Source: Calditrichota bacterium
GTDB taxonomy: Bacteria; Calditrichota; Calditrichia; RBG-13-44-9; J042
Length of the DNA: 64,000 bases
Reading direction: 5' to 3'
NCBI GenBank assembly: GCA_013150955.1
Contig: JAADJD010000028.1
Coordinates: forward strand, 1 to 64,000
The notes beneath the pieces were generated by a model. The model worked only from the letters and a program-made list of their open reading frames with translations, was not told the origin of the DNA and ran no database searches. A program made the translations under genes and the position numbers. Below, in pieces: positions 1 through 64,000 of the stretch (position 1 is its first letter; each line of letters begins with the position of its first letter).

Positions 1-89
1 TAGACTACAGCGTTTTGAAAAAAACGGCCAAAACCCTTGCATTTTCAAGCAAAAATGATCGTCTATGGAGGGTTTGCTGTCAAACTCAG

Positions 90-206
90 GCAATAAAATA
101 CTTTGGATTGTGTCTGGATGAAAATGTGTTCCAGGGTTTATTCGCGATTTTGCAGATATTTTATGGCTTCATTCGCGTGATTCGTGGTTTCATGCATTAT
201 TAGGAT
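90..206 (+). repeat. Dispersed palindromic repeat, 5'-truncated copy
   Basis: This is the right-hand two thirds of the dispersed element described under the 17615 copy. It contains the internal TCTGGATGAAAATGTGTTCC segment, then TTTATTCGCGATTTTG, and ends with the right arm ATTCGCGTGATTCGTGG followed by TGCATTATTAGG. The left arm is absent: the DNA before about position 90 has no resemblance to the family. It lies just downstream of the 3' end of the minus-strand glycosyltransferase gene. The first 90 bases of the window hold no gene that I can support. Confidence 0.75.
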
Positions 207-218
207 TGAAACATCTCC

Positions 219-1535
219 TCAGGTGGAAACAAGCTGATTAAACATGTCTGCCAGTTGCCGGGTCAGGGATCTTCGACTGAATTTTTGAATGGCGGCTCCA
301 TCTCCACTTACGGCAAGGGTTCCCTGTTTCCATTGAATTATCCATCCTTGCAGGGTCTGTCGGATTGCAGCTCGATCCTCATAATCCAATACCCGCCCCA
401 TTCGCAACTCCTGTAGAATTCGATCCACCTCGCCTCCAGGAGGGCCCAGGGCCAGAATGGGCTTCTGCAAACGGATGTATTCAAACGTTTTGCCGGGGAG
501 AATCCGCCGATTTTGACGGGACTGGGTGATGAGCAACAACAGGGCCGTTGCGCCGGCCGCCTGTTGAAGAGCCTGGTGATGGGGCACGTAGGGAACCCAT
601 TCAACCAGCGGCTCGATGCCCGCATCCGCAATACTTTGCCGCACACTCTCTGCCACCTGACCCACAAAAACAAGACGAAAATTTTCCGCCGTTATGAACC
701 CCTCCGCCAACCAATCGCGCAGCACCCCAAACAGCTGGACGGGATTGCGCTCGATGCCCACGGCACCGACGTGCATCAGGACAAATCGATGCGCATCAGC
801 AGGGGATTGAGGAATGGCCTGGAAGTCGGCTTCATCATATCCATTGGGCAGGTACTGGCATTTTGAGGGATCGACTTTTTGGGCAAACGATTGCTCAATA
901 TCCAATCGACTCACAAAGGTCAACCGATCGGCTTCGCGAAGTACCCGTTGTTCCAGCCAGCCATCCAGCGCCCGCGCCACCGGTAGCCGTTTCTGACGCT
1001 CGTAATAATGAATATCCGTCCAGGGATCACGAAAATCGGCCACCCATTGCAGCCCGGATCGTCTGGAAAGTGTCCGCGCAATCAAATGCACGGTGGGTGG
1101 GGGAGAGGTGGAAAATATCAGCTGAGGCCGTTCACGCCGAATAATCCTCATGCCTTCCCGCACCGCAAAAGGCCACCAGCCGATTTTGGCGTCGGGAATA
1201 AACAGGTTTGCCCGGATCCAGAACGCCAGGCGCTTTTTCCAATTTTCTGGTTTTTCAGCCAGCACGCCCACCTGGATGCGGCTGTCCGCAGGCATCCCCA
1301 CAAATTTCCGAAAAACGTGCCCCGGTTCCAGATGGCGGATGCGGTAAACCCGACACTCCGGCGGCACCTCTTTTTCAAGGGATGGATCCAGCGCCGGATA
1401 TTCCCCCGACGTCACTGTCAGGACCAGCGGTTGCCATCCAAACTCCGGAAGGTATTTGACAAATTTCAGAATCCGCTGCACACCTGGCCCACCCGCCGGC
1501 GGCCAGTAATATGTAACGATCAATACCTTTTTCAT
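219..1535 (-). CDS. GT4-type glycosyltransferase
   Basis: A 438-residue cytoplasmic glycosyltransferase of the GT-B fold, likely transferring a sugar from a nucleotide-sugar donor to an envelope glycan or lipid. The N-terminus carries the acceptor-domain signature GGPGVQR (about residues 15-21) after a hydrophobic first strand, typical of family 4 enzymes with a Glyco_trans_4_4-like domain. The C-terminal donor domain has LPGKTFEYI followed by a KPILAL strand near residues 345-365, the position of the family's conserved glutamate loop. The ATG overlaps the end of the upstream YfhO-like gene by four bases, so the two are translationally coupled. The exact sugar and acceptor cannot be told from sequence. 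Confidence 0.88.
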   Translation of the reverse strand: MKKVLIVTYYWPPAGGPGVQRILKFVKYLPEFGWQPLVLTVTSGEYPALDPSLEKEVPPECRVYRIRHLEPGHVFRKFVGMPADSRIQVGVLAEKPENWKKRLAFWIRANLFIPDAKIGWWPFAVREGMRIIRRERPQLIFSTSPPPTVHLIARTLSRRSGLQWVADFRDPWTDIHYYERQKRLPVARALDGWLEQRVLREADRLTFVSRLDIEQSFAQKVDPSKCQYLPNGYDEADFQAIPQSPADAHRFVLMHVGAVGIERNPVQLFGVLRDWLAEGFITAENFRLVFVGQVAESVRQSIADAGIEPLVEWVPYVPHHQALQQAAGATALLLLITQSRQNRRILPGKTFEYIRLQKPILALGPPGGEVDRILQELRMGRVLDYEDRAAIRQTLQGWIIQWKQGTLAVSGDGAAIQKFSRRSLTRQLADMFNQLVST

Positions 1536-4096
1536 GAACGTCCACGAAAAGAACGCCAGCTCCGACGCATTTGATCCCCCAGCTCCCGATAAAGGGCAAA
1601 GGCCAATCCAACATATACGATCAGAAATCCAATCAGGGACAGCCTGATGCCCAGGAAAAACGATGCCGGGCGGAAAATGAATTGCAATCGATGTTCACCG
1701 GCGGGCATCCACACCGATCGCAGCACGTGATTGGTCTTGTAAATTTCCAACTCCTGCTCTCCGTCCAGAATCGCCTTCCATCCGCGGGGGTAATAAATTT
1801 CGGAGACCACCAGAAGCCCTGGCTGGGAAGCGTATACGTTAAACTCCACGCGATTGGGATCGAAATGGGTCACTGCTACCCGACTACTATCGGGTTTCCG
1901 CACCGGATGTGGCAACGGCTTTTCCAGAATGGCGATTCGGGACGGGTTGAAATCGGAATCGTTCAGGCGCTTCAGGCGCTTCACGCCGTCGGGTATGACT
2001 TCTACCGAATCCACAAAAAACGCCCGGGGCAGCGCCTCCCGATTCAAATACAGCTTTAAATTAACCGATCGATCTTCCCCCAGAAATTGCAACGCGGGAT
2101 GACGAAACGGCATGGATGACACCAGATAGCGGGTATTCAACATACTAACCACGTTTAGATTAAACGGCAATCCCGCCTGGGCAGGTTGAAGGAGATTGTT
2201 ATCGATGATGTCCTGAATCACCTGCAACTTTGCGGGCGAATAGCCGCCAATGGATTGATAATAATAGCTCCAGCGGGTGTCATTGGTAATGACCTCAAAA
2301 GGCGGCGCCACCCGAAACATGGTCGTGTCTCTGGAAATGATGGGATCCAGTGCGTTTTTCCGGTACACCTCTTTTTCAATTGCCTTGATATCCCCGAACT
2401 TACCCTCCAGATATTTACTGGAAATCCAGCCCAGATCCACTCCCACCAGCATCACCACCAGTACTCCAAAAGCTGCTGGATTCATCCATTTCTGAAAAAC
2501 AGCCACCAGGGTTGCCACAAACACGGTTAAGAACAGCAACGTTCGCAAGGTGGAGGCTTTCAGTATTTCCAGACGGATCTCCCTCAGAATGTCCACCCAT
2601 TGCTGAGCACGTTGTTGACCAATCTGGGCAGCCAGTCGTTGAAACTCTCCCGCACTGGCCAGCGAAAAACTGGAACCAAACAGCAGGGGAATAATGAGCA
2701 GGATGCCCACGCCTCCACTTAAAACCAGCAACTTCTGGCGCAAGGCCGGTTCCCCAATCGGGTTACGGAGCAAAAAGTCCAAACCATAGGCCGCCAGCAC
2801 ACTAACGTTAAACATCACCAGCGTCAAAATCATCATTGGAACACGAAACTTGTCAAAGTAGGGCACATAGTAAAAAAACAGTTTGTACAGGGCGGCAAAA
2901 TGCTTTCCCAGGGAAAGTAAAAGGGCAAACAGGGTAAGAAACGCAAAGCTTTTGACCACGGGATCCTTCCAGCGGAAAACAATGGCAACCAGAGCTAAAA
3001 AGATTAAAAGAATGCCCATATACTCGTAAGATTGGGTGAATGGCAAACTGCCCCAATACAGGGGAAGCGTTCGGCCTCTCAACTGCGGATAGGCATCGCC
3101 TTCGTACACTTCGTTTGACGTGCCCCCGTGAAATTTGGGAATGATGAAGTTCCAGAACTCACTGACCGTATAAGACCAGTTGGTAGCGTAATCGAATCCC
3201 ACGCCTTTCTTTTCTTTCTCGGTAACCTGCTTTTTCAGATGAATGGCCTGCCCACCCCGTGTGGAATAGGGGGTATAATCCCGAATGGGTAACAACGGTT
3301 GTGCCACCATTAGCACCACCAGAACCAGGGAAACCGCAAACATCCCATTCCAGCGCAGAAAATCGCCCCAGCGCTTTTCCAGCGCCGGTTTGAGATACGG
3401 CACGATCCCCACAAACAACAACATCATCAGGGTGTAAAAAATGATCTGGTAATGCTGGGTTCGCATTTGCAAGGCCATGGCCCAGCTAAATAGCAGCATG
3501 CCCAGTACATTTCGATGCCGCAGAAAATACAGAAAGGTTAACAGAACATAGGGCATCCACATCAGCGCACGAAACTTGGTGAAATGCCCAACAACGATGA
3601 GCGCCTGAAAGTGAGGCATTAAAATGAACCCGATGGCCGCCAGCATGCCGCTCAGGGCGGAAAGTCCCAGAAATTTCACCAATAAAAAGATGCCCAGTCC
3701 ACCTGCCCAGAAATACAAGACCCGCCAGTCCAGTACCCGATCCAGATAAATGAGCACACGATCGATCGACCAGATAATGGGGCGATACAGGTGATAGTAG
3801 GGCATGCCCCCAAAGATGTAGGGATTCCACAGCGCCCATTCGCCGGTTTGTTTCTGAAACTGAATGATTTGGTGCCGCTTTCCAATTCCCGAGACCAGAT
3901 CGGTTCCGGTCACTTCCAGCCCATCGATTGCTAAGGGCTTGTAAAACACGGTTAAAAACACCAACAATGCCACAAAGAAAATGAGGATACTCCGGGGCTG
4001 TTCCAGCTGGTCTAAAAAAGATGTCGCTGATTGTAACCGCGGGGATGCGCCACCGGACGGCGACTTTTTAGGCTTTTTTTTCTTAATCTTGGCCAT
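1532..4096 (-). CDS. YfhO-family multi-spanning membrane protein
   Basis: An 854-residue integral membrane protein of the YfhO family, related to GT-C glycosyltransferases. A lysine-rich cytoplasmic N-terminus is followed by a first membrane helix near residues 35-55, a periplasmic loop with the family-typical WNPYIFGGMPYY segment, then many hydrophobic helices to about residue 560. The soluble C-terminal region (about 600-800) resembles the extracytoplasmic domain of YfhO proteins, and a last helix precedes the basic C-terminus. In Gram-positives YfhO glycosylates teichoic acids; in this Gram-negative the substrate is unknown. A strong GGAGAGG site precedes the ATG. It is the first gene of a two-gene unit with the GT4 enzyme. 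Confidence 0.85.
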   Translation of the reverse strand: MAKIKKKKPKKSPSGGASPRLQSATSFLDQLEQPRSILIFFVALLVFLTVFYKPLAIDGLEVTGTDLVSGIGKRHQIIQFQKQTGEWALWNPYIFGGMPYYHLYRPIIWSIDRVLIYLDRVLDWRVLYFWAGGLGIFLLVKFLGLSALSGMLAAIGFILMPHFQALIVVGHFTKFRALMWMPYVLLTFLYFLRHRNVLGMLLFSWAMALQMRTQHYQIIFYTLMMLLFVGIVPYLKPALEKRWGDFLRWNGMFAVSLVLVVLMVAQPLLPIRDYTPYSTRGGQAIHLKKQVTEKEKKGVGFDYATNWSYTVSEFWNFIIPKFHGGTSNEVYEGDAYPQLRGRTLPLYWGSLPFTQSYEYMGILLIFLALVAIVFRWKDPVVKSFAFLTLFALLLSLGKHFAALYKLFFYYVPYFDKFRVPMMILTLVMFNVSVLAAYGLDFLLRNPIGEPALRQKLLVLSGGVGILLIIPLLFGSSFSLASAGEFQRLAAQIGQQRAQQWVDILREIRLEILKASTLRTLLFLTVFVATLVAVFQKWMNPAAFGVLVVMLVGVDLGWISSKYLEGKFGDIKAIEKEVYRKNALDPIISRDTTMFRVAPPFEVITNDTRWSYYYQSIGGYSPAKLQVIQDIIDNNLLQPAQAGLPFNLNVVSMLNTRYLVSSMPFRHPALQFLGEDRSVNLKLYLNREALPRAFFVDSVEVIPDGVKRLKRLNDSDFNPSRIAILEKPLPHPVRKPDSSRVAVTHFDPNRVEFNVYASQPGLLVVSEIYYPRGWKAILDGEQELEIYKTNHVLRSVWMPAGEHRLQFIFRPASFFLGIRLSLIGFLIVYVGLAFALYRELGDQMRRSWRSFRGRS

Positions 4097-4605
4097 TTAA
4101 CCTCTCCACATTTTATCTGAATACGCATCGTTTTCCTGTTTCGGATGGGCTGATTTCGGGTGCCCAATCAACTCCAAAATTCCATCGACACCGTCCCTGC
4201 CCTTTTCATCCATGCCGGACACACAACCGCTCTATCCGGAACAACAGGATTCCTTCAGAGCTCTTCGATTTTTTCATAAATCTTAATTTATTGAAAATCC
4301 ATGGATTTTCAAACGATTTTGAAGGGAATTTCTGCTCTACCTGCCGGGATACCGATGATGCCACTGCCCAATCATGAGCAATGCGAATCTGACCATAGAG
4401 AATAGAAGCAGATTGTTCAGCTTTTTTGCATGGAATGGCTGCGTTCACCGTTTCTTACTTCGGGTTCACGGCGTGGTCTGGGGGAATGGCAACGAAAATT
4501 GAATTTTTCAGAAACCCGCTTTGCATCATTCGGGATTGTGACTAAATTTTGTGAATCAATTGTCGTGAATGGGTAGAGGGACTCAAAATCAAGAAGGGGA
4601 AGGGT
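4097..4605. other. Divergent intergenic region with a perfect palindrome
   Basis: This 509-bp region separates the divergent YfhO-like and acyl-CoA dehydrogenase genes. No convincing gene is present. It contains a perfect 22-bp palindrome at 4291-4312 (half-site TTGAAAATCCA, centre at CATG), large enough to be an operator for a dimeric regulator, and a candidate promoter for the dehydrogenase at 4520-4550. Confidence 0.5.
4520..4550 (+). promoter_or_regulatory. Candidate Bacteroidetes-type promoter for acyl-CoA dehydrogenase
   Basis: TTTG at 4520-4523 is followed, after 19 bases, by TAAATTTT at 4543-4550. This fits TTTG-N19-TAnnTTTG with one mismatch in the last position. It would give a leader of roughly 50 bases before the ATG at 4606. 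The same arrangement occurs in front of ssb. Confidence 0.4.
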
Positions 4606-5763
4606 ATGCAGTTTGAACTCACCGAAGAACAAAAATCCATACAGGAAATGGTTCGGGAGTTTGCCCGGGAAGAGATTGCCCCGATTGTCATGGAATACGA
4701 TGAGGCGAAGAGGTTTCCGGAACAATTGATTCCCAAAATGGCGGAGCTGGGGTTGCTGGGTATCATTTTTCCTGAGGAATACGGTGGTGCCGGAATGGGT
4801 TATATGGAATATGTCCTGATCGTAGAAGAACTGTCCGCAGTGGATCCGTCCATTGGACTCACGGTAGCGGCTCACAACTCCCTGGGTACCAATCACATTT
4901 ACACCTTTGGGAACGAAGCGCAACGTCAGAAATACGTAACCCACCTGGCGCAGGGCAAATCGCTGGCAGCCTGGGCATTAACCGAACCCTGTTGTGGCAG
5001 CGATGCCGCCGCACTAAAAACCACCGCCCGACGGGATGGAGACCGGTGGATCCTCAACGGCCAAAAGACCTTCATCACCAATCCCACCTATTCCGACTAC
5101 GTAGTGGTCATGGCCCGCACCGATCCTGAAAAAGGGAAGAAAGGCATTTCTGCATTTGTGGTGGAGAACGGCACGCCGGGTTACACCATTGGCAACCCGA
5201 TGAACAAACTGGGCACCCGCGCCAGCGACACTGCAGAGCTGTTCTTTGAGGACTGTGCCATTCCCGCGGAAAATCTTATCGGAAAGGAAGGGGAAGGATA
5301 CAAACAGGCGATGCAGATTTTGTCCGGGGGACGCATCAGCATTGCCGCCCTTTGCGTGGGTATGGCCAGAGGGGCCTACGAGCATACGCTAAAATACACC
5401 CTGGAGCGAGAGGCTTTCGGACAAAAGATTGCCAATTTCCAGGCCATTCAATTCCGGCTGGCCGACATGGCCACCGAGATCGAGGCGGCGAAATTGCTGA
5501 CCTACCAGGCCGCCTGGCTGGCCGATCAAGGCAAAAATTACTCCTTAGCCGCTTCCATGGCAAAATTATACGCCTCCGAATTGGCCGTTCGGGTTGCTGA
5601 TATGGCCGTCCAAACGTTTGGGGGATATGGGTACATCAAGGAATATCCGGTAGAAAAATTCTATCGGGACTCCAAAATTGGCACCATTGGTGAAGGCACT
5701 TCAGATATTCAGCGGTTGGTCATCGCCAGGGAACTGATCAAGCAGGCCAGCCAAAATCTGTAA
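4606..5763 (+). CDS. Short-chain acyl-CoA dehydrogenase
   Basis: A 385-residue FAD-dependent acyl-CoA dehydrogenase that would oxidise an acyl-CoA to the trans-2-enoyl-CoA and pass electrons to ETF. Features of the family are all present: N-terminal helical domain, the FAD-contacting LTEPCCGSDAA segment (about residues 126-136), the W(I/F)LNGQKTFITN strand, the C-terminal helical domain, and the GEGTSDIQ motif whose glutamate (about residue 363) is the catalytic base in butyryl- and short-chain enzymes. The length matches butyryl-CoA dehydrogenases. The start follows a GGGGAAGGG site. It appears monocistronic, with its own promoter and a strong terminator. Substrate chain length is inferred only from the position of the glutamate. 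Confidence 0.95.
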   Translation: MQFELTEEQKSIQEMVREFAREEIAPIVMEYDEAKRFPEQLIPKMAELGLLGIIFPEEYGGAGMGYMEYVLIVEELSAVDPSIGLTVAAHNSLGTNHIYTFGNEAQRQKYVTHLAQGKSLAAWALTEPCCGSDAAALKTTARRDGDRWILNGQKTFITNPTYSDYVVVMARTDPEKGKKGISAFVVENGTPGYTIGNPMNKLGTRASDTAELFFEDCAIPAENLIGKEGEGYKQAMQILSGGRISIAALCVGMARGAYEHTLKYTLEREAFGQKIANFQAIQFRLADMATEIEAAKLLTYQAAWLADQGKNYSLAASMAKLYASELAVRVADMAVQTFGGYGYIKEYPVEKFYRDSKIGTIGEGTSDIQRLVIARELIKQASQNL

Positions 5764-5783
5764 TATCTATCGACAAAAATTTG

Positions 5784-5821
5784 AAGGCGGTGCCCTCAAG
5801 CACAGAGGGCACCGCCTTTTT
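5784..5821 (+). terminator. Rho-independent terminator, probably bidirectional
   Basis: A perfect 14-bp stem (AAGGCGGTGCCCTC at 5784-5797 with GAGGGCACCGCCTT at 5805-5818) encloses a 7-base loop and is followed by a run of five T. On the opposite strand the stem is followed by CAAATTTTTG, so it can also serve the minus-strand gene remnant that ends at 5833. It lies 20 bases after the acyl-CoA dehydrogenase stop codon. Confidence 0.92.
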
Positions 5822-5832
5822 CAATGCTACCG

Positions 5833-6459
5833 CTATTTCACCAGCATCATCTTGATGGTTTTCTGGAAGGAACCGGCTTTCATGCGTAACAGGTAGATCC
5901 CGGTAGCCACGGGCCGCCCAGCCTGATCCACACCGTTCCATTCAATCTCGTACCGTCCCGCCTTGCGGAAACCGTTTTCCAGCACGGCGACCTTCCGTCC
6001 CCGGATATCGTACACCACAATTTCCACCTGTTGCGCATGGGGAATCTGGTATTCAATCCGAGTAGATGGATTAAAGGGATTGGGATAGTTTTGATTTAAT
6101 CCATACGTAAATGGCGGGTTGACCGGTTCGTCATCCAGGGCCAGCACTTTTGGATTCAGCCATTTCAGAATGCTCTTCAACACATCCCGTCGCAACGTGC
6201 TGTCGGCAATTGTTTCGTAACCGAACGCCAGGTAAACGACCCGGAACGTTCCAGTGTCCACCTTTAATCCGGCCGTTCCACTGGAAGCGGTATCCCGTAG
6301 CGCTACTGTGGACGGCGAGCGCCTGGAAAATCCTGGCCGATCGTCCACGGTAGGCAGGGTGAGGCTTCTGCTCAGGGCGGTGGTCTGTGTTGTATCTCCC
6401 GGATTGTAGATAAAAATTGGTGTTGCCGGGGCAATGGGATCAATCTCGCTGGGCCACCA
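5833..6459 (-). pseudogene. Headless C-terminal remnant of a type IX-sorted secreted protein
   Basis: An open frame of 209 codons with no ATG and no signal peptide, so it cannot be a functional secreted protein. It starts directly after the stop codon of the upstream glycosyltransferase and is in the same frame. The N-terminal half has a segment (VVYLAFGYETI.....RRDVLKSILKWL) of the type found near the end of large secreted peptidase-like proteins. The C-terminal half is a complete sorting domain: NYPNPFNPSTRIEY, then VVYDIRGRKVA, GRYEIEWNG and a final GIYLLRMKAG strand ending in basic residues. A GTG at 6348 could start translation but would yield only this domain. I read it as the product of a deletion that removed the N-terminal part of the gene. 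Confidence 0.75.
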
Positions 6460-7497
6460 TTAACCATAATACCGCTTCCGGAAGCCGATAAAATCCTCCC
6501 TCCCCCGGATGACCCGGAACCAGATGGCGGCCAAAAATCCCAATCCATAACCCAAAATCTGAATCGGAATCACCACGGGAATTAAATACAGCAATCGCCA
6601 ATCCCGGTAACGGATTGCCCCGTGGATGCCAGAGGCGGCTAAAACAACGACTCCCAATCCCAGAAGATAAAAAAACATCGTTCTAATGGTTTGATGCAAC
6701 AGGGCCCCAAGAAAAATTCCCACCAAACCCATTACCGCCAGGGAGGGAAAAAGGTGCACCGGTTCCAGCAGTTTGCGGTCTAATTGGGCCAGCCGAACAC
6801 GGGCCACTCCAAAATTAAACACCTGGCGAAAAAACTGTTTTAAAGTGGTTCGACGCTTGTGAAATACATATGCCTCCGGAATGTGAATGACGCGGGCACC
6901 ACTCTGAATAATGCGGTGACTGTACTCAATATCCTGCCCGTGGCGAATATTGCTGAATCCCCCGATGCGCTCATACACATTGCGGGCAACCCCCATATTA
7001 AAACTGCGGGGATAATACTTTCCCATTTTCTTTCGGGTATGTCCGCGGATGCCTCCGGTGGTTAAAAACGAAGTCATGGCGTAGTTAATGGCCTTCAGCA
7101 AGACCGGGAAATCATCGCGATGGGCGTCTGGCCCGCCAAAGGCCTCTCCCCCCTGTTCCGTTAACGCCCGATCCACGGCCGTTAACCACCCGGGGGGTAC
7201 GGTAACATCGGAATCCAGAAAGATAAAAAAATCACCCTTCGCTACCTCCATCCCCTTATTGCGAGCGGCCCCAGGCCCTCGATTCTCCTGCCGAACCAAT
7301 CTTAACGGAAAATCCACCCGTTCCCTATAGGCCTGTACCCACTCTTGTGTACCGTCTGTGGAACCGTCGTCCACGATGATCAGTTCGAACCGATCCCCTG
7401 GAAAATCCAATTGTTGAAAGGATTGCACCAGTTCCCGGATCTCATCCAGACGATTAAAGGCCGGAACGATTATCGAATAAAAAGCATACCTTCCCAT
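6460..7497 (-). CDS. GT2 glycosyltransferase with C-terminal membrane helices
   Basis: A 345-residue GT-A fold family 2 glycosyltransferase, cytoplasmic catalytic domain anchored to the inner membrane. Motifs in order: SIIVPAFNR at the N-terminus, IIVDDGSTDGT near residue 40, GPGAARNKGM and FFIFLDSDVTVPP near residues 75-100 (the DXD-type metal site is DSD), and a helix with GQDIEYSHR in place of the usual ED acid pair. Two to three hydrophobic helices occupy about residues 250-330. It lies 14 bases after the preceding GT2 gene in the same operon, so the two probably act on the same envelope glycan. Substrates are not identifiable. Confidence 0.9.
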   Translation of the reverse strand: MGRYAFYSIIVPAFNRLDEIRELVQSFQQLDFPGDRFELIIVDDGSTDGTQEWVQAYRERVDFPLRLVRQENRGPGAARNKGMEVAKGDFFIFLDSDVTVPPGWLTAVDRALTEQGGEAFGGPDAHRDDFPVLLKAINYAMTSFLTTGGIRGHTRKKMGKYYPRSFNMGVARNVYERIGGFSNIRHGQDIEYSHRIIQSGARVIHIPEAYVFHKRRTTLKQFFRQVFNFGVARVRLAQLDRKLLEPVHLFPSLAVMGLVGIFLGALLHQTIRTMFFYLLGLGVVVLAASGIHGAIRYRDWRLLYLIPVVIPIQILGYGLGFLAAIWFRVIRGREDFIGFRKRYYG

Positions 7498-7511
7498 TCA
7501 TCAACGATCGC

Positions 7512-8435
7512 TTACTCGATCACCTCTTTAATCGAATATTCCATGTTTTCGGCAAAATTGGCGGAAAGCATTTCTCCCAGCAATCCCAAAACGACAAATT
7601 GGACTCCAACAATAATCAGCAAGATTCCCAGAAAGAACAGGGGGCGATTTTTAATGCTGTGCCCCATGAACCAGAGAATGGTTAAATACAGTTCGATGAA
7701 AAAACCCACAATAAAGGCGCTTAACCCAATCATTCCAAAAATATGGAGGGGCGTGGTTTTGTATCGGGTCAGAAAGAGCACCGTAATCAGGTCAAAAAAT
7801 CCATTAAAAAAGCGCGAAAAGCCAAACTTGGTTTTTCCGTATTTACGGGGATGATGCCGCACTGGAATTTCACCCACTCGAAATCCCTGCCACTGAGCCA
7901 GAACCGGCAGGAATCGGTGTAGCTCTCCATACACCTGGATGCTTTTTATCACCTCCGAACGGTAGGCTTTGAGACCACAGTTGAAATCGTGCAGGGGAAT
8001 GCCGGTTAACCGCGCGGTAACGTAATTAAACAATCGGGAAGGGATGGTCTTGGAGATGGGATCCCGGCGCTTCTTTTTCCAGCCGGAGACCAGGTCGTAC
8101 CCCTCTTCCAGCTTTTTCAGGAGATTGGGGATTTCTTCGGGATCGTCCTGCAAATCAGCATCCATGGTCACCACAATCTTTCCGCGAGCCACACGAAACC
8201 CTTCGGCCAGAGCCGCACTTTTCCCATAATTCCGCCGAAATTGAATGGCCCGCAACACCGGGTACTGCTGCTTTAATTCCTTCAGTACATCAAACGTGCC
8301 ATCCCGACTGCCATCGTCCACCACAATGATTTCGTATGACAGTTTCAATTTCTCTAACACACGGGTGGTTTTTTCCAGCAGTTCGGGTAACGATTCCCGT
8401 TCGTTGTATGCAGGGATAACAATGCTGACGTCCAT
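7512..8435 (-). CDS. Polyprenyl-phosphate glycosyltransferase, DPM1/ArnC-like GT2
   Basis: A 307-residue family 2 glycosyltransferase of the dolichyl-phosphate-mannose-synthase/ArnC type, expected to load a sugar onto undecaprenyl phosphate at the inner membrane face. It shows SIVIPAYNERESL, IIVVDDGSRDGT, the metal-binding TMDADLQDDP (about residues 93-102) and the RHHPRKYGKTKF loop typical of this subfamily, followed by two C-terminal membrane helices. The ATG at 8435 has a close AAGGTG; an in-frame GTG two codons upstream is the alternative. The gene starts a few bases after the DUF4292 gene. It is likely the lipid-sugar supplier for neighbouring GT-C/GT2 enzymes, an inference from family and context. 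Confidence 0.92.
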   Translation of the reverse strand: MDVSIVIPAYNERESLPELLEKTTRVLEKLKLSYEIIVVDDGSRDGTFDVLKELKQQYPVLRAIQFRRNYGKSAALAEGFRVARGKIVVTMDADLQDDPEEIPNLLKKLEEGYDLVSGWKKKRRDPISKTIPSRLFNYVTARLTGIPLHDFNCGLKAYRSEVIKSIQVYGELHRFLPVLAQWQGFRVGEIPVRHHPRKYGKTKFGFSRFFNGFFDLITVLFLTRYKTTPLHIFGMIGLSAFIVGFFIELYLTILWFMGHSIKNRPLFFLGILLIIVGVQFVVLGLLGEMLSANFAENMEYSIKEVIE

Positions 8436-8442
8436 TTTCACC

Positions 8443-9210
8443 TTATAGATTTAATTGCCGTGCTCTCGGATCTATGGTAATGCGATATCTTGCCGGATTT
8501 ATGGGACGATTGAACATTAGCGTCTTATAAAATACGGTAATACGTTCCTGCCGTTCCGGCTGGGTTAAGCGGATCAATCCCGGAAAGTAGATGCCGTTCT
8601 GTTTCCGATACCGCTGAAATTCCATGCGGACAATCACCCGACCATCCCTCAACATCTCCCATTTTTCCAGAAGGCCCGTTTCCGGATCAACTTTATAGCG
8701 GTGTTTGACGGACCCGGCTTTCAAAGCAAACACGCCGCGCTTCGCATCCACCAACCGCGCACCCGACACGGGCGCCAGTGGTTTTCCCAATAACGCGGCC
8801 TGTAAGTCCTTCAAGGAAAAATCGGTGTTTAAAAAACGGGCAATGTACGCATTGGTTAATTCACCTGCAATGTACTGATTGTCGTATTCATTGTAAATTA
8901 AAAATCGCCGTTTGCCAATAAAGATCTTTCCCACATTCACCCCAAAGGCGCCTTCGGCCTGTACAAAAAGCGTATCGGGATCAATCCAGATGACCCGGAT
9001 GTTCACATGCCCATTGACCTGAGGCGATTCGACGGTCAGACGGGCGGTTCCTTCAAAGGTGTGGATTTGCTGATAATTGGCCTGATACCTTTCGGGCCAC
9101 TGGTGGATCTGAGTGGTTAAAACAGGTGGTGCCGATCGTTTCAACGGCGCCGCACAACTGAAAAGAAGGGCCATCCAGGAAAAGGTCAGGATTCCTGCAA
9201 TCCATTTCAT
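8443..9210 (-). CDS. DUF4292 lipoprotein
   Basis: A 255-residue predicted lipoprotein: a hydrophobic signal of about 18 residues ends at the lipobox LLFSC, so the mature protein starts at Cys19 or so. The remainder matches the pattern of DUF4292 proteins, which share a LolA/LolB-like half-barrel fold: FEGTARLTVESPQ, GVNVGKIFIGKRRFLIYNEYDN, and ITVFYKTLMFNRPI near the C-terminus. LolB-like folds bind lipoprotein acyl chains, but a Lol role here is only an analogy. The start codon overlaps the stop of the TPR lipoprotein gene by four bases, so the pair is translationally coupled, as this pair commonly is in FCB genomes. Confidence 0.82.
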   Translation of the reverse strand: MKWIAGILTFSWMALLFSCAAPLKRSAPPVLTTQIHQWPERYQANYQQIHTFEGTARLTVESPQVNGHVNIRVIWIDPDTLFVQAEGAFGVNVGKIFIGKRRFLIYNEYDNQYIAGELTNAYIARFLNTDFSLKDLQAALLGKPLAPVSGARLVDAKRGVFALKAGSVKHRYKVDPETGLLEKWEMLRDGRVIVRMEFQRYRKQNGIYFPGLIRLTQPERQERITVFYKTLMFNRPINPARYRITIDPRARQLNL

Positions 9211-10889
9211 AAATTCTGAAGCTTTTCCTTTAGCTGTTGGTTGGAGGGATCTTTTTCGAACGCCTTTTGCCAGTATTTTCGGGCCTCCTCTGTGTTGCCC
9301 AGCTTGTAGTAAATATCGCCCAGATGTTCAATAACCTCCGGGCTATCCTCGCGTAACTCAATGGCTTTTTGAATATATTTTAACGCCGTCTGGTAATCCC
9401 CCATTTTAAAATAGATCCAGCCCACGGTATCCAGAAAGGCCCCGTTCTCCGGCTCCTGCTCCAGTGCTCGCTTGGCCATCTTCAGCGCCCGTTCCAGCTG
9501 AATCTCCCGCTCGCACAGGGAGTAACTGTAATTATTCAACAACAGCGGATAATCCGGATAAATCTTCAGGGCCGCTTCATAAAGGGAATCGGATTTCTGG
9601 AACATTTTCAACCGATCGTAAATGATTCCCAGAGAGACTATCGTGTTCAGGTTTTTAGGATCCAGCCGATTGGCCCGTTCCAGAATGTCCAGCGCCTCCA
9701 GATCCCGCTTTAACTGGCTCAGTGTGGAGCCATACAATCCCAGCAGATCCGCATCGTTGTGCAGATTTTCCAGAGCGGTTTGCAAGACCCGCAAGCTCTC
9801 CTGATAACGGCGCTGCTGGTTGTACAACAATGCCAGATAAAACCAGCCGAACTTGTTTTTGGGATTGATCCGGGTCAGCTCTTTAAAATAGGTTTCCGCT
9901 TCTTCAAAGTTCTTTTCGTCGGAGGCAATACGCCCCAGCATTTCCAGCGCCTGCTCCCGGGTTTGTTCGTCCCGGGTTAGCGGACGCAAAATCCGCTTGG
10001 CGTGATCGTATTGTTTTAAGAACAGATACCCTTCGGAAAGAATTAGCCGCACCTGCACATTCGTCGAGTCGATGCGGAAAATCTGCCCAAAGGTTTGCAC
10101 CATGCCCTGCCAATCCCCGGTGGAGCGGTGAATTCGATATAACTGCAAAATGGCCTGTTTGTTGTCCGTGTTAAGTCGCAACGCATGCCGATAAGACTGG
10201 ATGGCCGCGCTGGTATCCTGCTTCAGTTCGTACAGATTCCCCAGAAGGAGCCACCCATCGGGCAATTGAGGGCGTTTTTCGATGAAGCGGCGCGCCAGGC
10301 TTTCCGCCTGATCATAGCGTTCCAGCTTCAGGTACAGACGATATAATTGAATGACAGACTCTTCAGAAAAACCTGACAGCTCCAGCTGTTTCTCCCTGAG
10401 CTGAATGAGTTTTTCGGTCTCGCCCAGCTGGGTGTATAGATACGCCAGATTATTTTGAACCGCTGTATTGTAGGGATCGATTTCCATGTACTTTTCGAAG
10501 TAGCGTGCCGATGCCGCCAGATCCCGATTGTTGAAATACGCTTCCGCCAGATAATAGATGGTTTCTTTATCATTGGGATTGTAATGGAGGGATTTTTTGA
10601 GATATTCGATGGCACTCTCAAAGCGGCGGGTTCGGAGAAAATTTCGTCCAATGGCCTTTAAAATTTGTGCCGATGTGGAATCGTAAACCAGCGCCTGGAA
10701 ATACTCCAGCAATGCGCGTTCGTACTGATCCTGAAAATCGTACAGTGCCCCCGAGAGATAATAATTCGCCGCTTTTTTCTTATTGGCATCGGAAATCTCA
10801 GTGGGCTTTTTCTTCAATCGGGGAGAAGAGGCACATCCCCCCAACAGGAGGCCAATCAAGGCCAAGGTCGTCCATCGCTGTATATTCAT
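9207..10889 (-). CDS. TPR-repeat outer-membrane-type lipoprotein
   Basis: A 560-residue lipoprotein built almost entirely of tetratricopeptide repeats. The signal ends at LLLGGCASS (Cys19). About fourteen 34-residue helical hairpins follow, for example AIEYLKKSLHYNPNDKETIYYLAEAYF and YQTALKYIQKAIELREDSPEVIEHLGDIYYKLGN. TPR stacks bind other proteins, so a scaffold role in the envelope is likely; the partner is unknown. It is the first gene of a minus-strand operon with the DUF4292 lipoprotein and two GT2 enzymes, suggesting an envelope assembly task. Start is an ATG preceded by AAGG. Confidence 0.88.
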   Translation of the reverse strand: MNIQRWTTLALIGLLLGGCASSPRLKKKPTEISDANKKKAANYYLSGALYDFQDQYERALLEYFQALVYDSTSAQILKAIGRNFLRTRRFESAIEYLKKSLHYNPNDKETIYYLAEAYFNNRDLAASARYFEKYMEIDPYNTAVQNNLAYLYTQLGETEKLIQLREKQLELSGFSEESVIQLYRLYLKLERYDQAESLARRFIEKRPQLPDGWLLLGNLYELKQDTSAAIQSYRHALRLNTDNKQAILQLYRIHRSTGDWQGMVQTFGQIFRIDSTNVQVRLILSEGYLFLKQYDHAKRILRPLTRDEQTREQALEMLGRIASDEKNFEEAETYFKELTRINPKNKFGWFYLALLYNQQRRYQESLRVLQTALENLHNDADLLGLYGSTLSQLKRDLEALDILERANRLDPKNLNTIVSLGIIYDRLKMFQKSDSLYEAALKIYPDYPLLLNNYSYSLCEREIQLERALKMAKRALEQEPENGAFLDTVGWIYFKMGDYQTALKYIQKAIELREDSPEVIEHLGDIYYKLGNTEEARKYWQKAFEKDPSNQQLKEKLQNL

Positions 10890-11040
10890 AAGACCTTCTC
10901 AATCCTTCGGGTTCTAATTTCCAAAATTGAAAATTAAGGATGTTGCATTCATGAACACAAGCGGAAATTTCATAAATCCTTTAAAAATATTAAATTTTCG
11001 AAAGCCGCTTCTCAAATTGCACTTGCTTTCAAATTCCCCA

Positions 11041-11083
11041 GCGCCTAATTTTATCCGGCGCACTTATAAAGTATATATACTTT
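11041..11083. promoter_or_regulatory. Inverted repeats in the divergent promoter region before the PBP gene
   Basis: The AT-rich 249-bp gap between the divergent TPR lipoprotein and penicillin-binding protein genes holds two symmetric sequences: a short GCGCC/GGCGC stem at 11041-11061 and a perfect 16-bp palindrome, AAAGTATATATACTTT, at 11068-11083. The second lies about 55 bases before the PBP start and could be a promoter element or operator. No function can be assigned from sequence alone. Confidence 0.35.
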
Positions 11084-11138
11084 GAACCAAAAGTAGTTCC
11101 GGGCGTATAGATTCAAAAAATTAAAACGAAATGTCTTT

Positions 11139-13268
11139 ATGAATTCGAGCTCCCATCGACCCGAGTCAACCCGTCCCGCATCTTCCCGAAAATCTTTTAT
11201 TCAATTTCTCCGACGCCACCCGCTTATTAGCGGGATCATCTTCTTCATCCTCTTTACCCTGGGCTACATCGCGTATCTGAGCCGGGGAATGCCCAGTCTG
11301 ACGGAACTGGAAAACATCAATCCAGCACTGGTTACCCGGATCTATTCTGCTGACGGCCAGCTCATCCACGAGTTGTTCACCTTCAAACGCATTTATGTAC
11401 CGTACGAACAGATCCCCGAGCACACGGTTCAGGCATTACTGGCCACCGAAGATCGGGAATTTTATGATCACTGGGGCATTAACATCAAGCGCATTCCCAA
11501 AGCCGCATTTATCGACCTCATTACCCTCAGTTTCCGGCAGGGGTTTAGCACCATCACCATGCAGCTGGCCCGGAATTTATACACGAAAAAGATTGGTTTC
11601 CGGAAGAACATTAACCGCAAATTGCGTGAAATCCTAACCGCCATCCAGATTGAGCGCACTTACTCCAAAAAAGAAATTCTGGAAATGTACTTTAACATGG
11701 CCTACTTTGGCCATGGGGTGTACGGGGTCGAAAGTGCTGCCCGGCGATACTTCGGGAAGCACGCCAGCGAATTGACCATCGACGAGAGCGCCATTTTGAT
11801 TGCCCTGTTAAAATCGCCGGCTTATTACTCTCCCATCAACCATCCCGATCGGGCCAGGCAGCGCCGCAATCTTGTCTTGTACAACATGAAAGTATGCGGT
11901 TACCTGACCGATGCCGAATACGACAGCCTGAGGGCTCTGCCCGTGACGGTGCATCCCATCGAAGATTACAGCAAGGTGGCGCCCTATTTTACGGAATACG
12001 TGCGGCAGCAATTGAACGACCTGCAGGATTCCCTGGGGGTGAATGTTTACGAAGATGGATTGAACGTCTACACCACCCTGAACACCGTGGTGCAAGCCTG
12101 CATGGATTCTGCCATTGCCGAGTTCATGCCCGTGCTTCAGGAACGGGTTCGCAAAAACCTGATGAAGTGGAAGCAGGAAAACGAAGTGCCCGATTCAGTT
12201 TTCGAGAAAAAATCCAAAGTTCAGATTGCATTTGTGGCCATCGATCACCACACCGGACACATCCTGGCGATGGTAGGAGGCCGGGACTTTACCGAATCCA
12301 AATTCAACCGGGCGGTTCAGGCCCGGCGTCAGCCGGGATCGGCATTTAAACCCTTTCTTTACACGGCAGCCATCGACAACGGATATTCCCCGGCCTTTAA
12401 ACTGCTGAACCAGCCCGTGGTGGTTAACAATCCCGATGGCACCCGCTGGGATCCGGAAAATTTTGACCGCACCTTTGGAGGCCCTACCACCCTGAGAGAG
12501 GGATTGCGCAAATCCATTAATCTGATTGCCGTGCACCTGATTCTGGAGATTGGCCCCCGGGCCGCGGTGGAGTATGCCCGGCGGCTGGGGATCTCCACCC
12601 CGCTGCGGCCATTTCCCAGCCTGGCCGTGGGCAGCTCCGAAGTGATTCCCCTGGAGCTGGTCAGTGCCTATGGCGTCTTCGCCAACCAGGGGATTCGGGT
12701 GGACCCTGTGGCCATTACCCGCATTGAAGATCGCTACGGAAACGTCATTTACGAAACCCATCCCCGGCGACGCGAGGTGCTCAGTCGAGCCACCGCCTAC
12801 ATCATGACCAACATGCTGGAGGATGTGGTCAATCGGGGGACCGGCGGGAGTCTGCGCTGGCGTTTCCAGTTCTACGCCCCGGCGGCCGGTAAAACCGGAA
12901 CCACCAACGATTATACCGATGCCTGGTTTGTGGGATTCACCCCGCATCTGACCGCCGGCGTGTGGGTGGGGCTGGACGATCCCGAAATGAAACTGGGACC
13001 CGGACAAACCGGTTCCGCCGCTGCCCTGCCTTTCTGGGCAAACTTCATGAAATGTGTTTACGACACGTTAAAGCTTTCGCACGAACCGTTTAAACAACCA
13101 CCGGACGTGATCCGCCTCTCCATTTGCGAAGACACCGGACAGATTGCAACCAATTTCTGTCCGCGGGTTATTGAGGAAGTGTTTAACGTAAAATATAAAC
13201 CCACAGAAACCTGCGAATTGCATCAGGGACCCAGGAAACGTTCGAAAAAGAAAAAGATTTATTTTTAA
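11139..13268 (+). CDS. Class A penicillin-binding protein (PBP1A-like)
   Basis: A 709-residue bifunctional peptidoglycan synthase anchored by one N-terminal membrane helix (about residues 30-50). The GT51 glycosyltransferase domain has EDREFYDHWGIN with the catalytic glutamate (near residue 108) and GFSTITMQLARNLY. The transpeptidase domain has the SxxK motif in QPGSAFKP (serine near 405), SxN in KSINLIA, and the KTG box in AAGKTGTTNDYTDAWF. The C-terminus ends in a lysine-rich tail. It would polymerise lipid II and cross-link the peptides in the periplasm. It heads a plus-strand run with rsgA five bases downstream. No classical Shine-Dalgarno precedes the ATG. Confidence 0.95.
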   Translation: MNSSSHRPESTRPASSRKSFIQFLRRHPLISGIIFFILFTLGYIAYLSRGMPSLTELENINPALVTRIYSADGQLIHELFTFKRIYVPYEQIPEHTVQALLATEDREFYDHWGINIKRIPKAAFIDLITLSFRQGFSTITMQLARNLYTKKIGFRKNINRKLREILTAIQIERTYSKKEILEMYFNMAYFGHGVYGVESAARRYFGKHASELTIDESAILIALLKSPAYYSPINHPDRARQRRNLVLYNMKVCGYLTDAEYDSLRALPVTVHPIEDYSKVAPYFTEYVRQQLNDLQDSLGVNVYEDGLNVYTTLNTVVQACMDSAIAEFMPVLQERVRKNLMKWKQENEVPDSVFEKKSKVQIAFVAIDHHTGHILAMVGGRDFTESKFNRAVQARRQPGSAFKPFLYTAAIDNGYSPAFKLLNQPVVVNNPDGTRWDPENFDRTFGGPTTLREGLRKSINLIAVHLILEIGPRAAVEYARRLGISTPLRPFPSLAVGSSEVIPLELVSAYGVFANQGIRVDPVAITRIEDRYGNVIYETHPRRREVLSRATAYIMTNMLEDVVNRGTGGSLRWRFQFYAPAAGKTGTTNDYTDAWFVGFTPHLTAGVWVGLDDPEMKLGPGQTGSAAALPFWANFMKCVYDTLKLSHEPFKQPPDVIRLSICEDTGQIATNFCPRVIEEVFNVKYKPTETCELHQGPRKRSKKKKIYF

Positions 13269-13273
13269 AAAGC

Positions 13274-14206
13274 ATGGCCAAAAACGAAACAGTCATAAAG
13301 ATTGGTAAGGTTCTGAAGGTCACCCGCAAGACATACGATGTCGCCGTGGACGGGCGGGTTATACCCTGCGTCATTCGCGGTCGCCTGGCGGCAGACGATT
13401 CAGAATATTCCGTGGTGCGGGTGGGAGACGATGTAAAGGTGGAATTGATTGGCGAAAAGGAAGGCGTTATCCAGGAAATCCTGCCCCGACGATCTCGTCT
13501 TTCCCGAACCATCGAAAGTCGCGCCTACCAGGAACACATCATTGCCACCAATATCGATCAGATCCTGATCATCATGTCTGCCCGGCAACCGGCTTTCAAA
13601 TCCGGGTTGCTGGACCGCTATCTGGTCATTGCAGAGAAAAATCAATTAAAAGCACTGATCTGCATTAACAAAATCGATCTGGCATCCAGGGAAGAATTTC
13701 AACCTTATTACGATTATTACAATCGCCTGGGATATCCCACATTTTTCACCTCTGTAGTAAAGGGAGAGGGTCTGGAGCATTTAAAGGAAGTGCTCAGGGA
13801 CAACGTGACGGCGCTGGTGGGGCACTCCGGTGTAGGCAAAAGCTCCCTGATCAAAGCCATCGAGCCGGGTCTGGACATTAAGGTTCAGGCCGTCAGCCGT
13901 AAGACCTGGAAAGGGCAACACACCACCACCGTGGTGCAGCTTTTCCCCCTTTCGTTTGGCGGCTTTGTGATCGACACCCCCGGCATTCGGGAGCTGGGTT
14001 TCTGGGACATTTACAAAAAAGATCTGAAACATTATTTCATCGAATTCCGCCAGTATGCAGATCAATGTCAATTTGCGGACTGTTTACACATCCATGAGCC
14101 GGGCTGCGCGGTAAAAGCGGCCGTCGAAAAGGGGGAGATTTTTCGCGAGCGGTATGACAATTATCTTAATATCTACACCAGCCTGAAATCGGCCCCATAC
14201 GAGTAA
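13274..14206 (+). CDS. rsgA: Ribosome small-subunit-dependent GTPase A
   Basis: A 310-residue circularly permuted GTPase that acts in late maturation of the 30S subunit. An N-terminal OB-fold (about residues 1-75) precedes the G domain, whose motifs occur in the permuted order G4-G5-G1-G3: NKID near residue 135, GHSGVGKSSL near 185 and DTPGIREL near 235. The C-terminal zinc knuckle is present as C-x4-C-x-H-x4-C in CQFADCLHIHEPGC. Length and order match the family. It lies between cell-wall and LPS genes; this is probably co-transcription rather than shared function. Confidence 0.96.
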   Translation: MAKNETVIKIGKVLKVTRKTYDVAVDGRVIPCVIRGRLAADDSEYSVVRVGDDVKVELIGEKEGVIQEILPRRSRLSRTIESRAYQEHIIATNIDQILIIMSARQPAFKSGLLDRYLVIAEKNQLKALICINKIDLASREEFQPYYDYYNRLGYPTFFTSVVKGEGLEHLKEVLRDNVTALVGHSGVGKSSLIKAIEPGLDIKVQAVSRKTWKGQHTTTVVQLFPLSFGGFVIDTPGIRELGFWDIYKKDLKHYFIEFRQYADQCQFADCLHIHEPGCAVKAAVEKGEIFRERYDNYLNIYTSLKSAPYE

Positions 14207-14233
14207 CGACGAACGGAAGACCTGAGACAACCC

Positions 14234-15547
14234 ATGCTGGATGATCTGTTGATTGTAGTCTACAATTTGTTTTTTGCCCCGGTGTTCATATTGCTGGGTC
14301 ATGTTGCCGCATTATTTCATCCAAAGGTCCGGGCTGGCATCCGGGGACGGTACGTTTCCGCCGGTAAGATTCGGGATTTCATGCGGGAATTCGGCGATTC
14401 CCATCCTGAACTCTTCCTCATCCATTGTGCTTCCATGGGGGAATTTGAGCACATCAAACCGTTGATTGCCGCGCTGAAGGAGAATCAACCGAAGTGCCGG
14501 ATCGTCGTCATGTTTTTTTCACCCTCGGGATACGAAAATGTGCGTTCGCATCCCGGAGTGGATCTGTTTATTTACGCCCCCTTTGATTTCTGGTGGCCGG
14601 TGCGCCGTTTGTTTCAACAGTTATCCCCCAGAGCGCTGCTGATATCCAAGCACGATGTCTGGCCCGACCAGGTCTGGGTCGCCCACCGTCAGCGGGTTCC
14701 CATTTTTTTGATTAATGCTTCCTTGCATGCGGGCTCCGCCCAGCTACGCTTTCCCTTGCGCATGTTGAATCGTCGATTGTACCGGCAATTCACGCGCATT
14801 CTGGCCATTTCCCCGGAGGATGGGGAACGTTTTCGTCTGCTGGTAAACGGCGAAAAGGTCCGGGTTGTTGGCGACACTAAATACGATCAGGTATTCCATC
14901 GGGCGCAGGAATCCCGTAAAATGCCCGTTCTCCCCGAAGCGATTTATCGAAACCGGCCGGTATTTGTTGCCGGCAGCACCTGGCCGGAAGACGAATCCCG
15001 CCTGCTTCCAGCACTGGAACAGGTTCGCAAACACATCCCCGATCTGCTGACGATCATCTGTCCCCACGAACCTACCGAAGATCACCTGGATTCGTTAGAA
15101 GAGGCTCTGGGCCGTGAAAACGTCATTCGATTTTCCCGAATCGATGCCTCTCAACCCCGCCCTTTCATTTTAATCGACCGGGTGGGCATTCTGGCCAATC
15201 TGTATTCGCTGGCACAGGTGGCTTACGTGGGGGGCAGCTTTAAACAGAATATTCACAACGTGCTGGAACCGGCCGCTTATGGCATTCCCATTCTTTTTGG
15301 ACCGGTAAATCAGAATTCTCACGAAGCGCAGCTGTTGAAATCGAGTGGAGCGGCCATCGAAGTGCGCAATTCAGAGGACATCGCCCACGGGTTGCTCACG
15401 CTATTCACAGACGAAAAACTGCGCACTCAAAAAGGACAGCAGGCTTATCAGGTTGCCCGCCGGAACAGCGGAGCAACCCAGAAGATTGTGACTGCGATCT
15501 TTCAGGACCTGAGCATTCACCCGTTAAAAGGAGTACCCCATCCATGA
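14234..15547 (+). CDS. waaA: 3-deoxy-D-manno-octulosonic acid (Kdo) transferase
   Basis: A 437-residue GT30 enzyme that transfers Kdo from CMP-Kdo to lipid A precursor at the inner membrane, an essential step of LPS core assembly. An N-terminal hydrophobic anchor (about residues 5-28) is followed by the GT-B domains. Family motifs include HCASMGEFEH (the conserved SxGE with the proposed catalytic Glu), FVAGSTWPEDE and the C-terminal YVGGSF...HNVLEPAAYGIPILFGP. Its presence indicates an LPS-bearing outer membrane. The stop overlaps the start of the downstream secreted protease by four bases. Confidence 0.95.
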   Translation: MLDDLLIVVYNLFFAPVFILLGHVAALFHPKVRAGIRGRYVSAGKIRDFMREFGDSHPELFLIHCASMGEFEHIKPLIAALKENQPKCRIVVMFFSPSGYENVRSHPGVDLFIYAPFDFWWPVRRLFQQLSPRALLISKHDVWPDQVWVAHRQRVPIFLINASLHAGSAQLRFPLRMLNRRLYRQFTRILAISPEDGERFRLLVNGEKVRVVGDTKYDQVFHRAQESRKMPVLPEAIYRNRPVFVAGSTWPEDESRLLPALEQVRKHIPDLLTIICPHEPTEDHLDSLEEALGRENVIRFSRIDASQPRPFILIDRVGILANLYSLAQVAYVGGSFKQNIHNVLEPAAYGIPILFGPVNQNSHEAQLLKSSGAAIEVRNSEDIAHGLLTLFTDEKLRTQKGQQAYQVARRNSGATQKIVTAIFQDLSIHPLKGVPHP

Positions 15548-17598
15548 AAGCAATTCTGCAGGTGACATTGGGAATTTTGTTTGGTGTGCTCACCGCATTG
15601 GCCACACCACCCGATACGCCCTCGAAATTTTCTCCGGCCATTCAAAAAATCGTGCAGGCGGAAGATCCCCACACCCCACTCAAGGTCTGGATTTTTTTAA
15701 CCGATAAGGGGCCGAACGTCCATCAACGCCTGGAAGCCCTTCAGCAGCGGTTAAGTCCCCGCGCCCGGCTGCGCCGCCTGCGGGTACGTCAGGCGCAGCA
15801 GCTGGTGGATATTCACGACCTACCCGTGTACCGGCCATACATCCAGCAAATTCGTGACCTGGTGGAGAAAATCCGCCATACCTCGCGCTGGCTCAATGCC
15901 GTATCTGCGGAAATTCAGATCCAACAGCTGGAAGCCCTGGCGCAATTGCCTTTCGTGATAAAAATCGATGTCATCCGATCTTTCCGGGCACCCCAACCGG
16001 AAATTCGCCCGATTTCCCTTCCCCTCAGGAAGACAACGGTGGCCGTCGACACGGCCCTGGACTACGGCCCTTCCTGGATTCAGAATCACCTGATCCAGGT
16101 TCCCGCCGTTCACCAGCTGGGTTATAATGGGGAGGGCATCATCATCGCCATGCTGGATGCAGGCTTCGACAATCTGGAACACGAAAGTTTTCAGCACCTG
16201 AACATTCTGGACACCTGGGATTTTGTAAACAACGACGCCGATGTGACCACCGAAAAAGGGCAGATGGGTAGCGGCGTTCATGGCACGCTGACCCTGAGTG
16301 CCGTGGGGGGTTTTGCTCCTGGACGCCTGATCGGGCCGGCCTATGGCGCCACTTTTCTACTGGCCAAAACGGAAAACACCGATTACGAACGCCACATCGA
16401 GGAGGACAACTGGGTGGCCGGCGCTGAATGGGCGGATAGCCTGGGTGCTGACATTATTTCCAGTTCCCTGGGTTACCGGGACGGGTTTACGCACGGCGAA
16501 GCGGACTACACCTGGGAAGATATGGACGGCAACACCACGATTGTGACCCGGGGGGCCGACATTGCGGCCAGTCGGGGCATTCTGGTGGTCAATTCCGCGG
16601 GGAATGAAGGATACGCCTCGGTAAATACGCTGGTGGCGCCAGCAGACGGTGACAGTGTGATGGCTGTAGGCGCGGTGGATTCCAACGGCATCCGGGTTAA
16701 GTTCAGCTCGGTGGGCCCCACCGCCGATGGGCGAATCAAACCCGATATCATGGCCATGGGGGCATCGGTACTTTCTGCCAGCCCATACGATCCCACGCAA
16801 TACGTTCGGGTATCCGGTACTTCACTGTCCTGTCCCCTGGCCGCCGGTTCCGCTGCGCTGGTACTTCAGGTGAATCCCCGCCTCAGCAATATGCAGGTAC
16901 TGCAGGCGCTCAAGCGCACCGCCTCTCAGGCGGACGCACCGGACAACCTGATGGGGTGGGGCATCCTGAACGCCTACGAAGCCGCTTTCTACTACACCCC
17001 CCGCGTCCGACACACCCCGCTACCGGACACCCTGCTACTCCAACCGGAATACGAAATTCAGGCCACCATCACCAGCCGATTTCCACTAAAAATGGATTCC
17101 GTAGCCGTTTACTACCGATTTCAATCCGGCAACTGGCAACGCCTGACCATGAAACGGGTACAGGACTCCCTGTTCATTGCACGCATCCCCGGGCCTGGCG
17201 ATTCCGGGAAAATCGAATACTACATTGTGGCACCGGCAGACAGCGGTACCGCTTATCTGCCATCATTTGCGCCACAGCAGACCTTTCAGTTTTATGTTCA
17301 CAACATTAACCTCACCCCGCCACCATCCATTCCGGGCACGTTTGAATTGTATCCCCCTTACCCCAACCCTTTCAATGCGATGACCCGCATTCCGTTTTAC
17401 CTGACCGACAACGGCCGCATCGAACTGTCGATCTACAACAATCTGGGGCATCGCGTGGCTATTCTCAAAGAAGGATACGAGGAAAAGGGATTGCACGTGT
17501 CCCGCTGGAATGCACAGGAATTCCCATCGGGGGTTTATTTTATCCAACTGAAAGCCTTTGGGAAGAAGAAAGTGCGGAAGGTGGTGCTCAATAAATAA
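15544..17598 (+). CDS. Secreted subtilisin-like (S8) protease with type IX sorting domain
   Basis: A 684-residue exported serine protease. A signal peptide (about residues 1-20) is followed by a propeptide region and the S8 catalytic domain with all three active-site residues: Asp in IIAMLDAGFD (near 202), His in GVHGTL (near 243), and Ser in SGTSLSCPLAAG (near 428), plus the oxyanion Asn in NSAGNEG. A beta-rich linker leads to the C-terminal sorting domain YPNPFNAMTRIPFY...SIYNNLGHRVA...GVYFIQLKA, used for type IX secretion and cell-surface attachment. The ATG overlaps the waaA stop, so it is translated as the last gene of the PBP-rsgA-waaA run. Substrate unknown. Confidence 0.93.
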   Translation: MKAILQVTLGILFGVLTALATPPDTPSKFSPAIQKIVQAEDPHTPLKVWIFLTDKGPNVHQRLEALQQRLSPRARLRRLRVRQAQQLVDIHDLPVYRPYIQQIRDLVEKIRHTSRWLNAVSAEIQIQQLEALAQLPFVIKIDVIRSFRAPQPEIRPISLPLRKTTVAVDTALDYGPSWIQNHLIQVPAVHQLGYNGEGIIIAMLDAGFDNLEHESFQHLNILDTWDFVNNDADVTTEKGQMGSGVHGTLTLSAVGGFAPGRLIGPAYGATFLLAKTENTDYERHIEEDNWVAGAEWADSLGADIISSSLGYRDGFTHGEADYTWEDMDGNTTIVTRGADIAASRGILVVNSAGNEGYASVNTLVAPADGDSVMAVGAVDSNGIRVKFSSVGPTADGRIKPDIMAMGASVLSASPYDPTQYVRVSGTSLSCPLAAGSAALVLQVNPRLSNMQVLQALKRTASQADAPDNLMGWGILNAYEAAFYYTPRVRHTPLPDTLLLQPEYEIQATITSRFPLKMDSVAVYYRFQSGNWQRLTMKRVQDSLFIARIPGPGDSGKIEYYIVAPADSGTAYLPSFAPQQTFQFYVHNINLTPPPSIPGTFELYPPYPNPFNAMTRIPFYLTDNGRIELSIYNNLGHRVAILKEGYEEKGLHVSRWNAQEFPSGVYFIQLKAFGKKKVRKVVLNK

Positions 17599-17614
17599 GG
17601 AAAATTTTTCTTTA

Positions 17615-17948
17615 AACCCAGATTATGCCTTAGCCCACGAATCACACGAATTAAAACGAATAAAAATAATAAAATTCATTGGATAATATCTGGATGAAAA
17701 AATGTGTTTTGTGGTTTATTCGCGATTTTAACCCAGATTATGCATTAGCCTACGAATGACACGAATTAACACTAAAAAAATAATAAAATCCGTTTGATTA
17801 TATCCGGATAAAAATGTGTTCCGGGATTTAATCGCTATTTTGTTGATATTTTTAGGATTTATTCGTGTGATTCGTGGTTTGATGCATTATTTGGGTTTAT
17901 AGATTAGTTTCATTCGTGTGATTCGCGGTTTAATGCATTATTTATGTT
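17615..17948 (+). repeat. Dispersed palindromic element, one copy nested inside another
   Basis: This is the best-preserved site of the family. A complete 168-bp copy (17730-17897) begins AACCCAGATTATGCATTAGC, has the left arm CCTACGAATGACACGAAT, an AT-rich interior with ATCCGGATAAAAATGTG, the right arm ATTCGTGTGATTCGTGG, and ends TGCATTATTTGGGTT. The two ends are inverted repeats of about 38 bp. The full copy interrupts an older copy: its left part is at 17615-17729 and its right end at 17898-17948. The arms contain ACGAAT blocks spaced 9-10 bp apart. The site lies between the convergent ends of the protease and a TPR lipoprotein; the rest of the 441-bp gap holds no gene. Confidence 0.88.
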
Positions 17949-18039
17949 AAAGTAAACATCCCTATTGTGGGTCTGAACGGAAAAACACCACCAACCCCTC
18001 TTCGGGAAAGGGCGTAAAAGAATGGCGGGAAATTTCGGG

Positions 18040-18729
18040 CTACTTCCACCCCTTCGAGAAACCGTCTGTGAATTGAAGGCGGAAAGGATCCCGCGCCAGC
18101 GGAAATATACGCTTCCCCGGGCCGCCACGTTCGGATTGCAAACGTTCGATCTCCTGCGCCAGGGCCATCTGTCCTTCTGGCGTGGACACATCGACGGAAA
18201 AGTCAGGGTTCAATTTCTGCACCATCTGCAAACTGGAGGAAAAATCCCCCAGCAGGAAATAATTCTCCGCTTTTAAAATCCAGAGGTCAACGACATTGAG
18301 GGGCAAACCGTAGGGGAACGTCCAGGAAGAATCCAGCGAAAGTGCCTGATCCACGCGGATATTCGACGCCTCAAACTGCTGCAGGGCATTTTTCAAAAAG
18401 GCCCAGCCGGCATATGCGTGCACATCCACCTCGAACTGCAGGGTGGCGTTCTCGAAATTAAAATCTGCAGTTTCCAGCTCATCCATCATCATGTACGTCC
18501 AGGCCAGTCCGGTATAAGGTGCCGCCGCGGTGGGATTTTTCACCCGTGCACGCGAGAATTTGTACAAGGCCGAATCGTATTCCTGATTCTGGAAATGCAT
18601 CCAGCCTTCTTCCAGTAGCTGCTGGTAAATCAGCTCATCCAGATAAGCCGGATCAAAAACGCGCATGCATCCCGTAACCGCCCAACCCAGAAATCCCAGC
18701 AGCCATATCCAGCGAATCCATCCTTTCAT
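18040..18729 (-). CDS. TPR lipoprotein
   Basis: A 229-residue predicted lipoprotein. The signal peptide has a basic start, a Trp/Leu-rich core and a lipobox ending at Cys21 (WAVTGC). The body has several degenerate tetratricopeptide hairpins, for example LLEEGWMHFQNQEYDSALYKF and LAWTYMMMDELETADFNF, then a less regular C-terminal part. The ATG at 18729 is chosen because GGGAGA lies six bases upstream; an ATG two codons earlier has no room for a ribosome site. It follows 15 bases after the LRR surface protein gene on the same strand, so it may help present or anchor that protein, which is an inference from position only. Confidence 0.78.
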   Translation of the reverse strand: MKGWIRWIWLLGFLGWAVTGCMRVFDPAYLDELIYQQLLEEGWMHFQNQEYDSALYKFSRARVKNPTAAAPYTGLAWTYMMMDELETADFNFENATLQFEVDVHAYAGWAFLKNALQQFEASNIRVDQALSLDSSWTFPYGLPLNVVDLWILKAENYFLLGDFSSSLQMVQKLNPDFSVDVSTPEGQMALAQEIERLQSERGGPGKRIFPLARDPFRLQFTDGFSKGWK

Positions 18730-18744
18730 GCTCATCTCCCTGTC

Positions 18745-20094
18745 TTAACGGATCAAAACCATGCGTCGTGTGAGAACAGTCTTTTCCGTTCGTAACTGAT
18801 AGTAATACAATCCGCTGGGCAATCGCTGGCCCCGATCGTTGCGCCCATCCCATTCCACCCGATGAATCCCTGCCAGCTGGGGCCGGTGAACCAGCGTCCT
18901 GACCTTTTGTCCAAGGCCGTTGTAGATCGCCAGGGTTACCCAGCCGTCGTCCGTCAGGTGATACTCGATGGTGGTTGACGGATTGAATGGATTGGGATAA
19001 TTGGGCAAAAGCTGCACGCGGGTTGGCACCAGATTGCTACCCGCAAAATCGGGATTTTCGCCCAGACGGAAAACGCCCAGTTGCTCAACCGCACTCCGCA
19101 CAATCTGCCGGTCGGGGAAAACAACGCTGGGCAATGCTTCCCAGCCCTCTCCTATCTTCCGGTAGACAAACAATTTCCCCGCATTCTGTACCTGCTCGCC
19201 ATCATAGCGGAGCTCCAGAATTAACGGTCGGTCAAACGGCCGGTGGGGCAGAAACCGATACACCAGCCGGTCTCCTTCTTCCTCCGGCAGACAAATTAGA
19301 AAGGTTTCCTCAGCAACGGCGTCCGCCGGTACCGTCAACCGCACCCGATTCAGTGGATCCACCAGTGTCCCCTCCCGACCCGGCAGCATCTTCAGTACGG
19401 AGAAGGTGCGATCCGCAATTCCCGTAATGCCATTCAGGCGTGTGGCGGTGGCTTGTAGCCGATATACACCCGATCCGGAAAACGCCAGCTTGCCCTGATA
19501 CAGGCGTTCCGTATTCTCCAGTGGAATCATGGGGATGTTTACCGTGTCCTTTTCGGTAATTAAGACAACATCCGGGGCGGATTTTAACCGGACATCAGAG
19601 GCAATAATTAAATTGGCATGGCGGGTCAACGCCGGATTTTGCAATAAGGAAAAGGTAAGCTGTGGGGGATTGGGATTAATGGCTACCACCAGCTCGAAGG
19701 TCAGGGAGTCGCTTAAGGGGGGCACCCCATTATCCTGAATAAAAATTTTGACCACATAGATTCCGGTATCCGCCAGCGAAGGGGTACCGCTCAACACCCC
19801 GGACGGTGAAAGTGCCAGCCAGCGGGGTAAGCTGGCTGCCCTGAACGTCACCGAATCGCCCTCGGCATCCTGCACCAGAATGGGGAACCGGTAGGGGATA
19901 TCTTCAAAACCCGTGTCCAGACGGGTCGTCACAAAATAGGGAGCGGTATTGCCAATCTTTACCACCAGCTCAAACGTCAGCGTATCCCCCAGCGGCGGAA
20001 TGCCGTTGTCCTCCACGGCAAGCTCTACCAGGGTCACGCCCGTGTCCTGTAAAGAAGGCGTCCCCGTCAGCCAGCCATCCGCACTTAACTGCAA
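18745..20094 (-). CDS. LRR/Ig-like surface protein, C-terminal part (separated by frameshift)
   Basis: This frame of 449 codons continues the protein that begins at 21987. It has no signal peptide and starts inside an Ig-like repeat, so it is not an independent gene. It contains the end of the third repeat and a fourth one (NTAPYFVTTRLDTGFEDIPY...), both of the cadherin/He-PIG type with the pattern TAPYFVTT....DGDS.TF..LP.WL....DG.L.GTP...DTG, then a beta-rich region, then the type IX sorting domain (NYPNPFNPSTTIEYHL ... AIYNGLGQKVRTL ... GLYYYQL). It is in the same frame as the N-terminal part; only the repeat between 20164 and 20439 is out of frame. True coding probably extends upstream to about 20160. 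Confidence 0.72.
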   Translation of the reverse strand: MQLSADGWLTGTPSLQDTGVTLVELAVEDNGIPPLGDTLTFELVVKIGNTAPYFVTTRLDTGFEDIPYRFPILVQDAEGDSVTFRAASLPRWLALSPSGVLSGTPSLADTGIYVVKIFIQDNGVPPLSDSLTFELVVAINPNPPQLTFSLLQNPALTRHANLIIASDVRLKSAPDVVLITEKDTVNIPMIPLENTERLYQGKLAFSGSGVYRLQATATRLNGITGIADRTFSVLKMLPGREGTLVDPLNRVRLTVPADAVAEETFLICLPEEEGDRLVYRFLPHRPFDRPLILELRYDGEQVQNAGKLFVYRKIGEGWEALPSVVFPDRQIVRSAVEQLGVFRLGENPDFAGSNLVPTRVQLLPNYPNPFNPSTTIEYHLTDDGWVTLAIYNGLGQKVRTLVHRPQLAGIHRVEWDGRNDRGQRLPSGLYYYQLRTEKTVLTRRMVLIR

Positions 20095-20440
20095 CCAGTC
20101 CGGAAGTTGCAGCGCCTCAAAATGCAGGGAATCGCCATCGGGATCACTGGCAAGGATCTGCCCGATACTCCCGCGCCACCAGCGCCGTGTCCAGACGGGT
20201 CGTCACAAAATAGGGAGCCGTATTGCCAATCTTTACCACCAGTTCAAACGTCAGCGTATCCCTCAACGGCGGAATGCCGTTGTCCTCCACGGCAAGCTCC
20301 ACCAGGGTCACGCCTGTGTCCTGTAAAGAAGGCGTCCCCGTCAACCAGCCATCCGCACTTAACTGCAACCAGTCCGGAAGTTGCAGCGCCTCAAAATGCA
20401 GGGAATCGCCATCGGGATCACTGGCAAGGATCTGCTTCGG
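19949..20440 (-). repeat. Recent tandem duplication of an Ig-like repeat unit with two indels
   Basis: Two nearly identical units lie 274 bp apart (the same sequence starts at 19949 and 20223, and at 20107 and 20381), differing at only a few bases. At the same codon of each unit the sequence between GAGTA(C/T) and CAGATCCTTGCC is shortened: five bases (CGAAG, 20435-20439) in the upstream unit and four (CGGG, 20161-20164) in the downstream one, where an undamaged unit of this gene has six. Each indel shifts the frame and together they restore it. The middle unit is therefore read only in a third frame, at about 20144-20434. Confidence 0.85.
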
Positions 20441-21987
20441 TACTCCCGCGCCACCAGCGCCGTGTCCTGCTCCACTGGCAAAAACCGGGGTTTCCGATTG
20501 TCCAGCAGCACCAGAATGTCTGCCGTCAGCGTATCCCGAAAAATCGGAAATCCGTTATCCGCAACCAGAACTTCGACCACCTGCATCCCCGTGTCGGCCA
20601 TTGCTGGTGTGCCAAAAAGGAGTCCATCAGACCGAAGGTGGAGCCAATCGGGCAACTGAATGGCCGAAAAGGTGAGCGAATCACCATTGGGATCGGTTGC
20701 AAGCAACTGAAATTGATATTCCCGGGCCACATAGGCCGTGTCCAGCTTTTCCGTTAAGAACCGGGGCGGGCGATTTCCCGGCAACACCTGCAGTTGAATG
20801 GGCTCGGACACAAATTCCGTAATCCCGGATCCGTGATTCATGTTCGCAAGCGCTGTCCCGTAAACCCGGACGCGATACGTCCCGGAATCCGACAGCTGCA
20901 CGGCGGCTAATTGAATTTGCGGAGTTGTCCATTCCGGAATCATGGTGCCATCCTTGTACCATTCGTATCGGGTTGCGGAATCCTGTGCGGCGATGCCAAA
21001 TTGCAGGGGATAGAATTCCACCACCACCAGGGTATCCCGTTGGCCAAAGGGTTTTTGCGGCGCATACTCAAAATCCAGGAGGTTCGGCAGACGGTCGATG
21101 ATCTTCAATTCCCGGGCATCGGAAAAATCCAGTTTGTTGCGCTGGCAATACATGAATTCCAGTTGTTGACTGGCCGAGAGATCCGGCAATCGCCACAGCT
21201 GGTTATTGCGCACATCCAGCAGCCGCAGCTGGGTCATTCCGGAAAGATCACCGAGGTCTTCCAGCTGGTTATCCGCACAATCCAGATAGATCAAATCCTT
21301 CAATGCCGAAATGCCCGGCAATTCCTTTAATTGATTCTGGTAGCAGCGCAGATCCGTCAGATTGGTGTTTTGTGACAGGTCGGGTAGCCGTTCCAGCCGA
21401 TTCTCATAAACCCATAGCACGGATAGTTGTTTCAGGTTGGAGAGGTCAGGCAGCTCGGTTAATTCATTGCCCGAGCAATACAACTGGGTCAAATTCACAT
21501 TGTTGGAAAGATCTGGTAATGATTTCAGGCGATTATTGCTACAGTTCAGGATTTGCAATAATCGCAGGTTCGAGAGATCCGGCAACTGTTCCAGCTGATT
21601 GTTCCCGCACCAGATGCCGGTGAGCGAAATCAGGTTGGAGAGGTCTGGCAGTGAAGTCAGCTGATTGCCTTCGCAAAATAAAAATTTCAGTCCGGTGATG
21701 GGCGACAGGTCAGGCAAAAACGTTAACTGATTGTAGCTGCATCTGAGGTCAGTAATGTTAACGAAGTATTCGATCCCGGTTAAATCCCGGATTCCCTGTC
21801 CGCTACAATCGAATGTTTCTTTCACGGTGGCCGCCGAATCGACAATCAGGCTATCGCCCACCATAAACCCGGGATAATTAGCGTTAATGAATGCCCGGAA
21901 ATTCGGATCGGGAATGTAGACCAGTTTTTGAGCAAGCAGGGGCATGTGGCCGAGTAACAACAAAACCAGCAAGGCCTTCCACCTCAT
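20359..21987 (-). CDS. LRR/Ig-like surface protein, N-terminal part
   Basis: A secreted, probably surface-attached protein for adhesion or ligand binding. A signal peptide (about residues 1-20, ending LLAQ) is followed by a leucine-rich-repeat domain of about 12 units with the unusual repeating PDLS motif (NQLTSLPDLSNL, NRLKSLPDLSNN, and so on; about residues 60-290), an Ig-like domain with a WYKDGT strand near 330, and the first cadherin/He-PIG-type repeat (NRPPRFLTEKLDTAYVAREY). The frame is lost in the second repeat and stops at 20359 after unrelated residues. The ATG at 21987 is chosen because AGGAGG lies six bases upstream. With the C-terminal part the intact protein would have about 1,080 residues. 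Confidence 0.8.
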   Translation of the reverse strand: MRWKALLVLLLLGHMPLLAQKLVYIPDPNFRAFINANYPGFMVGDSLIVDSAATVKETFDCSGQGIRDLTGIEYFVNITDLRCSYNQLTFLPDLSPITGLKFLFCEGNQLTSLPDLSNLISLTGIWCGNNQLEQLPDLSNLRLLQILNCSNNRLKSLPDLSNNVNLTQLYCSGNELTELPDLSNLKQLSVLWVYENRLERLPDLSQNTNLTDLRCYQNQLKELPGISALKDLIYLDCADNQLEDLGDLSGMTQLRLLDVRNNQLWRLPDLSASQQLEFMYCQRNKLDFSDARELKIIDRLPNLLDFEYAPQKPFGQRDTLVVVEFYPLQFGIAAQDSATRYEWYKDGTMIPEWTTPQIQLAAVQLSDSGTYRVRVYGTALANMNHGSGITEFVSEPIQLQVLPGNRPPRFLTEKLDTAYVAREYQFQLLATDPNGDSLTFSAIQLPDWLHLRSDGLLFGTPAMADTGMQVVEVLVADNGFPIFRDTLTADILVLLDNRKPRFLPVEQDTALVAREYRSRSLPVIPMAIPCILRRCNFRTGCS

Positions 21988-22305
21988 GAATGGCCTCCTC
22001 ATAATTTTTCATGATTGTGAAAAATACAGGGAACTCCGCACCAAATCTGTGAAAAAGATCGAAAAGGATTGCTTCCCTCGGCCAGACGAACCAGCTATTC
22101 CATTAGTTGGTATGAAAAGAAATACAAGTAAAATCAAAAACTTAGACAATTAAAATTTTATAAAAAAGCCCACCGTTGTCAAGCTAAAAAGTGGGCCCTG
22201 GCCATTTTATTTCGCGCTTTTCCGGGGCGATTCAAATCCCTTGATTAAGCGAGCTCTGGTTGTTATTTTAAAAAGCTTAAATTTAAACAAAGAAAGTCAT
22301 TTCGC
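21988..22305. other. Divergent intergenic region before purF
   Basis: No gene is visible. On the plus strand TTGATT (22241-22246) and TATTTT (22264-22269) are 17 bases apart and could be a sigma70-type promoter for purF, with a moderate match (4 of 6 in each box). A weak GCCCAC/GTGGGC hairpin lies at about 22167-22195 and has no T-run on its plus-strand side. I see no PurR-like operator or riboswitch that I could defend. Confidence 0.3.
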
Positions 22306-23721
22306 ATGTGTGGTATAGCCGCCTATTATGCTCGTGGAGATCTGAGCGCCGCCAACCAGGTCATGCTGGCGCTTTATTCCCAGCAACATCGGGGACAGGA
22401 AAGTAGTGGCATTGCGGCCACGAACGGCAAATTCCTCCGCCTGCACAAATCCATGGGCTATGTAAAAGAAATTTTCTCCCAGGATGTGCTGGAAAGACTG
22501 AGCGGATTTGCAGCCATCGGCCATGTTCGCTATCCCACCCGCGGGAGCGCCATTCTAAACAACGCCCAACCCTACATCATCGAAACCCTGAGTGGGCCCA
22601 TCTACGCCATTGCCAGCAATGGGGACATCGTGAACTACGAGGAAGTGGCTCTGGAACTCCAATCCCGGGGCGTACACTTTACCTCCACTAACGATGGCGA
22701 GCTGCTGGGAAGATTCATCGTCTACCACCACGAACGGGAAGGATTGGAAATCACCGAAGCCATTCAATTGCTGATGAAGCGCATCCGCGGTGCATATTCC
22801 GCCGTGTTTCTGACCCGGAATAACCTGTACGTCTTTCGGGACATTCAGGGATTCCGCCCATTGCTGATGGGCAAGGTGAATGACGACATCGCCGTGGCTT
22901 CCGAATCGTGCGCGCTGGACATCCTTCATGCCACCGAGATCCGGGAAGTGCAACCCGGCGAAATCATCGTGATTACGCCCAATACTGCTTACGACATTCC
23001 CCGGTCGTCTTCCCTGTTCACCAGTACGGTTGAACCGCAGCACATTCACCAGTGCATTTTTGAATTGATCTACTTCTCCCGCCCGGATAGCTACGAGTTC
23101 GGGGAATATGTTTACGAGGTACGCCATAAGATCGGCGCCAAACTGGCCTCGTACGATGAATTCGACGCGGACGTGGTCATCCCCGTCCCCGATTCCGCCA
23201 ATTTCATTGCCCTGGGCTATGCGGATGCCAAAAAAATCCCCTTCCACATGGGACTCATTCGCAATCACTATGTGGGACGCACCTTTATCCGTCCCGACCA
23301 ATACCTGCGGGATGAATCCGTCCGGCAGAAATTCAATCCCCTGAAAGATTTCTTCCAGGATAAGCGGATTGTGGTGGTGGACGACTCCATCGTTCGGGGA
23401 ACGACCATTCGCAAGATCATTCGCATGATCAAGCGTGCCGGCGCCCGCGAGGTGCACCTGCGCATTGGCTCGCCTCCGGTACGGTTCTCCTGTTTCTACG
23501 GCATCGATACCCCCACGCGGCAGGAGCTCATTGCCAACAACATGACCATCGATCAGATCCGGGAATACGTGGGCGCGGATTCCCTGAAATACCTGAAAAT
23601 CGAAGACCTTCGGGATTGCGTAAAACAACCCAACAATTTCTGCTACGCCTGTTTCAACGGGGAGTACCCGGTACCCAAACACGCGTATCTGAGAACCTCA
23701 ATGGAAAAAGAACAGATTTGA
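22306..23721 (+). CDS. purF: Amidophosphoribosyltransferase
   Basis: A 471-residue enzyme that makes phosphoribosylamine from PRPP and glutamine, the first committed step of purine synthesis. Cys2 follows the initiator Met directly (MCGIAAYY), so there is no propeptide; it is the Ntn glutaminase nucleophile. The N-terminal glutaminase domain is followed by the phosphoribosyltransferase domain with the PRPP loop VVVDDSIVRGTT (near residue 360). Cysteines in HQCIFEL, FSCFYG and NNFCYACFNGEYP correspond to the [4Fe-4S] ligands of the Bacillus-type enzyme. It heads a plus-strand operon; its stop overlaps the folB start (TGATG). Confidence 0.96.
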   Translation: MCGIAAYYARGDLSAANQVMLALYSQQHRGQESSGIAATNGKFLRLHKSMGYVKEIFSQDVLERLSGFAAIGHVRYPTRGSAILNNAQPYIIETLSGPIYAIASNGDIVNYEEVALELQSRGVHFTSTNDGELLGRFIVYHHEREGLEITEAIQLLMKRIRGAYSAVFLTRNNLYVFRDIQGFRPLLMGKVNDDIAVASESCALDILHATEIREVQPGEIIVITPNTAYDIPRSSSLFTSTVEPQHIHQCIFELIYFSRPDSYEFGEYVYEVRHKIGAKLASYDEFDADVVIPVPDSANFIALGYADAKKIPFHMGLIRNHYVGRTFIRPDQYLRDESVRQKFNPLKDFFQDKRIVVVDDSIVRGTTIRKIIRMIKRAGAREVHLRIGSPPVRFSCFYGIDTPTRQELIANNMTIDQIREYVGADSLKYLKIEDLRDCVKQPNNFCYACFNGEYPVPKHAYLRTSMEKEQI

Positions 23722-24086
23722 TGGACATCATCCGTCTGAACAACATGATCTTTTACGCACACCACGGATACTATCAGGCCGAAAGGGAGTTGGGCCAGAA
23801 GTTTGAAGTCGATCTGGAGATGGAATGCGATCTTTCGCGGGCGATTGAGACGGACAACCTTCAGGACACCATTAATTTCGAAACGGTTTACCACCGCGTT
23901 CAGGAAATTTTCAACAGCTACAAATTTACCCTGCTGGAGTCCGTCGCCGATAAAATCGCCAAAAGCATTCTGGAACAATTTCCGGTGCACGCGGTGCGGC
24001 TACGGGTGCGCAAGCCCCAGGTGCCGTTGCACGGTTTTTTAGATAACGTCGAAATAGAAATTGTCCGGAGGCGTACTTCCCGATGA
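23721..24086 (+). CDS. folB: Dihydroneopterin aldolase
   Basis: A 121-residue folate-pathway enzyme that splits dihydroneopterin into 6-hydroxymethyl-dihydropterin and glycolaldehyde. Typical features are FYAHHGYYQAERELGQKFEVDLE near the N-terminus, with the conserved Glu, INFETVYHRV in the middle, LLESVADKIA and a C-terminal RVRKPQVPL where the Lys is the expected catalytic residue. The start is the ATG that overlaps the purF stop; a longer in-frame opening upstream lies inside purF and is rejected. The next gene is folK, the following step of the same pathway. Confidence 0.95.
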   Translation: MDIIRLNNMIFYAHHGYYQAERELGQKFEVDLEMECDLSRAIETDNLQDTINFETVYHRVQEIFNSYKFTLLESVADKIAKSILEQFPVHAVRLRVRKPQVPLHGFLDNVEIEIVRRRTSR

Positions 24087-24120
24087 AGCCAGGCTCCGGA
24101 AATTGCAATGGGGTAGGGAT

Positions 24121-24630
24121 ATGCCCGACGTTTTCCTGGCGTTAGGGAGCAACATCGAACCGCGGGAAGATTACCTGCGCCGGGCCGTGGATCAATTAAA
24201 CCAGCTGGGGATGGTAAAAAAATTGGCACCGATTTACGAAACAACGCCCTACGGTAAAACCGATCAACCGCTGTTTTTAAACACTGCGCTGATCCTGGAC
24301 ACGGCGCTTGTCCCCACCGCCCTGCTCCATCAGTTAAAACAACTGGAAGTCCAGCTTGGCAGGCGCCATCGGGAACGCTGGGGCCCACGGGAAATCGATC
24401 TGGACATCATTTTCTACGATCAGCTGGTCATCCAGACCCCCGAGCTGGTTATCCCTCACCCGGATTATCAGAATCGCCGATTTGTGCTTCAACCGCTGAC
24501 GGACATTGCGCCCCGCTTCATCGCTCCCGATGCCGGAGAGCCACTGAAAACGCTGTTGTCTCGATGTCCAGACACAACCCGGATGCGTTTGTACAAAAAC
24601 GAATGGGTAACGGATGAACATCAACATTGA
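24121..24630 (+). CDS. folK: 2-amino-4-hydroxy-6-hydroxymethyldihydropteridine pyrophosphokinase
   Basis: A 169-residue HPPK that transfers pyrophosphate from ATP to 6-hydroxymethyl-dihydropterin. It starts with the family signature FLALGSNIEPRE, has YETTPYG, PLFLNTALILDT, and the ATP-binding motif RWGPREIDLDIIFYD (near residues 82-96), then LVIPHPDYQNRRFVLQPL. The ATG at 24121 follows GGGGTAGGG and begins just before the conserved LGSN. It lies 34 bases after folB and its end overlaps the next gene by 17 bases, in a different frame. Confidence 0.96.
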   Translation: MPDVFLALGSNIEPREDYLRRAVDQLNQLGMVKKLAPIYETTPYGKTDQPLFLNTALILDTALVPTALLHQLKQLEVQLGRRHRERWGPREIDLDIIFYDQLVIQTPELVIPHPDYQNRRFVLQPLTDIAPRFIAPDAGEPLKTLLSRCPDTTRMRLYKNEWVTDEHQH

Positions 24631-25279
24631 CCATCTCCATTACATTGCCATCGAAGGCGTCATTGGTGCGGGAAAGACTTCGCTGGCGACCCGCTTGCAC
24701 GAGGTGCTTGGTGGACGACTGGTACTGGAAGAATTCGAGGAAAATCCGTTTTTAGAAGACTTTTATCGTGATCCCAAGCACTACGCCTTTCAAACACAGA
24801 TGTATTTCTTATTAAGTCGGTTTCGACAACAGGAAAAAATTCTGCAATATGATCTGTTCGAACCTCTGATCATTGCCGACTATATGTTTTACAAAGATAG
24901 AATTTTTGCGACGCTAAATTTGAACGAAAAGGAACTGGCGCTGTATAACATGGTTGCCCGCATTCTGGAAAAAAAGATTGTGAAACCGGATCTGGCCATT
25001 TATCTGAAGGCCAGCACCGATCGGTTGATGCAAAACATTGCCCGTCGGGGGCGTGCTTACGAAAAGCACATTCAGCGGGAATACATCGACTCGCTGAACA
25101 AACTTTACGATGAGTTCTTCTGGAACTATTACGAAACGCCGTTGTTGATCATCAACACCGAGAACCTGGATTTCGTGCACAATGAGCATCACTTCCAGCA
25201 AATACTGGTGGAAATCAGCAAGCACCGCAGAGGTAAAAAAATTATAAACTTCGATTTTCAGAAAGGGTTGCTTCAATGA
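24614..25279 (+). CDS. Deoxynucleoside kinase
   Basis: A 221-residue P-loop kinase of the deoxyadenosine/deoxycytidine/deoxyguanosine kinase family, phosphorylating deoxynucleosides for salvage. The Walker A motif is GVIGAGKTSL (about residues 15-24). Other family features are LEEFEENPFLEDFY, DYMFYKDRIFA (the DR[YS]-like segment), and the lid-region arginines in NIARRGRAYE. Substrate preference cannot be fixed from sequence. The 17-base overlap with folK and the four-base overlap with the next gene place it in the purF operon, which thus joins purine synthesis, folate synthesis and nucleoside salvage. Confidence 0.92.
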   Translation: MNINIDHLHYIAIEGVIGAGKTSLATRLHEVLGGRLVLEEFEENPFLEDFYRDPKHYAFQTQMYFLLSRFRQQEKILQYDLFEPLIIADYMFYKDRIFATLNLNEKELALYNMVARILEKKIVKPDLAIYLKASTDRLMQNIARRGRAYEKHIQREYIDSLNKLYDEFFWNYYETPLLIINTENLDFVHNEHHFQQILVEISKHRRGKKIINFDFQKGLLQ

Positions 25280-25461
25280 TTCGCCTGATCGTCTGGGGAA
25301 TAATCATCTACTTTTTCTACGCCCTGTTCCGAAGCATGATCAGGGGGATCTTTCGTCCATCTCAACAACCGCCCCGCACGCAGCAACCCCCGGCACCACC
25401 ACCGTATGACCCAGGGATGGTGGAAGACATTGATTACGAAGAAATACGGAGGGAAAAATGA
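25276..25461 (+). CDS. Small single-pass membrane protein (DUF4834-like)
   Basis: A 61-residue protein with one N-terminal membrane helix (about residues 3-20, WGIIIYFFYALF), a short basic stretch, a Pro/Gln-rich segment (about residues 27-47) and an acidic tail ending EDIDYEEIRREK. The shape resembles DUF4834 proteins of FCB bacteria, which have no known function. Four-base ATGA overlaps with both neighbours make it a firm part of the operon and support its being real. Confidence 0.75.
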   Translation: MIRLIVWGIIIYFFYALFRSMIRGIFRPSQQPPRTQQPPAPPPYDPGMVEDIDYEEIRREK

Positions 25462-26756
25462 CCAGCGTCAACCAGATAGATCTGCTGGAAAGGGTGCGAC
25501 AACTGGAAGAAGAAAATGCCCGCCTTCAGGTGTTGCTGCATATTGCCCAGAGCCTTCAGGAAGAACTGGAACTGGACAAGCTGCTGCTGAAGATGATGGA
25601 GGAGGTGGCCCATATTCTTCATGCCGATCGTTGTACGGTTTTCCTGCTGGACGAGGAGAAAAACGAGCTCTGGTCGATCGTGGCCATGGGTTTAAAGAAG
25701 GGGCAGCAAATCCGCTTCCCGGCCAACAAGGGCATTGCCGGTTACGTTGCCCAGACTGGCGAGGTGTTAAACATTCCGGACGCCTACAAAGACCCCCGCT
25801 TCAATCCCGAAATCGACAAGAAAACCGGTTACCGAACGCGCTGCATGCTGACCATGCCATTGCGCAACAAAATGCACGACATCATCGGGGTGTTCCAGGT
25901 ATTGAATAAAAAAGATGGCCCGTTTACCCGTGAGGATGAAGAGCTGCTGGATGCCATTTCCCAAATTGCTGCCACCGCCATCGAGAATGCTCAGCTCTAT
26001 GAAGACCAGGTGAAGAGCTTCAATAGCTTTATCGAAACCCTGTCGACCACACTGGACGCCCGCGACTACATCACCGCCGGTCATTCCCGACGGGTAACCC
26101 TGTACACGCTGGCACTTTCGGATGCGCTGGGACTGGATGAGGACACGCGGGAAGAACTGCGCTATGCCGCCCTGTTGCACGACATCGGCAAGCTGGGTAT
26201 TCCCGAATCGGTCTTATTCAAGGCGGGCAAGCTTACGGACGAAGAGTATGCCCTTATCAAATCCCATCCCCAGATCACGCGGGAAATTTTAAACAAAATT
26301 TATTTTCACAAAAAGCTCCGCAATGTGCCCGAAATTGCTGCCACCCATCACGAACGGGTGGATGGAAAAGGCTATCCCGACGGCCTGAAAAACGGGGAAA
26401 TCCCCTTCGGTGGGCGCATGTTGTGTCTGGCCGACGTCTTCGACGCCCTGACCTCCCGCCGTCAATACCGCGACCGGGAACCACTGGAGAAAGTCTGGCA
26501 GTTGATTGAAAAAGACTCTGGCACCGCATTCGATCCCAAGTGCGTGGAGGCATTCAAGATGATCCCGGCGGGACGCATTATCGAAATCATGGAACAGGAC
26601 CGGGCACAGGACCTGATTGAAGAAGAAATCGAAAAACTGTACGCGGTGCCACTGGAAAAAATCCTGGAATGGAAAACCAACGGCGCCAGCAATCTTTCCC
26701 CGGAAGATCGCGAACTGCTGGAACTCTTCGACAAATACTACGAACGGCGCTACTGA
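25458..26756 (+). CDS. GAF-domain HD-GYP phosphodiesterase
   Basis: A 432-residue cytoplasmic signalling protein. A short coiled coil (about residues 3-35) leads into a GAF sensor domain (about 25-180) with DRCTVFLLD and NKGIAGYVAQTGEVLNI. The HD-GYP domain follows (about 195-390) with HSRRV, the metal-binding HDIGKLGIPE, the HP of IKSHPQIT, and HHERVDGKGYPDGL, so all usual metal ligands and the GYP motif are present. Such domains hydrolyse cyclic di-GMP or related cyclic dinucleotides; the ligand of the GAF domain is unknown. It is the last gene of the purF operon, overlapping the small membrane protein by four bases. Confidence 0.93.
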   Translation: MTSVNQIDLLERVRQLEEENARLQVLLHIAQSLQEELELDKLLLKMMEEVAHILHADRCTVFLLDEEKNELWSIVAMGLKKGQQIRFPANKGIAGYVAQTGEVLNIPDAYKDPRFNPEIDKKTGYRTRCMLTMPLRNKMHDIIGVFQVLNKKDGPFTREDEELLDAISQIAATAIENAQLYEDQVKSFNSFIETLSTTLDARDYITAGHSRRVTLYTLALSDALGLDEDTREELRYAALLHDIGKLGIPESVLFKAGKLTDEEYALIKSHPQITREILNKIYFHKKLRNVPEIAATHHERVDGKGYPDGLKNGEIPFGGRMLCLADVFDALTSRRQYRDREPLEKVWQLIEKDSGTAFDPKCVEAFKMIPAGRIIEIMEQDRAQDLIEEEIEKLYAVPLEKILEWKTNGASNLSPEDRELLELFDKYYERRY

Positions 26757-26883
26757 TACCGGTTTTTCCGGGAATTACATTGTCTTCGCTAATTTTAAGA
26801 AAGATTTACCGGAAGGATATCCGGTACCGGATGGGAACGGGAGGTGTGAAAACCCACATAACCACCTGAACCCAGAGGATGGG

Positions 26884-27480
26884 ATGGATTCACACGGTCT
26901 ACGTCAACTGAAATCTGCCATCCAGACATTTGAATCACAACCCCTTTCCGTCTGGCAGGCACTGGCCTCCCGAACCTACCCCAGGTCCCTGAATCGACAG
27001 GACCATTTTTCACAGGCAGGCGATTATGCCACCGAATTTGCTTTCCTGCAGGAAGGGGTGCTACGGATCTACTGTCTTTCAGAAGCCGGGGAGGAGTGGA
27101 ATAAGCATTTTCTTCTGGAAGATGATTTTTTCATGGCCGGGATCGTCCCCGGTCAGAGAACCGATGTGAACATTCAGGCACTGACCCCCGCAAAACTGAT
27201 TTGCATTTCCTTTCAGGAGCTGAGGATGCTCATGAACCGGCATCCCTCCCTGAACACATTTTTTCAGAAGCTCCTGCTTCGCTATCTGTTGGAAAAGCAC
27301 CGTAAGGAGGCCTTCTTTTTGTCTGCGTCTGGCAGGGAAAAGTATCGCTACTTCCTGCAACGCTTCCCCGGCCTGGAAAACCGCATCGCACAATATCAGA
27401 TCGCGCGTTATCTGGGAATCACCCCCACCCAGCTCAGCCGTATTCGCCGGCAAATCCAGCACGTAGATTCCCCCGGATAA
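26884..27480 (+). CDS. Crp/Fnr-family transcription regulator
   Basis: A 198-residue regulator with an N-terminal cyclic-nucleotide-binding-type jelly roll (about residues 20-120; FLQEGVLRIY and the HFLLEDDFFMAG strand) and a C-terminal helix-turn-helix (QYQIARYLGITPTQLSRIRRQI, about 168-190). The effector pocket lacks an obvious PRSATA-like cAMP arginine motif, so it may not bind cAMP; no Fnr-type cysteines are seen. The ATG at 26884 follows AGAGGAT. It lies 127 bases after the HD-GYP gene and may be separately transcribed. Confidence 0.85.
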   Translation: MDSHGLRQLKSAIQTFESQPLSVWQALASRTYPRSLNRQDHFSQAGDYATEFAFLQEGVLRIYCLSEAGEEWNKHFLLEDDFFMAGIVPGQRTDVNIQALTPAKLICISFQELRMLMNRHPSLNTFFQKLLLRYLLEKHRKEAFFLSASGREKYRYFLQRFPGLENRIAQYQIARYLGITPTQLSRIRRQIQHVDSPG

Positions 27481-27497
27481 CCGATAAACCTGGTCTT

Positions 27498-27689
27498 TGC
27501 ATTCGCCTACGAATCACACGAATTCACGCAAATGCTTTAGCCTACGAATGACACGAATTAAAACGAATAAAATAATAAAATTCTTTGGATGATATCTGGA
27601 TGAAATTGTGTTCCGGGAGATATTAACAGTTTTGTTGACATTTTTCAGGTTCATTCGTGTAATTCGTAGGCTAATGCATCATTTGGGAT
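27498..27689 (+). repeat. Dispersed palindromic element, full copy with duplicated left arm
   Basis: This copy lies in the 346-bp gap before the isochorismatase-fold gene. It has two successive left arms (CCTACGAATCACACGAATT near 27506 and CCTACGAATGACACGAATT at 27541), the interior TATCTGGATGAAATTGTG, and the right arm ATTCGTGTAATTCGTAGG followed by TAATGCATCATTTGGG. Left and right arms are inverted repeats. The 137 bases between it and the next start codon contain no recognisable feature except a purine-rich ribosome site. Confidence 0.85.
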
Positions 27690-27826
27690 CAATAGCTTTT
27701 CTGGCGGGCTTTTCTCCTGACCGTTAGACCCCATCCATCGATTGTTCATGTTTTTCCCGATTTCTTTACATTTGTAAATGCTTTTTCCGGGAAAAATATC
27801 GTTATTCGGCAGAAAAAGGGATTTCA

Positions 27827-28423
27827 ATGGAGAATGTTTCCCTGCCTCTGGAGCCGGTACCGACCGCCATCCTGGTCATTGAATTCCAGAAAACCTGGAC
27901 AGAAAAAGGACTATTCCACTGGCTTATTCGCCGCATGTATCGTTCCCGGCGGGTGCTGGATCACACCCAGGCGGTGCTCCACTGCGCTCGCCAGCGGGGT
28001 TTTCCGGTTATCCATGCGCCGTTTGTGGTCGATCCCTCTGACCCGGAAAGTTTCCGACGCATCCCCCTGCTACCCAAACTGCTTCGGGGATTCACGGCTG
28101 GAACCTGGAAGGCCGAATTTACTCCCGGCATCTATCACCCTTCGGATATCGTGATTCAGGGACGCTACGCTTTTGATGCAACGCTGGGGAGTAACTTAAT
28201 TCCCATTCTAAACGAAATGCGCATCCGCCAGGTGCTCTGCTGCGGATTTACCACCGATCAATGCGTCGCCCGTACCCTGAAAAGCCTGTCCCAACAGGGC
28301 TACCTGTGCGCGCTGATATCGGACGCCAGTGCCACATTTACCCGCTGGCAACAAAAACGGGTGGAAAAGCGATTTCGCTCGCTCACCAGCCAGGAAATCA
28401 TTCGTCAATGGTGTACCGGATAA
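27827..28423 (+). CDS. Isochorismatase-fold hydrolase with altered catalytic triad
   Basis: A 198-residue protein of the isochorismatase-like cysteine hydrolase superfamily (nicotinamidases, biuret hydrolases and others). The fold is clear: ILVIEFQKTW as strand 1, PVIHAPFVVDP, and CCGFTTDQCVARTL holding the nucleophilic Cys (about residue 147). The other two triad positions differ from the family: the Asp of the usual DxQ is Glu (EFQ, near 22), and the usual Lys before the xAFxxT loop is replaced (QGRYAFDATLGSNL). Activity may therefore be changed or lost. The last codon and stop lie in a repeat element. Start follows AAGGGA. Confidence 0.82.
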   Translation: MENVSLPLEPVPTAILVIEFQKTWTEKGLFHWLIRRMYRSRRVLDHTQAVLHCARQRGFPVIHAPFVVDPSDPESFRRIPLLPKLLRGFTAGTWKAEFTPGIYHPSDIVIQGRYAFDATLGSNLIPILNEMRIRQVLCCGFTTDQCVARTLKSLSQQGYLCALISDASATFTRWQQKRVEKRFRSLTSQEIIRQWCTG

Positions 28424-28510
28424 AAATATGTTCCGGGGTGTGTTCGTAATTCTTGTGGATGTTTTTTGGAATCATTCGCAGGATTCGCAGTTTCATCCAT
28501 TATTTGGGTC
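28417..28510 (+). repeat. Dispersed palindromic element, right half
   Basis: It begins with CCGGATAAAAATATGTTCCGG, shortened here to its first 18 bases CCGGATAAAAATATGTTC, which matches the internal segment of the 17730 copy, and ends in the right arm ATTCGCAGGATTCGCAG followed by CATTATTTGGG. The left arm is missing. The stop codon of the upstream hydrolase (28421-28423) is the TAA of this internal segment. Confidence 0.7.
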
Positions 28511-28592
28511 ATTTGGGCTCCAGAAGAGAGGCGTCCCTGCCCGAAGCAATGCCCTGCCAACAGGGATGGATGGATTCATTCATCCGCCCGAA

Positions 28593-28626
28593 TGCTGGTT
28601 ACCGCAGGCCACCGCGGTAACCAGCA
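28593..28626. terminator. Strong hairpin between convergent genes
   Basis: A perfect 13-bp stem (TGCTGGTTACCGC with GCGGTAACCAGCA) encloses an 8-base loop. It lies between the convergent ends of the isochorismatase-fold gene and the phosphoesterase-fold gene (stop at 28639). There is no T-run on either side, so it may stop transcription by another route, protect mRNA ends, or be a separate palindromic repeat. Confidence 0.5.
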
Positions 28627-28638
28627 CCATTAAATTCA

Positions 28639-29400
28639 TTACAGGGTCTTAAACATGATTTCCCGGCGACGGAGATTCAGCAGAGCATACTGACCTTCCC
28701 GTAAAGAGCCGGGATTAATGACATGGGTCGTGCCGATGATCTCCTCGCCCTGTTCCGTCCCGGAACCCACAAAGGCGAAAGTGGGATCGTACGTCTTGAT
28801 GAAATCCTCCACCACCTCAGAACCGGTGTGTTTCCCATCCTTCACATCCAGCTTGCCACCATATGGCGGTGTGTAGAAGACCATGATCAGTTCCATGGGA
28901 CGTAAATCGCGGATGATCTTTAGATGATACTCAACCTCCCATCGTGGATACCGGAGGATGAATTTCTCTTCGCGGGTCTTCTCGGAGATTTCCCCGCCAA
29001 AACCGACCAGTTCATAATGATTGCGGTAGAAAGAGAAACTTTTATGAATGTTGCGAATGTGTGGGTACACGATCTCGTAATTGAATGCTTCCCTCAAATA
29101 GCGATCAATGGGAGCATCAAATTTTCCGGGAATGTAAAACACCGGGGTGTTCAATTCCCCCAATCCCTTAAAAAAAAGTTCGTACTGTTTCAAATCGCTT
29201 TCTTCCTCGTGGGACACTTTTTCAAACGATGCCGCTCGTCCTTCTTTTTCTGCATCCTCAAACTCTCTGACCCGCTCCAGCCCTTTTACAATTCCACCGG
29301 CAAAGACAATGAAATCAACTTTCTCCCGTTCCACCAGTTTTTTCAAATCACCCAGTACACGATCTTCCCCCAGATAATTGGCCAGCGCCAATACCTTCAT
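28639..29400 (-). CDS. Metallophosphoesterase-fold protein lacking metal ligands
   Basis: A 253-residue protein with the overall order of a calcineurin-like phosphoesterase, but with every metal-binding motif substituted. The DxH motif reads ANYLG, GDxx reads AGGIVKG, GNH(D/E) reads PGKFD, the later His motif reads VFYTPPYGG, and GHxH reads GSGTEQG. Structural motifs are kept: INPGSLREGQYALL and the FVGSGT strand. It therefore probably no longer hydrolyses phosphoesters and may be a regulatory or nucleotide-binding homologue. Two Shine-Dalgarno sites (GGAGG) precede the ATG. It seems to be transcribed alone. Confidence 0.75.
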   Translation of the reverse strand: MKVLALANYLGEDRVLGDLKKLVEREKVDFIVFAGGIVKGLERVREFEDAEKEGRAASFEKVSHEEESDLKQYELFFKGLGELNTPVFYIPGKFDAPIDRYLREAFNYEIVYPHIRNIHKSFSFYRNHYELVGFGGEISEKTREEKFILRYPRWEVEYHLKIIRDLRPMELIMVFYTPPYGGKLDVKDGKHTGSEVVEDFIKTYDPTFAFVGSGTEQGEEIIGTTHVINPGSLREGQYALLNLRRREIMFKTL

Positions 29401-29482
29401 GCCTCCTCACCTCCTTTCTGTGATTTTTCCAAAACATTATATTCCCGAAAATTTGACCGAGTTTCTTCATTCGTCATTTATC

Positions 29483-29636
29483 TCAGATGATGCATTAAAA
29501 CCACGAATGACACGAATTAACACAAACAAAATTAATAAAATAAATTGGATTGTATCTGGAGAAAACTTGTTCTCGTGACTTATTCGCTTTTTGGGGATAT
29601 GTTCTGGTTTTCATTCGTGTGATTCGCGGTTTAGAT
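29483..29636 (+). repeat. Dispersed palindromic element, full copy
   Basis: The left end reads AGATGATGCATTAAAACCACG, shortened here to AGATGATGCATTAAAACC, then ACGAATGACACGAATTAACAC; the interior has TTGTATCTGGAGAAAACTTG; the right arm is ATTCGTGTGATTCGCGG. The minus-strand heptosyltransferase stop codon (29631-29633) lies in the outermost bases of the right end. Confidence 0.82.
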
Positions 29637-30695
29637 AAAATCCGTGCTACGAGGCTTCACCTGGATCAACGATTGGATGGCCTGCCAGACCCGTTCCGGC
29701 GTCAGGGTGGTCATGCAACGGAAATGCGATTTGGGACAGGCGGATCGCCCAATGTGGTGACAGGGACGGCAGGGAATGTCGGGATTTTCAACCACCACTG
29801 CACGGGGATTAATGGGGAAGAATCCCAGCTCGCGCGTGGTGGAACCAAAAATAGCCACCTGAGGCACCTGAAATGCGGCCGCTATGTGCATTAAACCGGA
29901 ATCGTTGCTGACGAACAAGCTGGCGTTCTGGATGAATGCCGCCGCCTCCATCAGGCAAATTTCCCGATCGAGCCCCATGGCCAGATCATCCGGCACCGAA
30001 TGGATGATGTCCCGAAGAAGAGGACGTTCATCGGGACTGCCCAGCAACAGGGTCTTCCAGCCCAGCTGATCATAGATTATTTGAATTAGCCGGATAAAAT
30101 GAGCGGGTGGCCAGCGTTTGGTGAAGTGCTTACTGCCGGGCGCCATGATCACCCGCACGCCCTTTTCAACCAGACGTTTCCACTCCCCGGCTACCGCACG
30201 TTGCACCTCCTCAGGGACAAAACATTCGAGCCGCAAATCGTGGGTAGAGATACCCAGAGGTGCCGCCGCCATTAAATAACGCCCGGCTACCGAAAGCGCC
30301 GATTCCGGCAATCCCGAATACCGATTCATTTTCAAATAAACCAGCAGCCACCGTCTGCCATAATACTTTTTGACCTTAAGCACCGGTCTGCCCCTGCGTA
30401 AATAAATGCTGCGCCAGTTGCGATGAATGTCCAGCACCACATCGTAATGGGCGGCGACAATTTGCCGTCGCAATTCTCGCAAACCCGACCAGCCAGAAGC
30501 CGGATCGTAAATTAAAACCCGGGAAAGATGAGGATTGTAGCGTACCAGATCGGCATAATCGGAGCGCACCAGAAAATCAATCCGGGCGTGAGGAAAACGC
30601 TGGCGGAGCGCACGAACCAGCGGTGACGTCAACACGATGTCACCAATCGAGCTAAGGCGGATGATTAAAATCCTGTCAGGGCGATCCTTGGGCAT
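29631..30695 (-). CDS. GT9 heptosyltransferase-like glycosyltransferase
   Basis: A 354-residue family 9 glycosyltransferase of the ADP-heptose:LPS heptosyltransferase type, expected to extend the LPS inner core. It has the N-terminal RILIIRLSSIGDIVLTSP with the conserved SSIGD, the mid-protein VIMAPGSKHFTKRWPPAHF (acceptor/donor region), and LFVSNDSGLMHIAAAFQVPQVAIFG near residue 275, the nucleotide-sugar binding segment. The C-terminal cysteines in CRPCHH and CPKSHFRC resemble those of many GT9 enzymes. It follows the polyprenyl synthase gene at 215 bases. The ADP-heptose donor is inferred from the family. Confidence 0.9.
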   Translation of the reverse strand: MPKDRPDRILIIRLSSIGDIVLTSPLVRALRQRFPHARIDFLVRSDYADLVRYNPHLSRVLIYDPASGWSGLRELRRQIVAAHYDVVLDIHRNWRSIYLRRGRPVLKVKKYYGRRWLLVYLKMNRYSGLPESALSVAGRYLMAAAPLGISTHDLRLECFVPEEVQRAVAGEWKRLVEKGVRVIMAPGSKHFTKRWPPAHFIRLIQIIYDQLGWKTLLLGSPDERPLLRDIIHSVPDDLAMGLDREICLMEAAAFIQNASLFVSNDSGLMHIAAAFQVPQVAIFGSTTRELGFFPINPRAVVVENPDIPCRPCHHIGRSACPKSHFRCMTTLTPERVWQAIQSLIQVKPRSTDFI

Positions 30696-30910
30696 GTTTT
30701 CTTTTCTTTCGATGGATCATTCCAGGAGGGAAATGGTGGCCAGTGCCGCTGGAGCCCGCCTTGTGATTCCCCCACGATTCAATGGTTCCACACGAACGGC
30801 TGGCCAGTCCACACCCCGATCCCTTCATCGGTTACATCGGTTCACATAATGCATTAACATGCAAATGACCGGAATGATTGCCGGGTTTACAGGATCGGAC
30901 ACGGCGGTGA

Positions 30911-31912
30911 TTACTTGTTTCGCGTGATGGCGAATTCCGCCAGTGTTGCCAGGGCATCCCGTGCCGGGGAACGTGGCAGCCCTTCCAGCGTTTCCAGAGC
31001 CCGATCCTTAAATTCCACCGCTTTTAAGTGAGCCTTTTCCAGCCCCCCATACTCATTCACAAATCGGACGATCTCCAGGATATCTTTCTTATCGGCGCCA
31101 TTCTTCAGGGTACGAATAATGCGCTTTCGCGACTTACCGGGCGATTCCCGAAAAGCATACAACAGCGGCAGGGTGATTTTCTTTTCCTTCAAATCCAGTC
31201 CCACCGGCTTTCCCAGCACACCGATGCTGCCTTCGTAATCCAGCATGTCATCCTTAATCTGAAAGGCCATTCCCAGATATTCCCCGTAATCTTTCAGACG
31301 CTCCCGATAATCCGGTGGAGCATCGACGGTTACGGCGCCCAGCTCACAACAGGCAGAGATCAGAGAAGCGGTTTTATCGGCTATCAGTTGAAAGTATTCC
31401 CTTTCCGTGATGTCCAGATTCCTTGACTTTTGAAACTGCAGCAACTCGCCCTTGCTCATCCGCTTGGCGACGGTGGCAATAATGTTCATGATTTCCAGAT
31501 TCTGGGTTTCAGTGGCCGCAATCAGGGACTTGGCCAGTAAATAATCCCCCATCAAGATCGCCACCTTGCTTTTCCAGATTTTGTGAATGGTGGGGAACCC
31601 CCGCCGCAACTCGGCATTGTCCACCACATCATCGTGGATCAATGTCGCGGTATGCAATAATTCCACCACCACCGCCGTGACGTAGGTGGCTTGCTGAGGC
31701 TCCCCGCTGGCACGTGCCGATACCAGCAACAACGCCGGACGAAACTGCTTTCCCTTGTGAATGACCAGATACTTCGCGATGGCATCCACAATGCGAACGT
31801 TGGAGCTCATCAACCGCTTGAAGTGCCGATCAAATTCCTTTAAATCGTTTTTAAAAGGTTGGAAGATGCGCTTTAGCTGTCCTTTCATGTTTCCAATTTC
31901 CCGATTAACCAT
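30911..31912 (-). CDS. Trans-polyprenyl diphosphate synthase
   Basis: A 333-residue all-helical prenyl elongase, making a long trans-polyprenyl diphosphate, most likely the side chain of menaquinone or another quinone. Both aspartate-rich motifs are present: LIHDDVVDNAELRRG (first, near residue 92) and QIKDDMLDYEG (second, near 220), together with KGKQFRPAL and the LMGDYLLAKS helix. Chain length cannot be derived with confidence, though small residues before the first motif suggest a long product. An ATG at 31888 is an alternative start. It lies 17 bases after tatC. Confidence 0.93.
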   Translation of the reverse strand: MVNREIGNMKGQLKRIFQPFKNDLKEFDRHFKRLMSSNVRIVDAIAKYLVIHKGKQFRPALLLVSARASGEPQQATYVTAVVVELLHTATLIHDDVVDNAELRRGFPTIHKIWKSKVAILMGDYLLAKSLIAATETQNLEIMNIIATVAKRMSKGELLQFQKSRNLDITEREYFQLIADKTASLISACCELGAVTVDAPPDYRERLKDYGEYLGMAFQIKDDMLDYEGSIGVLGKPVGLDLKEKKITLPLLYAFRESPGKSRKRIIRTLKNGADKKDILEIVRFVNEYGGLEKAHLKAVEFKDRALETLEGLPRSPARDALATLAEFAITRNK

Positions 31913-31928
31913 TCACATTTATTTTCCA

Positions 31929-32708
31929 TTATGCTTCGGGTGTCCTGGCGGCCTCTTCGGCCTTTTCGGCTTCTGCCTCTTTCAACTTTTTGTTCAATAC
32001 CAGCTGCGAAATCCAGATCGAAAATTCGTACAATAAAATTAATGGGATGCCCAGCATCACCTGAGTAATGATGTCGGGAGGAGTCAGCACCGCAGCGATG
32101 ACAAAAATGGCCACCACGGCATGCCGGCGGTAACGCCGCATCAATTCCGGGGTTAACAAACCAATCTTGCTAAAAAAATAGCTGATGACCGGCAGTTCGA
32201 AGATTACCCCGAAAATAACCAGCAGCCGGATGGCAAAACCGATGTAAAAATCGATGGCAATATTGGCGCTGATCTCTGGCGGAGCCAGTCCAATGAAAAA
32301 ATTGAGCGCAAATGGCAACACCACAAAATAGGAAAACAACACCCCCAGAATGAAAAGCGTGGTGGAAGACAGCAGCAACCGCGGAAAATACCGCCGCTCG
32401 TGTTCCAACAGTCCTGGCGCAATGAACAACCAGAACTGGTGCAAAATGTAGGGCAAGCTCAGAATGACCCCACCAAAAAGTCCCACCTCCAGGGTGACCA
32501 GAAACATGCCCTGAACCTTGAGTACCTGAAGGGTAAAAGGATGATCCAGCTGGGTGGTCGGCCAGAGCAGCACCTGCAGAATCTTTTTTGCAAAGATCAG
32601 GCAGATTACCATACCGATGCCCATGGCAATCAGGGAACGGATGATGCGCTGGCGCAGTTCTTCCAGGTGTTCCAGTAAAGGCATTTCTTTGTCTTCGTAC
32701 TTCGCCAT
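31929..32708 (-). CDS. tatC: Sec-independent protein translocase TatC
   Basis: A 259-residue inner-membrane protein with six predicted helices, the receptor for twin-arginine signal peptides. It starts with the family signature MPLLEHLEELRQRII, has FxxPGLLEHERRYFPRLL (FIAPGLLEHERR, about residues 95-106) with the conserved Glu, and FGVIFELPV near 165, where the Glu in the fourth helix region is conserved. The C-terminus is a charged Glu/Ala-rich tail. A Tat signal peptide occurs in this window (asparaginase-family protein at 45616), consistent with a working pathway. No tatA is seen here. Confidence 0.96.
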   Translation of the reverse strand: MAKYEDKEMPLLEHLEELRQRIIRSLIAMGIGMVICLIFAKKILQVLLWPTTQLDHPFTLQVLKVQGMFLVTLEVGLFGGVILSLPYILHQFWLFIAPGLLEHERRYFPRLLLSSTTLFILGVLFSYFVVLPFALNFFIGLAPPEISANIAIDFYIGFAIRLLVIFGVIFELPVISYFFSKIGLLTPELMRRYRRHAVVAIFVIAAVLTPPDIITQVMLGIPLILLYEFSIWISQLVLNKKLKEAEAEKAEEAARTPEA

Positions 32709-32774
32709 CTCTGCCGCCTACCGTTTCGTCGTCCCGGCCTTTTCGACGCCAACTTAACGCCATTTAAGAGGCAT

Positions 32775-32805
32775 GAAATTTAATTCTTTTCACGTTAAAA
32801 TAAAA
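32775..32805 (-). promoter_or_regulatory. Candidate promoter for the tatC operon
   Basis: On the minus strand TTTT is followed after 19 bases by TAAATTTC, a two-mismatch version of TTTG-N19-TAnnTTTG. It lies about 65 bases before the tatC start in an AT-rich stretch. Confidence 0.28.
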
Positions 32806-32908
32806 ATATTCATTATTTTTCAAGCACCGGGCCATTGGGAACGATTTTTCACAAAAGGAGTTCATGATTTGTTCGCGGGAGATTGTGGGCGAACAGGTCA
32901 TTAAACAC

Positions 32909-33072
32909 ATATAATGCGTTAAACCACGAATCACGCAAATGAATTCGAAAATAATCAACAAAATAGTGAATATATTCGGGAAAGCATTTTCACCCAGGTA
33001 GAATCAAGTGCATTTTATGTTTTTATTTGTGTTAATTCGTGTAATTCGTGGTTCTAAAGCATAATCTGGGTT
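32909..33072 (-). repeat. Dispersed palindromic element, full copy, reverse orientation
   Basis: It starts TATAATGCGTTAAACC followed by ACGAATCACGCAAATGAATT, carries the reversed interior (AATCAACAAAATAGTGAA, then GAAAGCATTTTCACCC), and ends in ATTCGTGTAATTCGTGG and AAGCATAATCTGGGTT. The interior shares a distinct subtype with the copy at 59424. Its right end lies seven bases before the ribosome site of the lipoprotein gene at 33093. The rest of the 384-bp gap back to tatC holds no gene. Confidence 0.85.
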
Positions 33073-33092
33073 AAAATCTGGAGGTCGTTACC

Positions 33093-33653
33093 ATTGGGTT
33101 ATCATACCGATCGTGGAGTGCTGTTCTGATCGTTCTGTGGATGCTTTCGACAGGGTGCCAGACCAGCACCGAGAGCCTGAGCACTGACGGGGGTACTCCA
33201 CTCTTGAAAAATCCATCTTTTGAGGAAAGTGGCAAACCTTCCGGCAAATATTGGCGCATCGCCAACTATCCGGGATTCCAGTTTCACAACAGCGCCCCAG
33301 AGGGTGGCGGCAAATGGAGCGTATGCTTGCCGGGGGATTGGCTTGGAGGTACCGATTTGCCCATGGTTTACCAGACCGTACCCGCCATTCCAGGGAAGCA
33401 AACCTACACGATGGAGTTGTGGGCACGCAAATCCACCTTCGATGGCGAAGCCCGGTTGCAATTAATTACTGCCGACACCACCTACAGCCTGGTGACGTTT
33501 CGGATTGATTCAGACACCTGGAAACGCTATTCGAAAACCGTTTCCCTTTCTGCCAGGGACAGCGATAGCCTGAGGGTGGTGTTGTTACCGGGCACCAGCG
33601 GTTTGCTAACTTCCAGCACCTGTTACGATCTGGTGCAACTCACCCAACGATAA
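33093..33653 (+). CDS. Lipoprotein with carbohydrate-binding-like domain, apparent ATT start
   Basis: A predicted lipoprotein of 186 residues. If translation begins at ATT 33093, eight bases after a clean GGAGG (33080-33084), the N-terminus is a good signal peptide with an early Arg, a hydrophobic core and the lipobox LSTGC (Cys22). The first ATG in frame (33141) lies inside the hydrophobic core and would give only six residues before the Cys, so it is unlikely to be the true start. The mature part begins with NPSFEESGKPSGKYWRI, the usual opening of a beta-sandwich carbohydrate-binding module, and ends as a jelly-roll. Ligand unknown. A repeat abuts the ribosome site. Confidence 0.65.
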   Translation: MGLSYRSWSAVLIVLWMLSTGCQTSTESLSTDGGTPLLKNPSFEESGKPSGKYWRIANYPGFQFHNSAPEGGGKWSVCLPGDWLGGTDLPMVYQTVPAIPGKQTYTMELWARKSTFDGEARLQLITADTTYSLVTFRIDSDTWKRYSKTVSLSARDSDSLRVVLLPGTSGLLTSSTCYDLVQLTQR

Positions 33654-33750
33654 CCCCATTGCAACAGGCAACAACGGGTACTTCAGATTATTCGGCGCTA
33701 TCAGCAAATGGCGCATGATCCAGAAAGGATCGGGAGGACAGACACTACGC

Positions 33751-35709
33751 CTAATCTTCGAGTTGATCCAGATATTCCTTGATCACCTCTTCCAGCTGCC
33801 GAACGAATCGAGTTAAATAATCTTCTTCGATGTAATCCATGGTTAAATAGGGGGTCAGAATACAACTGCGCAGCAGGAAAATTTCCGTGCCCGATTGATA
33901 TTCCTGAAATTCTACTCCCAGGGATTGTAAAAAGGCGCGCGGGGCATCCCGATAAATGGATGGATCCAGCTCCGTGGAGGAGAGGATGAAGTCCGTGGAA
34001 TGAATGGGTCGACCCACCTGAAATTTGAACCGATCCTTGATGAATTGATTAAACGCGTTCATTCGCCGAACCGAAGGATTCCAGCGACCATTCCGCGCAT
34101 AATTGAACGCGTAACACACGATGTTCAGATCCGGCTCCGAAATGGCCTGCCCGATTACCCGAAACGGGCCATATGTTAACCGAAAGTCCTTCATGGCACG
34201 ATAGAACTGAAGCGCTCCCTCAATGCTTTCGCCAATAAAAGTGCCGTAACCATACCGGTTTAGAGGCACCACCTTATGGGCCAGATAGGTAGCCGCGGCG
34301 GCTGCACCCGGCTTGGAACCTTCCAGAATGTACATGCCAATGAAGGGATCCTCCTCAGAGCCACCGGATTCCCGGAAGACATAGGGTGCAAAACAGGCGA
34401 TGAGCTCCTTCAGGCGTCCATCGCGGAATACCACGGCGCCGCTGGGGTAGGGAATGTATCCCAGTTTATGAGGATCCACCGTCACCGAATCCACCCGCGA
34501 AAGCGCCCGGAATGCGTGAAACACCGCCTTACTGGGCCAGTCCTTCACGATATCCTGCTCGGTTAACTCCTGACGAACAGTTTCATAGGATTCAAACTCA
34601 CTGGCCTCGTTCAAAAACAGGGTACGGGCATACCCACCGTAGGCGGCATCCACGTGAATGTAAAAATGCTGGTGGAGTTCTTGCTTGGCCCAGGTGCGCA
34701 ATTCCACAATCTGATCGATGGCATCCACTGCACCCTCCTCTGTGGAGCCAACAATGCCGATTACGGCCAGGACGGGAGTGCCTTCTTCCCTTAATGAGAC
34801 CAGCCGTTCCTTCAAACGCGCCATATCCATCCGATAGTGCTGATCCACTGCGATCACCTCCAGCGCCTGACGCCCCAGCCCCAGAATCTCCACCGCTTTT
34901 TTCCAGGAATAATGCATGCTGGAGGCCACCAGTACCTTGCCCAAATTTAACCCTCCGATTCCCAGCTGGCTGATATGGTGTTGCAAAATCCCATCCTGAA
35001 CCTGTCGAGTCGTTTCCTCGTCCAGCGTTTCCAGCCATTGATAGTATAAATCGAACACCTCCAGCGGATCGGCTGCGATCAGCAATTCCTCATCCGGGAC
35101 ATCCACATAGCGCTTCTGCCGAAAATGCTGGTGGGCAAACGCATCGAACTCGTCCGCGGTTTGCTTCTGACGTTTCAGGTATCGTTTTATTGCCAGGGGG
35201 AAATCCTTTAAGTTCCGCGCCACCCAGAGGGCTTCATAATTTGCAGTAGTTCCACCAGAAGTGATGTGTCCCCAGGCCTGTGCGGGATCGAACCCCATTA
35301 GCTGCGCCAGTTGACGCCCCACCTCCAGCTCCAGCTGCGTGGTTGCCGGAGAGGCTTCGAACGCCACGTTGTTGGGATTGTAGAACAGGGTGGCGATGTA
35401 ACCCAGCAAGCCGGGGATGAGCAGATCAGACGCCATATGCCCCAGATAACGCGGGCTGGGGAATGGCTGGGACGAATTCTTGAGCAATCCCAGCAATCGG
35501 TAGAGCTCTTCTTTGAACTTGGCCAGTGTGCGGGCATAATCCGGGTGGGCCTTGTCCCATTCGGTAATGCCGAATGGGTCATCCGGATGGAAGTTCCGCC
35601 GCCAGAACACATGATCCCGAAAGACTTCCAGCATGAGCTTCTCAAATTCTTCTGCATTTTCGGCCTTGGGCCCCAGAAACATGGACTCGAAATATATGCC
35701 TTTACCCAT
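33751..35709 (-). CDS. PLP-dependent amino acid decarboxylase, tyrosine-decarboxylase-like
   Basis: A 652-residue group II decarboxylase. The PLP lysine is in VDPHKLGYIPYPSGAVVF (near residue 425), with HVDAAYGGYAR upstream providing the Asp that contacts the pyridine nitrogen and ITSGGTTANYEAL binding phosphate. The segment FIGMYILEGSKPGAAAAATYLAHKVVPLN and the overall length resemble bacterial tyrosine decarboxylases (TyrDC, about 620 residues) more than glutamate decarboxylases. The product would be an amine plus CO2. The usual amine/amino acid antiporter is not next to it, so an acid-resistance role is not supported by context. Start follows AGGAG. Substrate is inferred. Confidence 0.82.
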   Translation of the reverse strand: MGKGIYFESMFLGPKAENAEEFEKLMLEVFRDHVFWRRNFHPDDPFGITEWDKAHPDYARTLAKFKEELYRLLGLLKNSSQPFPSPRYLGHMASDLLIPGLLGYIATLFYNPNNVAFEASPATTQLELEVGRQLAQLMGFDPAQAWGHITSGGTTANYEALWVARNLKDFPLAIKRYLKRQKQTADEFDAFAHQHFRQKRYVDVPDEELLIAADPLEVFDLYYQWLETLDEETTRQVQDGILQHHISQLGIGGLNLGKVLVASSMHYSWKKAVEILGLGRQALEVIAVDQHYRMDMARLKERLVSLREEGTPVLAVIGIVGSTEEGAVDAIDQIVELRTWAKQELHQHFYIHVDAAYGGYARTLFLNEASEFESYETVRQELTEQDIVKDWPSKAVFHAFRALSRVDSVTVDPHKLGYIPYPSGAVVFRDGRLKELIACFAPYVFRESGGSEEDPFIGMYILEGSKPGAAAAATYLAHKVVPLNRYGYGTFIGESIEGALQFYRAMKDFRLTYGPFRVIGQAISEPDLNIVCYAFNYARNGRWNPSVRRMNAFNQFIKDRFKFQVGRPIHSTDFILSSTELDPSIYRDAPRAFLQSLGVEFQEYQSGTEIFLLRSCILTPYLTMDYIEEDYLTRFVRQLEEVIKEYLDQLED

Positions 35710-35846
35710 GATTGTTCTCCTGCATTCAAATTCGGGTAAATATATTCAATAAATCCGGGGGATAAGAAGAAAATAATTTTTAGCTTCCAATTCACCTGAA
35801 TTGGGAGTTGCGATACCAACACCCAGATCTGCGGGTTACCAGAGGT

Positions 35847-36017
35847 TTTGATCCAGATTATGCGTTAGCCTACGAATTACACGAATGAACACAAACAAAA
35901 ACATGAAATACATCGAATGGTATCTTGATAAAAATTAGTTTCGGGGTTTATTCCCGTTTTGGAGATATGCTTTGACTTCATTTGCGTGATTCGCGGTTTG
36001 ACGCTTTATTTTGGATT
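35847..36017 (+). repeat. Dispersed palindromic element, full copy
   Basis: Left end ATCCAGATTATGCGTTAGCC, left arm TACGAATTACACGAATGAAC, interior TATCTTGATAAAAATTAG and TTTATTCCCGTTTTGGAG, right arm ATTTGCGTGATTCGCGG and end GCTTTATTTTGGATT. It lies upstream of the decarboxylase gene, in the gap that runs to 36192. Confidence 0.82.
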
Positions 36018-36192
36018 ATTTGTTCATCCCCTGCAGGCGATTAGGCCAGACAGCATTTAGAGGGTAGACTAACGCTTTGATCCCCCGGTCAAAGGAACAA
36101 AGGTTGCCTTTACCTCTCCAGATGGACTGGAATGAAAAGAATGATCAAGGCATGACGATAGTGATTTGCGCAATCAGATGGTCGAATGAATT

Positions 36193-36414
36193 CTATCTAA
36201 TAGGAAAATGTGAATGGCCCGCATCCGATGATCCCACGCTAAGCGTCGCGGTACTGCTAAACTTGCTGGGATTCTCAATCCCTTCCCCGGAGTCGTGTTT
36301 CTCAGCTCTATTGTTAAAAGATTTTTTAATCAGAAAAATCTGGAGCACTGCATAACCGATCATTATGATCATGAAAATGGACAAAATGAGCATTACTAAA
36401 AATGCAAGATCCAT
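36193..36414 (-). CDS. Small membrane protein of unknown function
   Basis: A possible 73-residue protein with an N-terminal hydrophobic helix (about residues 3-30, FLVMLILSIFMIIMIGYAVL) followed by a basic segment and a Ser-rich hydrophilic tail. The ATG is preceded by GGGGGAT at good spacing. No family is recognised and the tail has no clear motif. It stands alone between the decarboxylase and Tex genes, flanked by 270 bases (36415-36683) in which I see nothing further. It may not be a real gene. Confidence 0.4.
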   Translation of the reverse strand: MDLAFLVMLILSIFMIIMIGYAVLQIFLIKKSFNNRAEKHDSGEGIENPSKFSSTATLSVGSSDAGHSHFPIR

Positions 36415-36683
36415 TTTATATCCCCCGGTTTATTTTTCTAAATCACCCATATAATTGGCTATTACTATCGAAAAAACCATACCTGCAACACCAATGGCTC
36501 GGCATCTCCCCTCAATTATTTCTTAATGGCCCCCGTTGGATCATCCATGTTTTTTAATATGACGACCCCGTACAAACACTTCGAAAACTTGAGTCAGCAA
36601 GAGCAGCCACAGCCATGTGTAAAAATTGAAACAATCAAGGGAGACAAATGAGGGGGCAAAACGCTTGCTTATGACCAACGCAT

Positions 36684-38852
36684 CTAAACTTTCATACTCA
36701 ACTGAATCCGTCCACGCTCCAGGTCGATGCCGATGACCTTCACCGTGATGACGTCGCCCACGGAAACCACCTCATGAGGATTGCGCACATATTTTTCGCC
36801 CATCTCGCTCACATGCACCAGGCCATCCCGCTTGACGCCAATGTCCACAAACGCGCCGAAATCCACCACGTTCCGAACAGTGCCTTTCAGAATCATGCCC
36901 TCCCGCAGGTCTTCCATTTTGAGAACATCGCTGCGGAAGATCGGCCGGGGCATTTCGTCCCGCGGGTCGCGTCCAGGCTTTTCCAGATTCAACAGGATAT
37001 CCTCCAGTGTGGGCACCCCCACACCAATTTCTTCTGCCAGCGAGGCAAGTTCTCCATTTTCTCCCTGAATCCGTTGCCGCAAATGACGCCACTCTTCCGG
37101 TGCTTTCTCAATGCCAAACTTCTTCAGCAACTTCCAGGTGGCTTCGTAAGATTCCGGGTGAATGCTGGTGTTGTCCAGCGGATTGTCCCCATCGGGAATG
37201 CGCAGGAATCCTGCCGCCTGCTGAAAGGCAATATCCCCGATCCCGGGTACCTCTTTCAGCTGCTCCCGATTCCGAAACTTTCCATGCGCATCCCGGTATT
37301 TCACGATATTTTCTGCCGTTCGCGCCGTCAACCCCGAAATGTATTTTAACAAACTGGCGGAAGCGGTATTCACATCCACGCCCACCTGGTTCACCGCACT
37401 TTCGACCACCGCATGCAATGCCTCACCCAGCTTTTTCTGGTTCACGTCGTGCTGATACAATCCCACCCCGATGTGCTTGGGATCGATCTTCACCAGCTCC
37501 GCCAGCGGATCCATTAACCGGCGGGCAATGGAAATGTTACCCCGCATGCTGGCATCCAGGTCGGGGAATTCCTCCTTGGCCACCCGTGAGGCGGAATACA
37601 CCGAAGCACCGGCCTCATTCACAATGGTGTAGTAAACCTCTCGACCACCACTTTCCCGAATTTCCCGGATTAGCTCGGCCACCAGCATTTCGGTCTCCCG
37701 GGAGGCGGTTCCATTACCGATGGCGATGATGTCAACCTGATACCGATCGATCAGCCGCCGCAAAATGGTTTTTGCCTCAAACACCTGATTCTGCGGTGGA
37801 TGGGGATAAATCGTATCGCCCTCCAGGTATTTTCCCGTTTCGTCAATCACCGCAACTTTGCACCCGGTACGGTAGCCGGGATCAATCCCCATGATTATTT
37901 TGTTCCGCACCGGTGGCTGGAGCAGAAGTTGTTTCAGATTGCGAGCAAACACCTGAATGGCGTGGGCATCGGCACGTTCTGTTAATTCCGCCCGCACCTC
38001 GCGTTCAATGGCGGGAAAGACCAGACGCTTGAACCCATCCCGGATGGCTTCCTTCAGGTGGGGCAGAAAAATGCATCGGGGATTTTTGATGTACATTTTC
38101 TCAATCGCCTGAATGCACTTTTGTTCATCGACCTCGATGTAGACTTTCAGAAATTTTTCGCGCTCCCCGCGATTGATGGCCAGTATGCGATGGGGCACGA
38201 TGCGCCTGACCGGCTCCGAATAATCGTAGTAGGTTTCATAATCGCTACGTTTTGCGGGATCCCGGGCTTCGCTGTGAACAATACCATCCCTTTGCACCAG
38301 GGAACGAATGCGCTTTCGCACATCCGCATCATCGGAGACGGTTTCGGCAACAATGTCCCGTGCGCCGGCCAGAGCCGCCTCCACATCAGGCACTTCTTTT
38401 TCTGGATTGACAAACGGTTGCGCCAGTTCCTGCGGATCTCCCGATTCTATATCCTGTTTCAAAATCATCTCCGCCAGCGGCTCCAGACCCCGTTCCCGCG
38501 CAATGGTGGCTCGCGTCCGCTTCTTGGGCCGGTACGGTAAATATAAATCCTCCAGCTCCTGGAGCTTCAGGGTGGACTCGATTCGTGCCTTTAGTTCAGG
38601 AGTCAGTTTCCCCTGCTCTTCGATGGACTTCAGGATGGTTGCCTTGCGCTCTTCCAGCATCCGCAAATACTTAATGCGTTCCTGAATAGCACGGATTTGT
38701 TCCTCATCCAGACGGCCGGTCATCTCCTTTCGATAACGCGCGATAAACGGTACCGTATTACCGCCATCCAGCAGCTCCACCGTGTTCGCCACCTGAATGG
38801 CCCGCAACCCCAGCTCTTCGGCAATAATCTGATAAAAATCTTTCTCGCTCAT
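36684..38852 (-). CDS. tex: Tex-family RNA-binding transcription accessory protein
   Basis: A 722-residue cytoplasmic nucleic-acid-binding protein. Domains in order: an N-terminal helical Tex region with VPFIARYRKEMTG (about residues 30-45) and YLPYRPKKRTRA, a YqgF/RNase H-like domain (IMGIDPGYRTGCKVAVID, about 325-345), a helix-hairpin-helix pair (VGVDVNTAS...LTARTAENIVKYRDAHGKF, about 490-560), and a C-terminal S1 RNA-binding domain (GTVRNVVDFGAFVDIGVKRDGLVHVSE, about 645-675). It is full length and typical. The start is placed at MSEKDFY; an ATG six codons upstream is possible. Confidence 0.95.
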   Translation of the reverse strand: MSEKDFYQIIAEELGLRAIQVANTVELLDGGNTVPFIARYRKEMTGRLDEEQIRAIQERIKYLRMLEERKATILKSIEEQGKLTPELKARIESTLKLQELEDLYLPYRPKKRTRATIARERGLEPLAEMILKQDIESGDPQELAQPFVNPEKEVPDVEAALAGARDIVAETVSDDADVRKRIRSLVQRDGIVHSEARDPAKRSDYETYYDYSEPVRRIVPHRILAINRGEREKFLKVYIEVDEQKCIQAIEKMYIKNPRCIFLPHLKEAIRDGFKRLVFPAIEREVRAELTERADAHAIQVFARNLKQLLLQPPVRNKIIMGIDPGYRTGCKVAVIDETGKYLEGDTIYPHPPQNQVFEAKTILRRLIDRYQVDIIAIGNGTASRETEMLVAELIREIRESGGREVYYTIVNEAGASVYSASRVAKEEFPDLDASMRGNISIARRLMDPLAELVKIDPKHIGVGLYQHDVNQKKLGEALHAVVESAVNQVGVDVNTASASLLKYISGLTARTAENIVKYRDAHGKFRNREQLKEVPGIGDIAFQQAAGFLRIPDGDNPLDNTSIHPESYEATWKLLKKFGIEKAPEEWRHLRQRIQGENGELASLAEEIGVGVPTLEDILLNLEKPGRDPRDEMPRPIFRSDVLKMEDLREGMILKGTVRNVVDFGAFVDIGVKRDGLVHVSEMGEKYVRNPHEVVSVGDVITVKVIGIDLERGRIQLSMKV

Positions 38853-38975
38853 TTCACACCAACCCTGCATTTTCGTTTAATTTTTCCGTTAAAACCAGGC
38901 ACCTCACCTGAAGGCGCACCCTTCCACTCAGCACGCGCGAGCCACCCCCACTGCGACCCATCCGCACGGGCAACA

Positions 38976-39161
38976 TTACTCTCCTGTGGGGGCATAAAAA
39001 CAACGTTTTGGGGAGAAGATTTTCCCTTCCTTTTTAAGCGCGGCAATGATCTTGGAGACCTCTTTACTATCCAGACCCGTGGCTTTGGCAACATCGCCTG
39101 GACGCACCGGCTTACCGGCAGCAACCATGGCCTCCAGTACCATCTGCTTTTTGTCCTCCAT
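38976..39161 (-). CDS. Small winged-helix DNA-binding protein
   Basis: A 61-residue protein that is essentially one winged helix-turn-helix: a first helix (KKQMVLEAMVAAGK), then RPGDVAKATGLDSKEVSKIIAALKKEGKIFSP, where the GLDSKEV turn precedes the recognition helix. It lacks room for a ligand or dimerisation domain. GGAGGG lies six bases before the ATG at 39161, so the longer N-terminal extension is rejected. Similar tiny wHTH proteins occur in many anaerobes; their targets are unknown. It ends about 120 bases upstream of tex and may be co-transcribed with it. Confidence 0.75.
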   Translation of the reverse strand: MEDKKQMVLEAMVAAGKPVRPGDVAKATGLDSKEVSKIIAALKKEGKIFSPKRCFYAPTGE

Positions 39162-39308
39162 TGTCCCTCCTTCTGCTTTGGTTCTACCGCCCAAAATTTA
39201 ATGACTTTCCCGGCTTAAAATGAACGGTATTTTTCGATTTTACTGCGTGGCGTTGTTTCAACCGAATGGAGTGCATATATTAAATCTTTATGAAATTGAT
39301 TGACGAAC

Positions 39309-40361
39309 ATGACCGTCACTGCCGCTAAAAAACGTTTTCGGGATTCTCACCGTCTGTGTGTGGCACCCATGATGGACTGGACGGATCGCCACTTCCGATA
39401 TTTCATGCGCCAGATTACCCGACACACCCGATTGTACACCGAAATGATCCCCACAGGGGCGATCCTCTTTGGAAATCGTCAGCGGTTCCTGGACTTCAAT
39501 CCCTGTGAACACCCAATCGCCATTCAACTGGGCGGCAGCGATGCCCGGCAACTGGCAGAATGCGCCCGGATTGCTGAGGATTGGGGTTACGATGAAATCA
39601 ACTTAAACGTGGGTTGTCCCAGTGAACGGGTGCAGGGTGGGCGTTTTGGCGCCTGCCTGATGGCCACCCCCGACGTGGTTGCCCGCGCCGTGGAGGCCAT
39701 GAGTCGCGCGACCAACCGGCCCATCACCGTAAAGCACCGCATTGGCATCGACGATCTGGATACCTACGACCACCTGAAGCGCTTTGTAGAAATTGTGCAT
39801 CGAGCGGGATGCCAGCACTTCATCGTGCATGCGCGCATTGCCATCTTAAAAGGGCTTGGCCCCAGGGAAAACCGAACCATCCCACCGCTGCGATACGAAG
39901 ATGTGTATCGGTTGAAATCCGATTTCCCTTTTCTCACTATCGTCATCAATGGAGGGATCCGTTCTCTGGAGGAAGCGCAGCGGCATCTTCAGATTGTGGA
40001 TGGTGTGATGATTGGTCGAGCCGCCTACGAGAATCCGTATCTGTTTGCGCTGGCGGATGCCGTTATCTTCAACGACCCCGATGCCCGTCCTCCCACACGC
40101 CGCGAAATTATCCAGTCCATGATCCCCTACATCGATCGCTGCCGGGAAGATGGGATTTATCCCCGCCACATCCTGCGTCACATGCTGGGGCTGTTCGCCA
40201 ATCAGCCCGGATCCCGACGATGGAGGCGATTTTTGAGCGAGCAGGGCCAGCGAAAGGCCATTGACGGGCAAATTCTGCTGGAAGCAATGGCGCTCATCCC
40301 GGATCACATTCTCGATGAACGGCCGGATTTCACCACTCAATCAATCGACACGATACGTTGA
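39309..40361 (+). CDS. dusA: tRNA-dihydrouridine synthase A
   Basis: A 350-residue FMN-dependent enzyme that reduces uridine to dihydrouridine in the tRNA D-loop (positions 20/20a for DusA). It has the TIM-barrel opening LCVAPMMDWTDRHFRYF, TEMIPTGAILFGN, INLNVGCPSERVQGGRFGACLM with the catalytic Cys in FGACL (near residue 115), KHRIGIDD, FIVHAR and INGGI for phosphate binding, followed by the C-terminal helical RNA-binding domain (YPRHILRHMLGLF). These match DusA rather than DusB. The ATG at 39309 is preferred over a TTG three codons before it. Confidence 0.96.
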   Translation: MTVTAAKKRFRDSHRLCVAPMMDWTDRHFRYFMRQITRHTRLYTEMIPTGAILFGNRQRFLDFNPCEHPIAIQLGGSDARQLAECARIAEDWGYDEINLNVGCPSERVQGGRFGACLMATPDVVARAVEAMSRATNRPITVKHRIGIDDLDTYDHLKRFVEIVHRAGCQHFIVHARIAILKGLGPRENRTIPPLRYEDVYRLKSDFPFLTIVINGGIRSLEEAQRHLQIVDGVMIGRAAYENPYLFALADAVIFNDPDARPPTRREIIQSMIPYIDRCREDGIYPRHILRHMLGLFANQPGSRRWRRFLSEQGQRKAIDGQILLEAMALIPDHILDERPDFTTQSIDTIR

Positions 40362-40377
40362 TTGGAAATGTATTATC

Positions 40378-40615
40378 CCAAATGAAGCGTTAAACCACGA
40401 ATCACGCGAATGAAACCAAAAAATGTCGACAAAAGCGCGAATAAACTATGGAACACATTTTCATCCAGACACAATCCAATGTATTTTATTGGTTTTATTT
40501 GTGTTCATTCGTGTAATTCGTAGGCTATTGCTTAATCTGGCTATTGCTTAATCTGGGATTATTTTTATTGGTGCTAATTCGTGTAATTCGTGTTTCTAAT
40601 GCATAATCTGGGATT
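40378..40615 (-). repeat. Dispersed palindromic element, reverse orientation, with extra partial copy
   Basis: A complete element in reverse orientation begins CCCAAATGAAGCGTTAAACC, carries ACGAATCACGCGAATGAAAC and the reversed interior AACACATTTTCATCCAGACA, and reaches ATTCGTGTAATTCGTAGG and TTGCTTAATCTGG. A second end copy follows (ATTCGTGTAATTCGTG, then ATGCATAATCTGGGATT). The start codon of the next gene directly abuts it. Confidence 0.84.
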
Positions 40616-40969
40616 ATGAAGAAACTTGTTCTGGTACACTGGCACCCCGGGGAAGCCACTCTCTTTCGAAGGGAACTGGAGACCCTTGGCTGGCAGGTCT
40701 TTTGCGTGGATCGTTCGGAAAAAACCCGCCTGAAACCCATTCGCGAATTCCAGCCGCGCCTTTTTCTGATCTCCCTGAGTCGACTTCCCTCCCACGGACA
40801 GGCCTTTGCCCGCGCCGTCTGGTCTACCGCCTGGGCGCGTAACATCCCCATCCTCTTCTTTGATGGCAGCACGGAAACCGTAACCGAATACAAGCGCCTT
40901 TTTCCGGATGCCTACTTTTGTCGCCGGGAAAACATCGCGGTCGCCATTCAAAAAATCCTGGAAGAATGA
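40616..40969 (+). CDS. Receiver-like protein without phosphoacceptor
   Basis: A 117-residue protein with the alternating strand/helix pattern of a response-regulator receiver domain: KLVLVHWHPGEATLFRREL, PRLFLISLSRLPSHGQAFA, NIPILFFDGS and DAYFCRRENIAVAIQKILE at the end. The phosphoacceptor Asp, expected at the end of the LFLIS strand, is Ser/Leu, and the acidic pocket after strand 1 is HWHPGE, so phosphorylation is unlikely. The ATG comes directly after a repeat and has no ribosome site of its own; translation may be inefficient. It precedes dapD by 45 bases. Function unknown. Confidence 0.6.
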   Translation: MKKLVLVHWHPGEATLFRRELETLGWQVFCVDRSEKTRLKPIREFQPRLFLISLSRLPSHGQAFARAVWSTAWARNIPILFFDGSTETVTEYKRLFPDAYFCRRENIAVAIQKILEE

Positions 40970-41014
40970 CGATAATTCCCATCAACAACACATATTAAAA
41001 CGAGGCGTTAAGAA

Positions 41015-41836
41015 ATGGACATCGCTGCTTTAAAAGGCCGCATTGAGGCGGCATATAACGAGGCGTCATTGCTCAATTCCTTCGAAACGCAGGACGCAAT
41101 CCGCGAAACCATTGACTTGCTGGATCGCGGAAAGCTCCGGGTGGCGGAAAATCAACAGGGCAACTGGATTGTCCACGAGTGGCTGAAAAAGGCGATTTTG
41201 CTATATTTTCGCATTCAGAAGATGAGGCGTATGGAAATTGGCCCTTTCGAATTCTACGATAAAATTCCCCTGAAAAGCGGATATGAACGGCTGGGCGTCC
41301 GGGTTGTGCCGCCGGGGGTTGCCCGCTACGGAGCCTATCTCGCTCCAGGGGTCATTCTCATGCCCGGTTATGTAAACATCGGTGCTTATGTGGATCGAGA
41401 AACCATGATAGACACCCACGCTACCGTGGGATCCTGTGCACAGGTCGGCAGGCGCGTTCATATTTCCGGTGGCGTCCGCATCGGCGGTGTCCTGGAACCT
41501 CCACAAAGCCGTCCGGTGATTATTGAAGACGATGTTTTCCTGGGATCCGGAGTATCAGTTACCGAAGGCGTCATCGTGCGACAGGGCGCTGTACTTGGAG
41601 CGGGAGTCATTATCACCGCCTCTACGCACATCCTGGATGTATCGGCATCCAGGGTCGTTGAGTACCGTGGCGAGGTGCCTCCGCGCTCCGTGGTTATTCC
41701 CGGCGCTTACCCTCGCGCCTTTCCGGGAGGCACCTATTCGGTACAATGCGCACTGATCATTGGAAAGAGGCGAGCTTCAACGGACGCGAAAACCTCCCTG
41801 AATGAAGTGTTAAGGCAATTTAACATTTCTGTTTAA
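41015..41836 (+). CDS. dapD: Tetrahydrodipicolinate N-succinyltransferase
   Basis: A 273-residue left-handed beta-helix acyltransferase that succinylates tetrahydrodipicolinate in the lysine/meso-diaminopimelate pathway, feeding peptidoglycan synthesis. An N-terminal helical domain (about residues 1-95) is followed by hexapeptide repeats with GVILMPGYVNIGAYVDRETMID, VGSCAQVGRRVHISGGVRIGGVLEP and IIEDDVFLGSGVSVTEG (about residues 115-190). Length equals that of E. coli DapD (274). GAGG precedes the ATG by about ten bases. No other dap gene is near. Confidence 0.95.
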   Translation: MDIAALKGRIEAAYNEASLLNSFETQDAIRETIDLLDRGKLRVAENQQGNWIVHEWLKKAILLYFRIQKMRRMEIGPFEFYDKIPLKSGYERLGVRVVPPGVARYGAYLAPGVILMPGYVNIGAYVDRETMIDTHATVGSCAQVGRRVHISGGVRIGGVLEPPQSRPVIIEDDVFLGSGVSVTEGVIVRQGAVLGAGVIITASTHILDVSASRVVEYRGEVPPRSVVIPGAYPRAFPGGTYSVQCALIIGKRRASTDAKTSLNEVLRQFNISV

Positions 41837-41881
41837 AATTTTCGATTTAAGGTGAAAACGGTCTTAATATTTTTAAACAAG

Positions 41882-41994
41882 TTTTCCACACTTCCCCTTT
41901 TTCGACAAATTTTACACAACCTTTTTACACCATTAAAACATGAAAGTTAACGCGCTTTACGTATGAAATTCGGGGAAAATTGGGGTTTTACACA
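41882..41994 (+). promoter_or_regulatory. Cluster of DnaA-box-like 9-mers in an AT-rich convergent gap
   Basis: The 212-bp AT-rich gap between the convergent dapD and fmdB-like genes has three exact TTTTNCACA 9-mers (TTTTCCACA 41882-41890; TTTTACACA 41910-41918 and 41986-41994) and TTTTACACC at 41923-41931, all in the same orientation. Each differs from the DnaA consensus TTATNCACA at the third base only (the last one at two). The flanking genes converge, which is unusual for an origin, so the assignment is tentative. Confidence 0.3.
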
Positions 41995-42048
41995 AAAATG
42001 AAAGGGGTAATAATAATGTTTCTAAAATTTCTTTTTTAAATAAAGAGT

Positions 42049-42294
42049 TTAATCGGATTTATTGTCAGAAGATTGGCTCTTCTTTTTCGACTCTTTGCTA
42101 TTGTTTCCATTTTTCTTGTAGTCTGTAATGTAAAAGCCAGAACCTTTGAAAATTAACCCCGTTCCCCCACTGATTTTTAATTCAGCGACTTCACCGCAAG
42201 CGGGACAATCCACTTCGCGGGAATAGCTGGAAATGGACGCAAATTTCTCAAAGACGTTTCCACACTTCCGGCATCGGTATTCGTATATCGGCAT
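42049..42294 (-). CDS. FmdB-type zinc ribbon protein
   Basis: An 81-residue protein with the N-terminal single-strand zinc ribbon of FmdB/CxxC_CxxC_SSSS proteins: MPIYEYRCRKCGNVFEKF and VDCPACG supply the two CxxC pairs (Cys near residues 8, 11, 32 and 35). The middle has GTGLIFKGSGFYITDYK, as usual for the family, and the tail is Lys/Ser-rich. The family was named from formamidase regulators but its role is not firmly known. The ATG at 42294 is chosen for the GGAGGG six bases upstream. It follows the MscS gene in the opposite direction to dapD. Confidence 0.9.
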   Translation of the reverse strand: MPIYEYRCRKCGNVFEKFASISSYSREVDCPACGEVAELKISGGTGLIFKGSGFYITDYKKNGNNSKESKKKSQSSDNKSD

Positions 42295-42429
42295 GGACAT
42301 CCCTCCTTCATTTGTTACCCCGGATTATAATCGGATGCACAACACCTCACAAAAGTTTCGGAAAAATTCATTTTTTTGGAAGGTGACTCAATCCAACGGG
42401 TAATTTTTATTTCACTTCTGTTCTTCTTT

Positions 42430-43524
42430 TCAAGAAGAAGTCGAGGTTCTTGCATTTTCATCTTCCATGCGCTCAATGTGAACCACCCGTTGGGGAAATG
42501 GAATTTCAATCTGGTGCTGATTGAAGGCATTATAGATGGCCATTCGCAGTTCTTCTGCCGTTACCCAGGCTACCGTATAATGGGAAACATATCCGATGAC
42601 CGTGAGATCCAGCGAAGATTCTCCAAAATTAACGAAGAAGGCTTTCGGCTCCGGTTGATCCAGAATTTTGGGATGGTTTTTGTACATATCCACCATGATG
42701 GATTTGGCTCGATCCAGATCGGTTCCATAAGCCACACCGACATCAATCTTTACCCGAACCAGGGGTTGTGGATAAGAATAATTAACCACAATCGACTTGA
42801 TGATTTCGGAATTGGGGACAATGTGCAGGTTCTTTTCGAAATCCAGTAGCTTAACGGTTCGGAGCCCGATTTCAGTAATTTCACCAACCGTACCGTTGGG
42901 CATTTTAATTCGATCGCCCACACGAAATGGGCGATCGAACATGATAACGAAACCGGCAATCATATTTGCCAGTGTATCCTGAGCCGCCAGCGCAATGGCC
43001 AGCGATCCCACGCCCAGGGTGGTAATAAGCCCCTTGGCATCGATGTTGAAATGGTTAAAGATTACCAGTAATCCGGTGACGATGGTAACGATTTGTACTA
43101 CCCGTTTAATGAGCGGCCCGAATTCTCGATCGATTTCCGTTTCCGTACGCTGGGCCACTCGCTTCAGATACCAGTCGATTAACAGACCAAAAATGCGAAT
43201 AACCAGGGAGGTAACGATCAGAACGACAACAACGTACAAAATCTCCTGAAATATCCGAAACGCTCTTTCTCCAACAAACAGTGAGAGACGTTCTCCAATA
43301 AAGAATAGGGCAATGATCAGGATGATGCGCGCGAGGAAGCGATCGATAAATTCAAGGATTTTATCATCAATTTCCGTACGCGTGCGTTCCGCAAGTCTTT
43401 TGCCGTACCGCTTGACCAGCCGCTCCAGGATTTTAAAAGAAACAAACGCGACCAGGATAATGCTGGCAATCCACAAAAGATTAACCCAGATTACCTGATT
43501 CGAAAACTGTTGGAGAAAGTCCAT
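42430..43524 (-). CDS. MscS-family mechanosensitive channel
   Basis: A 364-residue inner-membrane channel opened by membrane tension, releasing solutes after osmotic down-shock. An N-terminal hydrophobic helix (about residues 12-32) and two more pairs lead into the pore helix region GLITTLGVGSLAIALAAQDTL (about 165-185), followed by FDRPFRVGDRIKM and the cytoplasmic beta/alpha-beta domain ending near HIERMED. The Ala/Gly pattern of the pore helix fits MscS. GGGAGGGG precedes the start. It is 12 bases upstream of a TPR gene end, both on the minus strand. Confidence 0.94.
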   Translation of the reverse strand: MDFLQQFSNQVIWVNLLWIASIILVAFVSFKILERLVKRYGKRLAERTRTEIDDKILEFIDRFLARIILIIALFFIGERLSLFVGERAFRIFQEILYVVVVLIVTSLVIRIFGLLIDWYLKRVAQRTETEIDREFGPLIKRVVQIVTIVTGLLVIFNHFNIDAKGLITTLGVGSLAIALAAQDTLANMIAGFVIMFDRPFRVGDRIKMPNGTVGEITEIGLRTVKLLDFEKNLHIVPNSEIIKSIVVNYSYPQPLVRVKIDVGVAYGTDLDRAKSIMVDMYKNHPKILDQPEPKAFFVNFGESSLDLTVIGYVSHYTVAWVTAEELRMAIYNAFNQHQIEIPFPQRVVHIERMEDENARTSTSS

Positions 43525-43536
43525 TGAATCCCCTCC

Positions 43537-44301
43537 CTATTGCAATTTCTTCAGTCGTTCCTGGGCGTAGGCCTTATGCTCATCGTCATCCGCATCTTTC
43601 TTGGGCAATTCCAGCACTTTTTTATATTCTTCTATGGCCTTATCCTTCTGTCCAAGCTTTTCGTAAGTGATTGCCAGCTCCAGATGGTGGTTGATATGGT
43701 CCGGTTTCAATTCAATGGCTTTCTGAAAGCATTCAGCGGCTTTTTCCACCGAGGCTTCCTTGGGAACACCCCCCAGGAAGATGTTTGCAAATTTCTTTTC
43801 GATCCAGCTCAGGGTGGCCAGTTTGCGGTGCCAGCGTCCCAGCACGTGCCAGGCAATGTCATCGTTGGGATCCAGTTCCAGTGCCTTGTCAACCTCTGCC
43901 TTAATCTCTTTGGACAGGCGAATGCGTTCTTTGGGACTGGCATCCAGAGCGACCCGTCCGAGGGCGATGGAAAGGTAAAGGTGTCCCTTCGAGCCATTCG
44001 GGTTTACCTCAATGGCTTTTCGGGCAGCCTCCTCAGCCTTTTTAAAGTATTCTTTCCGCTGGTCCTTATCAGTTAGCTTTTCACCCACGTCCACATACGC
44101 ACGGGAGAGTTTCCAGAGGGCTTCATAGTTGTTGGCATCCGCCTCAACGGCCTTCAGGTAGAAATCGAGTGCGGCCTGATTGTCCATTGCTGCGTAGGCC
44201 GAATCACCTTTCTGGATAAAAAGGGTCGCATCCTGGGCCATTAAACCGCACAGGATGGATCCAATAAGCAACAACAGTATTTTCGCTGAAACGTGTTTCA
44301 T
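43537..44301 (-). CDS. Exported TPR protein, RMD1-like
   Basis: A 254-residue protein with a signal peptide (about residues 1-22, ending LMAQ) but no lipobox that fits. The body has about five TPR hairpins: SAYAAMDNQAALDFYLKAVEA, AARKAIEVNPNGSKGHLYLSIALG, KALELDPNDDIAWHVLGRWHRKLA and CFQKAIELKPDHINHHLELAITY. The WHVLGRWHRKLA helix with a nearby KEIKAEVDKAL resembles the TPR family named after regulators of microtubule dynamics, which in bacteria has no assigned role. Presumably periplasmic scaffold. GGAGGAG precedes the ATG at 44301. It is upstream of the MscS channel in one operon. Confidence 0.82.
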   Translation of the reverse strand: MKHVSAKILLLLIGSILCGLMAQDATLFIQKGDSAYAAMDNQAALDFYLKAVEADANNYEALWKLSRAYVDVGEKLTDKDQRKEYFKKAEEAARKAIEVNPNGSKGHLYLSIALGRVALDASPKERIRLSKEIKAEVDKALELDPNDDIAWHVLGRWHRKLATLSWIEKKFANIFLGGVPKEASVEKAAECFQKAIELKPDHINHHLELAITYEKLGQKDKAIEEYKKVLELPKKDADDDEHKAYAQERLKKLQ

Positions 44302-44483
44302 GTCAGGCTCTCCTCCTGTTTTGTGGTGGGTTGTATTTTATGAAAATTTGGTTAATAATCAAACCCCTGATTTGCTGCCAGAAAGAAAAAGGCGGAAGGT
44401 GTTCCTGTCCACACAAAGACGGGGAAATCGTCTTATGTGTCTGGGTAAAGACCGGTTGGAAGAACCAATGGTGCAGATATAGA

Positions 44484-44522
44484 CGGGGAGGTGGTTTCCC
44501 GGCAGACGTTTCCACCTCCCCG
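44484..44522 (-). terminator. Hairpin terminator after the asparaginase-family gene
   Basis: A perfect 11-bp GC-rich stem (CGGGGAGGTGG with CCACCTCCCCG) with a 17-base loop begins 11 bases after the asparaginase-family stop codon (44534). The following minus-strand bases are only moderately T-rich (TCTATATCTG), so release may be incomplete. The rest of the 232-bp gap before the TPR gene start shows nothing else. Confidence 0.55.
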
Positions 44523-44533
44523 ATGAAAACAGA

Positions 44534-45616
44534 TCACTTCCGCTTTTTATTTTTCTTGTAGAGGCCTGGAATCGGAACAGCCCGTGCTCCGTGTTTATCG
44601 TACACCCAGAAGCTTCCTCCTTCATAAATTGCGCCGGCGCCAAATTCTCCCTTTTTATTCACCGCGTAAAATTTGACGTTGAAATTGGGCTTTCCGTCGT
44701 CGCCCAGCAACTCCGGCAGTTTGGTGTGTTCCACAATGCGTTTGCAGGCTTCCAGACAGGCCTCTGTGGGCGATTTGCCCATTCGCATGTATTCTACAAC
44801 CATGAAAGAGGAGAGGTTTTTCAGGTTGGCCTCGCCGCGGCCGGTGGATCCTGCTGCGCCCACTTCGTTATCCACGTAAAGTCCGGCACCGATGATGGGA
44901 GAGTCGCCCACCCTTCCGGGAATCTTAAAGAATAATCCGCTGGTGGTGGTTACCCCGGCCAGATCGCCGTTGGCATCCACCGCGCAACAGTTGATGGTCC
45001 CGTGCACGTCAAAATATCGCTTGATGATTTTGCGCACGTCTTCATCCAGCTCTTCCAGAGGTGGCGGAAACCAGTCGTCGATGTTGCTGTTAATGCCCTT
45101 CCAGTACAGCCAGATCTGTCGGGCCTTTTCGGTTAAAAGATTTTCCTTTTTAAAGCCATTTGCTAATGCAAATTCCAATGCCCCTTTGCCAACCAGCAGC
45201 ACATGATCCGTGCGCTCCATCACCAACTTGGCAACTTTAGAGGGATTCTTAATATACTCCAGGGCAGCGACGGCACCCGCATTGTGAGTGGGACCATGCA
45301 TGACGGACGCATCCAGTTGCACCACCCCATCTTCGTTGGGCAGTCCACCGAAGCCCACGGAAATGTCATCCGGATCGTCTTCCACCAGGTTTACCCCGGC
45401 AATGACCGCATCCAGTGGATCGGCACCCTCTTTCAGCAGCTCCATGGCCTTTTTAACAGCCTTTTCTCCGTTTCCGCTGGAGACGACTACCGGATGATCC
45501 GGCTTCACACTTCCCCCCGTTCCCGCCATTGTGGGTCTGGCCAGCGGTAGTAACGGCAAGCCCAGGCCCGCCACCGTGGCCGCTTTCAGAAAATCCCTGC
45601 GGTTCATTCCAGCCAT
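44534..45616 (-). CDS. Tat-exported N4-glycosylasparaginase / isoaspartyl peptidase (Ntn hydrolase)
   Basis: A 360-residue periplasmic Ntn hydrolase of the asparaginase 2/glycosylasparaginase family. The N-terminus NRRDFLKAATVAGLGL is a textbook twin-arginine signal. The family features HGPTHNAGAVAAL, then the autocleavage site GDLAGVTTTSGLFF, with the first Thr (near residue 218) as nucleophile, and KIPGRVGDSPIIGAGLYVDNEVGA are all present. Glycosylasparaginases split the N-glycan-asparagine bond; bacterial homologues also handle asparagine or isoaspartyl peptides, so the substrate stays open. Its start lies one base after the stop of the ParB-like gene. GGAGGA precedes the ATG. Confidence 0.92.
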   Translation of the reverse strand: MAGMNRRDFLKAATVAGLGLPLLPLARPTMAGTGGSVKPDHPVVVSSGNGEKAVKKAMELLKEGADPLDAVIAGVNLVEDDPDDISVGFGGLPNEDGVVQLDASVMHGPTHNAGAVAALEYIKNPSKVAKLVMERTDHVLLVGKGALEFALANGFKKENLLTEKARQIWLYWKGINSNIDDWFPPPLEELDEDVRKIIKRYFDVHGTINCCAVDANGDLAGVTTTSGLFFKIPGRVGDSPIIGAGLYVDNEVGAAGSTGRGEANLKNLSSFMVVEYMRMGKSPTEACLEACKRIVEHTKLPELLGDDGKPNFNVKFYAVNKKGEFGAGAIYEGGSFWVYDKHGARAVPIPGLYKKNKKRK

Positions 45617-45617
45617 G

Positions 45618-46595
45618 TTAATCCTCCTCCATTGATCGAATTACGGAAAATAATTGGACTAACCGATTTTTGAATTCGGGCTCCTCTATTAACTCTCCCA
45701 GCCGATGAAGATCATCTTCCTTTTCCAGATAAAATTGAAGATGATAACCGGGGGTTTCCAGATTGGGATCCCAGAAGATTTTCACCGGCAGGGGGGCGTT
45801 TTCCTGAATTTCTTTTGCCGCTTCGTCGATCCGGTTTCGCATCCGGGTCAGAAGCGGATAACGCCGCTGATGCAACAGATTTTTTAAAAAAGTGGTTTTT
45901 TGCTGGGGTGTCCACTCCCTGGACAACAGTTCGTCGATGGACAATGCCTGGTAGCATTGGGCCACGGAAAGGTTTTCCCGCACAGCAATGTCCCAGACCA
46001 TTTCCATGATATTCAGGAATTCCTGAGCCTTTAACCGCAGCTGAATGGCCAGCCGTATCCAGGGCTCCAGCGTTTCGATTTTCAGCGCACGCAATCGTTC
46101 GATTTGGCGGAAACTAAATTGATACTGGTGAAAATATTGCTGCATGGGGATCGGCAACGCAGCTATCTCTCGATAAATCTGCAGGAAGGTACCCTTTGGG
46201 GGAATGGCCAGGTCTTTTAAAATGGCCTGGATGATGGCTTCATCCCTGAAACCCTGAATATGTTGCACTACGTGGGCTTTTTCCACCACCGAAAGCGGTC
46301 GGATGCTGGTGTTAATCTGCAAGCCTTTCCAGAAAGCCAGCTCTGCCTGTCCGGCGGGGTAGATCCGGGCGGGAATGCGGGTAAACCGCGTGCCCTGAAT
46401 CCATTCAAATCGTTGAAATCCATCAATGATGAAATATTGTTTTTTATCCTTTTCCAGTAAAAGCAGTGGAGAAAGAATGCCGTGCTGTTGAACCGATCGT
46501 CGCAGGGTGGAGTTTTCAGGCAGGGGAATCCGATAGCGCCAGTGAGTATCCGGCAGAATCGTGTGCCGTTCCACTTCTACAAGCCGGGGATCCAT
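45618..46595 (-). CDS. ParB/Srx-fold protein of unknown role
   Basis: A 325-residue protein. Residues 1-90 resemble a ParB N-terminal nuclease-like domain: LPENSTLRRSVQQHGILSPLLLLEKD, then FIIDGFQRFEW in the place of the usual GxxR phosphate-binding box, then IPARIYP. Residues 95-250 are helical and contain LSVVEKAHVVQHI and a helix-turn-helix-like FSFRQIERLRAL. The last 70 residues are a different alpha/beta segment. The box retains G and R, so CTP or nucleotide binding is possible. It is unlikely to be the chromosomal ParB, as no parA is adjacent. The ATG at 46595 is preferred over a longer non-conserved extension. It is paired with the asparaginase-family gene. Confidence 0.7.
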   Translation of the reverse strand: MDPRLVEVERHTILPDTHWRYRIPLPENSTLRRSVQQHGILSPLLLLEKDKKQYFIIDGFQRFEWIQGTRFTRIPARIYPAGQAELAFWKGLQINTSIRPLSVVEKAHVVQHIQGFRDEAIIQAILKDLAIPPKGTFLQIYREIAALPIPMQQYFHQYQFSFRQIERLRALKIETLEPWIRLAIQLRLKAQEFLNIMEMVWDIAVRENLSVAQCYQALSIDELLSREWTPQQKTTFLKNLLHQRRYPLLTRMRNRIDEAAKEIQENAPLPVKIFWDPNLETPGYHLQFYLEKEDDLHRLGELIEEPEFKNRLVQLFSVIRSMEED

Positions 46596-46739
46596 GAGAA
46601 ACTGTACCGCCTGTCCCTTATTCAGTTTGATTGTGCAAAGTAATAATAAATTTGCCCTGCCACAAAACTTTCGTGATTTTTGTCCCGGAATTGGCATTGG
46701 GCCACGGATGGCGCGGATTGGCCGGGTGCCTCAGGCGGG

Positions 46740-47777
46740 TTACTCGAAGCGATACTTGCGGAAATTCGCAATACTTTCCTGAATCACCACTTTTAACACC
46801 CCGGTGGCTGGAACCGACAGCAGCATGCCCAGAACGCCAAAGAACTTTCCGCCGATGATCACGACAAACATGACCACCAGCGGGTGCATGTTCACTGTTT
46901 TGGCCACCACCAGCGGCTGCACCAGCACATTATCGATCAATTGAACAATGGCGAAGGCAATGGCAATGTAGACGATGCGAATCATGTCCCCAGATTCCAG
47001 GATCACCACGGCAATGGCCGGTAGCGCACCCGCAATGGGGCCAACGTAGGGGATCAGATTGGCCAGGCCTGCAAAAGCACCAATCAACACAAAATACTTG
47101 ACGTCCAGTAACCAGAGGGCCAGAATGGACAATATGCCCACGATCAGGGCGTCCAGAAATTGTCCCCGCAGGTAATTACCCAGCTGCATGTCCATTTTAT
47201 GAAGCAAATTCAGGGAAAATTCGAAGTACTTATTGGGCACCAGACGGATCAGATTGCGCTTGATCTCCCGACCGTCTTTAATCAGAAAGAAAATGATAAA
47301 AGGTATGATCACCAGATTGGTGATCAGGGAGACGATGTTCAGCAGGTAATTAAAAATCTGATTCCCGAAATTCACCATCACTTGATGCACTTTCTCGCTC
47401 AGGTTGAGGTTTTGCAGTCCCAGAAAAGCCAGTCGCGTCTGAAGAAAATTTTCAAGGTTCTGGATGAGCTGAGTGGCTTTGCCGGATTGGATGCCGGCCT
47501 GGATGGAGCGAATCTCGTGCGTGATGGTGGGCAGAAGCAGAAAGACAAACAGGGCAATGGCCGAAATGATGCCGATGAAGATGACGGCCGTTGCCATCAC
47601 CCGACTCAGGCCGCGCGACTCCAGAAAGCTGGCCAGCGGTTCCAGGATGTAGGCCAGCAGGGCGGCAATGATCACCAGGCGAACCAGCTCCCCAATGCTC
47701 ATTAAAAAAGCCAGAACGGCGGTGGCTGCCAGGAGCAAAAATAGAAGTTTGATCCAGCGTGCGAATTGTTTATCCAT
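46740..47777 (-). CDS. AI-2E family (PerM-like) membrane permease
   Basis: A 345-residue inner-membrane protein with about seven hydrophobic helices and the typical central amphipathic stretch (residues about 90-150) between the first pair and the rest. The conserved GPIAGALPA segment (near residue 240), LIPYVGP just before it, and LVQPLVVAKTVNMHPLVVM near 290 mark the AI-2E/TqsA/PerM family. Members export small molecules, or act as Na+/H+ antiporters; the substrate here is unknown. No clear ribosome site precedes the ATG. The next gene upstream on the same strand is the cyclic-nucleotide-binding protein. Confidence 0.92.
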   Translation of the reverse strand: MDKQFARWIKLLFLLLAATAVLAFLMSIGELVRLVIIAALLAYILEPLASFLESRGLSRVMATAVIFIGIISAIALFVFLLLPTITHEIRSIQAGIQSGKATQLIQNLENFLQTRLAFLGLQNLNLSEKVHQVMVNFGNQIFNYLLNIVSLITNLVIIPFIIFFLIKDGREIKRNLIRLVPNKYFEFSLNLLHKMDMQLGNYLRGQFLDALIVGILSILALWLLDVKYFVLIGAFAGLANLIPYVGPIAGALPAIAVVILESGDMIRIVYIAIAFAIVQLIDNVLVQPLVVAKTVNMHPLVVMFVVIIGGKFFGVLGMLLSVPATGVLKVVIQESIANFRKYRFE

Positions 47778-47813
47778 GGCGTCGACGTCGCTTTCGTTAC
47801 TTTGCCTGTTGTG

Positions 47814-48392
47814 TCATGTGCTCGATGACGATTGACGGCTTTTGCGAGAGCCCTTTTTCGAGGTTTCTTTAAGCTTCTCGATTTCGGCTTCCAGCTGGTG
47901 AATTTTGTTGATCAGAGACTGCATTTGCTGATTGGAATGTTTTAAACGATCCCCGATGATGCTGGCCAGACGAAGCACGATCTTCACCCCCAGGCGGGGA
48001 TCACGTTCAATGAGCCCGAACAAATCGGACTGGAAAAATCCCAGCATGCGGCATTCCGTTTTCGCCCGCGCAGTGGCACTTCGGGGAGATTCATCCAGAA
48101 GTGCCAGTTCTCCGAAGAATTCGCCGTCGGATAGCTCGGCGACCACCTGGTTGGCCGGCTCTAAGATGATTTCCACCGTTCCCTTCTCGATGATGTACAT
48201 GCCCACACCGGCATCGCCCTGGTGAAAGATGATCTCGCCCGGCCGATAGGTGCGCTGGTGCAGGATGCGTTCGATAGAGGACAATTCCCGACGACTCAGT
48301 TCTTCGAAGATGGGAATCTTTTTGAGAACAGCGGTAATGCCCTCTTCCTTCTTTTCCTTCGTTTTGAAAATATTTCCCCAGAAACTATCCAT
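47814..48392 (-). CDS. Cyclic-nucleotide-binding-domain protein with coiled-coil tail
   Basis: A 192-residue protein with a cNMP-binding jelly roll (about residues 25-140): IFEELSRRELSSIERIL, GEIIFHQGDAGVGMYIIEKGTVEI, then the phosphate-binding cassette GEFFGELALLDESPRSATARA, which contains the Glu and Arg that contact cyclic nucleotides. It lacks a DNA-binding domain; instead, residues 145-180 form a coiled coil (IHQLEAEIEKLKETSKK) with a Ser/Lys-rich end. So it is likely a cAMP/cGMP sensor acting on a protein partner, perhaps the neighbouring permease. The ATG at 48392 follows GGCGGGTAGG. The 190 bases before it hold no feature. Confidence 0.85.
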   Translation of the reverse strand: MDSFWGNIFKTKEKKEEGITAVLKKIPIFEELSRRELSSIERILHQRTYRPGEIIFHQGDAGVGMYIIEKGTVEIILEPANQVVAELSDGEFFGELALLDESPRSATARAKTECRMLGFFQSDLFGLIERDPRLGVKIVLRLASIIGDRLKHSNQQMQSLINKIHQLEAEIEKLKETSKKGSRKSRQSSSST

Positions 48393-48601
48393 ACCTACCC
48401 GCCTTTGCATTTTTCCAGTCGAATAGCGTAATAATTAAACAAAATTATCGTTCCATCGTGATTTGGGTTAAAAAATTTCTTTATCAAATTTGAACGTTGC
48501 CAGATGGAATCGTCAGTTCAGCGTTCTGTGGTTTCCGCTGGATCGTGCGAGAAGGATTTTCCGGAGGGGCCAGTAATGAGGATGCGTTTCAGCATGGGGT
48601 T

Positions 48602-50662
48602 TCAGGACACCGGTTTACCCGGAGGGACATCCCGATCAGTGGTCAGCAGGGTCAGGCGCTCGCCATCGGAGACAGCCAGCAGCATGCCCTGCGATTCCAC
48701 TCCCCGGATTTTTGCCGGTTCCAGATTGGCCACCACGATGATGGTTTTGCCGATAAGCTCTTCCGGCGTGTAGTGTTGCGCGATTCCAGCCACCAGCTGG
48801 CGCGTTTCATCCCCCAGGTCAACCTGCAGTTTCAAAAGCCGGTCGGCTCCGGGAATCCGTTCCGCTTTCAATATCCGCGCTGTTTTCAGTTCCACTTTGC
48901 GGAATGCTTCAATGGAAATGTAAGCGGGAGGTTCCTTCTCTTCCAGGCGTTGCTGCTTTTCGGCTTCCAGTTCGGCCGCAATTTTTTGTAGTTTTTCGAT
49001 CTCGGCCTCGATGACCGCATCCTCGATTTTACGGAATAAAATGGTTACGTCACCAAGCGGATGGCCATCGGGAATGGCCAGTTCACCAATCTGATCCCAT
49101 CCCGCGTCTTCTGGCCGGCCCTTCAACTGAAGCATCTGCCAGATTTTTTGCGAGGTGAACGGCAGGAACGGGTTCATCAGGATGGCCAGGGAATAGGTGG
49201 TCTGCACGCAGAGGTTCAGCGTGGTGGCACAGGCTTCCGGGTTTTCTTTGCGCGTGCGCCAGGGTTCCCGGTCGTTGAAGTACTTGTTGGCCAGTCGGGC
49301 CAGATCCATGAACCGCCGGGTCGCTTCCTTAAATTGAAACGTGTCGATGAAATGCCCCACCTGATCCCGGATCTTGGCCATTTGCTGAATGAGCTCCTGA
49401 TCCATTGAATCCAGTGAGCCGCGCGCCGGTACCCGACCGTTGTAATATTTCTTCACGAAAGTAAACGTCCGATTTACAAAATTCCCCAGAATGTCGGCCA
49501 ATTCGTTATTGTGCCGGGCCTGGAAGTCGCGCCAGGAGAAATCGGCGTCCCGGGTCTCGGGCATGTTGATGGCCAGGCAATAGCGCAGGGAATCGGCGTC
49601 GTATTTCTCCAGAAATTCGTTCAGCCAGACGGCATAGTTCCGACTGGTGGATAATTTCCGCCCCTCCAGATTCAGAAACTCGTTGGCGGGCACGTCATCC
49701 GGTAAAACGTATCCCCCATGCCCAATCAACATGGCCGGAAAAATAATGGCATGAAAGATGATGTTGTCCTTCCCAATGAAGTGCACCAGTTTGGTGTTGT
49801 CGGGATCCATCCAGTAATCTTTCCAGCGATCCGGCTGGCCGATTTTTTCCGCCCATTCCCGGGTAGACGAGATGTAACCAATTGGCGCCTCGAACCAGAC
49901 GTAGAGCACCTTATCCCGGGCGTCCTCCAGAGGTACGGGAACACCCCAGCGGAGATCCCGGGTAATGGCCCGATCCTCCAGCCCTTCTTTGAACCAGTTT
50001 TTGCAAAAGTTAATGACGTTTTCTCGCCAGTGGGTTTTGGTGGCAATCCAGGATTCCAGTGGCTTTTGTAATTTGCTGAGTTTAAGAAAATAGTGGGTGG
50101 TTTCTTTCAGAATGGGCTTGTTGCCACAGATTTTACATTTCGGCTCGATGAGCTGGGTGGGTTCCAGCCATTTGCCGCACTTTTCACATTGGTCGCCCCG
50201 CGCCTCGGGATAGCCACAGTATGGACAGGTGCCCTCCACATAGCGGTCGGCCAGAAACATGCGGTCGTGTTCGCAATAAAATTGCTGCAGGGATTTCTTC
50301 TCCATGTAGCCCTTCTGGTACAGGGTCAGGAAAAATTCCTGAGCCGTTTGGTGGTGGATGGGCAGGGAGGTGCGGGAAAAATTATCGAAACTCATGCCAA
50401 ATTTTTCAAAGCTGGACTTGATGTCCTGGTAATAATAGTCCACCACCTCCTGAGGGGTTTTCCCTAATTTTTCTGCGGTGATGGTGATGGGCACACCGTG
50501 TTCGTCGGTGCCGCACACGTACACCACATCCCGTTTTTTAAGCCGGCAATAGCGGGCGTAGATGTCGCCCGGCAAATAGGCGCCGGCCAGGTGGCCTAAA
50601 TGAATGGGACCATTGGCATACGGAAGGGCACTGGTGATGAGATATTTTTTCTTCTCGCCCAC
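48602..50662 (-). CDS. metG: Methionyl-tRNA synthetase
   Basis: A 686-residue class I aminoacyl-tRNA synthetase that charges tRNA-Met. It has YANGPIHLGHLAGAYLPGD with the HIGH-type box HLGH (about residues 21-24), a double zinc knuckle (CPYCGYPEARGDQCEKCG and CKICG, about 150-180), the KMSKS-type loop as KLSTS (near 340), and a C-terminal EMAP/Trbp111-like tRNA-binding domain (KVELKTARILKAERIPGADRLLKLQVDLG, about 585-620). The start is GTG with GAGG ten bases upstream. It is the last gene of the minus-strand operon starting at the STAS gene and follows ricT by four bases. Confidence 0.97.
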   Translation of the reverse strand: MGEKKKYLITSALPYANGPIHLGHLAGAYLPGDIYARYCRLKKRDVVYVCGTDEHGVPITITAEKLGKTPQEVVDYYYQDIKSSFEKFGMSFDNFSRTSLPIHHQTAQEFFLTLYQKGYMEKKSLQQFYCEHDRMFLADRYVEGTCPYCGYPEARGDQCEKCGKWLEPTQLIEPKCKICGNKPILKETTHYFLKLSKLQKPLESWIATKTHWRENVINFCKNWFKEGLEDRAITRDLRWGVPVPLEDARDKVLYVWFEAPIGYISSTREWAEKIGQPDRWKDYWMDPDNTKLVHFIGKDNIIFHAIIFPAMLIGHGGYVLPDDVPANEFLNLEGRKLSTSRNYAVWLNEFLEKYDADSLRYCLAINMPETRDADFSWRDFQARHNNELADILGNFVNRTFTFVKKYYNGRVPARGSLDSMDQELIQQMAKIRDQVGHFIDTFQFKEATRRFMDLARLANKYFNDREPWRTRKENPEACATTLNLCVQTTYSLAILMNPFLPFTSQKIWQMLQLKGRPEDAGWDQIGELAIPDGHPLGDVTILFRKIEDAVIEAEIEKLQKIAAELEAEKQQRLEEKEPPAYISIEAFRKVELKTARILKAERIPGADRLLKLQVDLGDETRQLVAGIAQHYTPEELIGKTIIVVANLEPAKIRGVESQGMLLAVSDGERLTLLTTDRDVPPGKPVS

Positions 50663-50666
50663 TTTA

Positions 50667-51476
50667 TCAAATTACCTCTACAACTTTGATCGACTCCAGA
50701 TGAATCCGTCGAATGTCCTCGTCCGGGTAACGAACATACACCATGGAATTGAAAATGTCAATTTTGTCCACCACGCCCACACCATCCGGGGTTTCCACTT
50801 CGGTGCCAATGCGAGGGAACCGCTTCAGTTCTTCCAGATAAAAGCGCCGTTCAAAGGCCAGGCAGCACTTTAACCGACCGCACAATCCCGTTAATTTGTT
50901 CGAATTCATGGGCAGGAGCTGGTCCTTGGCGTACTGGATGGTGATGCTTTCGAACTTGCGCAAAAAAGTGGTGCAGCAGAGCTGGCATCCGCAGGGGCCG
51001 TACCCACCGATGTGCTTGGCGGCATCCCGCACCCCGATTTGTCGCAGTTCAATGCGTGTTTTGAAGCGTGCGGCCAGGTCGCGGACCAGCTGCCGGAAAT
51101 CCACCCGCTGATCAGAGGTGAAATAAAACGTCAACCGCTGATGGTCCAGCTGGTACTCCGCGTCGACCAGATTCATGTTCAGCCGGTGCTTTTTGATTTT
51201 TTGCTTGCAGATCTTCAGCGCCTCGTCTTCCAGGTGCCGGTTTTTCTCCATGCGCACCATATCCGCGGGCGTGGCCAGACGAATGATTTTCTTCAACGGT
51301 TCGTCTGGAGACATGTACTCCGGAATGCTCCCGATGGTAACCACTTTTCCCAGGTCTTCCCCTTTGTCCGCTTCCACCACCACAAAGTCGCCATGTTTTA
51401 CGGAGAGATTCTGGTGGTTTTCATATATGCCAATGCGTCCCGCTTTGAAGGCTACTTCAACGATTGAGGTCGTCAT
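50667..51476 (-). CDS. ricT: RicT/PSP1-domain protein (YaaT-like)
   Basis: A 269-residue cytoplasmic protein of the PSP1/YaaT family. In Bacillus, RicT forms a complex with RicA and RicF that carries [4Fe-4S] clusters and controls RNase Y. The cysteine set is intact: GYGPCGCQLCCTTFL and LTGLCGRLKCCLAFE (about residues 150-210). Other conserved parts are the N-terminal FVVVEADKGEDLGKV and the RVDFRQLVRDLAARFKTRIELRQIG strand-helix. No ricA or ricF is seen nearby. It sits between holB and metG, the same neighbours that yaaT has in several Firmicutes (holB, metG), which supports the call. Confidence 0.93.
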   Translation of the reverse strand: MTTSIVEVAFKAGRIGIYENHQNLSVKHGDFVVVEADKGEDLGKVVTIGSIPEYMSPDEPLKKIIRLATPADMVRMEKNRHLEDEALKICKQKIKKHRLNMNLVDAEYQLDHQRLTFYFTSDQRVDFRQLVRDLAARFKTRIELRQIGVRDAAKHIGGYGPCGCQLCCTTFLRKFESITIQYAKDQLLPMNSNKLTGLCGRLKCCLAFERRFYLEELKRFPRIGTEVETPDGVGVVDKIDIFNSMVYVRYPDEDIRRIHLESIKVVEVI

Positions 51477-51491
51477 TGCGAACCCCCTTGT

Positions 51492-52619
51492 TCAAAATTT
51501 CATTTGTGAATGTAGTTTAATAGCAAGGTCCATTAAAATCAATAAAGGATTCAAATTTCTGGGGTCTTCCAGCTGTTGTAATGCGTCCTCGATCAGCCAT
51601 ACCACGTTCTGTACAGGGAGTTCCGGAACAAAATCATTAAATTTTTCGATGTTTTGAATTAAATCTTTATGAAAGATTTTTTCGATCGCCACTTCTTTTG
51701 GGTGCGTTCTCAGGTAAAGCACGTCCTGGAACCACAGGAGCATGAACCACAACAGCAATCGGATGTCATCCGGTTCCTTTTTTTGAACCAGCGGTTCTAT
51801 GATTGCCATAAGTTCCTGCGAGCGCTGGATGGTCACCGTTTTGCGCAAAAATTCCAGCATGGCCTCCCGGATGGGAAAGACGTCTTTTTCCAGAAATTCA
51901 AATACTCGACGAATGTTGTATCCAGCCAGACGGATCAGCAGGGTTAATTGATCATCATCCAGTTCTGGATCGTATCTTCGCACGATTTCGAGAATTTCGG
52001 ACTCCGTTAAATGCGAGAATCGCACCAGCTGGCAGCGGGATTTGATGGTGGGCAGAATGCGGTGAATGGAAGCGGTGGTTAAAATCAGCATCAGATTGGG
52101 AGGCGGCTCTTCCAGAAGTTTGAGCAAAGCATTGGCCGCTTCCGGACGCATCCGATCCGCTTCTGCCAGGATGTACACCTTCCGTTTGCCCTCGTAAAGT
52201 TTAAAGGCGGCTTCGTGTTTCAACTCGCGAATGGTGTCGATCCCGATGAAAACATTCTTCCCTCCAAAAGAAACCGACTGGTAGGGATTTTCGGCTTTTC
52301 GCTGCAGGGCGTCGGCAAACTCCTCCGGTTTGATGTTCGCCGTCGCCGGGGTGGGGAAGATGTAGTGGACATCCGGATGCTGCAACCGGGAGATTTTCTG
52401 GCATGCCGAACACATCTGGCATACGGGTTCATCATCCAGGCAGTTGACCAGCTTGGCCACTTCCAGCGCAAAGGCCTCCTTTCCGCTTCCTTCGGGCCCA
52501 TAAAACAAATAGGCGTGCGGCAGCCGGTTTTGCAAAAAGCTGTTCACAATCCGCTGCTGGATGGGCAGATGGCCCACCTGTGGGCTGAACGCCGAAATTT
52601 TTTGGGCAACGCGACTCAT
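51492..52619 (-). CDS. holB: DNA polymerase III delta-prime subunit
   Basis: A 375-residue clamp-loader subunit of the AAA+ family. It has the N-terminal GHLPIQQRIVNSFLQNRLPHAYLF, a P-loop GPEGSGKE (about residues 41-48), a zinc-binding four-cysteine cluster (C-x8-C-x2-C-x2-C in CLDDEPVCQMCSAC, about 60-73), PEAANALLKLLEEPPPN (DEAD/sensor region, near 165) and the SRC motif in IKSRCQLV (near 198). The C-terminal collar domain is divergent. A four-base overlap couples it to exbD, upstream in the operon. Within the replisome it is needed to load the sliding clamp. Confidence 0.93.
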   Translation of the reverse strand: MSRVAQKISAFSPQVGHLPIQQRIVNSFLQNRLPHAYLFYGPEGSGKEAFALEVAKLVNCLDDEPVCQMCSACQKISRLQHPDVHYIFPTPATANIKPEEFADALQRKAENPYQSVSFGGKNVFIGIDTIRELKHEAAFKLYEGKRKVYILAEADRMRPEAANALLKLLEEPPPNLMLILTTASIHRILPTIKSRCQLVRFSHLTESEILEIVRRYDPELDDDQLTLLIRLAGYNIRRVFEFLEKDVFPIREAMLEFLRKTVTIQRSQELMAIIEPLVQKKEPDDIRLLLWFMLLWFQDVLYLRTHPKEVAIEKIFHKDLIQNIEKFNDFVPELPVQNVVWLIEDALQQLEDPRNLNPLLILMDLAIKLHSQMKF

Positions 52620-53017
52620 GGTTCGGGTTCGGTTGAAATGATCAACTTCTCGACACCGCTTTGCTTGGCAATGTCCATAATTTTAACCACCAGACCGTGG
52701 TGGACATTCTCATCTGCAGCAATGATTAAGCTGCGATCCTGGCTTTCGGACATGGCCTGCTGGAGCACTTCCGGCAGGGTCGATAGATCGATCGACTTGC
52801 CCTGAAAGATGAGTTGCTCGTCCGCGGTAACGGTCAGCACCGCCTTTTCGATCCGCTGCAGCTCCGTGGATTTGGCCTTGGGTAAATCCAGCTTGACGCC
52901 GGGTTGCTCCAGAAAGGTGGAGGTCACGGCAAAGAAGATGATGAGTATGAACAGCACATCCACCAGCGGGGTGATGTTAATAATGGCGCGTTTTTTCTTT
53001 TCCGGTAACAGTTTCAT
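52616..53017 (-). CDS. exbD: ExbD/TolR-family energy-transduction protein
   Basis: A 133-residue inner-membrane protein with one N-terminal helix (about residues 14-36, NITPLVDVLFILIIFFAVTSTF) holding the conserved Asp (residue 20) used for proton passage, and a periplasmic C-terminal domain. With ExbB and the TonB-like protein it forms the motor that powers outer-membrane receptors. ExbD and TolR are hard to separate by sequence; the TonB-type neighbour favours ExbD. ATGA overlaps with both neighbouring genes show tight coupling. Confidence 0.92.
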   Translation of the reverse strand: MKLLPEKKKRAIINITPLVDVLFILIIFFAVTSTFLEQPGVKLDLPKAKSTELQRIEKAVLTVTADEQLIFQGKSIDLSTLPEVLQQAMSESQDRSLIIAADENVHHGLVVKIMDIAKQSGVEKLIISTEPEP

Positions 53018-53670
53018 TGCGACCTGAAGTTTAGTGATTCCTGGGTAAGCGTTGACGAAACACCTTTCTGCATCCGGATAATTTTGTTGATCAGGGTTAA
53101 GGTGTACTTTTCGATGTCCAGGATCAATCCTTCGGCCCGCGAATTGAAATAATTAAAAAAGATCAATGCGGGAATCCCAATGATCAATCCGGTGGCCGTG
53201 GTCACCAGCGCCTCGGCAATTCCTCCGGACAGCGCCTTGGCCTGACCCACGCCCAGCGTCTGAATCACGTTGAACACTTTGATCATGCCCAGCACCGTTC
53301 CCAGCAGTCCCAGCAAAGGCGCCACACCGGCGATGGTCTCCAGCATGGGGAGTCCGCGGTTCAGGCTGCGTACCTGCTGACGGCCCTCGTCTTCTACCAT
53401 GGCACGCAGTTCGTCCAGGGGCAAATCCCGATTATCAATGCAGGTCAGCACGATGCGCGAAAAGGGCCCATCAAACTTTTCACTTACCGAACGGGCCAGG
53501 GCAAAGTCCTCCGGGGTTTTTATCTGATCGATGACGGCGATGATTTGCGGAATCAGTATTCGCTTGCGTCTCAGGCTCCAGAATCGTTCCAGAATAATGG
53601 CCAGCGCCAGGATGGAGCTGAGGAATAGGGGGTACATCATCCAGCCGCCTTTTTGAAAAATTTCCAGCAT
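53014..53670 (-). CDS. exbB: ExbB/TolQ/MotA-family proton channel protein
   Basis: A 218-residue inner-membrane protein with three helices (about residues 9-28, 110-135 and 150-180). The conserved region LETIAGVAPLLGLLGTVLGMIKVF and GGIAEALVTTATGLIIGIPALIFFN define the family; the Thr residues in the last segment line the proton path. It lies between the TonB-like gene (35-base gap) and exbD (four-base overlap). AGGAGAGG precedes the ATG. Confidence 0.94.
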   Translation of the reverse strand: MLEIFQKGGWMMYPLFLSSILALAIILERFWSLRRKRILIPQIIAVIDQIKTPEDFALARSVSEKFDGPFSRIVLTCIDNRDLPLDELRAMVEDEGRQQVRSLNRGLPMLETIAGVAPLLGLLGTVLGMIKVFNVIQTLGVGQAKALSGGIAEALVTTATGLIIGIPALIFFNYFNSRAEGLILDIEKYTLTLINKIIRMQKGVSSTLTQESLNFRSQ

Positions 53671-53704
53671 ATGCCTCTCCTTGTCTCCTCAAACAACTCA
53701 TGGA

Positions 53705-54598
53705 TTATTTCGCATACAGTTCCCGTAAGTTGGGGTAAATCATTTTCATGGTTACCGTCAGGTAAGGATCCGGAAAATCGTCCGGCAATGGCAGAAATGG
53801 GAACGTGCTCTCGATGGCGTTCACACTACTTTCTTCCAGAGAATGATGCCCAACCTGACGCAGCACCCGCAGGTCGTGCAATTTCCCCTGACGGTCGATT
53901 TTAAATTGAACGATGGTGTAGCCGTAGATCAGTCCCAGCCGGTAATACGCCGGTGGCGCATACCAGTGCCGTTTTAACTTACGCTGAAACTCCAGCATGT
54001 AAGGAGCCCACTGCCATTTGTAGGTGCTCAGGGCGAAATCACCCACCAGTTCCGCGTCGAAGTCTTTCTGGGTAACTTCGCTTTCCCCTTCCTGGTTTTG
54101 TCGATCCTCCGCTTTGTTCTGCTCCGGTTCCCCTGTGAGCAGCGATTTGGAGAATGTGGGCGGGGGATTGTATGCCAGGATGGCTCCATCCGCATCGAAG
54201 GTTTTGAAGCGGGAAGCGGGCTCGGCTTCCTGAGATGCACGGGCGTTTAGTTGGGCATCGGCTCTGGGCGCGGGGGAGTTCGGGGTATTGGTGCGCTGTA
54301 GCGGTGCCGCGGATCGGGAAAATTCGCTGGAAATAAACGGCGTCTGCTCCGGGGCTTCCTGATTGGCATTTGGATTTTCTTTCAGCTCGTAAAACCGCTC
54401 TTCTGGAGGAACCGGTTCAGGTAGTGGGGGCTGAGGCTGTTCGAACACCAGGGTAATGGGCTGAGTCTCTTCCACCAGATTCGCCGGGGGCTCAAATGAG
54501 AAAATGTCGCCGATGGTTAAAAGTAGAATGAGGAGGATGTGCAATAAAACGGATACGATCAGCGTGTATAAAAATATTTTCCGGTCTTTGTCTTTCAT
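53705..54598 (-). CDS. TonB-like energy transducer
   Basis: A 297-residue protein with a short basic N-terminus, one membrane helix (about residues 10-30), a proline-rich stretch (FEQPQPPLPEPVPPEE, about 52-67), a long low-complexity linker rich in Glu, Asn and Ala, and a C-terminal TonB domain (about 215-297) with YGYTIVQFKIDRQGKLHDLRVL and SVNAIESTFPFLPLPDDF. It would span the periplasm and contact outer-membrane transporters. The family word TonB is used by domain order; the receptors it serves are not in this operon. The ATG at 54598 is 73 bases from the STAS stop. Confidence 0.88.
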   Translation of the reverse strand: MKDKDRKIFLYTLIVSVLLHILLILLLTIGDIFSFEPPANLVEETQPITLVFEQPQPPLPEPVPPEERFYELKENPNANQEAPEQTPFISSEFSRSAAPLQRTNTPNSPAPRADAQLNARASQEAEPASRFKTFDADGAILAYNPPPTFSKSLLTGEPEQNKAEDRQNQEGESEVTQKDFDAELVGDFALSTYKWQWAPYMLEFQRKLKRHWYAPPAYYRLGLIYGYTIVQFKIDRQGKLHDLRVLRQVGHHSLEESSVNAIESTFPFLPLPDDFPDPYLTVTMKMIYPNLRELYAK

Positions 54599-54671
54599 GA
54601 ATCCTGGTTATTAACCAATGGTTCCTGTTATTGAACGTCATTTTTACCATCAATATGGGATTTGGGTTCAC

Positions 54672-55022
54672 TCAATCCTCTTCCAGGACGCGAATGGCAT
54701 CTTCCACCGAATCGAAAACATGAAACACCCGGGTTAATTGGGCGATTCGAATCAACGACTGAATTTTGTCATTGGCATTGACCAGCAGCAGATCGCCTCC
54801 ACGAGCGTTTGCCTGGCGTTTCCCGAACAGGAAGGATCCCAGTCCGGAGCTGTCCACGTCCTTGACCTGGGACAAATCCAGAATAATATTAACCGAGCCC
54901 TCCGCCAGCTGATTGAAAAGCAATTCCTTGAGTTCGGGCGCTTTTTCCTGGTTTAGATCCTTTTCCAGAATCTTAAGAATCACCACATTGTTGCGGGTTT
55001 CTTTTTGATATTGAATACTCAT
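54672..55022 (-). CDS. STAS-domain anti-sigma factor antagonist
   Basis: A 116-residue single STAS domain of the SpoIIAA/RsbV type: SIQYQKETRNNVVILKILEKDLNQ, INIILDLSQVKDVDSSGLGSFLFGKRQ, where the Ser after VDS is the usual phosphoacceptor (near residue 59), and LTRVFHVFDSVEDAIRVL at the end. Such proteins bind anti-sigma or other kinases in a partner-switch. No kinase/phosphatase partner is seen here. The ATG at 55022 follows AAGGA; a TTG two codons before is rejected. It is the first gene of the minus-strand operon that reaches metG. Confidence 0.9.
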   Translation of the reverse strand: MSIQYQKETRNNVVILKILEKDLNQEKAPELKELLFNQLAEGSVNIILDLSQVKDVDSSGLGSFLFGKRQANARGGDLLLVNANDKIQSLIRIAQLTRVFHVFDSVEDAIRVLEED

Positions 55023-55101
55023 GAGCAATTCCTTTGGCTTCTAATGAAGTAAGATAAATTAAGGCGCAGCGGTTCAAATGTCAAAAGATTTGACAGGTAT
55101 T

Positions 55102-55322
55102 TACCCCGGATTGTGCATCCGACCACGAATGACACGAATTCACACTAAAAAATAAGCCCAGATTGCGCATTGGCCTACGAATGACACGAATGAACACCAA
55201 TAAGAATAATAAAATGCACTTGGTTCTATCTGGGTGAAAATCTGTTTTGGGAGGTATTCTGGATTTTGGGAATATGTTTTGGAATCATTCGCGTGATTTG
55301 CGGGCCATGCGTCATTGGGATT
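55102..55322 (+). repeat. Dispersed palindromic element preceded by an extra left end
   Basis: An isolated left end (TACCCCGGATTGTGCATCC, ACGAATGACACGAATTCAC, 55102-55154) is followed by a full copy (55155-55322): AGCCCAGATTGCGCATTGGC, ACGAATGACACGAATGAACA, the interior TTCTATCTGGGTGAAAATCT, and the right end ATTCGCGTGATTTGCGGG and TGCGTCATTGGG. It lies in the 333-bp gap between the STAS gene start and the sulfotransferase end; no gene is visible in the remainder. Confidence 0.85.
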
Positions 55323-55355
55323 GGTGGGGCGGAAAAAGATGTAGTTGGGTTACCG

Positions 55356-56150
55356 TCAGGGTGTCCCTTCCGGGATGAGCAGATGATGTTTCCAGAAGTC
55401 CGGACAGTCCGCCAGCGTTTGAAGGTCGTGCAACTGATATCCAAACTGGCGTACCGGGGCCTCGAAACGATAGGCAAGGTAGCGTTTGTACCACCCATTG
55501 ATGGCCTTCCACCGATCGGAATATTTGGAATTGGCGTTTTTCACCTCCTGATCCGGCTGAAACGGTGCCACCCCGATCCATTCGAAAATTCTCTGGAAGT
55601 GTTTCTCCGGTTGCAGAACAAACTGTTCGTAGTACACGATCCGGAAGTGGTTCAGGTGCACCGCGTCCTCTTTGAAGATTCGGTGAGCATGAATCCAGTG
55701 TTTGACGAGATAGGCCATCGTTTTCCAGCGGGCCCATTTTTGTGTGGCCAGGGCCACCACAATTGGATGGCGCAGGATAATCAGAAAGTAGCTGTTGGGG
55801 AAAAGCGCCTGTAAAAATCGGGTTTGGGTCAGATTTTTGGGCGATTTTTCCACCAGCACGGGCTTTTGAAGATCCCAGTATTGTCCCCATTCCTTCAGCA
55901 GTTGTTCGCGGTTCTCCGGGGTTACCAGAGAAGAATGTTCCGTCAGGTGCGCCCGGGGGTGAAAGGCGAAGCGTCCCGGCCCTCCCAGCTGGATGGCCGG
56001 CGGGAAGACAGTCTGAAGGTGCTGTCCCTCATCTTCGGGGACGCCGGTGTTCTGAAAGCCGCTGATCTCGGGGTGCTGGCGGATCCCCCGATGGAGAATG
56101 GACGTTCCGCTCCGATGCAGTCCCGCAATGAATAGAAAACGATGATCCAC
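55356..56150 (-). CDS. Sulfotransferase-family protein
   Basis: A 264-residue PAPS-dependent sulfotransferase-type protein. The 5'-phosphosulfate loop is FIAGLHRSGTSIL (residues about 6-18), and the 3'-phosphate site is present as ILRHPIVVALATQKW, with the RHP and later Ser replaced (A in place of S in the typical RxPxxxxxS). LVEKSPKNLTQTRFL contains the general helix. The acceptor is unknown; such enzymes modify surface glycans or lipids in bacteria. The GTG at 56150 (GGGATGGA upstream) begins right before the fold; a TTG at 56210 would add 20 unconserved residues. It stands alone after the ssb promoter region. Confidence 0.8.
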   Translation of the reverse strand: MDHRFLFIAGLHRSGTSILHRGIRQHPEISGFQNTGVPEDEGQHLQTVFPPAIQLGGPGRFAFHPRAHLTEHSSLVTPENREQLLKEWGQYWDLQKPVLVEKSPKNLTQTRFLQALFPNSYFLIILRHPIVVALATQKWARWKTMAYLVKHWIHAHRIFKEDAVHLNHFRIVYYEQFVLQPEKHFQRIFEWIGVAPFQPDQEVKNANSKYSDRWKAINGWYKRYLAYRFEAPVRQFGYQLHDLQTLADCPDFWKHHLLIPEGTP

Positions 56151-56348
56151 GCATCCATCCCATTTTAATTGAGTGGCCACAATTAAATAAGAAGACCGGT
56201 GGGAAAGCAACCGGAATAAATTCTGTCCGGTTCGCGCCGGGAGGGGATGCCAGCCGGCGATGGGCAGAGGAACAGGATTTTGAAGCGTGTTTTTTGTAAA
56301 ATGCCGGTTCCATTGGGGGAAGATTTTTTAAATCTGGAAATCAAAATA

Positions 56349-56379
56349 TTTGAATTTTGAAGCGGAATAATTATATTTC
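56349..56379 (+). promoter_or_regulatory. Candidate Bacteroidetes-type promoter for ssb
   Basis: TTTG at 56349-56352, a 19-base spacer, and TATATTTC at 56372-56379 match TTTG-N19-TAnnTTTG with one mismatch. The predicted start site would give a leader of about 30 bases before the ATG at 56418, which follows GGAGG. Confidence 0.5.
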
Positions 56380-56417
56380 GTCAAATCGTTTAACCCCAAA
56401 ATTTAAATGGAGGAAAC

Positions 56418-56852
56418 ATGGCTCGTGGAACGGTCAACAAGGTGATTCTTATCGGTCGTTTGGGTGCCGACCCGGAGATCCGTTATGCACCCAGTGGTGC
56501 GCCGGTGGTGAATTTTAATCTGGCCACCAATCATGTGTGGAAGGATCGGGATGGCAACATGCAGGAGGAAACGGCCTGGCATCGCATCGTTGCCTGGAAT
56601 CGCCTGGCCGAGATCGTTAAGGAGTATGCCCGAAAAGGCCATCGGCTGTACGTGGAGGGACGGATTCGCTATCGCGAGTGGGAAGATCAAAGCGGGCAGC
56701 GGCGATTTACCACGGAGATCATCGCAACGGCCATTCAATTGTTAGAGGCCGCACCGGGCAGAGAGCCAAGCACCCCGGAAGTGGAAGAACCGGGCGAATT
56801 AACCCCACCGGATGATCTGGAAACCCCGACGGATGATTCGGTTCCTTTTTAA
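56418..56852 (+). CDS. ssb: Single-stranded DNA-binding protein
   Basis: A 144-residue SSB with an N-terminal OB-fold (about residues 1-105): NKVILIGRLGADPEIRY, VVNFNLATN, WHRIVAWNRLAEIVKEYARKGHRLYVEGRIRYREWED. The tail is acidic and proline-rich and ends DDSVPF, the variant of the DDDIPF tip that recruits replication and repair proteins. It protects single-stranded DNA as a tetramer. GGAGGAAAC precedes the ATG. A beta-barrel gene follows after 90 bases on the same strand. Confidence 0.96.
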   Translation: MARGTVNKVILIGRLGADPEIRYAPSGAPVVNFNLATNHVWKDRDGNMQEETAWHRIVAWNRLAEIVKEYARKGHRLYVEGRIRYREWEDQSGQRRFTTEIIATAIQLLEAAPGREPSTPEVEEPGELTPPDDLETPTDDSVPF

Positions 56853-56942
56853 TTTGCAGAGCGGCGCATTTTTTCCCCGCCGGCAATGGAGCTTTCTTCG
56901 CCTTTCGGCGTGAAAAAAAGTGTAAGGAAAATTGAGGAAACA

Positions 56943-57587
56943 ATGATCCGCGTATTTTTAGCTCTCTGTTTGGCCTTCGGCCTTTTCACCCCGGGATGGG
57001 GACAGGTCTTTGTCGAGGACGAAAACCCACCGACCCACAACAATCAAAGTGGAATGACGGTTGTTCTTTCCATGTCGGGATTTGGATTGGGTGGATTCTA
57101 CCGCATAGCACTGCCGCATTTTATCAATGTGGGGGCAAATGCCGAGTTCTTCATCATGCGGGGCGATCGGGAATACCAATATATCGATCCCTATTACGGG
57201 TTTACTTACTCGTTCAACCGCTATAGCCAGCTGTTTTTCATCCCGGTGAACCTGGAGGTTAAAAAACGGCTGTTTGCTCACGACATTGAAGATAATTTTC
57301 GTCCTCACCTGATTTTCCAGGCAGGGGCGATTTTTGGAATTAACATTCCGGATAAACGGTACTACGAATATTTTGGTCTGGGCGATCCCAAAACCGAATA
57401 TGGCGTCACCTACAACCTGGTATTCGGGTTTGGAGTGGAGTTTATTAGTCGGGAAAATTACTTCGTGAGTATCCGTCCTCAGTACCGCTATGCCATTTTC
57501 CCCCAGGAAATTGCCTTTAAAAAGAACCACTCGGCCTTTGAAATCAACATCGAATTTGGGGTTAATTTGGGTGACAAATTAAAATAA
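56943..57587 (+). CDS. Small outer-membrane beta-barrel protein
   Basis: A 214-residue exported protein with a signal peptide (about residues 1-20, ending PGWGQ) and a string of alternating hydrophobic strands with aromatic girdles, for example VVLSMSGFGLGGFYRIALP, FFIPVNLEVKKRLF and YFVSIRPQYRYAIFP. It ends in a strand, FEINIEFGVNLGDKLK, rather than with the usual C-terminal Phe. It looks like an eight- to ten-stranded outer-membrane barrel of the OmpA-/porin-like group. No catalytic motif is seen. GAGGAAAC precedes the ATG at 56943. A small protein follows after 12 bases. Confidence 0.72.
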   Translation: MIRVFLALCLAFGLFTPGWGQVFVEDENPPTHNNQSGMTVVLSMSGFGLGGFYRIALPHFINVGANAEFFIMRGDREYQYIDPYYGFTYSFNRYSQLFFIPVNLEVKKRLFAHDIEDNFRPHLIFQAGAIFGINIPDKRYYEYFGLGDPKTEYGVTYNLVFGFGVEFISRENYFVSIRPQYRYAIFPQEIAFKKNHSAFEINIEFGVNLGDKLK

Positions 57588-57599
57588 GGGAGGTACCCC

Positions 57600-57791
57600 A
57601 TGGCTGCTTTCTTTAAGATGAATGAGAAGCAGCGTGCCCGTCATTTGAATCGGGAGATGCTTCGCAATCCCCAATTTATGCAAACCTGGAGCGTGCAGCA
57701 CATGAAAATTCTCCGACACGCTGGTCTGGGGGGTAAGAACCACACCTTCGAAAAAGGCCATGTGTACTGGAATCGAAAAGGCAGATGGTAA
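57600..57791 (+). CDS. Small basic protein of unknown function
   Basis: A 63-residue soluble protein rich in Met, His, Lys and Arg (MNEKQRARHLNREMLRNPQF; GKNHTFEKGHVYWNRKGRW). It has no signal, membrane segment or Cys. A strong GGGAGG site lies seven bases before the ATG and it is located 12 bases after a barrel gene, before a strong terminator, so it is probably expressed. I do not recognise a family; the acid-free, aromatic C-terminus suggests a nucleic acid or protein ligand, which is conjecture. Confidence 0.6.
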   Translation: MAAFFKMNEKQRARHLNREMLRNPQFMQTWSVQHMKILRHAGLGGKNHTFEKGHVYWNRKGRW

Positions 57792-57819
57792 TGCCGTTTG
57801 AGATAGATGAACGCACAAA

Positions 57820-57849
57820 GGCTCCTCTCACTGAGGAGCCTTTTCTTTT
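57820..57849 (+). terminator. Rho-independent terminator
   Basis: An 8-bp GC-rich stem (GGCTCCTC 57820-57827 with GAGGAGCC 57833-57840), a five-base loop, and TTTTCTTTT directly after it. It closes the ssb-barrel-small protein unit about 30 bases after the last stop codon. Its A-rich left side is too short to be strong for the minus strand. Confidence 0.93.
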
Positions 57850-57916
57850 ATCAAGACGCGTGGCGTTGCGGAAGCAATCGACTTTTTGCCGGTACGACAA
57901 TAGCCCGGGGGCTTTG

Positions 57917-59350
57917 TTAGAATCGAAACAGCTGGAAGATGCCCTTTTTCTTCTCGCTTTTGAGTTCGTTAATGTATTTTTCGATGACCGTTTCTTCAAT
58001 GCCGGCTTCCTCCATTAAATCGCGCAATTTTTCTGGTGCCAGATCCCGGTTGGCAATGAAGATCTGGCGGGCGATTTTCTCATCGTGTTCGATCTTTTTC
58101 CGGAGCACCTGATCTTCCAGATGGTTGGCCTTTTTTAAGTGCTCGTTCAGTCGGTTGTAGGAGTGCTGATATTTTCGGAGCTCCGGCCCGGCGTCCTTAA
58201 TCCCCTCCAGCGAATTGATCTTTCGGGAAACGTTGTTTAACGCTACCTGAAGGTGCCGCTGAAGCAGCCGGGCATATTTCAGACTTTCGGCGTAATTCTC
58301 CAGGCGTTCATTCAAATGAATGATCATTTTGAAAGTATTGAACATTTTGGAAAGTTGATTGTCGTACAGCTTGTACTGGATCACCTCCTTGTAAAACTGT
58401 ACCGCTTTTTGAATGGCCTCCGATTCGTTGATGGGAAGCTCTGGCCAGAATTTTCGTGCTTCCTGTAAAAACGCATGGTACGATTCAAAGCCGTGGTATG
58501 GAAGGTTCAGGGGATTTTTGTGCAATTTTTCGTATTCTTGCTGAAGCGTCTTACCCAGGGTGAAATAATGTTGCACCGCTGCCAGAATGGGATCCATGTG
58601 GTCGGTGATGGTGCGGTAAATTTGCTGGAATTCTTCCCAGTGGGATTGCCACAGGTTTCGGACGGCCGGCGTTTTGCCGTTTTTCACCTGTTCCTCCAGC
58701 CAGAGGTTCATGTTTTCCACGTTGTGCAGGGTATTCATCACGTGCGACTGGATCAGTTCGTGCTGTTCAAAATAGTCTTTAATCGCCTGTTCGGTGTTGT
58801 AATCCGTCTCATCTTTATTGGCCATGCGGTAAAGCCAGGAGATGCGTAAATAGATGCGCGCGATCTTTTCCGGGTTGCGGGAGTATTTTTCCGGGATCAA
58901 CTGAATGTAGGTGGCCAGAAAGTGAAGGTTGAGCTGGCTCGGGATGTCTTCCGCTGGATACTCCGTATATTGTTGCATGAAGTGCAGAAAACCCGATTGC
59001 GGTGCATGCTCCAGATATTTAGCCTTAACGTCACTGAAGGCAGCAAATTTTTGTTTTTCGGCAGGGGTCAGGAACACCCGTTTTTCATCTGTGTACATGC
59101 AGTGGGGGCAGTGCCACAGATAAAAAAAGTACAGGTTGTATTTTTCGTATTCCTTTTTTCGCCAGTGGTACTTTGCAATAAACATGTCCTCTTCCTGTCG
59201 ATCGACCACGTAGGTGTAGTCTCGCAGGTATCGGTGGACGGTTACCTTTCCGCAAATCGGGCAGCGCACTTCTTTTTCGAAGAAGGGCCGGTCGGGAAGC
59301 TCGTTTTGTTGTCCGGTATTCGCCATCGATGTTTTCACTCCTTCATTCAT
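57917..59350 (-). CDS. DUF2225 zinc-binding protein
   Basis: A 477-residue cytoplasmic protein. The N-terminal DUF2225 region has two CxxC pairs for zinc: VRCPICGKVTVHRYLRD (near residue 32) and LWHCPHCMYTDEKR (near 82). The remainder is helical and charged, with TPR-like or coiled segments (LEEQVKNGKTP, KFYKEVIQYKLYDNQ, HLKKANHLEDQVLRKKIEHDEKIARQ, about residues 380-445), ending in a Lys-rich KKGIF tail. Family function is unknown. An alternative ATG eight codons in (59326) has AAGGAG upstream. It lies on its own between a terminator and the repeat region at 59424. Confidence 0.83.
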   Translation of the reverse strand: MNEGVKTSMANTGQQNELPDRPFFEKEVRCPICGKVTVHRYLRDYTYVVDRQEEDMFIAKYHWRKKEYEKYNLYFFYLWHCPHCMYTDEKRVFLTPAEKQKFAAFSDVKAKYLEHAPQSGFLHFMQQYTEYPAEDIPSQLNLHFLATYIQLIPEKYSRNPEKIARIYLRISWLYRMANKDETDYNTEQAIKDYFEQHELIQSHVMNTLHNVENMNLWLEEQVKNGKTPAVRNLWQSHWEEFQQIYRTITDHMDPILAAVQHYFTLGKTLQQEYEKLHKNPLNLPYHGFESYHAFLQEARKFWPELPINESEAIQKAVQFYKEVIQYKLYDNQLSKMFNTFKMIIHLNERLENYAESLKYARLLQRHLQVALNNVSRKINSLEGIKDAGPELRKYQHSYNRLNEHLKKANHLEDQVLRKKIEHDEKIARQIFIANRDLAPEKLRDLMEEAGIEETVIEKYINELKSEKKKGIFQLFRF

Positions 59351-59423
59351 CTTTCAATCATCGAAACGATCGATTAAATCTATAAACCAAATTCGCAATT
59401 TTGCCGGATGGTGGACGTTCACT

Positions 59424-59669
59424 AATCCCAGATAATGCATGGATCCGCGAATCACACGAATGAATTCGAAAATAATCAACAAAATAGCGAATATATGCGG
59501 GAAAGCATTTTCACCCGGGTAGAATCAAGTGCATTTTATTATTTGTGTGAATTCGTGTCATTCGTGGTTCTAATGTATAATCCGGGTTTATTCAGATAAC
59601 ATCATGTGGGCGTGTTGTTTTTGTTCGTGTGAATTCGTGTCATTTGTAGGCTATTATATAATCCGGGTT
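59424..59669 (-). repeat. Dispersed palindromic element, reverse orientation, with extra partial copy
   Basis: A full reverse copy (59424-59588) begins TAATCCCAGATAATGCATGG and ACGAATCACACGAATGAATT, carries the same interior subtype as the copy at 32909 (AATCAACAAAATAGCGAA, GAAAGCATTTTCACCC), and ends ATTCGTGTCATTCGTGG and TGTATAATCCGGGTTT. A second end copy follows at 59589-59669 (AATTCGTGTCATTTGTAGG, then TATAATCCGGGTTA). It fills most of the 386-bp gap between two minus-strand genes. Confidence 0.85.
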
Positions 59670-59736
59670 AGTTTCCGCACTTTTCCCCGGTACAAATTGA
59701 CCAATGACCGGTCTGGGGTTATTGAGGGATGGAGGT

Positions 59737-61662
59737 TCATTGACCGGTTTTGTCTGGATGGGGTTTTAGCCGGAGGTACAGGCGGATGTCGGTGACCCGG
59801 TTTTGCGGAATGGTGTCCCAGTTACTTCCCAGGGTGGATCGATCGGGGTAAAAGCGCTGGCTGATTTTCAGAAACAGATCGACGGATGAGCGCCAGCGGT
59901 ATTTAAGGCGGATGAACCAGCGGTAGCCTCGATCGTTCCATAGCGACACCTGAAAATTGTCCGGCAAGTCCGGTTCGTATTCATACATCCTCAGCGAGTA
60001 ATCCGGAATCTGGAATTGCGTCCACCGAAAGTCGACCTGAAAGCGCTGATCAACACGGTACGTGAGCTGGTGGTAAAGGGAAAATCCGTACGATAGTAAA
60101 AAGCGTCCCTGGCTCCACAACCGGGTAATTTCCAGCCGCTGGCGAAGGCGAAAGCGCTTCCCGGGATGGAATCGCCATTGCAGACGAAATTCATGCCGCA
60201 TGGTGCGGGCAAGATCTGGCCGTTGTTTCCGTGTCCATCGCAGTAATAATTCGGTGGCGGATCCTCGAACCGTCCCCTGCAGCTGGAGGCTCTTTCGGTA
60301 AGCGGGAAAGGTATCGGCCTGTCGCACGGGACGATGGACGTGATAATAGCCGCTCAGGGATACGTTTTCTGCCGGTTGCCAGCCCGCCTGCAGAAAGTAA
60401 CCCACGCGGTTGCCGGGGGATCGGGTCATTTCCCCGAATTCCCGGCCGTGAAACGCCCAGAATTCCGGGTGACTGTAATACACCACCAGGCCGTATCGAA
60501 ATCCCCGCTGCTGAAGAAAGAACAGTTGCCGGGTGGCCGGGTATCGTCCGCTCAACAGCGCCACCTCTCCATTCCATCCGGCTGCCGCACTTCCCAGTCG
60601 ATGAGCCAGAGTGGCGTACGTCCATCGTGAAGATGCTGCCGCCCACTCCCGCTCCACGGGGTGGGAATAATGAACGATTACCAGGGTGGTAAGAAATTCC
60701 CACTGGGTGCCGGAAAGTTGCCAGCCGCTGCCCGCAATCGTTTCCTTGAAATTCCTGTGGCCAGCCTGTTCTGCCGGTGTGCGGTGCAGTCCCGTGTTCA
60801 CAATGCGCTGGATGCGACTGGAATCTGCAGAGAAGATGCCGTCCCTCGCCATTCGGGAGAAAAACAGCAGCAACGTACCCCGGCCAGGCTCCAGCTGCAG
60901 AAGACCACCCCTCAGAAACGCCCATTCATTCACCGAAAATTTTGGAGACCCGTCCAGGTGGGATTGGCGGAACAAATACGGGCTATCTGCATAAAGCGGC
61001 TGTCCATACGCCCGGTTTATGACCAGACCCTGTCCCAGCTGGAGGTTGTAATCGCCCATGAATACCTGCCATCCTTTCGCCGGTGGCCGGTAGCGGATGG
61101 CAAAGGAACCGAAGTCGAACCAGTTGGCCTCACCGGGATCCTTTTCCCACACCAGGTGCAATTGCCAGGCATCTGACCATTGCATCCGGAATTTGTGAAA
61201 GAGGTAAAACGGCGTTCCCGAATACCGCTTTTCGGCATAGCCCCGGGCCAGTGGAAGGCGCTGCCGCCATTGCAGACGGTACTCCCACTGTGCCCGGGCG
61301 GAATGCGGATGCGTCCGGAGAAACGGTTTCAGCAGGTTGAACAGGTCTGGTGTTAACCCGGGAATGGCGATCAGTTCTTCCAGGCGGTCAATTTTTCCGC
61401 GCGATTTTCGGTATGCAAGAATGGCCTGTGCGGTTTGCCGATCCAGAAACGGGATGCGCAGCAGATCGGCCAGACGGGCCGTGTTTACGTGAATGGGTTG
61501 ATCCGCCAGCTCCTGCAGCCGGATGAGCAAATCGGATTGGACGACCGTTTCGCTCTGGAAACTTTCCAGAAACAGTTCCAGATCCAGCGTGTCCCGGGCC
61601 AGTCCGCATCTGCTAAACAGGATCCAGAAAACGGCCATAAAAATGGCGCTTCGATGAACCAT
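59737..61662 (-). CDS. Outer-membrane barrel with N-terminal ComEA-like helix-hairpin-helix domain
   Basis: A 641-residue exported protein. A signal peptide (about residues 1-22) is followed by a tandem helix-hairpin-helix (about residues 57-117): IHVNTARLADLLRIPFLDRQTAQAILAYRKSRG and LEELIAIPGLTPDLFNLLKPFL, the pattern of ComEA-type DNA-binding domains. The rest (about 130-640) is a series of aromatic-rich amphipathic strands (FMGDYNLQLGQGLVINRAYG; FRLQWRFHPGKRFRLRQRLEI; VDFRWTQFQIPDYSLRMYEYEP), consistent with a large outer-membrane barrel. Such proteins are known in FCB bacteria without assigned function. The ATG at 61662 begins the signal peptide; a 42-residue extension is rejected. It is divergent to a second barrel gene. 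Confidence 0.72.
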   Translation of the reverse strand: MVHRSAIFMAVFWILFSRCGLARDTLDLELFLESFQSETVVQSDLLIRLQELADQPIHVNTARLADLLRIPFLDRQTAQAILAYRKSRGKIDRLEELIAIPGLTPDLFNLLKPFLRTHPHSARAQWEYRLQWRQRLPLARGYAEKRYSGTPFYLFHKFRMQWSDAWQLHLVWEKDPGEANWFDFGSFAIRYRPPAKGWQVFMGDYNLQLGQGLVINRAYGQPLYADSPYLFRQSHLDGSPKFSVNEWAFLRGGLLQLEPGRGTLLLFFSRMARDGIFSADSSRIQRIVNTGLHRTPAEQAGHRNFKETIAGSGWQLSGTQWEFLTTLVIVHYSHPVEREWAAASSRWTYATLAHRLGSAAAGWNGEVALLSGRYPATRQLFFLQQRGFRYGLVVYYSHPEFWAFHGREFGEMTRSPGNRVGYFLQAGWQPAENVSLSGYYHVHRPVRQADTFPAYRKSLQLQGTVRGSATELLLRWTRKQRPDLARTMRHEFRLQWRFHPGKRFRLRQRLEITRLWSQGRFLLSYGFSLYHQLTYRVDQRFQVDFRWTQFQIPDYSLRMYEYEPDLPDNFQVSLWNDRGYRWFIRLKYRWRSSVDLFLKISQRFYPDRSTLGSNWDTIPQNRVTDIRLYLRLKPHPDKTGQ

Positions 61663-61841
61663 GGATATCCCACGGATTTGATCTGCATCCGGGCTCAATC
61701 CAGAGCACCATACTTCCCTGATGTTTATGAGAGAACCTGCTGTGAAGAGGTGACTACACAATTTAGGGAAAATCCCGCAATTGGACAAGCGGTGCCGGAG
61801 GCTTTTTCGGAAAGAGGTGGTAATTTCCGCTGCCCCCTGCC

Positions 61842-61849
61842 TATATTTG
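61842..61849 (+). promoter_or_regulatory. Candidate TAnnTTTG promoter box, leaderless arrangement
   Basis: TATATTTG matches the -7 box TAnnTTTG exactly. It is only seven bases before the ATG at 61857, so transcription would begin at or next to the start codon. No TTTG occurs 19 bases upstream, so support is partial. Confidence 0.35.
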
Positions 61850-61856
61850 AAAAATC

Positions 61857-63614
61857 ATGGGTCGAAGAGCGGAAAAGGTTTCCTGGAAGTGGATACTGCC
61901 CATCGTTTTGTTCCTTTCCCTGATGGGCGCTGAGGGACAGTCGTCCGAGAAAAGCCCTCCCCTTCCCCTGTCCGGTGGGGAGGATTATTTTTATTCTTTC
62001 ATAACCCGGGAAGAGTATCGTTTTTACCTTAGCGATGTGTTCCCTCTCTCCCTGTCCCAGAAGGGGCGGTTTTATGTGAGCAGTTTTCGGGGCATGCCAC
62101 CGGGATTTTTGCGTGCGGTGTACAATGGATTGCCACTGGTGCGGCCGACGCTGGGATTCTGGAACGAACAGACCACTCCCCATCATCGAATTCGCCGGGA
62201 TTCCCTGGTGACGGGGCTGGCGACCGCTGTTTATCAGAATCCGGGACCGTTGAGCCTGAAGCCAACATCCATCATTACCTATTATCAGGACTACATTACC
62301 CGACTGTCGTATATCGATATCGACTTTACCGAATATTTCCGCCCCGGTCAGTATTTCCAGCTTGCGGGGAACAATTTCTTGCGGGACGGCACCGAGCCTG
62401 GAGAATATTCCAAAATTCAGGTGAACACTTACCAGGGACGACTGGTTTTACATTTGCCCTGGAAGTGGCGGGCGGACATCAACTTCTGGCAACTCCGGCA
62501 CCGGTTTAACATGCCGCCGGAACAGGTCTTTCAGTTCCGGGAAGATTGGTTTAAATCCATTTCGAACCTCTTGTGGATTGACTTCTCGCGATCCGTTTTC
62601 GCTGGCGATTCGCTGCGCTGGACTCCGCGTCTGCGCTGGTTTGATGACCAGTACGCGCAATCCGGGCGAGATCAGCGCAAGTTTCAGCTGAATGCCTTTG
62701 GTCATTCGCTGGATTACGAATTTCCCCTGGCGGCAGGAACGGTTGGGGTGCAGCTGGAGGGCGACATCTTTCAATCCAGTGGTAAGAATTACTGGCGGCG
62801 CCATCGGGAGTGGCAGCAATCGGGCTGGCTACGGATTCAGCAGGGGCATACCCGGGCGGAGGTTGCCGTGGCAGTGGGGCTGTTCTGGCATAGCGAATAC
62901 GATCCCCGGCAGCAGTATGCGGTGAATCTGACACTGCGAAAACCCGCCTTTTTACGGCTGCAGCTCAGCGCTTTTGAACGTCCCCGTCCGGTGCCCATTC
63001 TCTGGCGCACCTTCCAGGGAGATTCATTCCCCAGCGTTCCCGCAGATCGTCCGATTGTGGAGTCCGGTCAGCAGGTAGCCCTGGGGTTCCAGTCAAAACA
63101 CATGCAGGCCAGGGTGGAATGGTTCCGTGTGCAGGCGCGTCATTACCCGGTGCTTCGGCCTGGGGGCCGTTCCTGGGAGCGGGAAACGTTCTGGAATCAT
63201 GGAGTGACCCTGCACTGGCAATGGCAATTCCGGAGGTTCTGGGTGCGCCAGCAGGCCACCTTTAACGCCAATTACCGGAAGACCTTCGCCCCCCGGTGGA
63301 ATGTGATCTCCGAGCTGGGTGTGCAACGAAGTTTTTTTAACGACGCCCTGAAAATGAAAGGGGTGGTGACCTTTCACTGGCTGGATGAGTTCCGTCAGGT
63401 TATTTTCGATCGGCTGCTGTATCAATATCGCCTGTCCGATGCCGTAGCCGGGCGTTATCCCATTCTGGATGCGCGGCTGTTTGCGCGAATCCAATCGGCC
63501 ACACTGTATTTTGTCTGGGAAAATCTGTTATCGACCGATTATATCCTCATCACCGGCACCGGGGAATTTTACCGGTTGTTCCGATTGGGTGTGCGCTGGA
63601 CACTTTTTGATTAA
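61857..63614 (+). CDS. Predicted outer-membrane beta-barrel protein
   Basis: A 585-residue exported protein. A signal peptide (about residues 1-28, WILPIVLFLSLMGAEGQ) is followed by a region (about 45-110) with VSSFRGMPPGFLRAVYNGLPL, reminiscent of a TonB-receptor plug, and then many amphipathic strands with aromatic residues (YIDIDFTEYFRPGQYFQLAGN; RADINFWQLRHRFN; VTLHWQWQFRRFWVRQQATFN) ending in FRLGVRWTLFD. This fits an outer-membrane barrel without a clear TonB box. No known family is recognised with confidence. There is no Shine-Dalgarno sequence before the ATG. It faces the helix-hairpin-helix barrel gene and precedes alanine racemase by 31 bases. Confidence 0.68.
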   Translation: MGRRAEKVSWKWILPIVLFLSLMGAEGQSSEKSPPLPLSGGEDYFYSFITREEYRFYLSDVFPLSLSQKGRFYVSSFRGMPPGFLRAVYNGLPLVRPTLGFWNEQTTPHHRIRRDSLVTGLATAVYQNPGPLSLKPTSIITYYQDYITRLSYIDIDFTEYFRPGQYFQLAGNNFLRDGTEPGEYSKIQVNTYQGRLVLHLPWKWRADINFWQLRHRFNMPPEQVFQFREDWFKSISNLLWIDFSRSVFAGDSLRWTPRLRWFDDQYAQSGRDQRKFQLNAFGHSLDYEFPLAAGTVGVQLEGDIFQSSGKNYWRRHREWQQSGWLRIQQGHTRAEVAVAVGLFWHSEYDPRQQYAVNLTLRKPAFLRLQLSAFERPRPVPILWRTFQGDSFPSVPADRPIVESGQQVALGFQSKHMQARVEWFRVQARHYPVLRPGGRSWERETFWNHGVTLHWQWQFRRFWVRQQATFNANYRKTFAPRWNVISELGVQRSFFNDALKMKGVVTFHWLDEFRQVIFDRLLYQYRLSDAVAGRYPILDARLFARIQSATLYFVWENLLSTDYILITGTGEFYRLFRLGVRWTLFD

Positions 63615-63645
63615 ATTTGGGGAATTCGAAAAAGGATTGTTGGGG

Positions 63646-64000
63646 ATGGTTGCCTCCAGTGAATCTGGAAACACCCGCGGATGGTTAACCTGGGTGGAGA
63701 TTTCGGAGTCGGCTTACGTGCAGAACCTGAAGTTTTTTCGGAAGCGGATTGGCACCGGTGTGGAACTGGCGGTGGTGGTGAAGGCCAATGCCTATGGCCA
63801 TGGCTGGCAACAAATCGCTCATCTGGCGGCCAGGCATGGCGCCGATTCGTTCTGCGTCCACTCCCTGGATGAAGCCTTGAAACTGCGTTCGGCCGGCTTC
63901 CAGCAGGATGTCTTGATCATGAGCCATGTGCCGTTTGCTCGCCTGGAAGAAGCCATCCGGGGCAAATTTCGGCTGGTGATTTTTAATCAGGAAGACCTGG
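63646..64000 (+). CDS. alr: Alanine racemase, 5' part (runs off the window)
   Basis: The first 118 codons of a PLP enzyme that interconverts L- and D-alanine for peptidoglycan. WLTWVEISESAYVQNLKFFRKRI is followed by AVVVKANAYGHGW (about residues 43-55), where Lys binds PLP, and FCVHSLDEALKLRSAG. The catalytic Tyr lies outside the window. The ATG at 63646 is preceded by AAAGGA. It continues beyond position 64000 without a stop, so length and completeness cannot be judged. It is on the same strand, 31 bases after the barrel gene. Confidence 0.92.
   Translation, partial: MVASSESGNTRGWLTWVEISESAYVQNLKFFRKRIGTGVELAVVVKANAYGHGWQQIAHLAARHGADSFCVHSLDEALKLRSAGFQQDVLIMSHVPFARLEEAIRGKFRLVIFNQEDL

Follow-up and report, generated by a model that had tools for sequence, protein, structure and literature searches.

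Some kinds of secreted repeat protein are phase-variable in other bacteria, and tandem repeats that are nearly identical to each other recombine readily. Draft (meta)genomes are known to contain local assembly errors where scaffolds are joined and at repeats, and the overlap between two scaffold ends often matches the largest k-mer or falls one base below it, according to the assembler used (Chen et al. 2020, PMC7111523). Here we describe a frame-broken LRR/Ig-like gene in the draft genome of a Calditrichota bacterium, on a stretch of 64,000 nucleotides (contig JAADJD010000028.1, termed C22 below) which was analysed as a whole and is referred to as the window. Two indels split the gene, and we are highly confident from the sequence evidence that both would prove to be faults introduced during assembly, with no biological reality.

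The gene encodes, in order, a signal-peptide-like N-terminus, LRRs (PF12799), an Ig-like domain, four He_PIG units (PF05345) and a FlgD_ig/T9SS sorting tail (Table 1). As assembled it is divided on the minus strand into an upstream ORF (22002–20359) and a downstream open frame (approximately 20202–18745). The FlgD_ig tail (PF13860) at its C-terminus scores 42.2 bits against a cut-off of 27, and a core T9SS protein, SprA_N (PF14349, 130 bits, cut-off 27), is encoded elsewhere in the genome. With both a sorting tail and a translocon component present, the gene product is a predicted T9SS cargo.

Table 1. Coordinates of the LRR/Ig-like gene, its repeat units and the 91-bp blocks in the window.
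Feature	Position	Strand	Remarks
LRR/Ig-like gene as assembled	18745..22002	-	ORF/profile evidence and sister ortholog
He_PIG unit 1	20500..20775	-	Intact, 276 bases
He_PIG unit 2	20225..20499	-	Lacks one base at 20435-20439; runs out of frame into a stop at 20359
He_PIG unit 3	19951..20224	-	Lacks two bases at 20161-20164; back in frame past this unit
He_PIG unit 4	19678..19950	-	Intact
Tandem duplication of ~274 bp, two copies, 96% identity	19911..20467	-	Equals He_PIG units 2 and 3; bounded by GGACACGG
Perfect 91-bp block, unit 2 copy	20345..20435		First indel site at the high edge, 20435/20436, an inferred assembly join
Perfect 91-bp block, unit 3 copy	20071..20161		Second indel site at the high edge, 20161/20162, an inferred assembly join
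Exact 91-bp block elsewhere in the window	40450..40540		Common to C20:126024-126114; join signature like that of the indel site
Restart duplication of 16 bp across the edge of that block	40523..40556		29 bp at the C20 copy

Between GAGTA(C/T) and CAGATCCTT, read on the minus strand, lie six bases in He_PIG unit 1, five at 20435–20439 and four at 20161–20164, hence the sequence is as an earlier note on this DNA had described, and the distances from unit to unit along the array are 276, 275 and 274 bases. Unit 2 drops out of frame and runs into the stop at 20359, and the frame returns past unit 3. This net change of −3 bears out a further observation of that note, that the flanking parts share one frame and only the middle is shifted. 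Both breaks fall at one homologous position, a coincidence which exceeds chance, and this position is the exact edge of the perfect 91-bp block found in units 2 and 3. Mutagenesis at a quasi-palindrome or hairpin was considered, as ATCGGG and CCCGAT flank one of the sites, and was rejected because the DNA folds no better than shuffled sequences.

The length of the block proved to be a property of the assembly at large. Every maximal exact repeat was catalogued over 2.05 Mb, roughly half of the genome, where the counts fall steadily to approximately two per length bin at 80–90 bp; at exactly 91 bp there are then 19 repeat pairs, and beyond this length only two more. The blocks in units 2 and 3 are one of these 19 pairs. 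Contig ends C49/C64 and C22/C41 overlap by exactly 91 bp, the latter overlap being the right end of the contig that carries the window, and several N-gap flanks have exactly 91 bp in common with their repeat copies. Because this length recurs at contig ends and N-gap flanks, we read it as an assembly parameter, the k-mer overlap of the assembler, and not as biology. A pair was flagged automatically if it was associated with a contig end or N gap, or with a restart duplication 5 bp or longer. Flags were raised for 15 of the 19 pairs at 91 bp vs 14 of 128 at 60–75 bp, with an intermediate 11 of 34 at 76–88 bp, some of which probably have edges in common with 91-bp blocks. The pair in units 2 and 3 was missed by the automatic flags because bases are missing there, not duplicated; by eye, three more 91-bp pairs with an indel at the edge were recognised, namely the present site and those in C23 and C35.

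At other 91-bp pairs, in coding and intergenic DNA alike, one edge of the block bears small errors which differ between the two copies (small indels, restart duplications, and one or two N). In a frame-broken LVIVD-type repeat gene on C18, duplications of +4 and +16 bp lie at the homologous position of adjacent, near-identical units, where the identical block measures 90 bp when counted from the start chosen initially and 91 bp when taken as a maximal match. In a VCBS-type repeat gene that is likewise frame-broken, the two copies show +3 and −7 bp (C23:449/893). Further twin errors of unequal length were found at C45 (6/5 bp), C40 (16/17 bp), C23 (25/19 bp), C23–C41 (12/14 bp) and C20–C22:40540 (29/16 bp), among others. 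In one further case, a single repeat is joined via “NN” at C47:35012 and via “N” at C49:46856, and a 9-bp overlap, GTTTTTATC, stands unmerged to either side of the join, whereas other genomic copies of this repeat run through without it. Runs of N in the assembly are 1, 2, 4, 5, 8, 12, 63 or 126 bases long, several of them located at repeats. The error at most 91-bp edges is a short duplication, sometimes with N; the site in units 2 and 3 differs in that bases are missing and N is absent, as at one C23 copy. Apart from the duplication of units 2 and 3, the restart duplication in the region 40450–40556 is the only tandem repeat reported by TRF in the window.

The recurrence of the signature suggests how the two indels would have arisen. 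As the perfect match between units 2 and 3 equals the 91-bp k-mer overlap, the assembly graph would branch there, and the flanking contig pieces would then have been put together inexactly, with the loss of one base in unit 2 and of two in unit 3. The real gene would accordingly be expected to be open throughout and to contain four He_PIG units, its product being a secreted LRR/Ig-like protein that ends in a type IX secretion tail.

A sister species of the same genus (G001, MAG S139_29_esom, WFTQ01000089.1) was the single other genome of the genus compared. The sister ortholog is unbroken (989 aa) and has three He_PIG units. The tandem duplication of approximately 274 bp is absent from it, which suggests that the extra unit is probably a duplication in the lineage of the window; as this duplication is absent there, the sister cannot show the proper sequence of units 2 and 3 at the site. 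Downstream of the indel, units 2 and 3 differ by seven substitutions, six of which are synonymous in the He_PIG frame where approximately 2.1–2.4 would be expected (P = 0.002–0.006), and the other two frames show no bias. The gene therefore remained under constraint once duplicated, with both units read in the correct frame over most of the period that followed, which leaves for the indels either a very recent origin or none in the organism at all. A search of the gene for further stops or frame breaks found none. Among 54 genes with sister orthologs on the contig of the window (approximately 19,000 codons), the present gene is the single clear internal frame split, the few other flagged cases reading as shadow ORFs, terminal differences or a remnant gene, hence generally poor base accuracy was rejected. 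Genome-contig and viral-contig scans, from which records of the genome itself were possibly left out, returned no second assembly of the same species.

These data bear on the possibility that the gene is a young pseudogene, in which an indel arose after the duplication, was copied into the neighbouring unit by gene conversion and then changed again, with a real loss of function. A conversion tract would leave the two units identical beside the indel, as they are in this block, near-identical tandem repeats readily recombine, and several further genes of the genome with T9SS tails are frame-broken. However, the tract would have to match by chance the assembler's overlap length, to which it is exactly equal, as seen at contig ends and N gaps; twin indels also occur at intergenic repeats, where there is no gene to lose; and neither other lesions nor relaxed constraint were found in the present gene, its substitutions respecting the correct frame. 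We consider real decay of this kind improbable. Decay had been one reading of the other frame-broken T9SS-tail genes; two of them (C18 and C23) proved to be broken at the edges of 91-bp blocks. The breaks on C56 (at about 1466) and C6 (two, at about 98.4 and 102.0 kb) had no tie to such blocks in the approximate half of the genome that was read.

Since the net change is −3 and the frame is the same before and after both sites, programmed ribosomal frameshifting could in principle yield one protein from the split gene. This was rejected as extremely unlikely, as two different shifts at two sites would be needed, a recognisable slippery heptamer is absent and the sister gene manages without either shift.

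The earlier note had left two interpretations side by side, consensus error at near-identical repeats and an indel hotspot that would act as a switch of surface protein expression. A single homologous site with two different lengths in a secreted repeat protein is what would be expected of the latter, and this original observation is the positive evidence for a switch, with nothing found beyond it. The indel site has no homopolymer, short tandem repeat or invertible element in its sequence, and the fold of the DNA around it is unremarkable, with z-scores near 0 relative to shuffles. Comparison with homologues, which the note had suggested, found the sister ortholog intact and most of the listed He_PIG homologues of relatives in long open frames. 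The assembly fingerprint, moreover, accounts for the position without any switch mechanism, and the same signature occurs at non-coding repeats and N gaps. A phase-variation hotspot, at which indels in this codon would make expression of the surface protein vary within a population, is thus very unlikely, and we assign an equally slight chance to the variant in which the indels are real and variable in the population, with recombination between near-identical He_PIG units switching a T9SS surface protein in the absence of a simple-sequence repeat. Of the two interpretations it was assembly error that held up, through the 91-bp fingerprint and the twin errors elsewhere.

Other repeats in the genome were also observed. 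The T9SS-type C-terminal part has approximately 107 matches in the 4.07-Mb genome vs 67 in the sister species; some of the tails of this genome are nearly identical as DNA, and such tails may be a source of assembly trouble in themselves. A short ORF with a T9SS tail in the window (5833–6348, minus strand) corresponds to no more than the C-terminal 212 residues of an open frame of 1,541 aa in the sister, measured from stop to stop (G001:C89:43547–48169), and is probably a remnant or a replaced gene. A dispersed intergenic repeat of roughly 170 bp, of the ACCACGAATCACACGAATGAA... type, lies at 17600–17850 and belongs to a high-copy family with many genomic sites, in which many copies are degenerate.

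Read as an assembly artefact, the biology of the locus is ordinary, a secreted repeat protein that is probably intact and in which one unit was duplicated recently. In this and similar draft genomes, frame breaks in repeat-bearing exported genes should be checked against the edges of k-mer-length repeats before phase variation or decay is claimed, and a spike in exact-repeat lengths matched to contig-end overlaps offers a check for join errors that requires no reads.

Compared with known systems, the gene resembles T9SS cargo with FlgD_ig or Por_Secre_tail domains in its signal-peptide-like N-terminus, repeat domains and FlgD_ig tail, but differs in that its tail scores below the cut-off for Por_Secre_tail (PF18962), and secretion of the product is predicted only. 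With contingency loci for phase-variable surface proteins it has in common the frame-breaking length differences and a repeat-bearing, predicted exported protein. It is unlike them in that the site is without a simple-sequence tract or invertible element, no variation was seen in the relatives compared, the one sister ortholog being intact, and the position of the indels is set by assembly overlap. The present join differs from the errors described by Chen et al. (PMC7111523) in having no N and in being shortened by 1 and 2 bases, and for this reason it resembles a mutation; the likeness to those errors lies in joins at overlap-length stretches, in the presence of N gaps and in repeat regions whose protein-coding sequences come out wrong.
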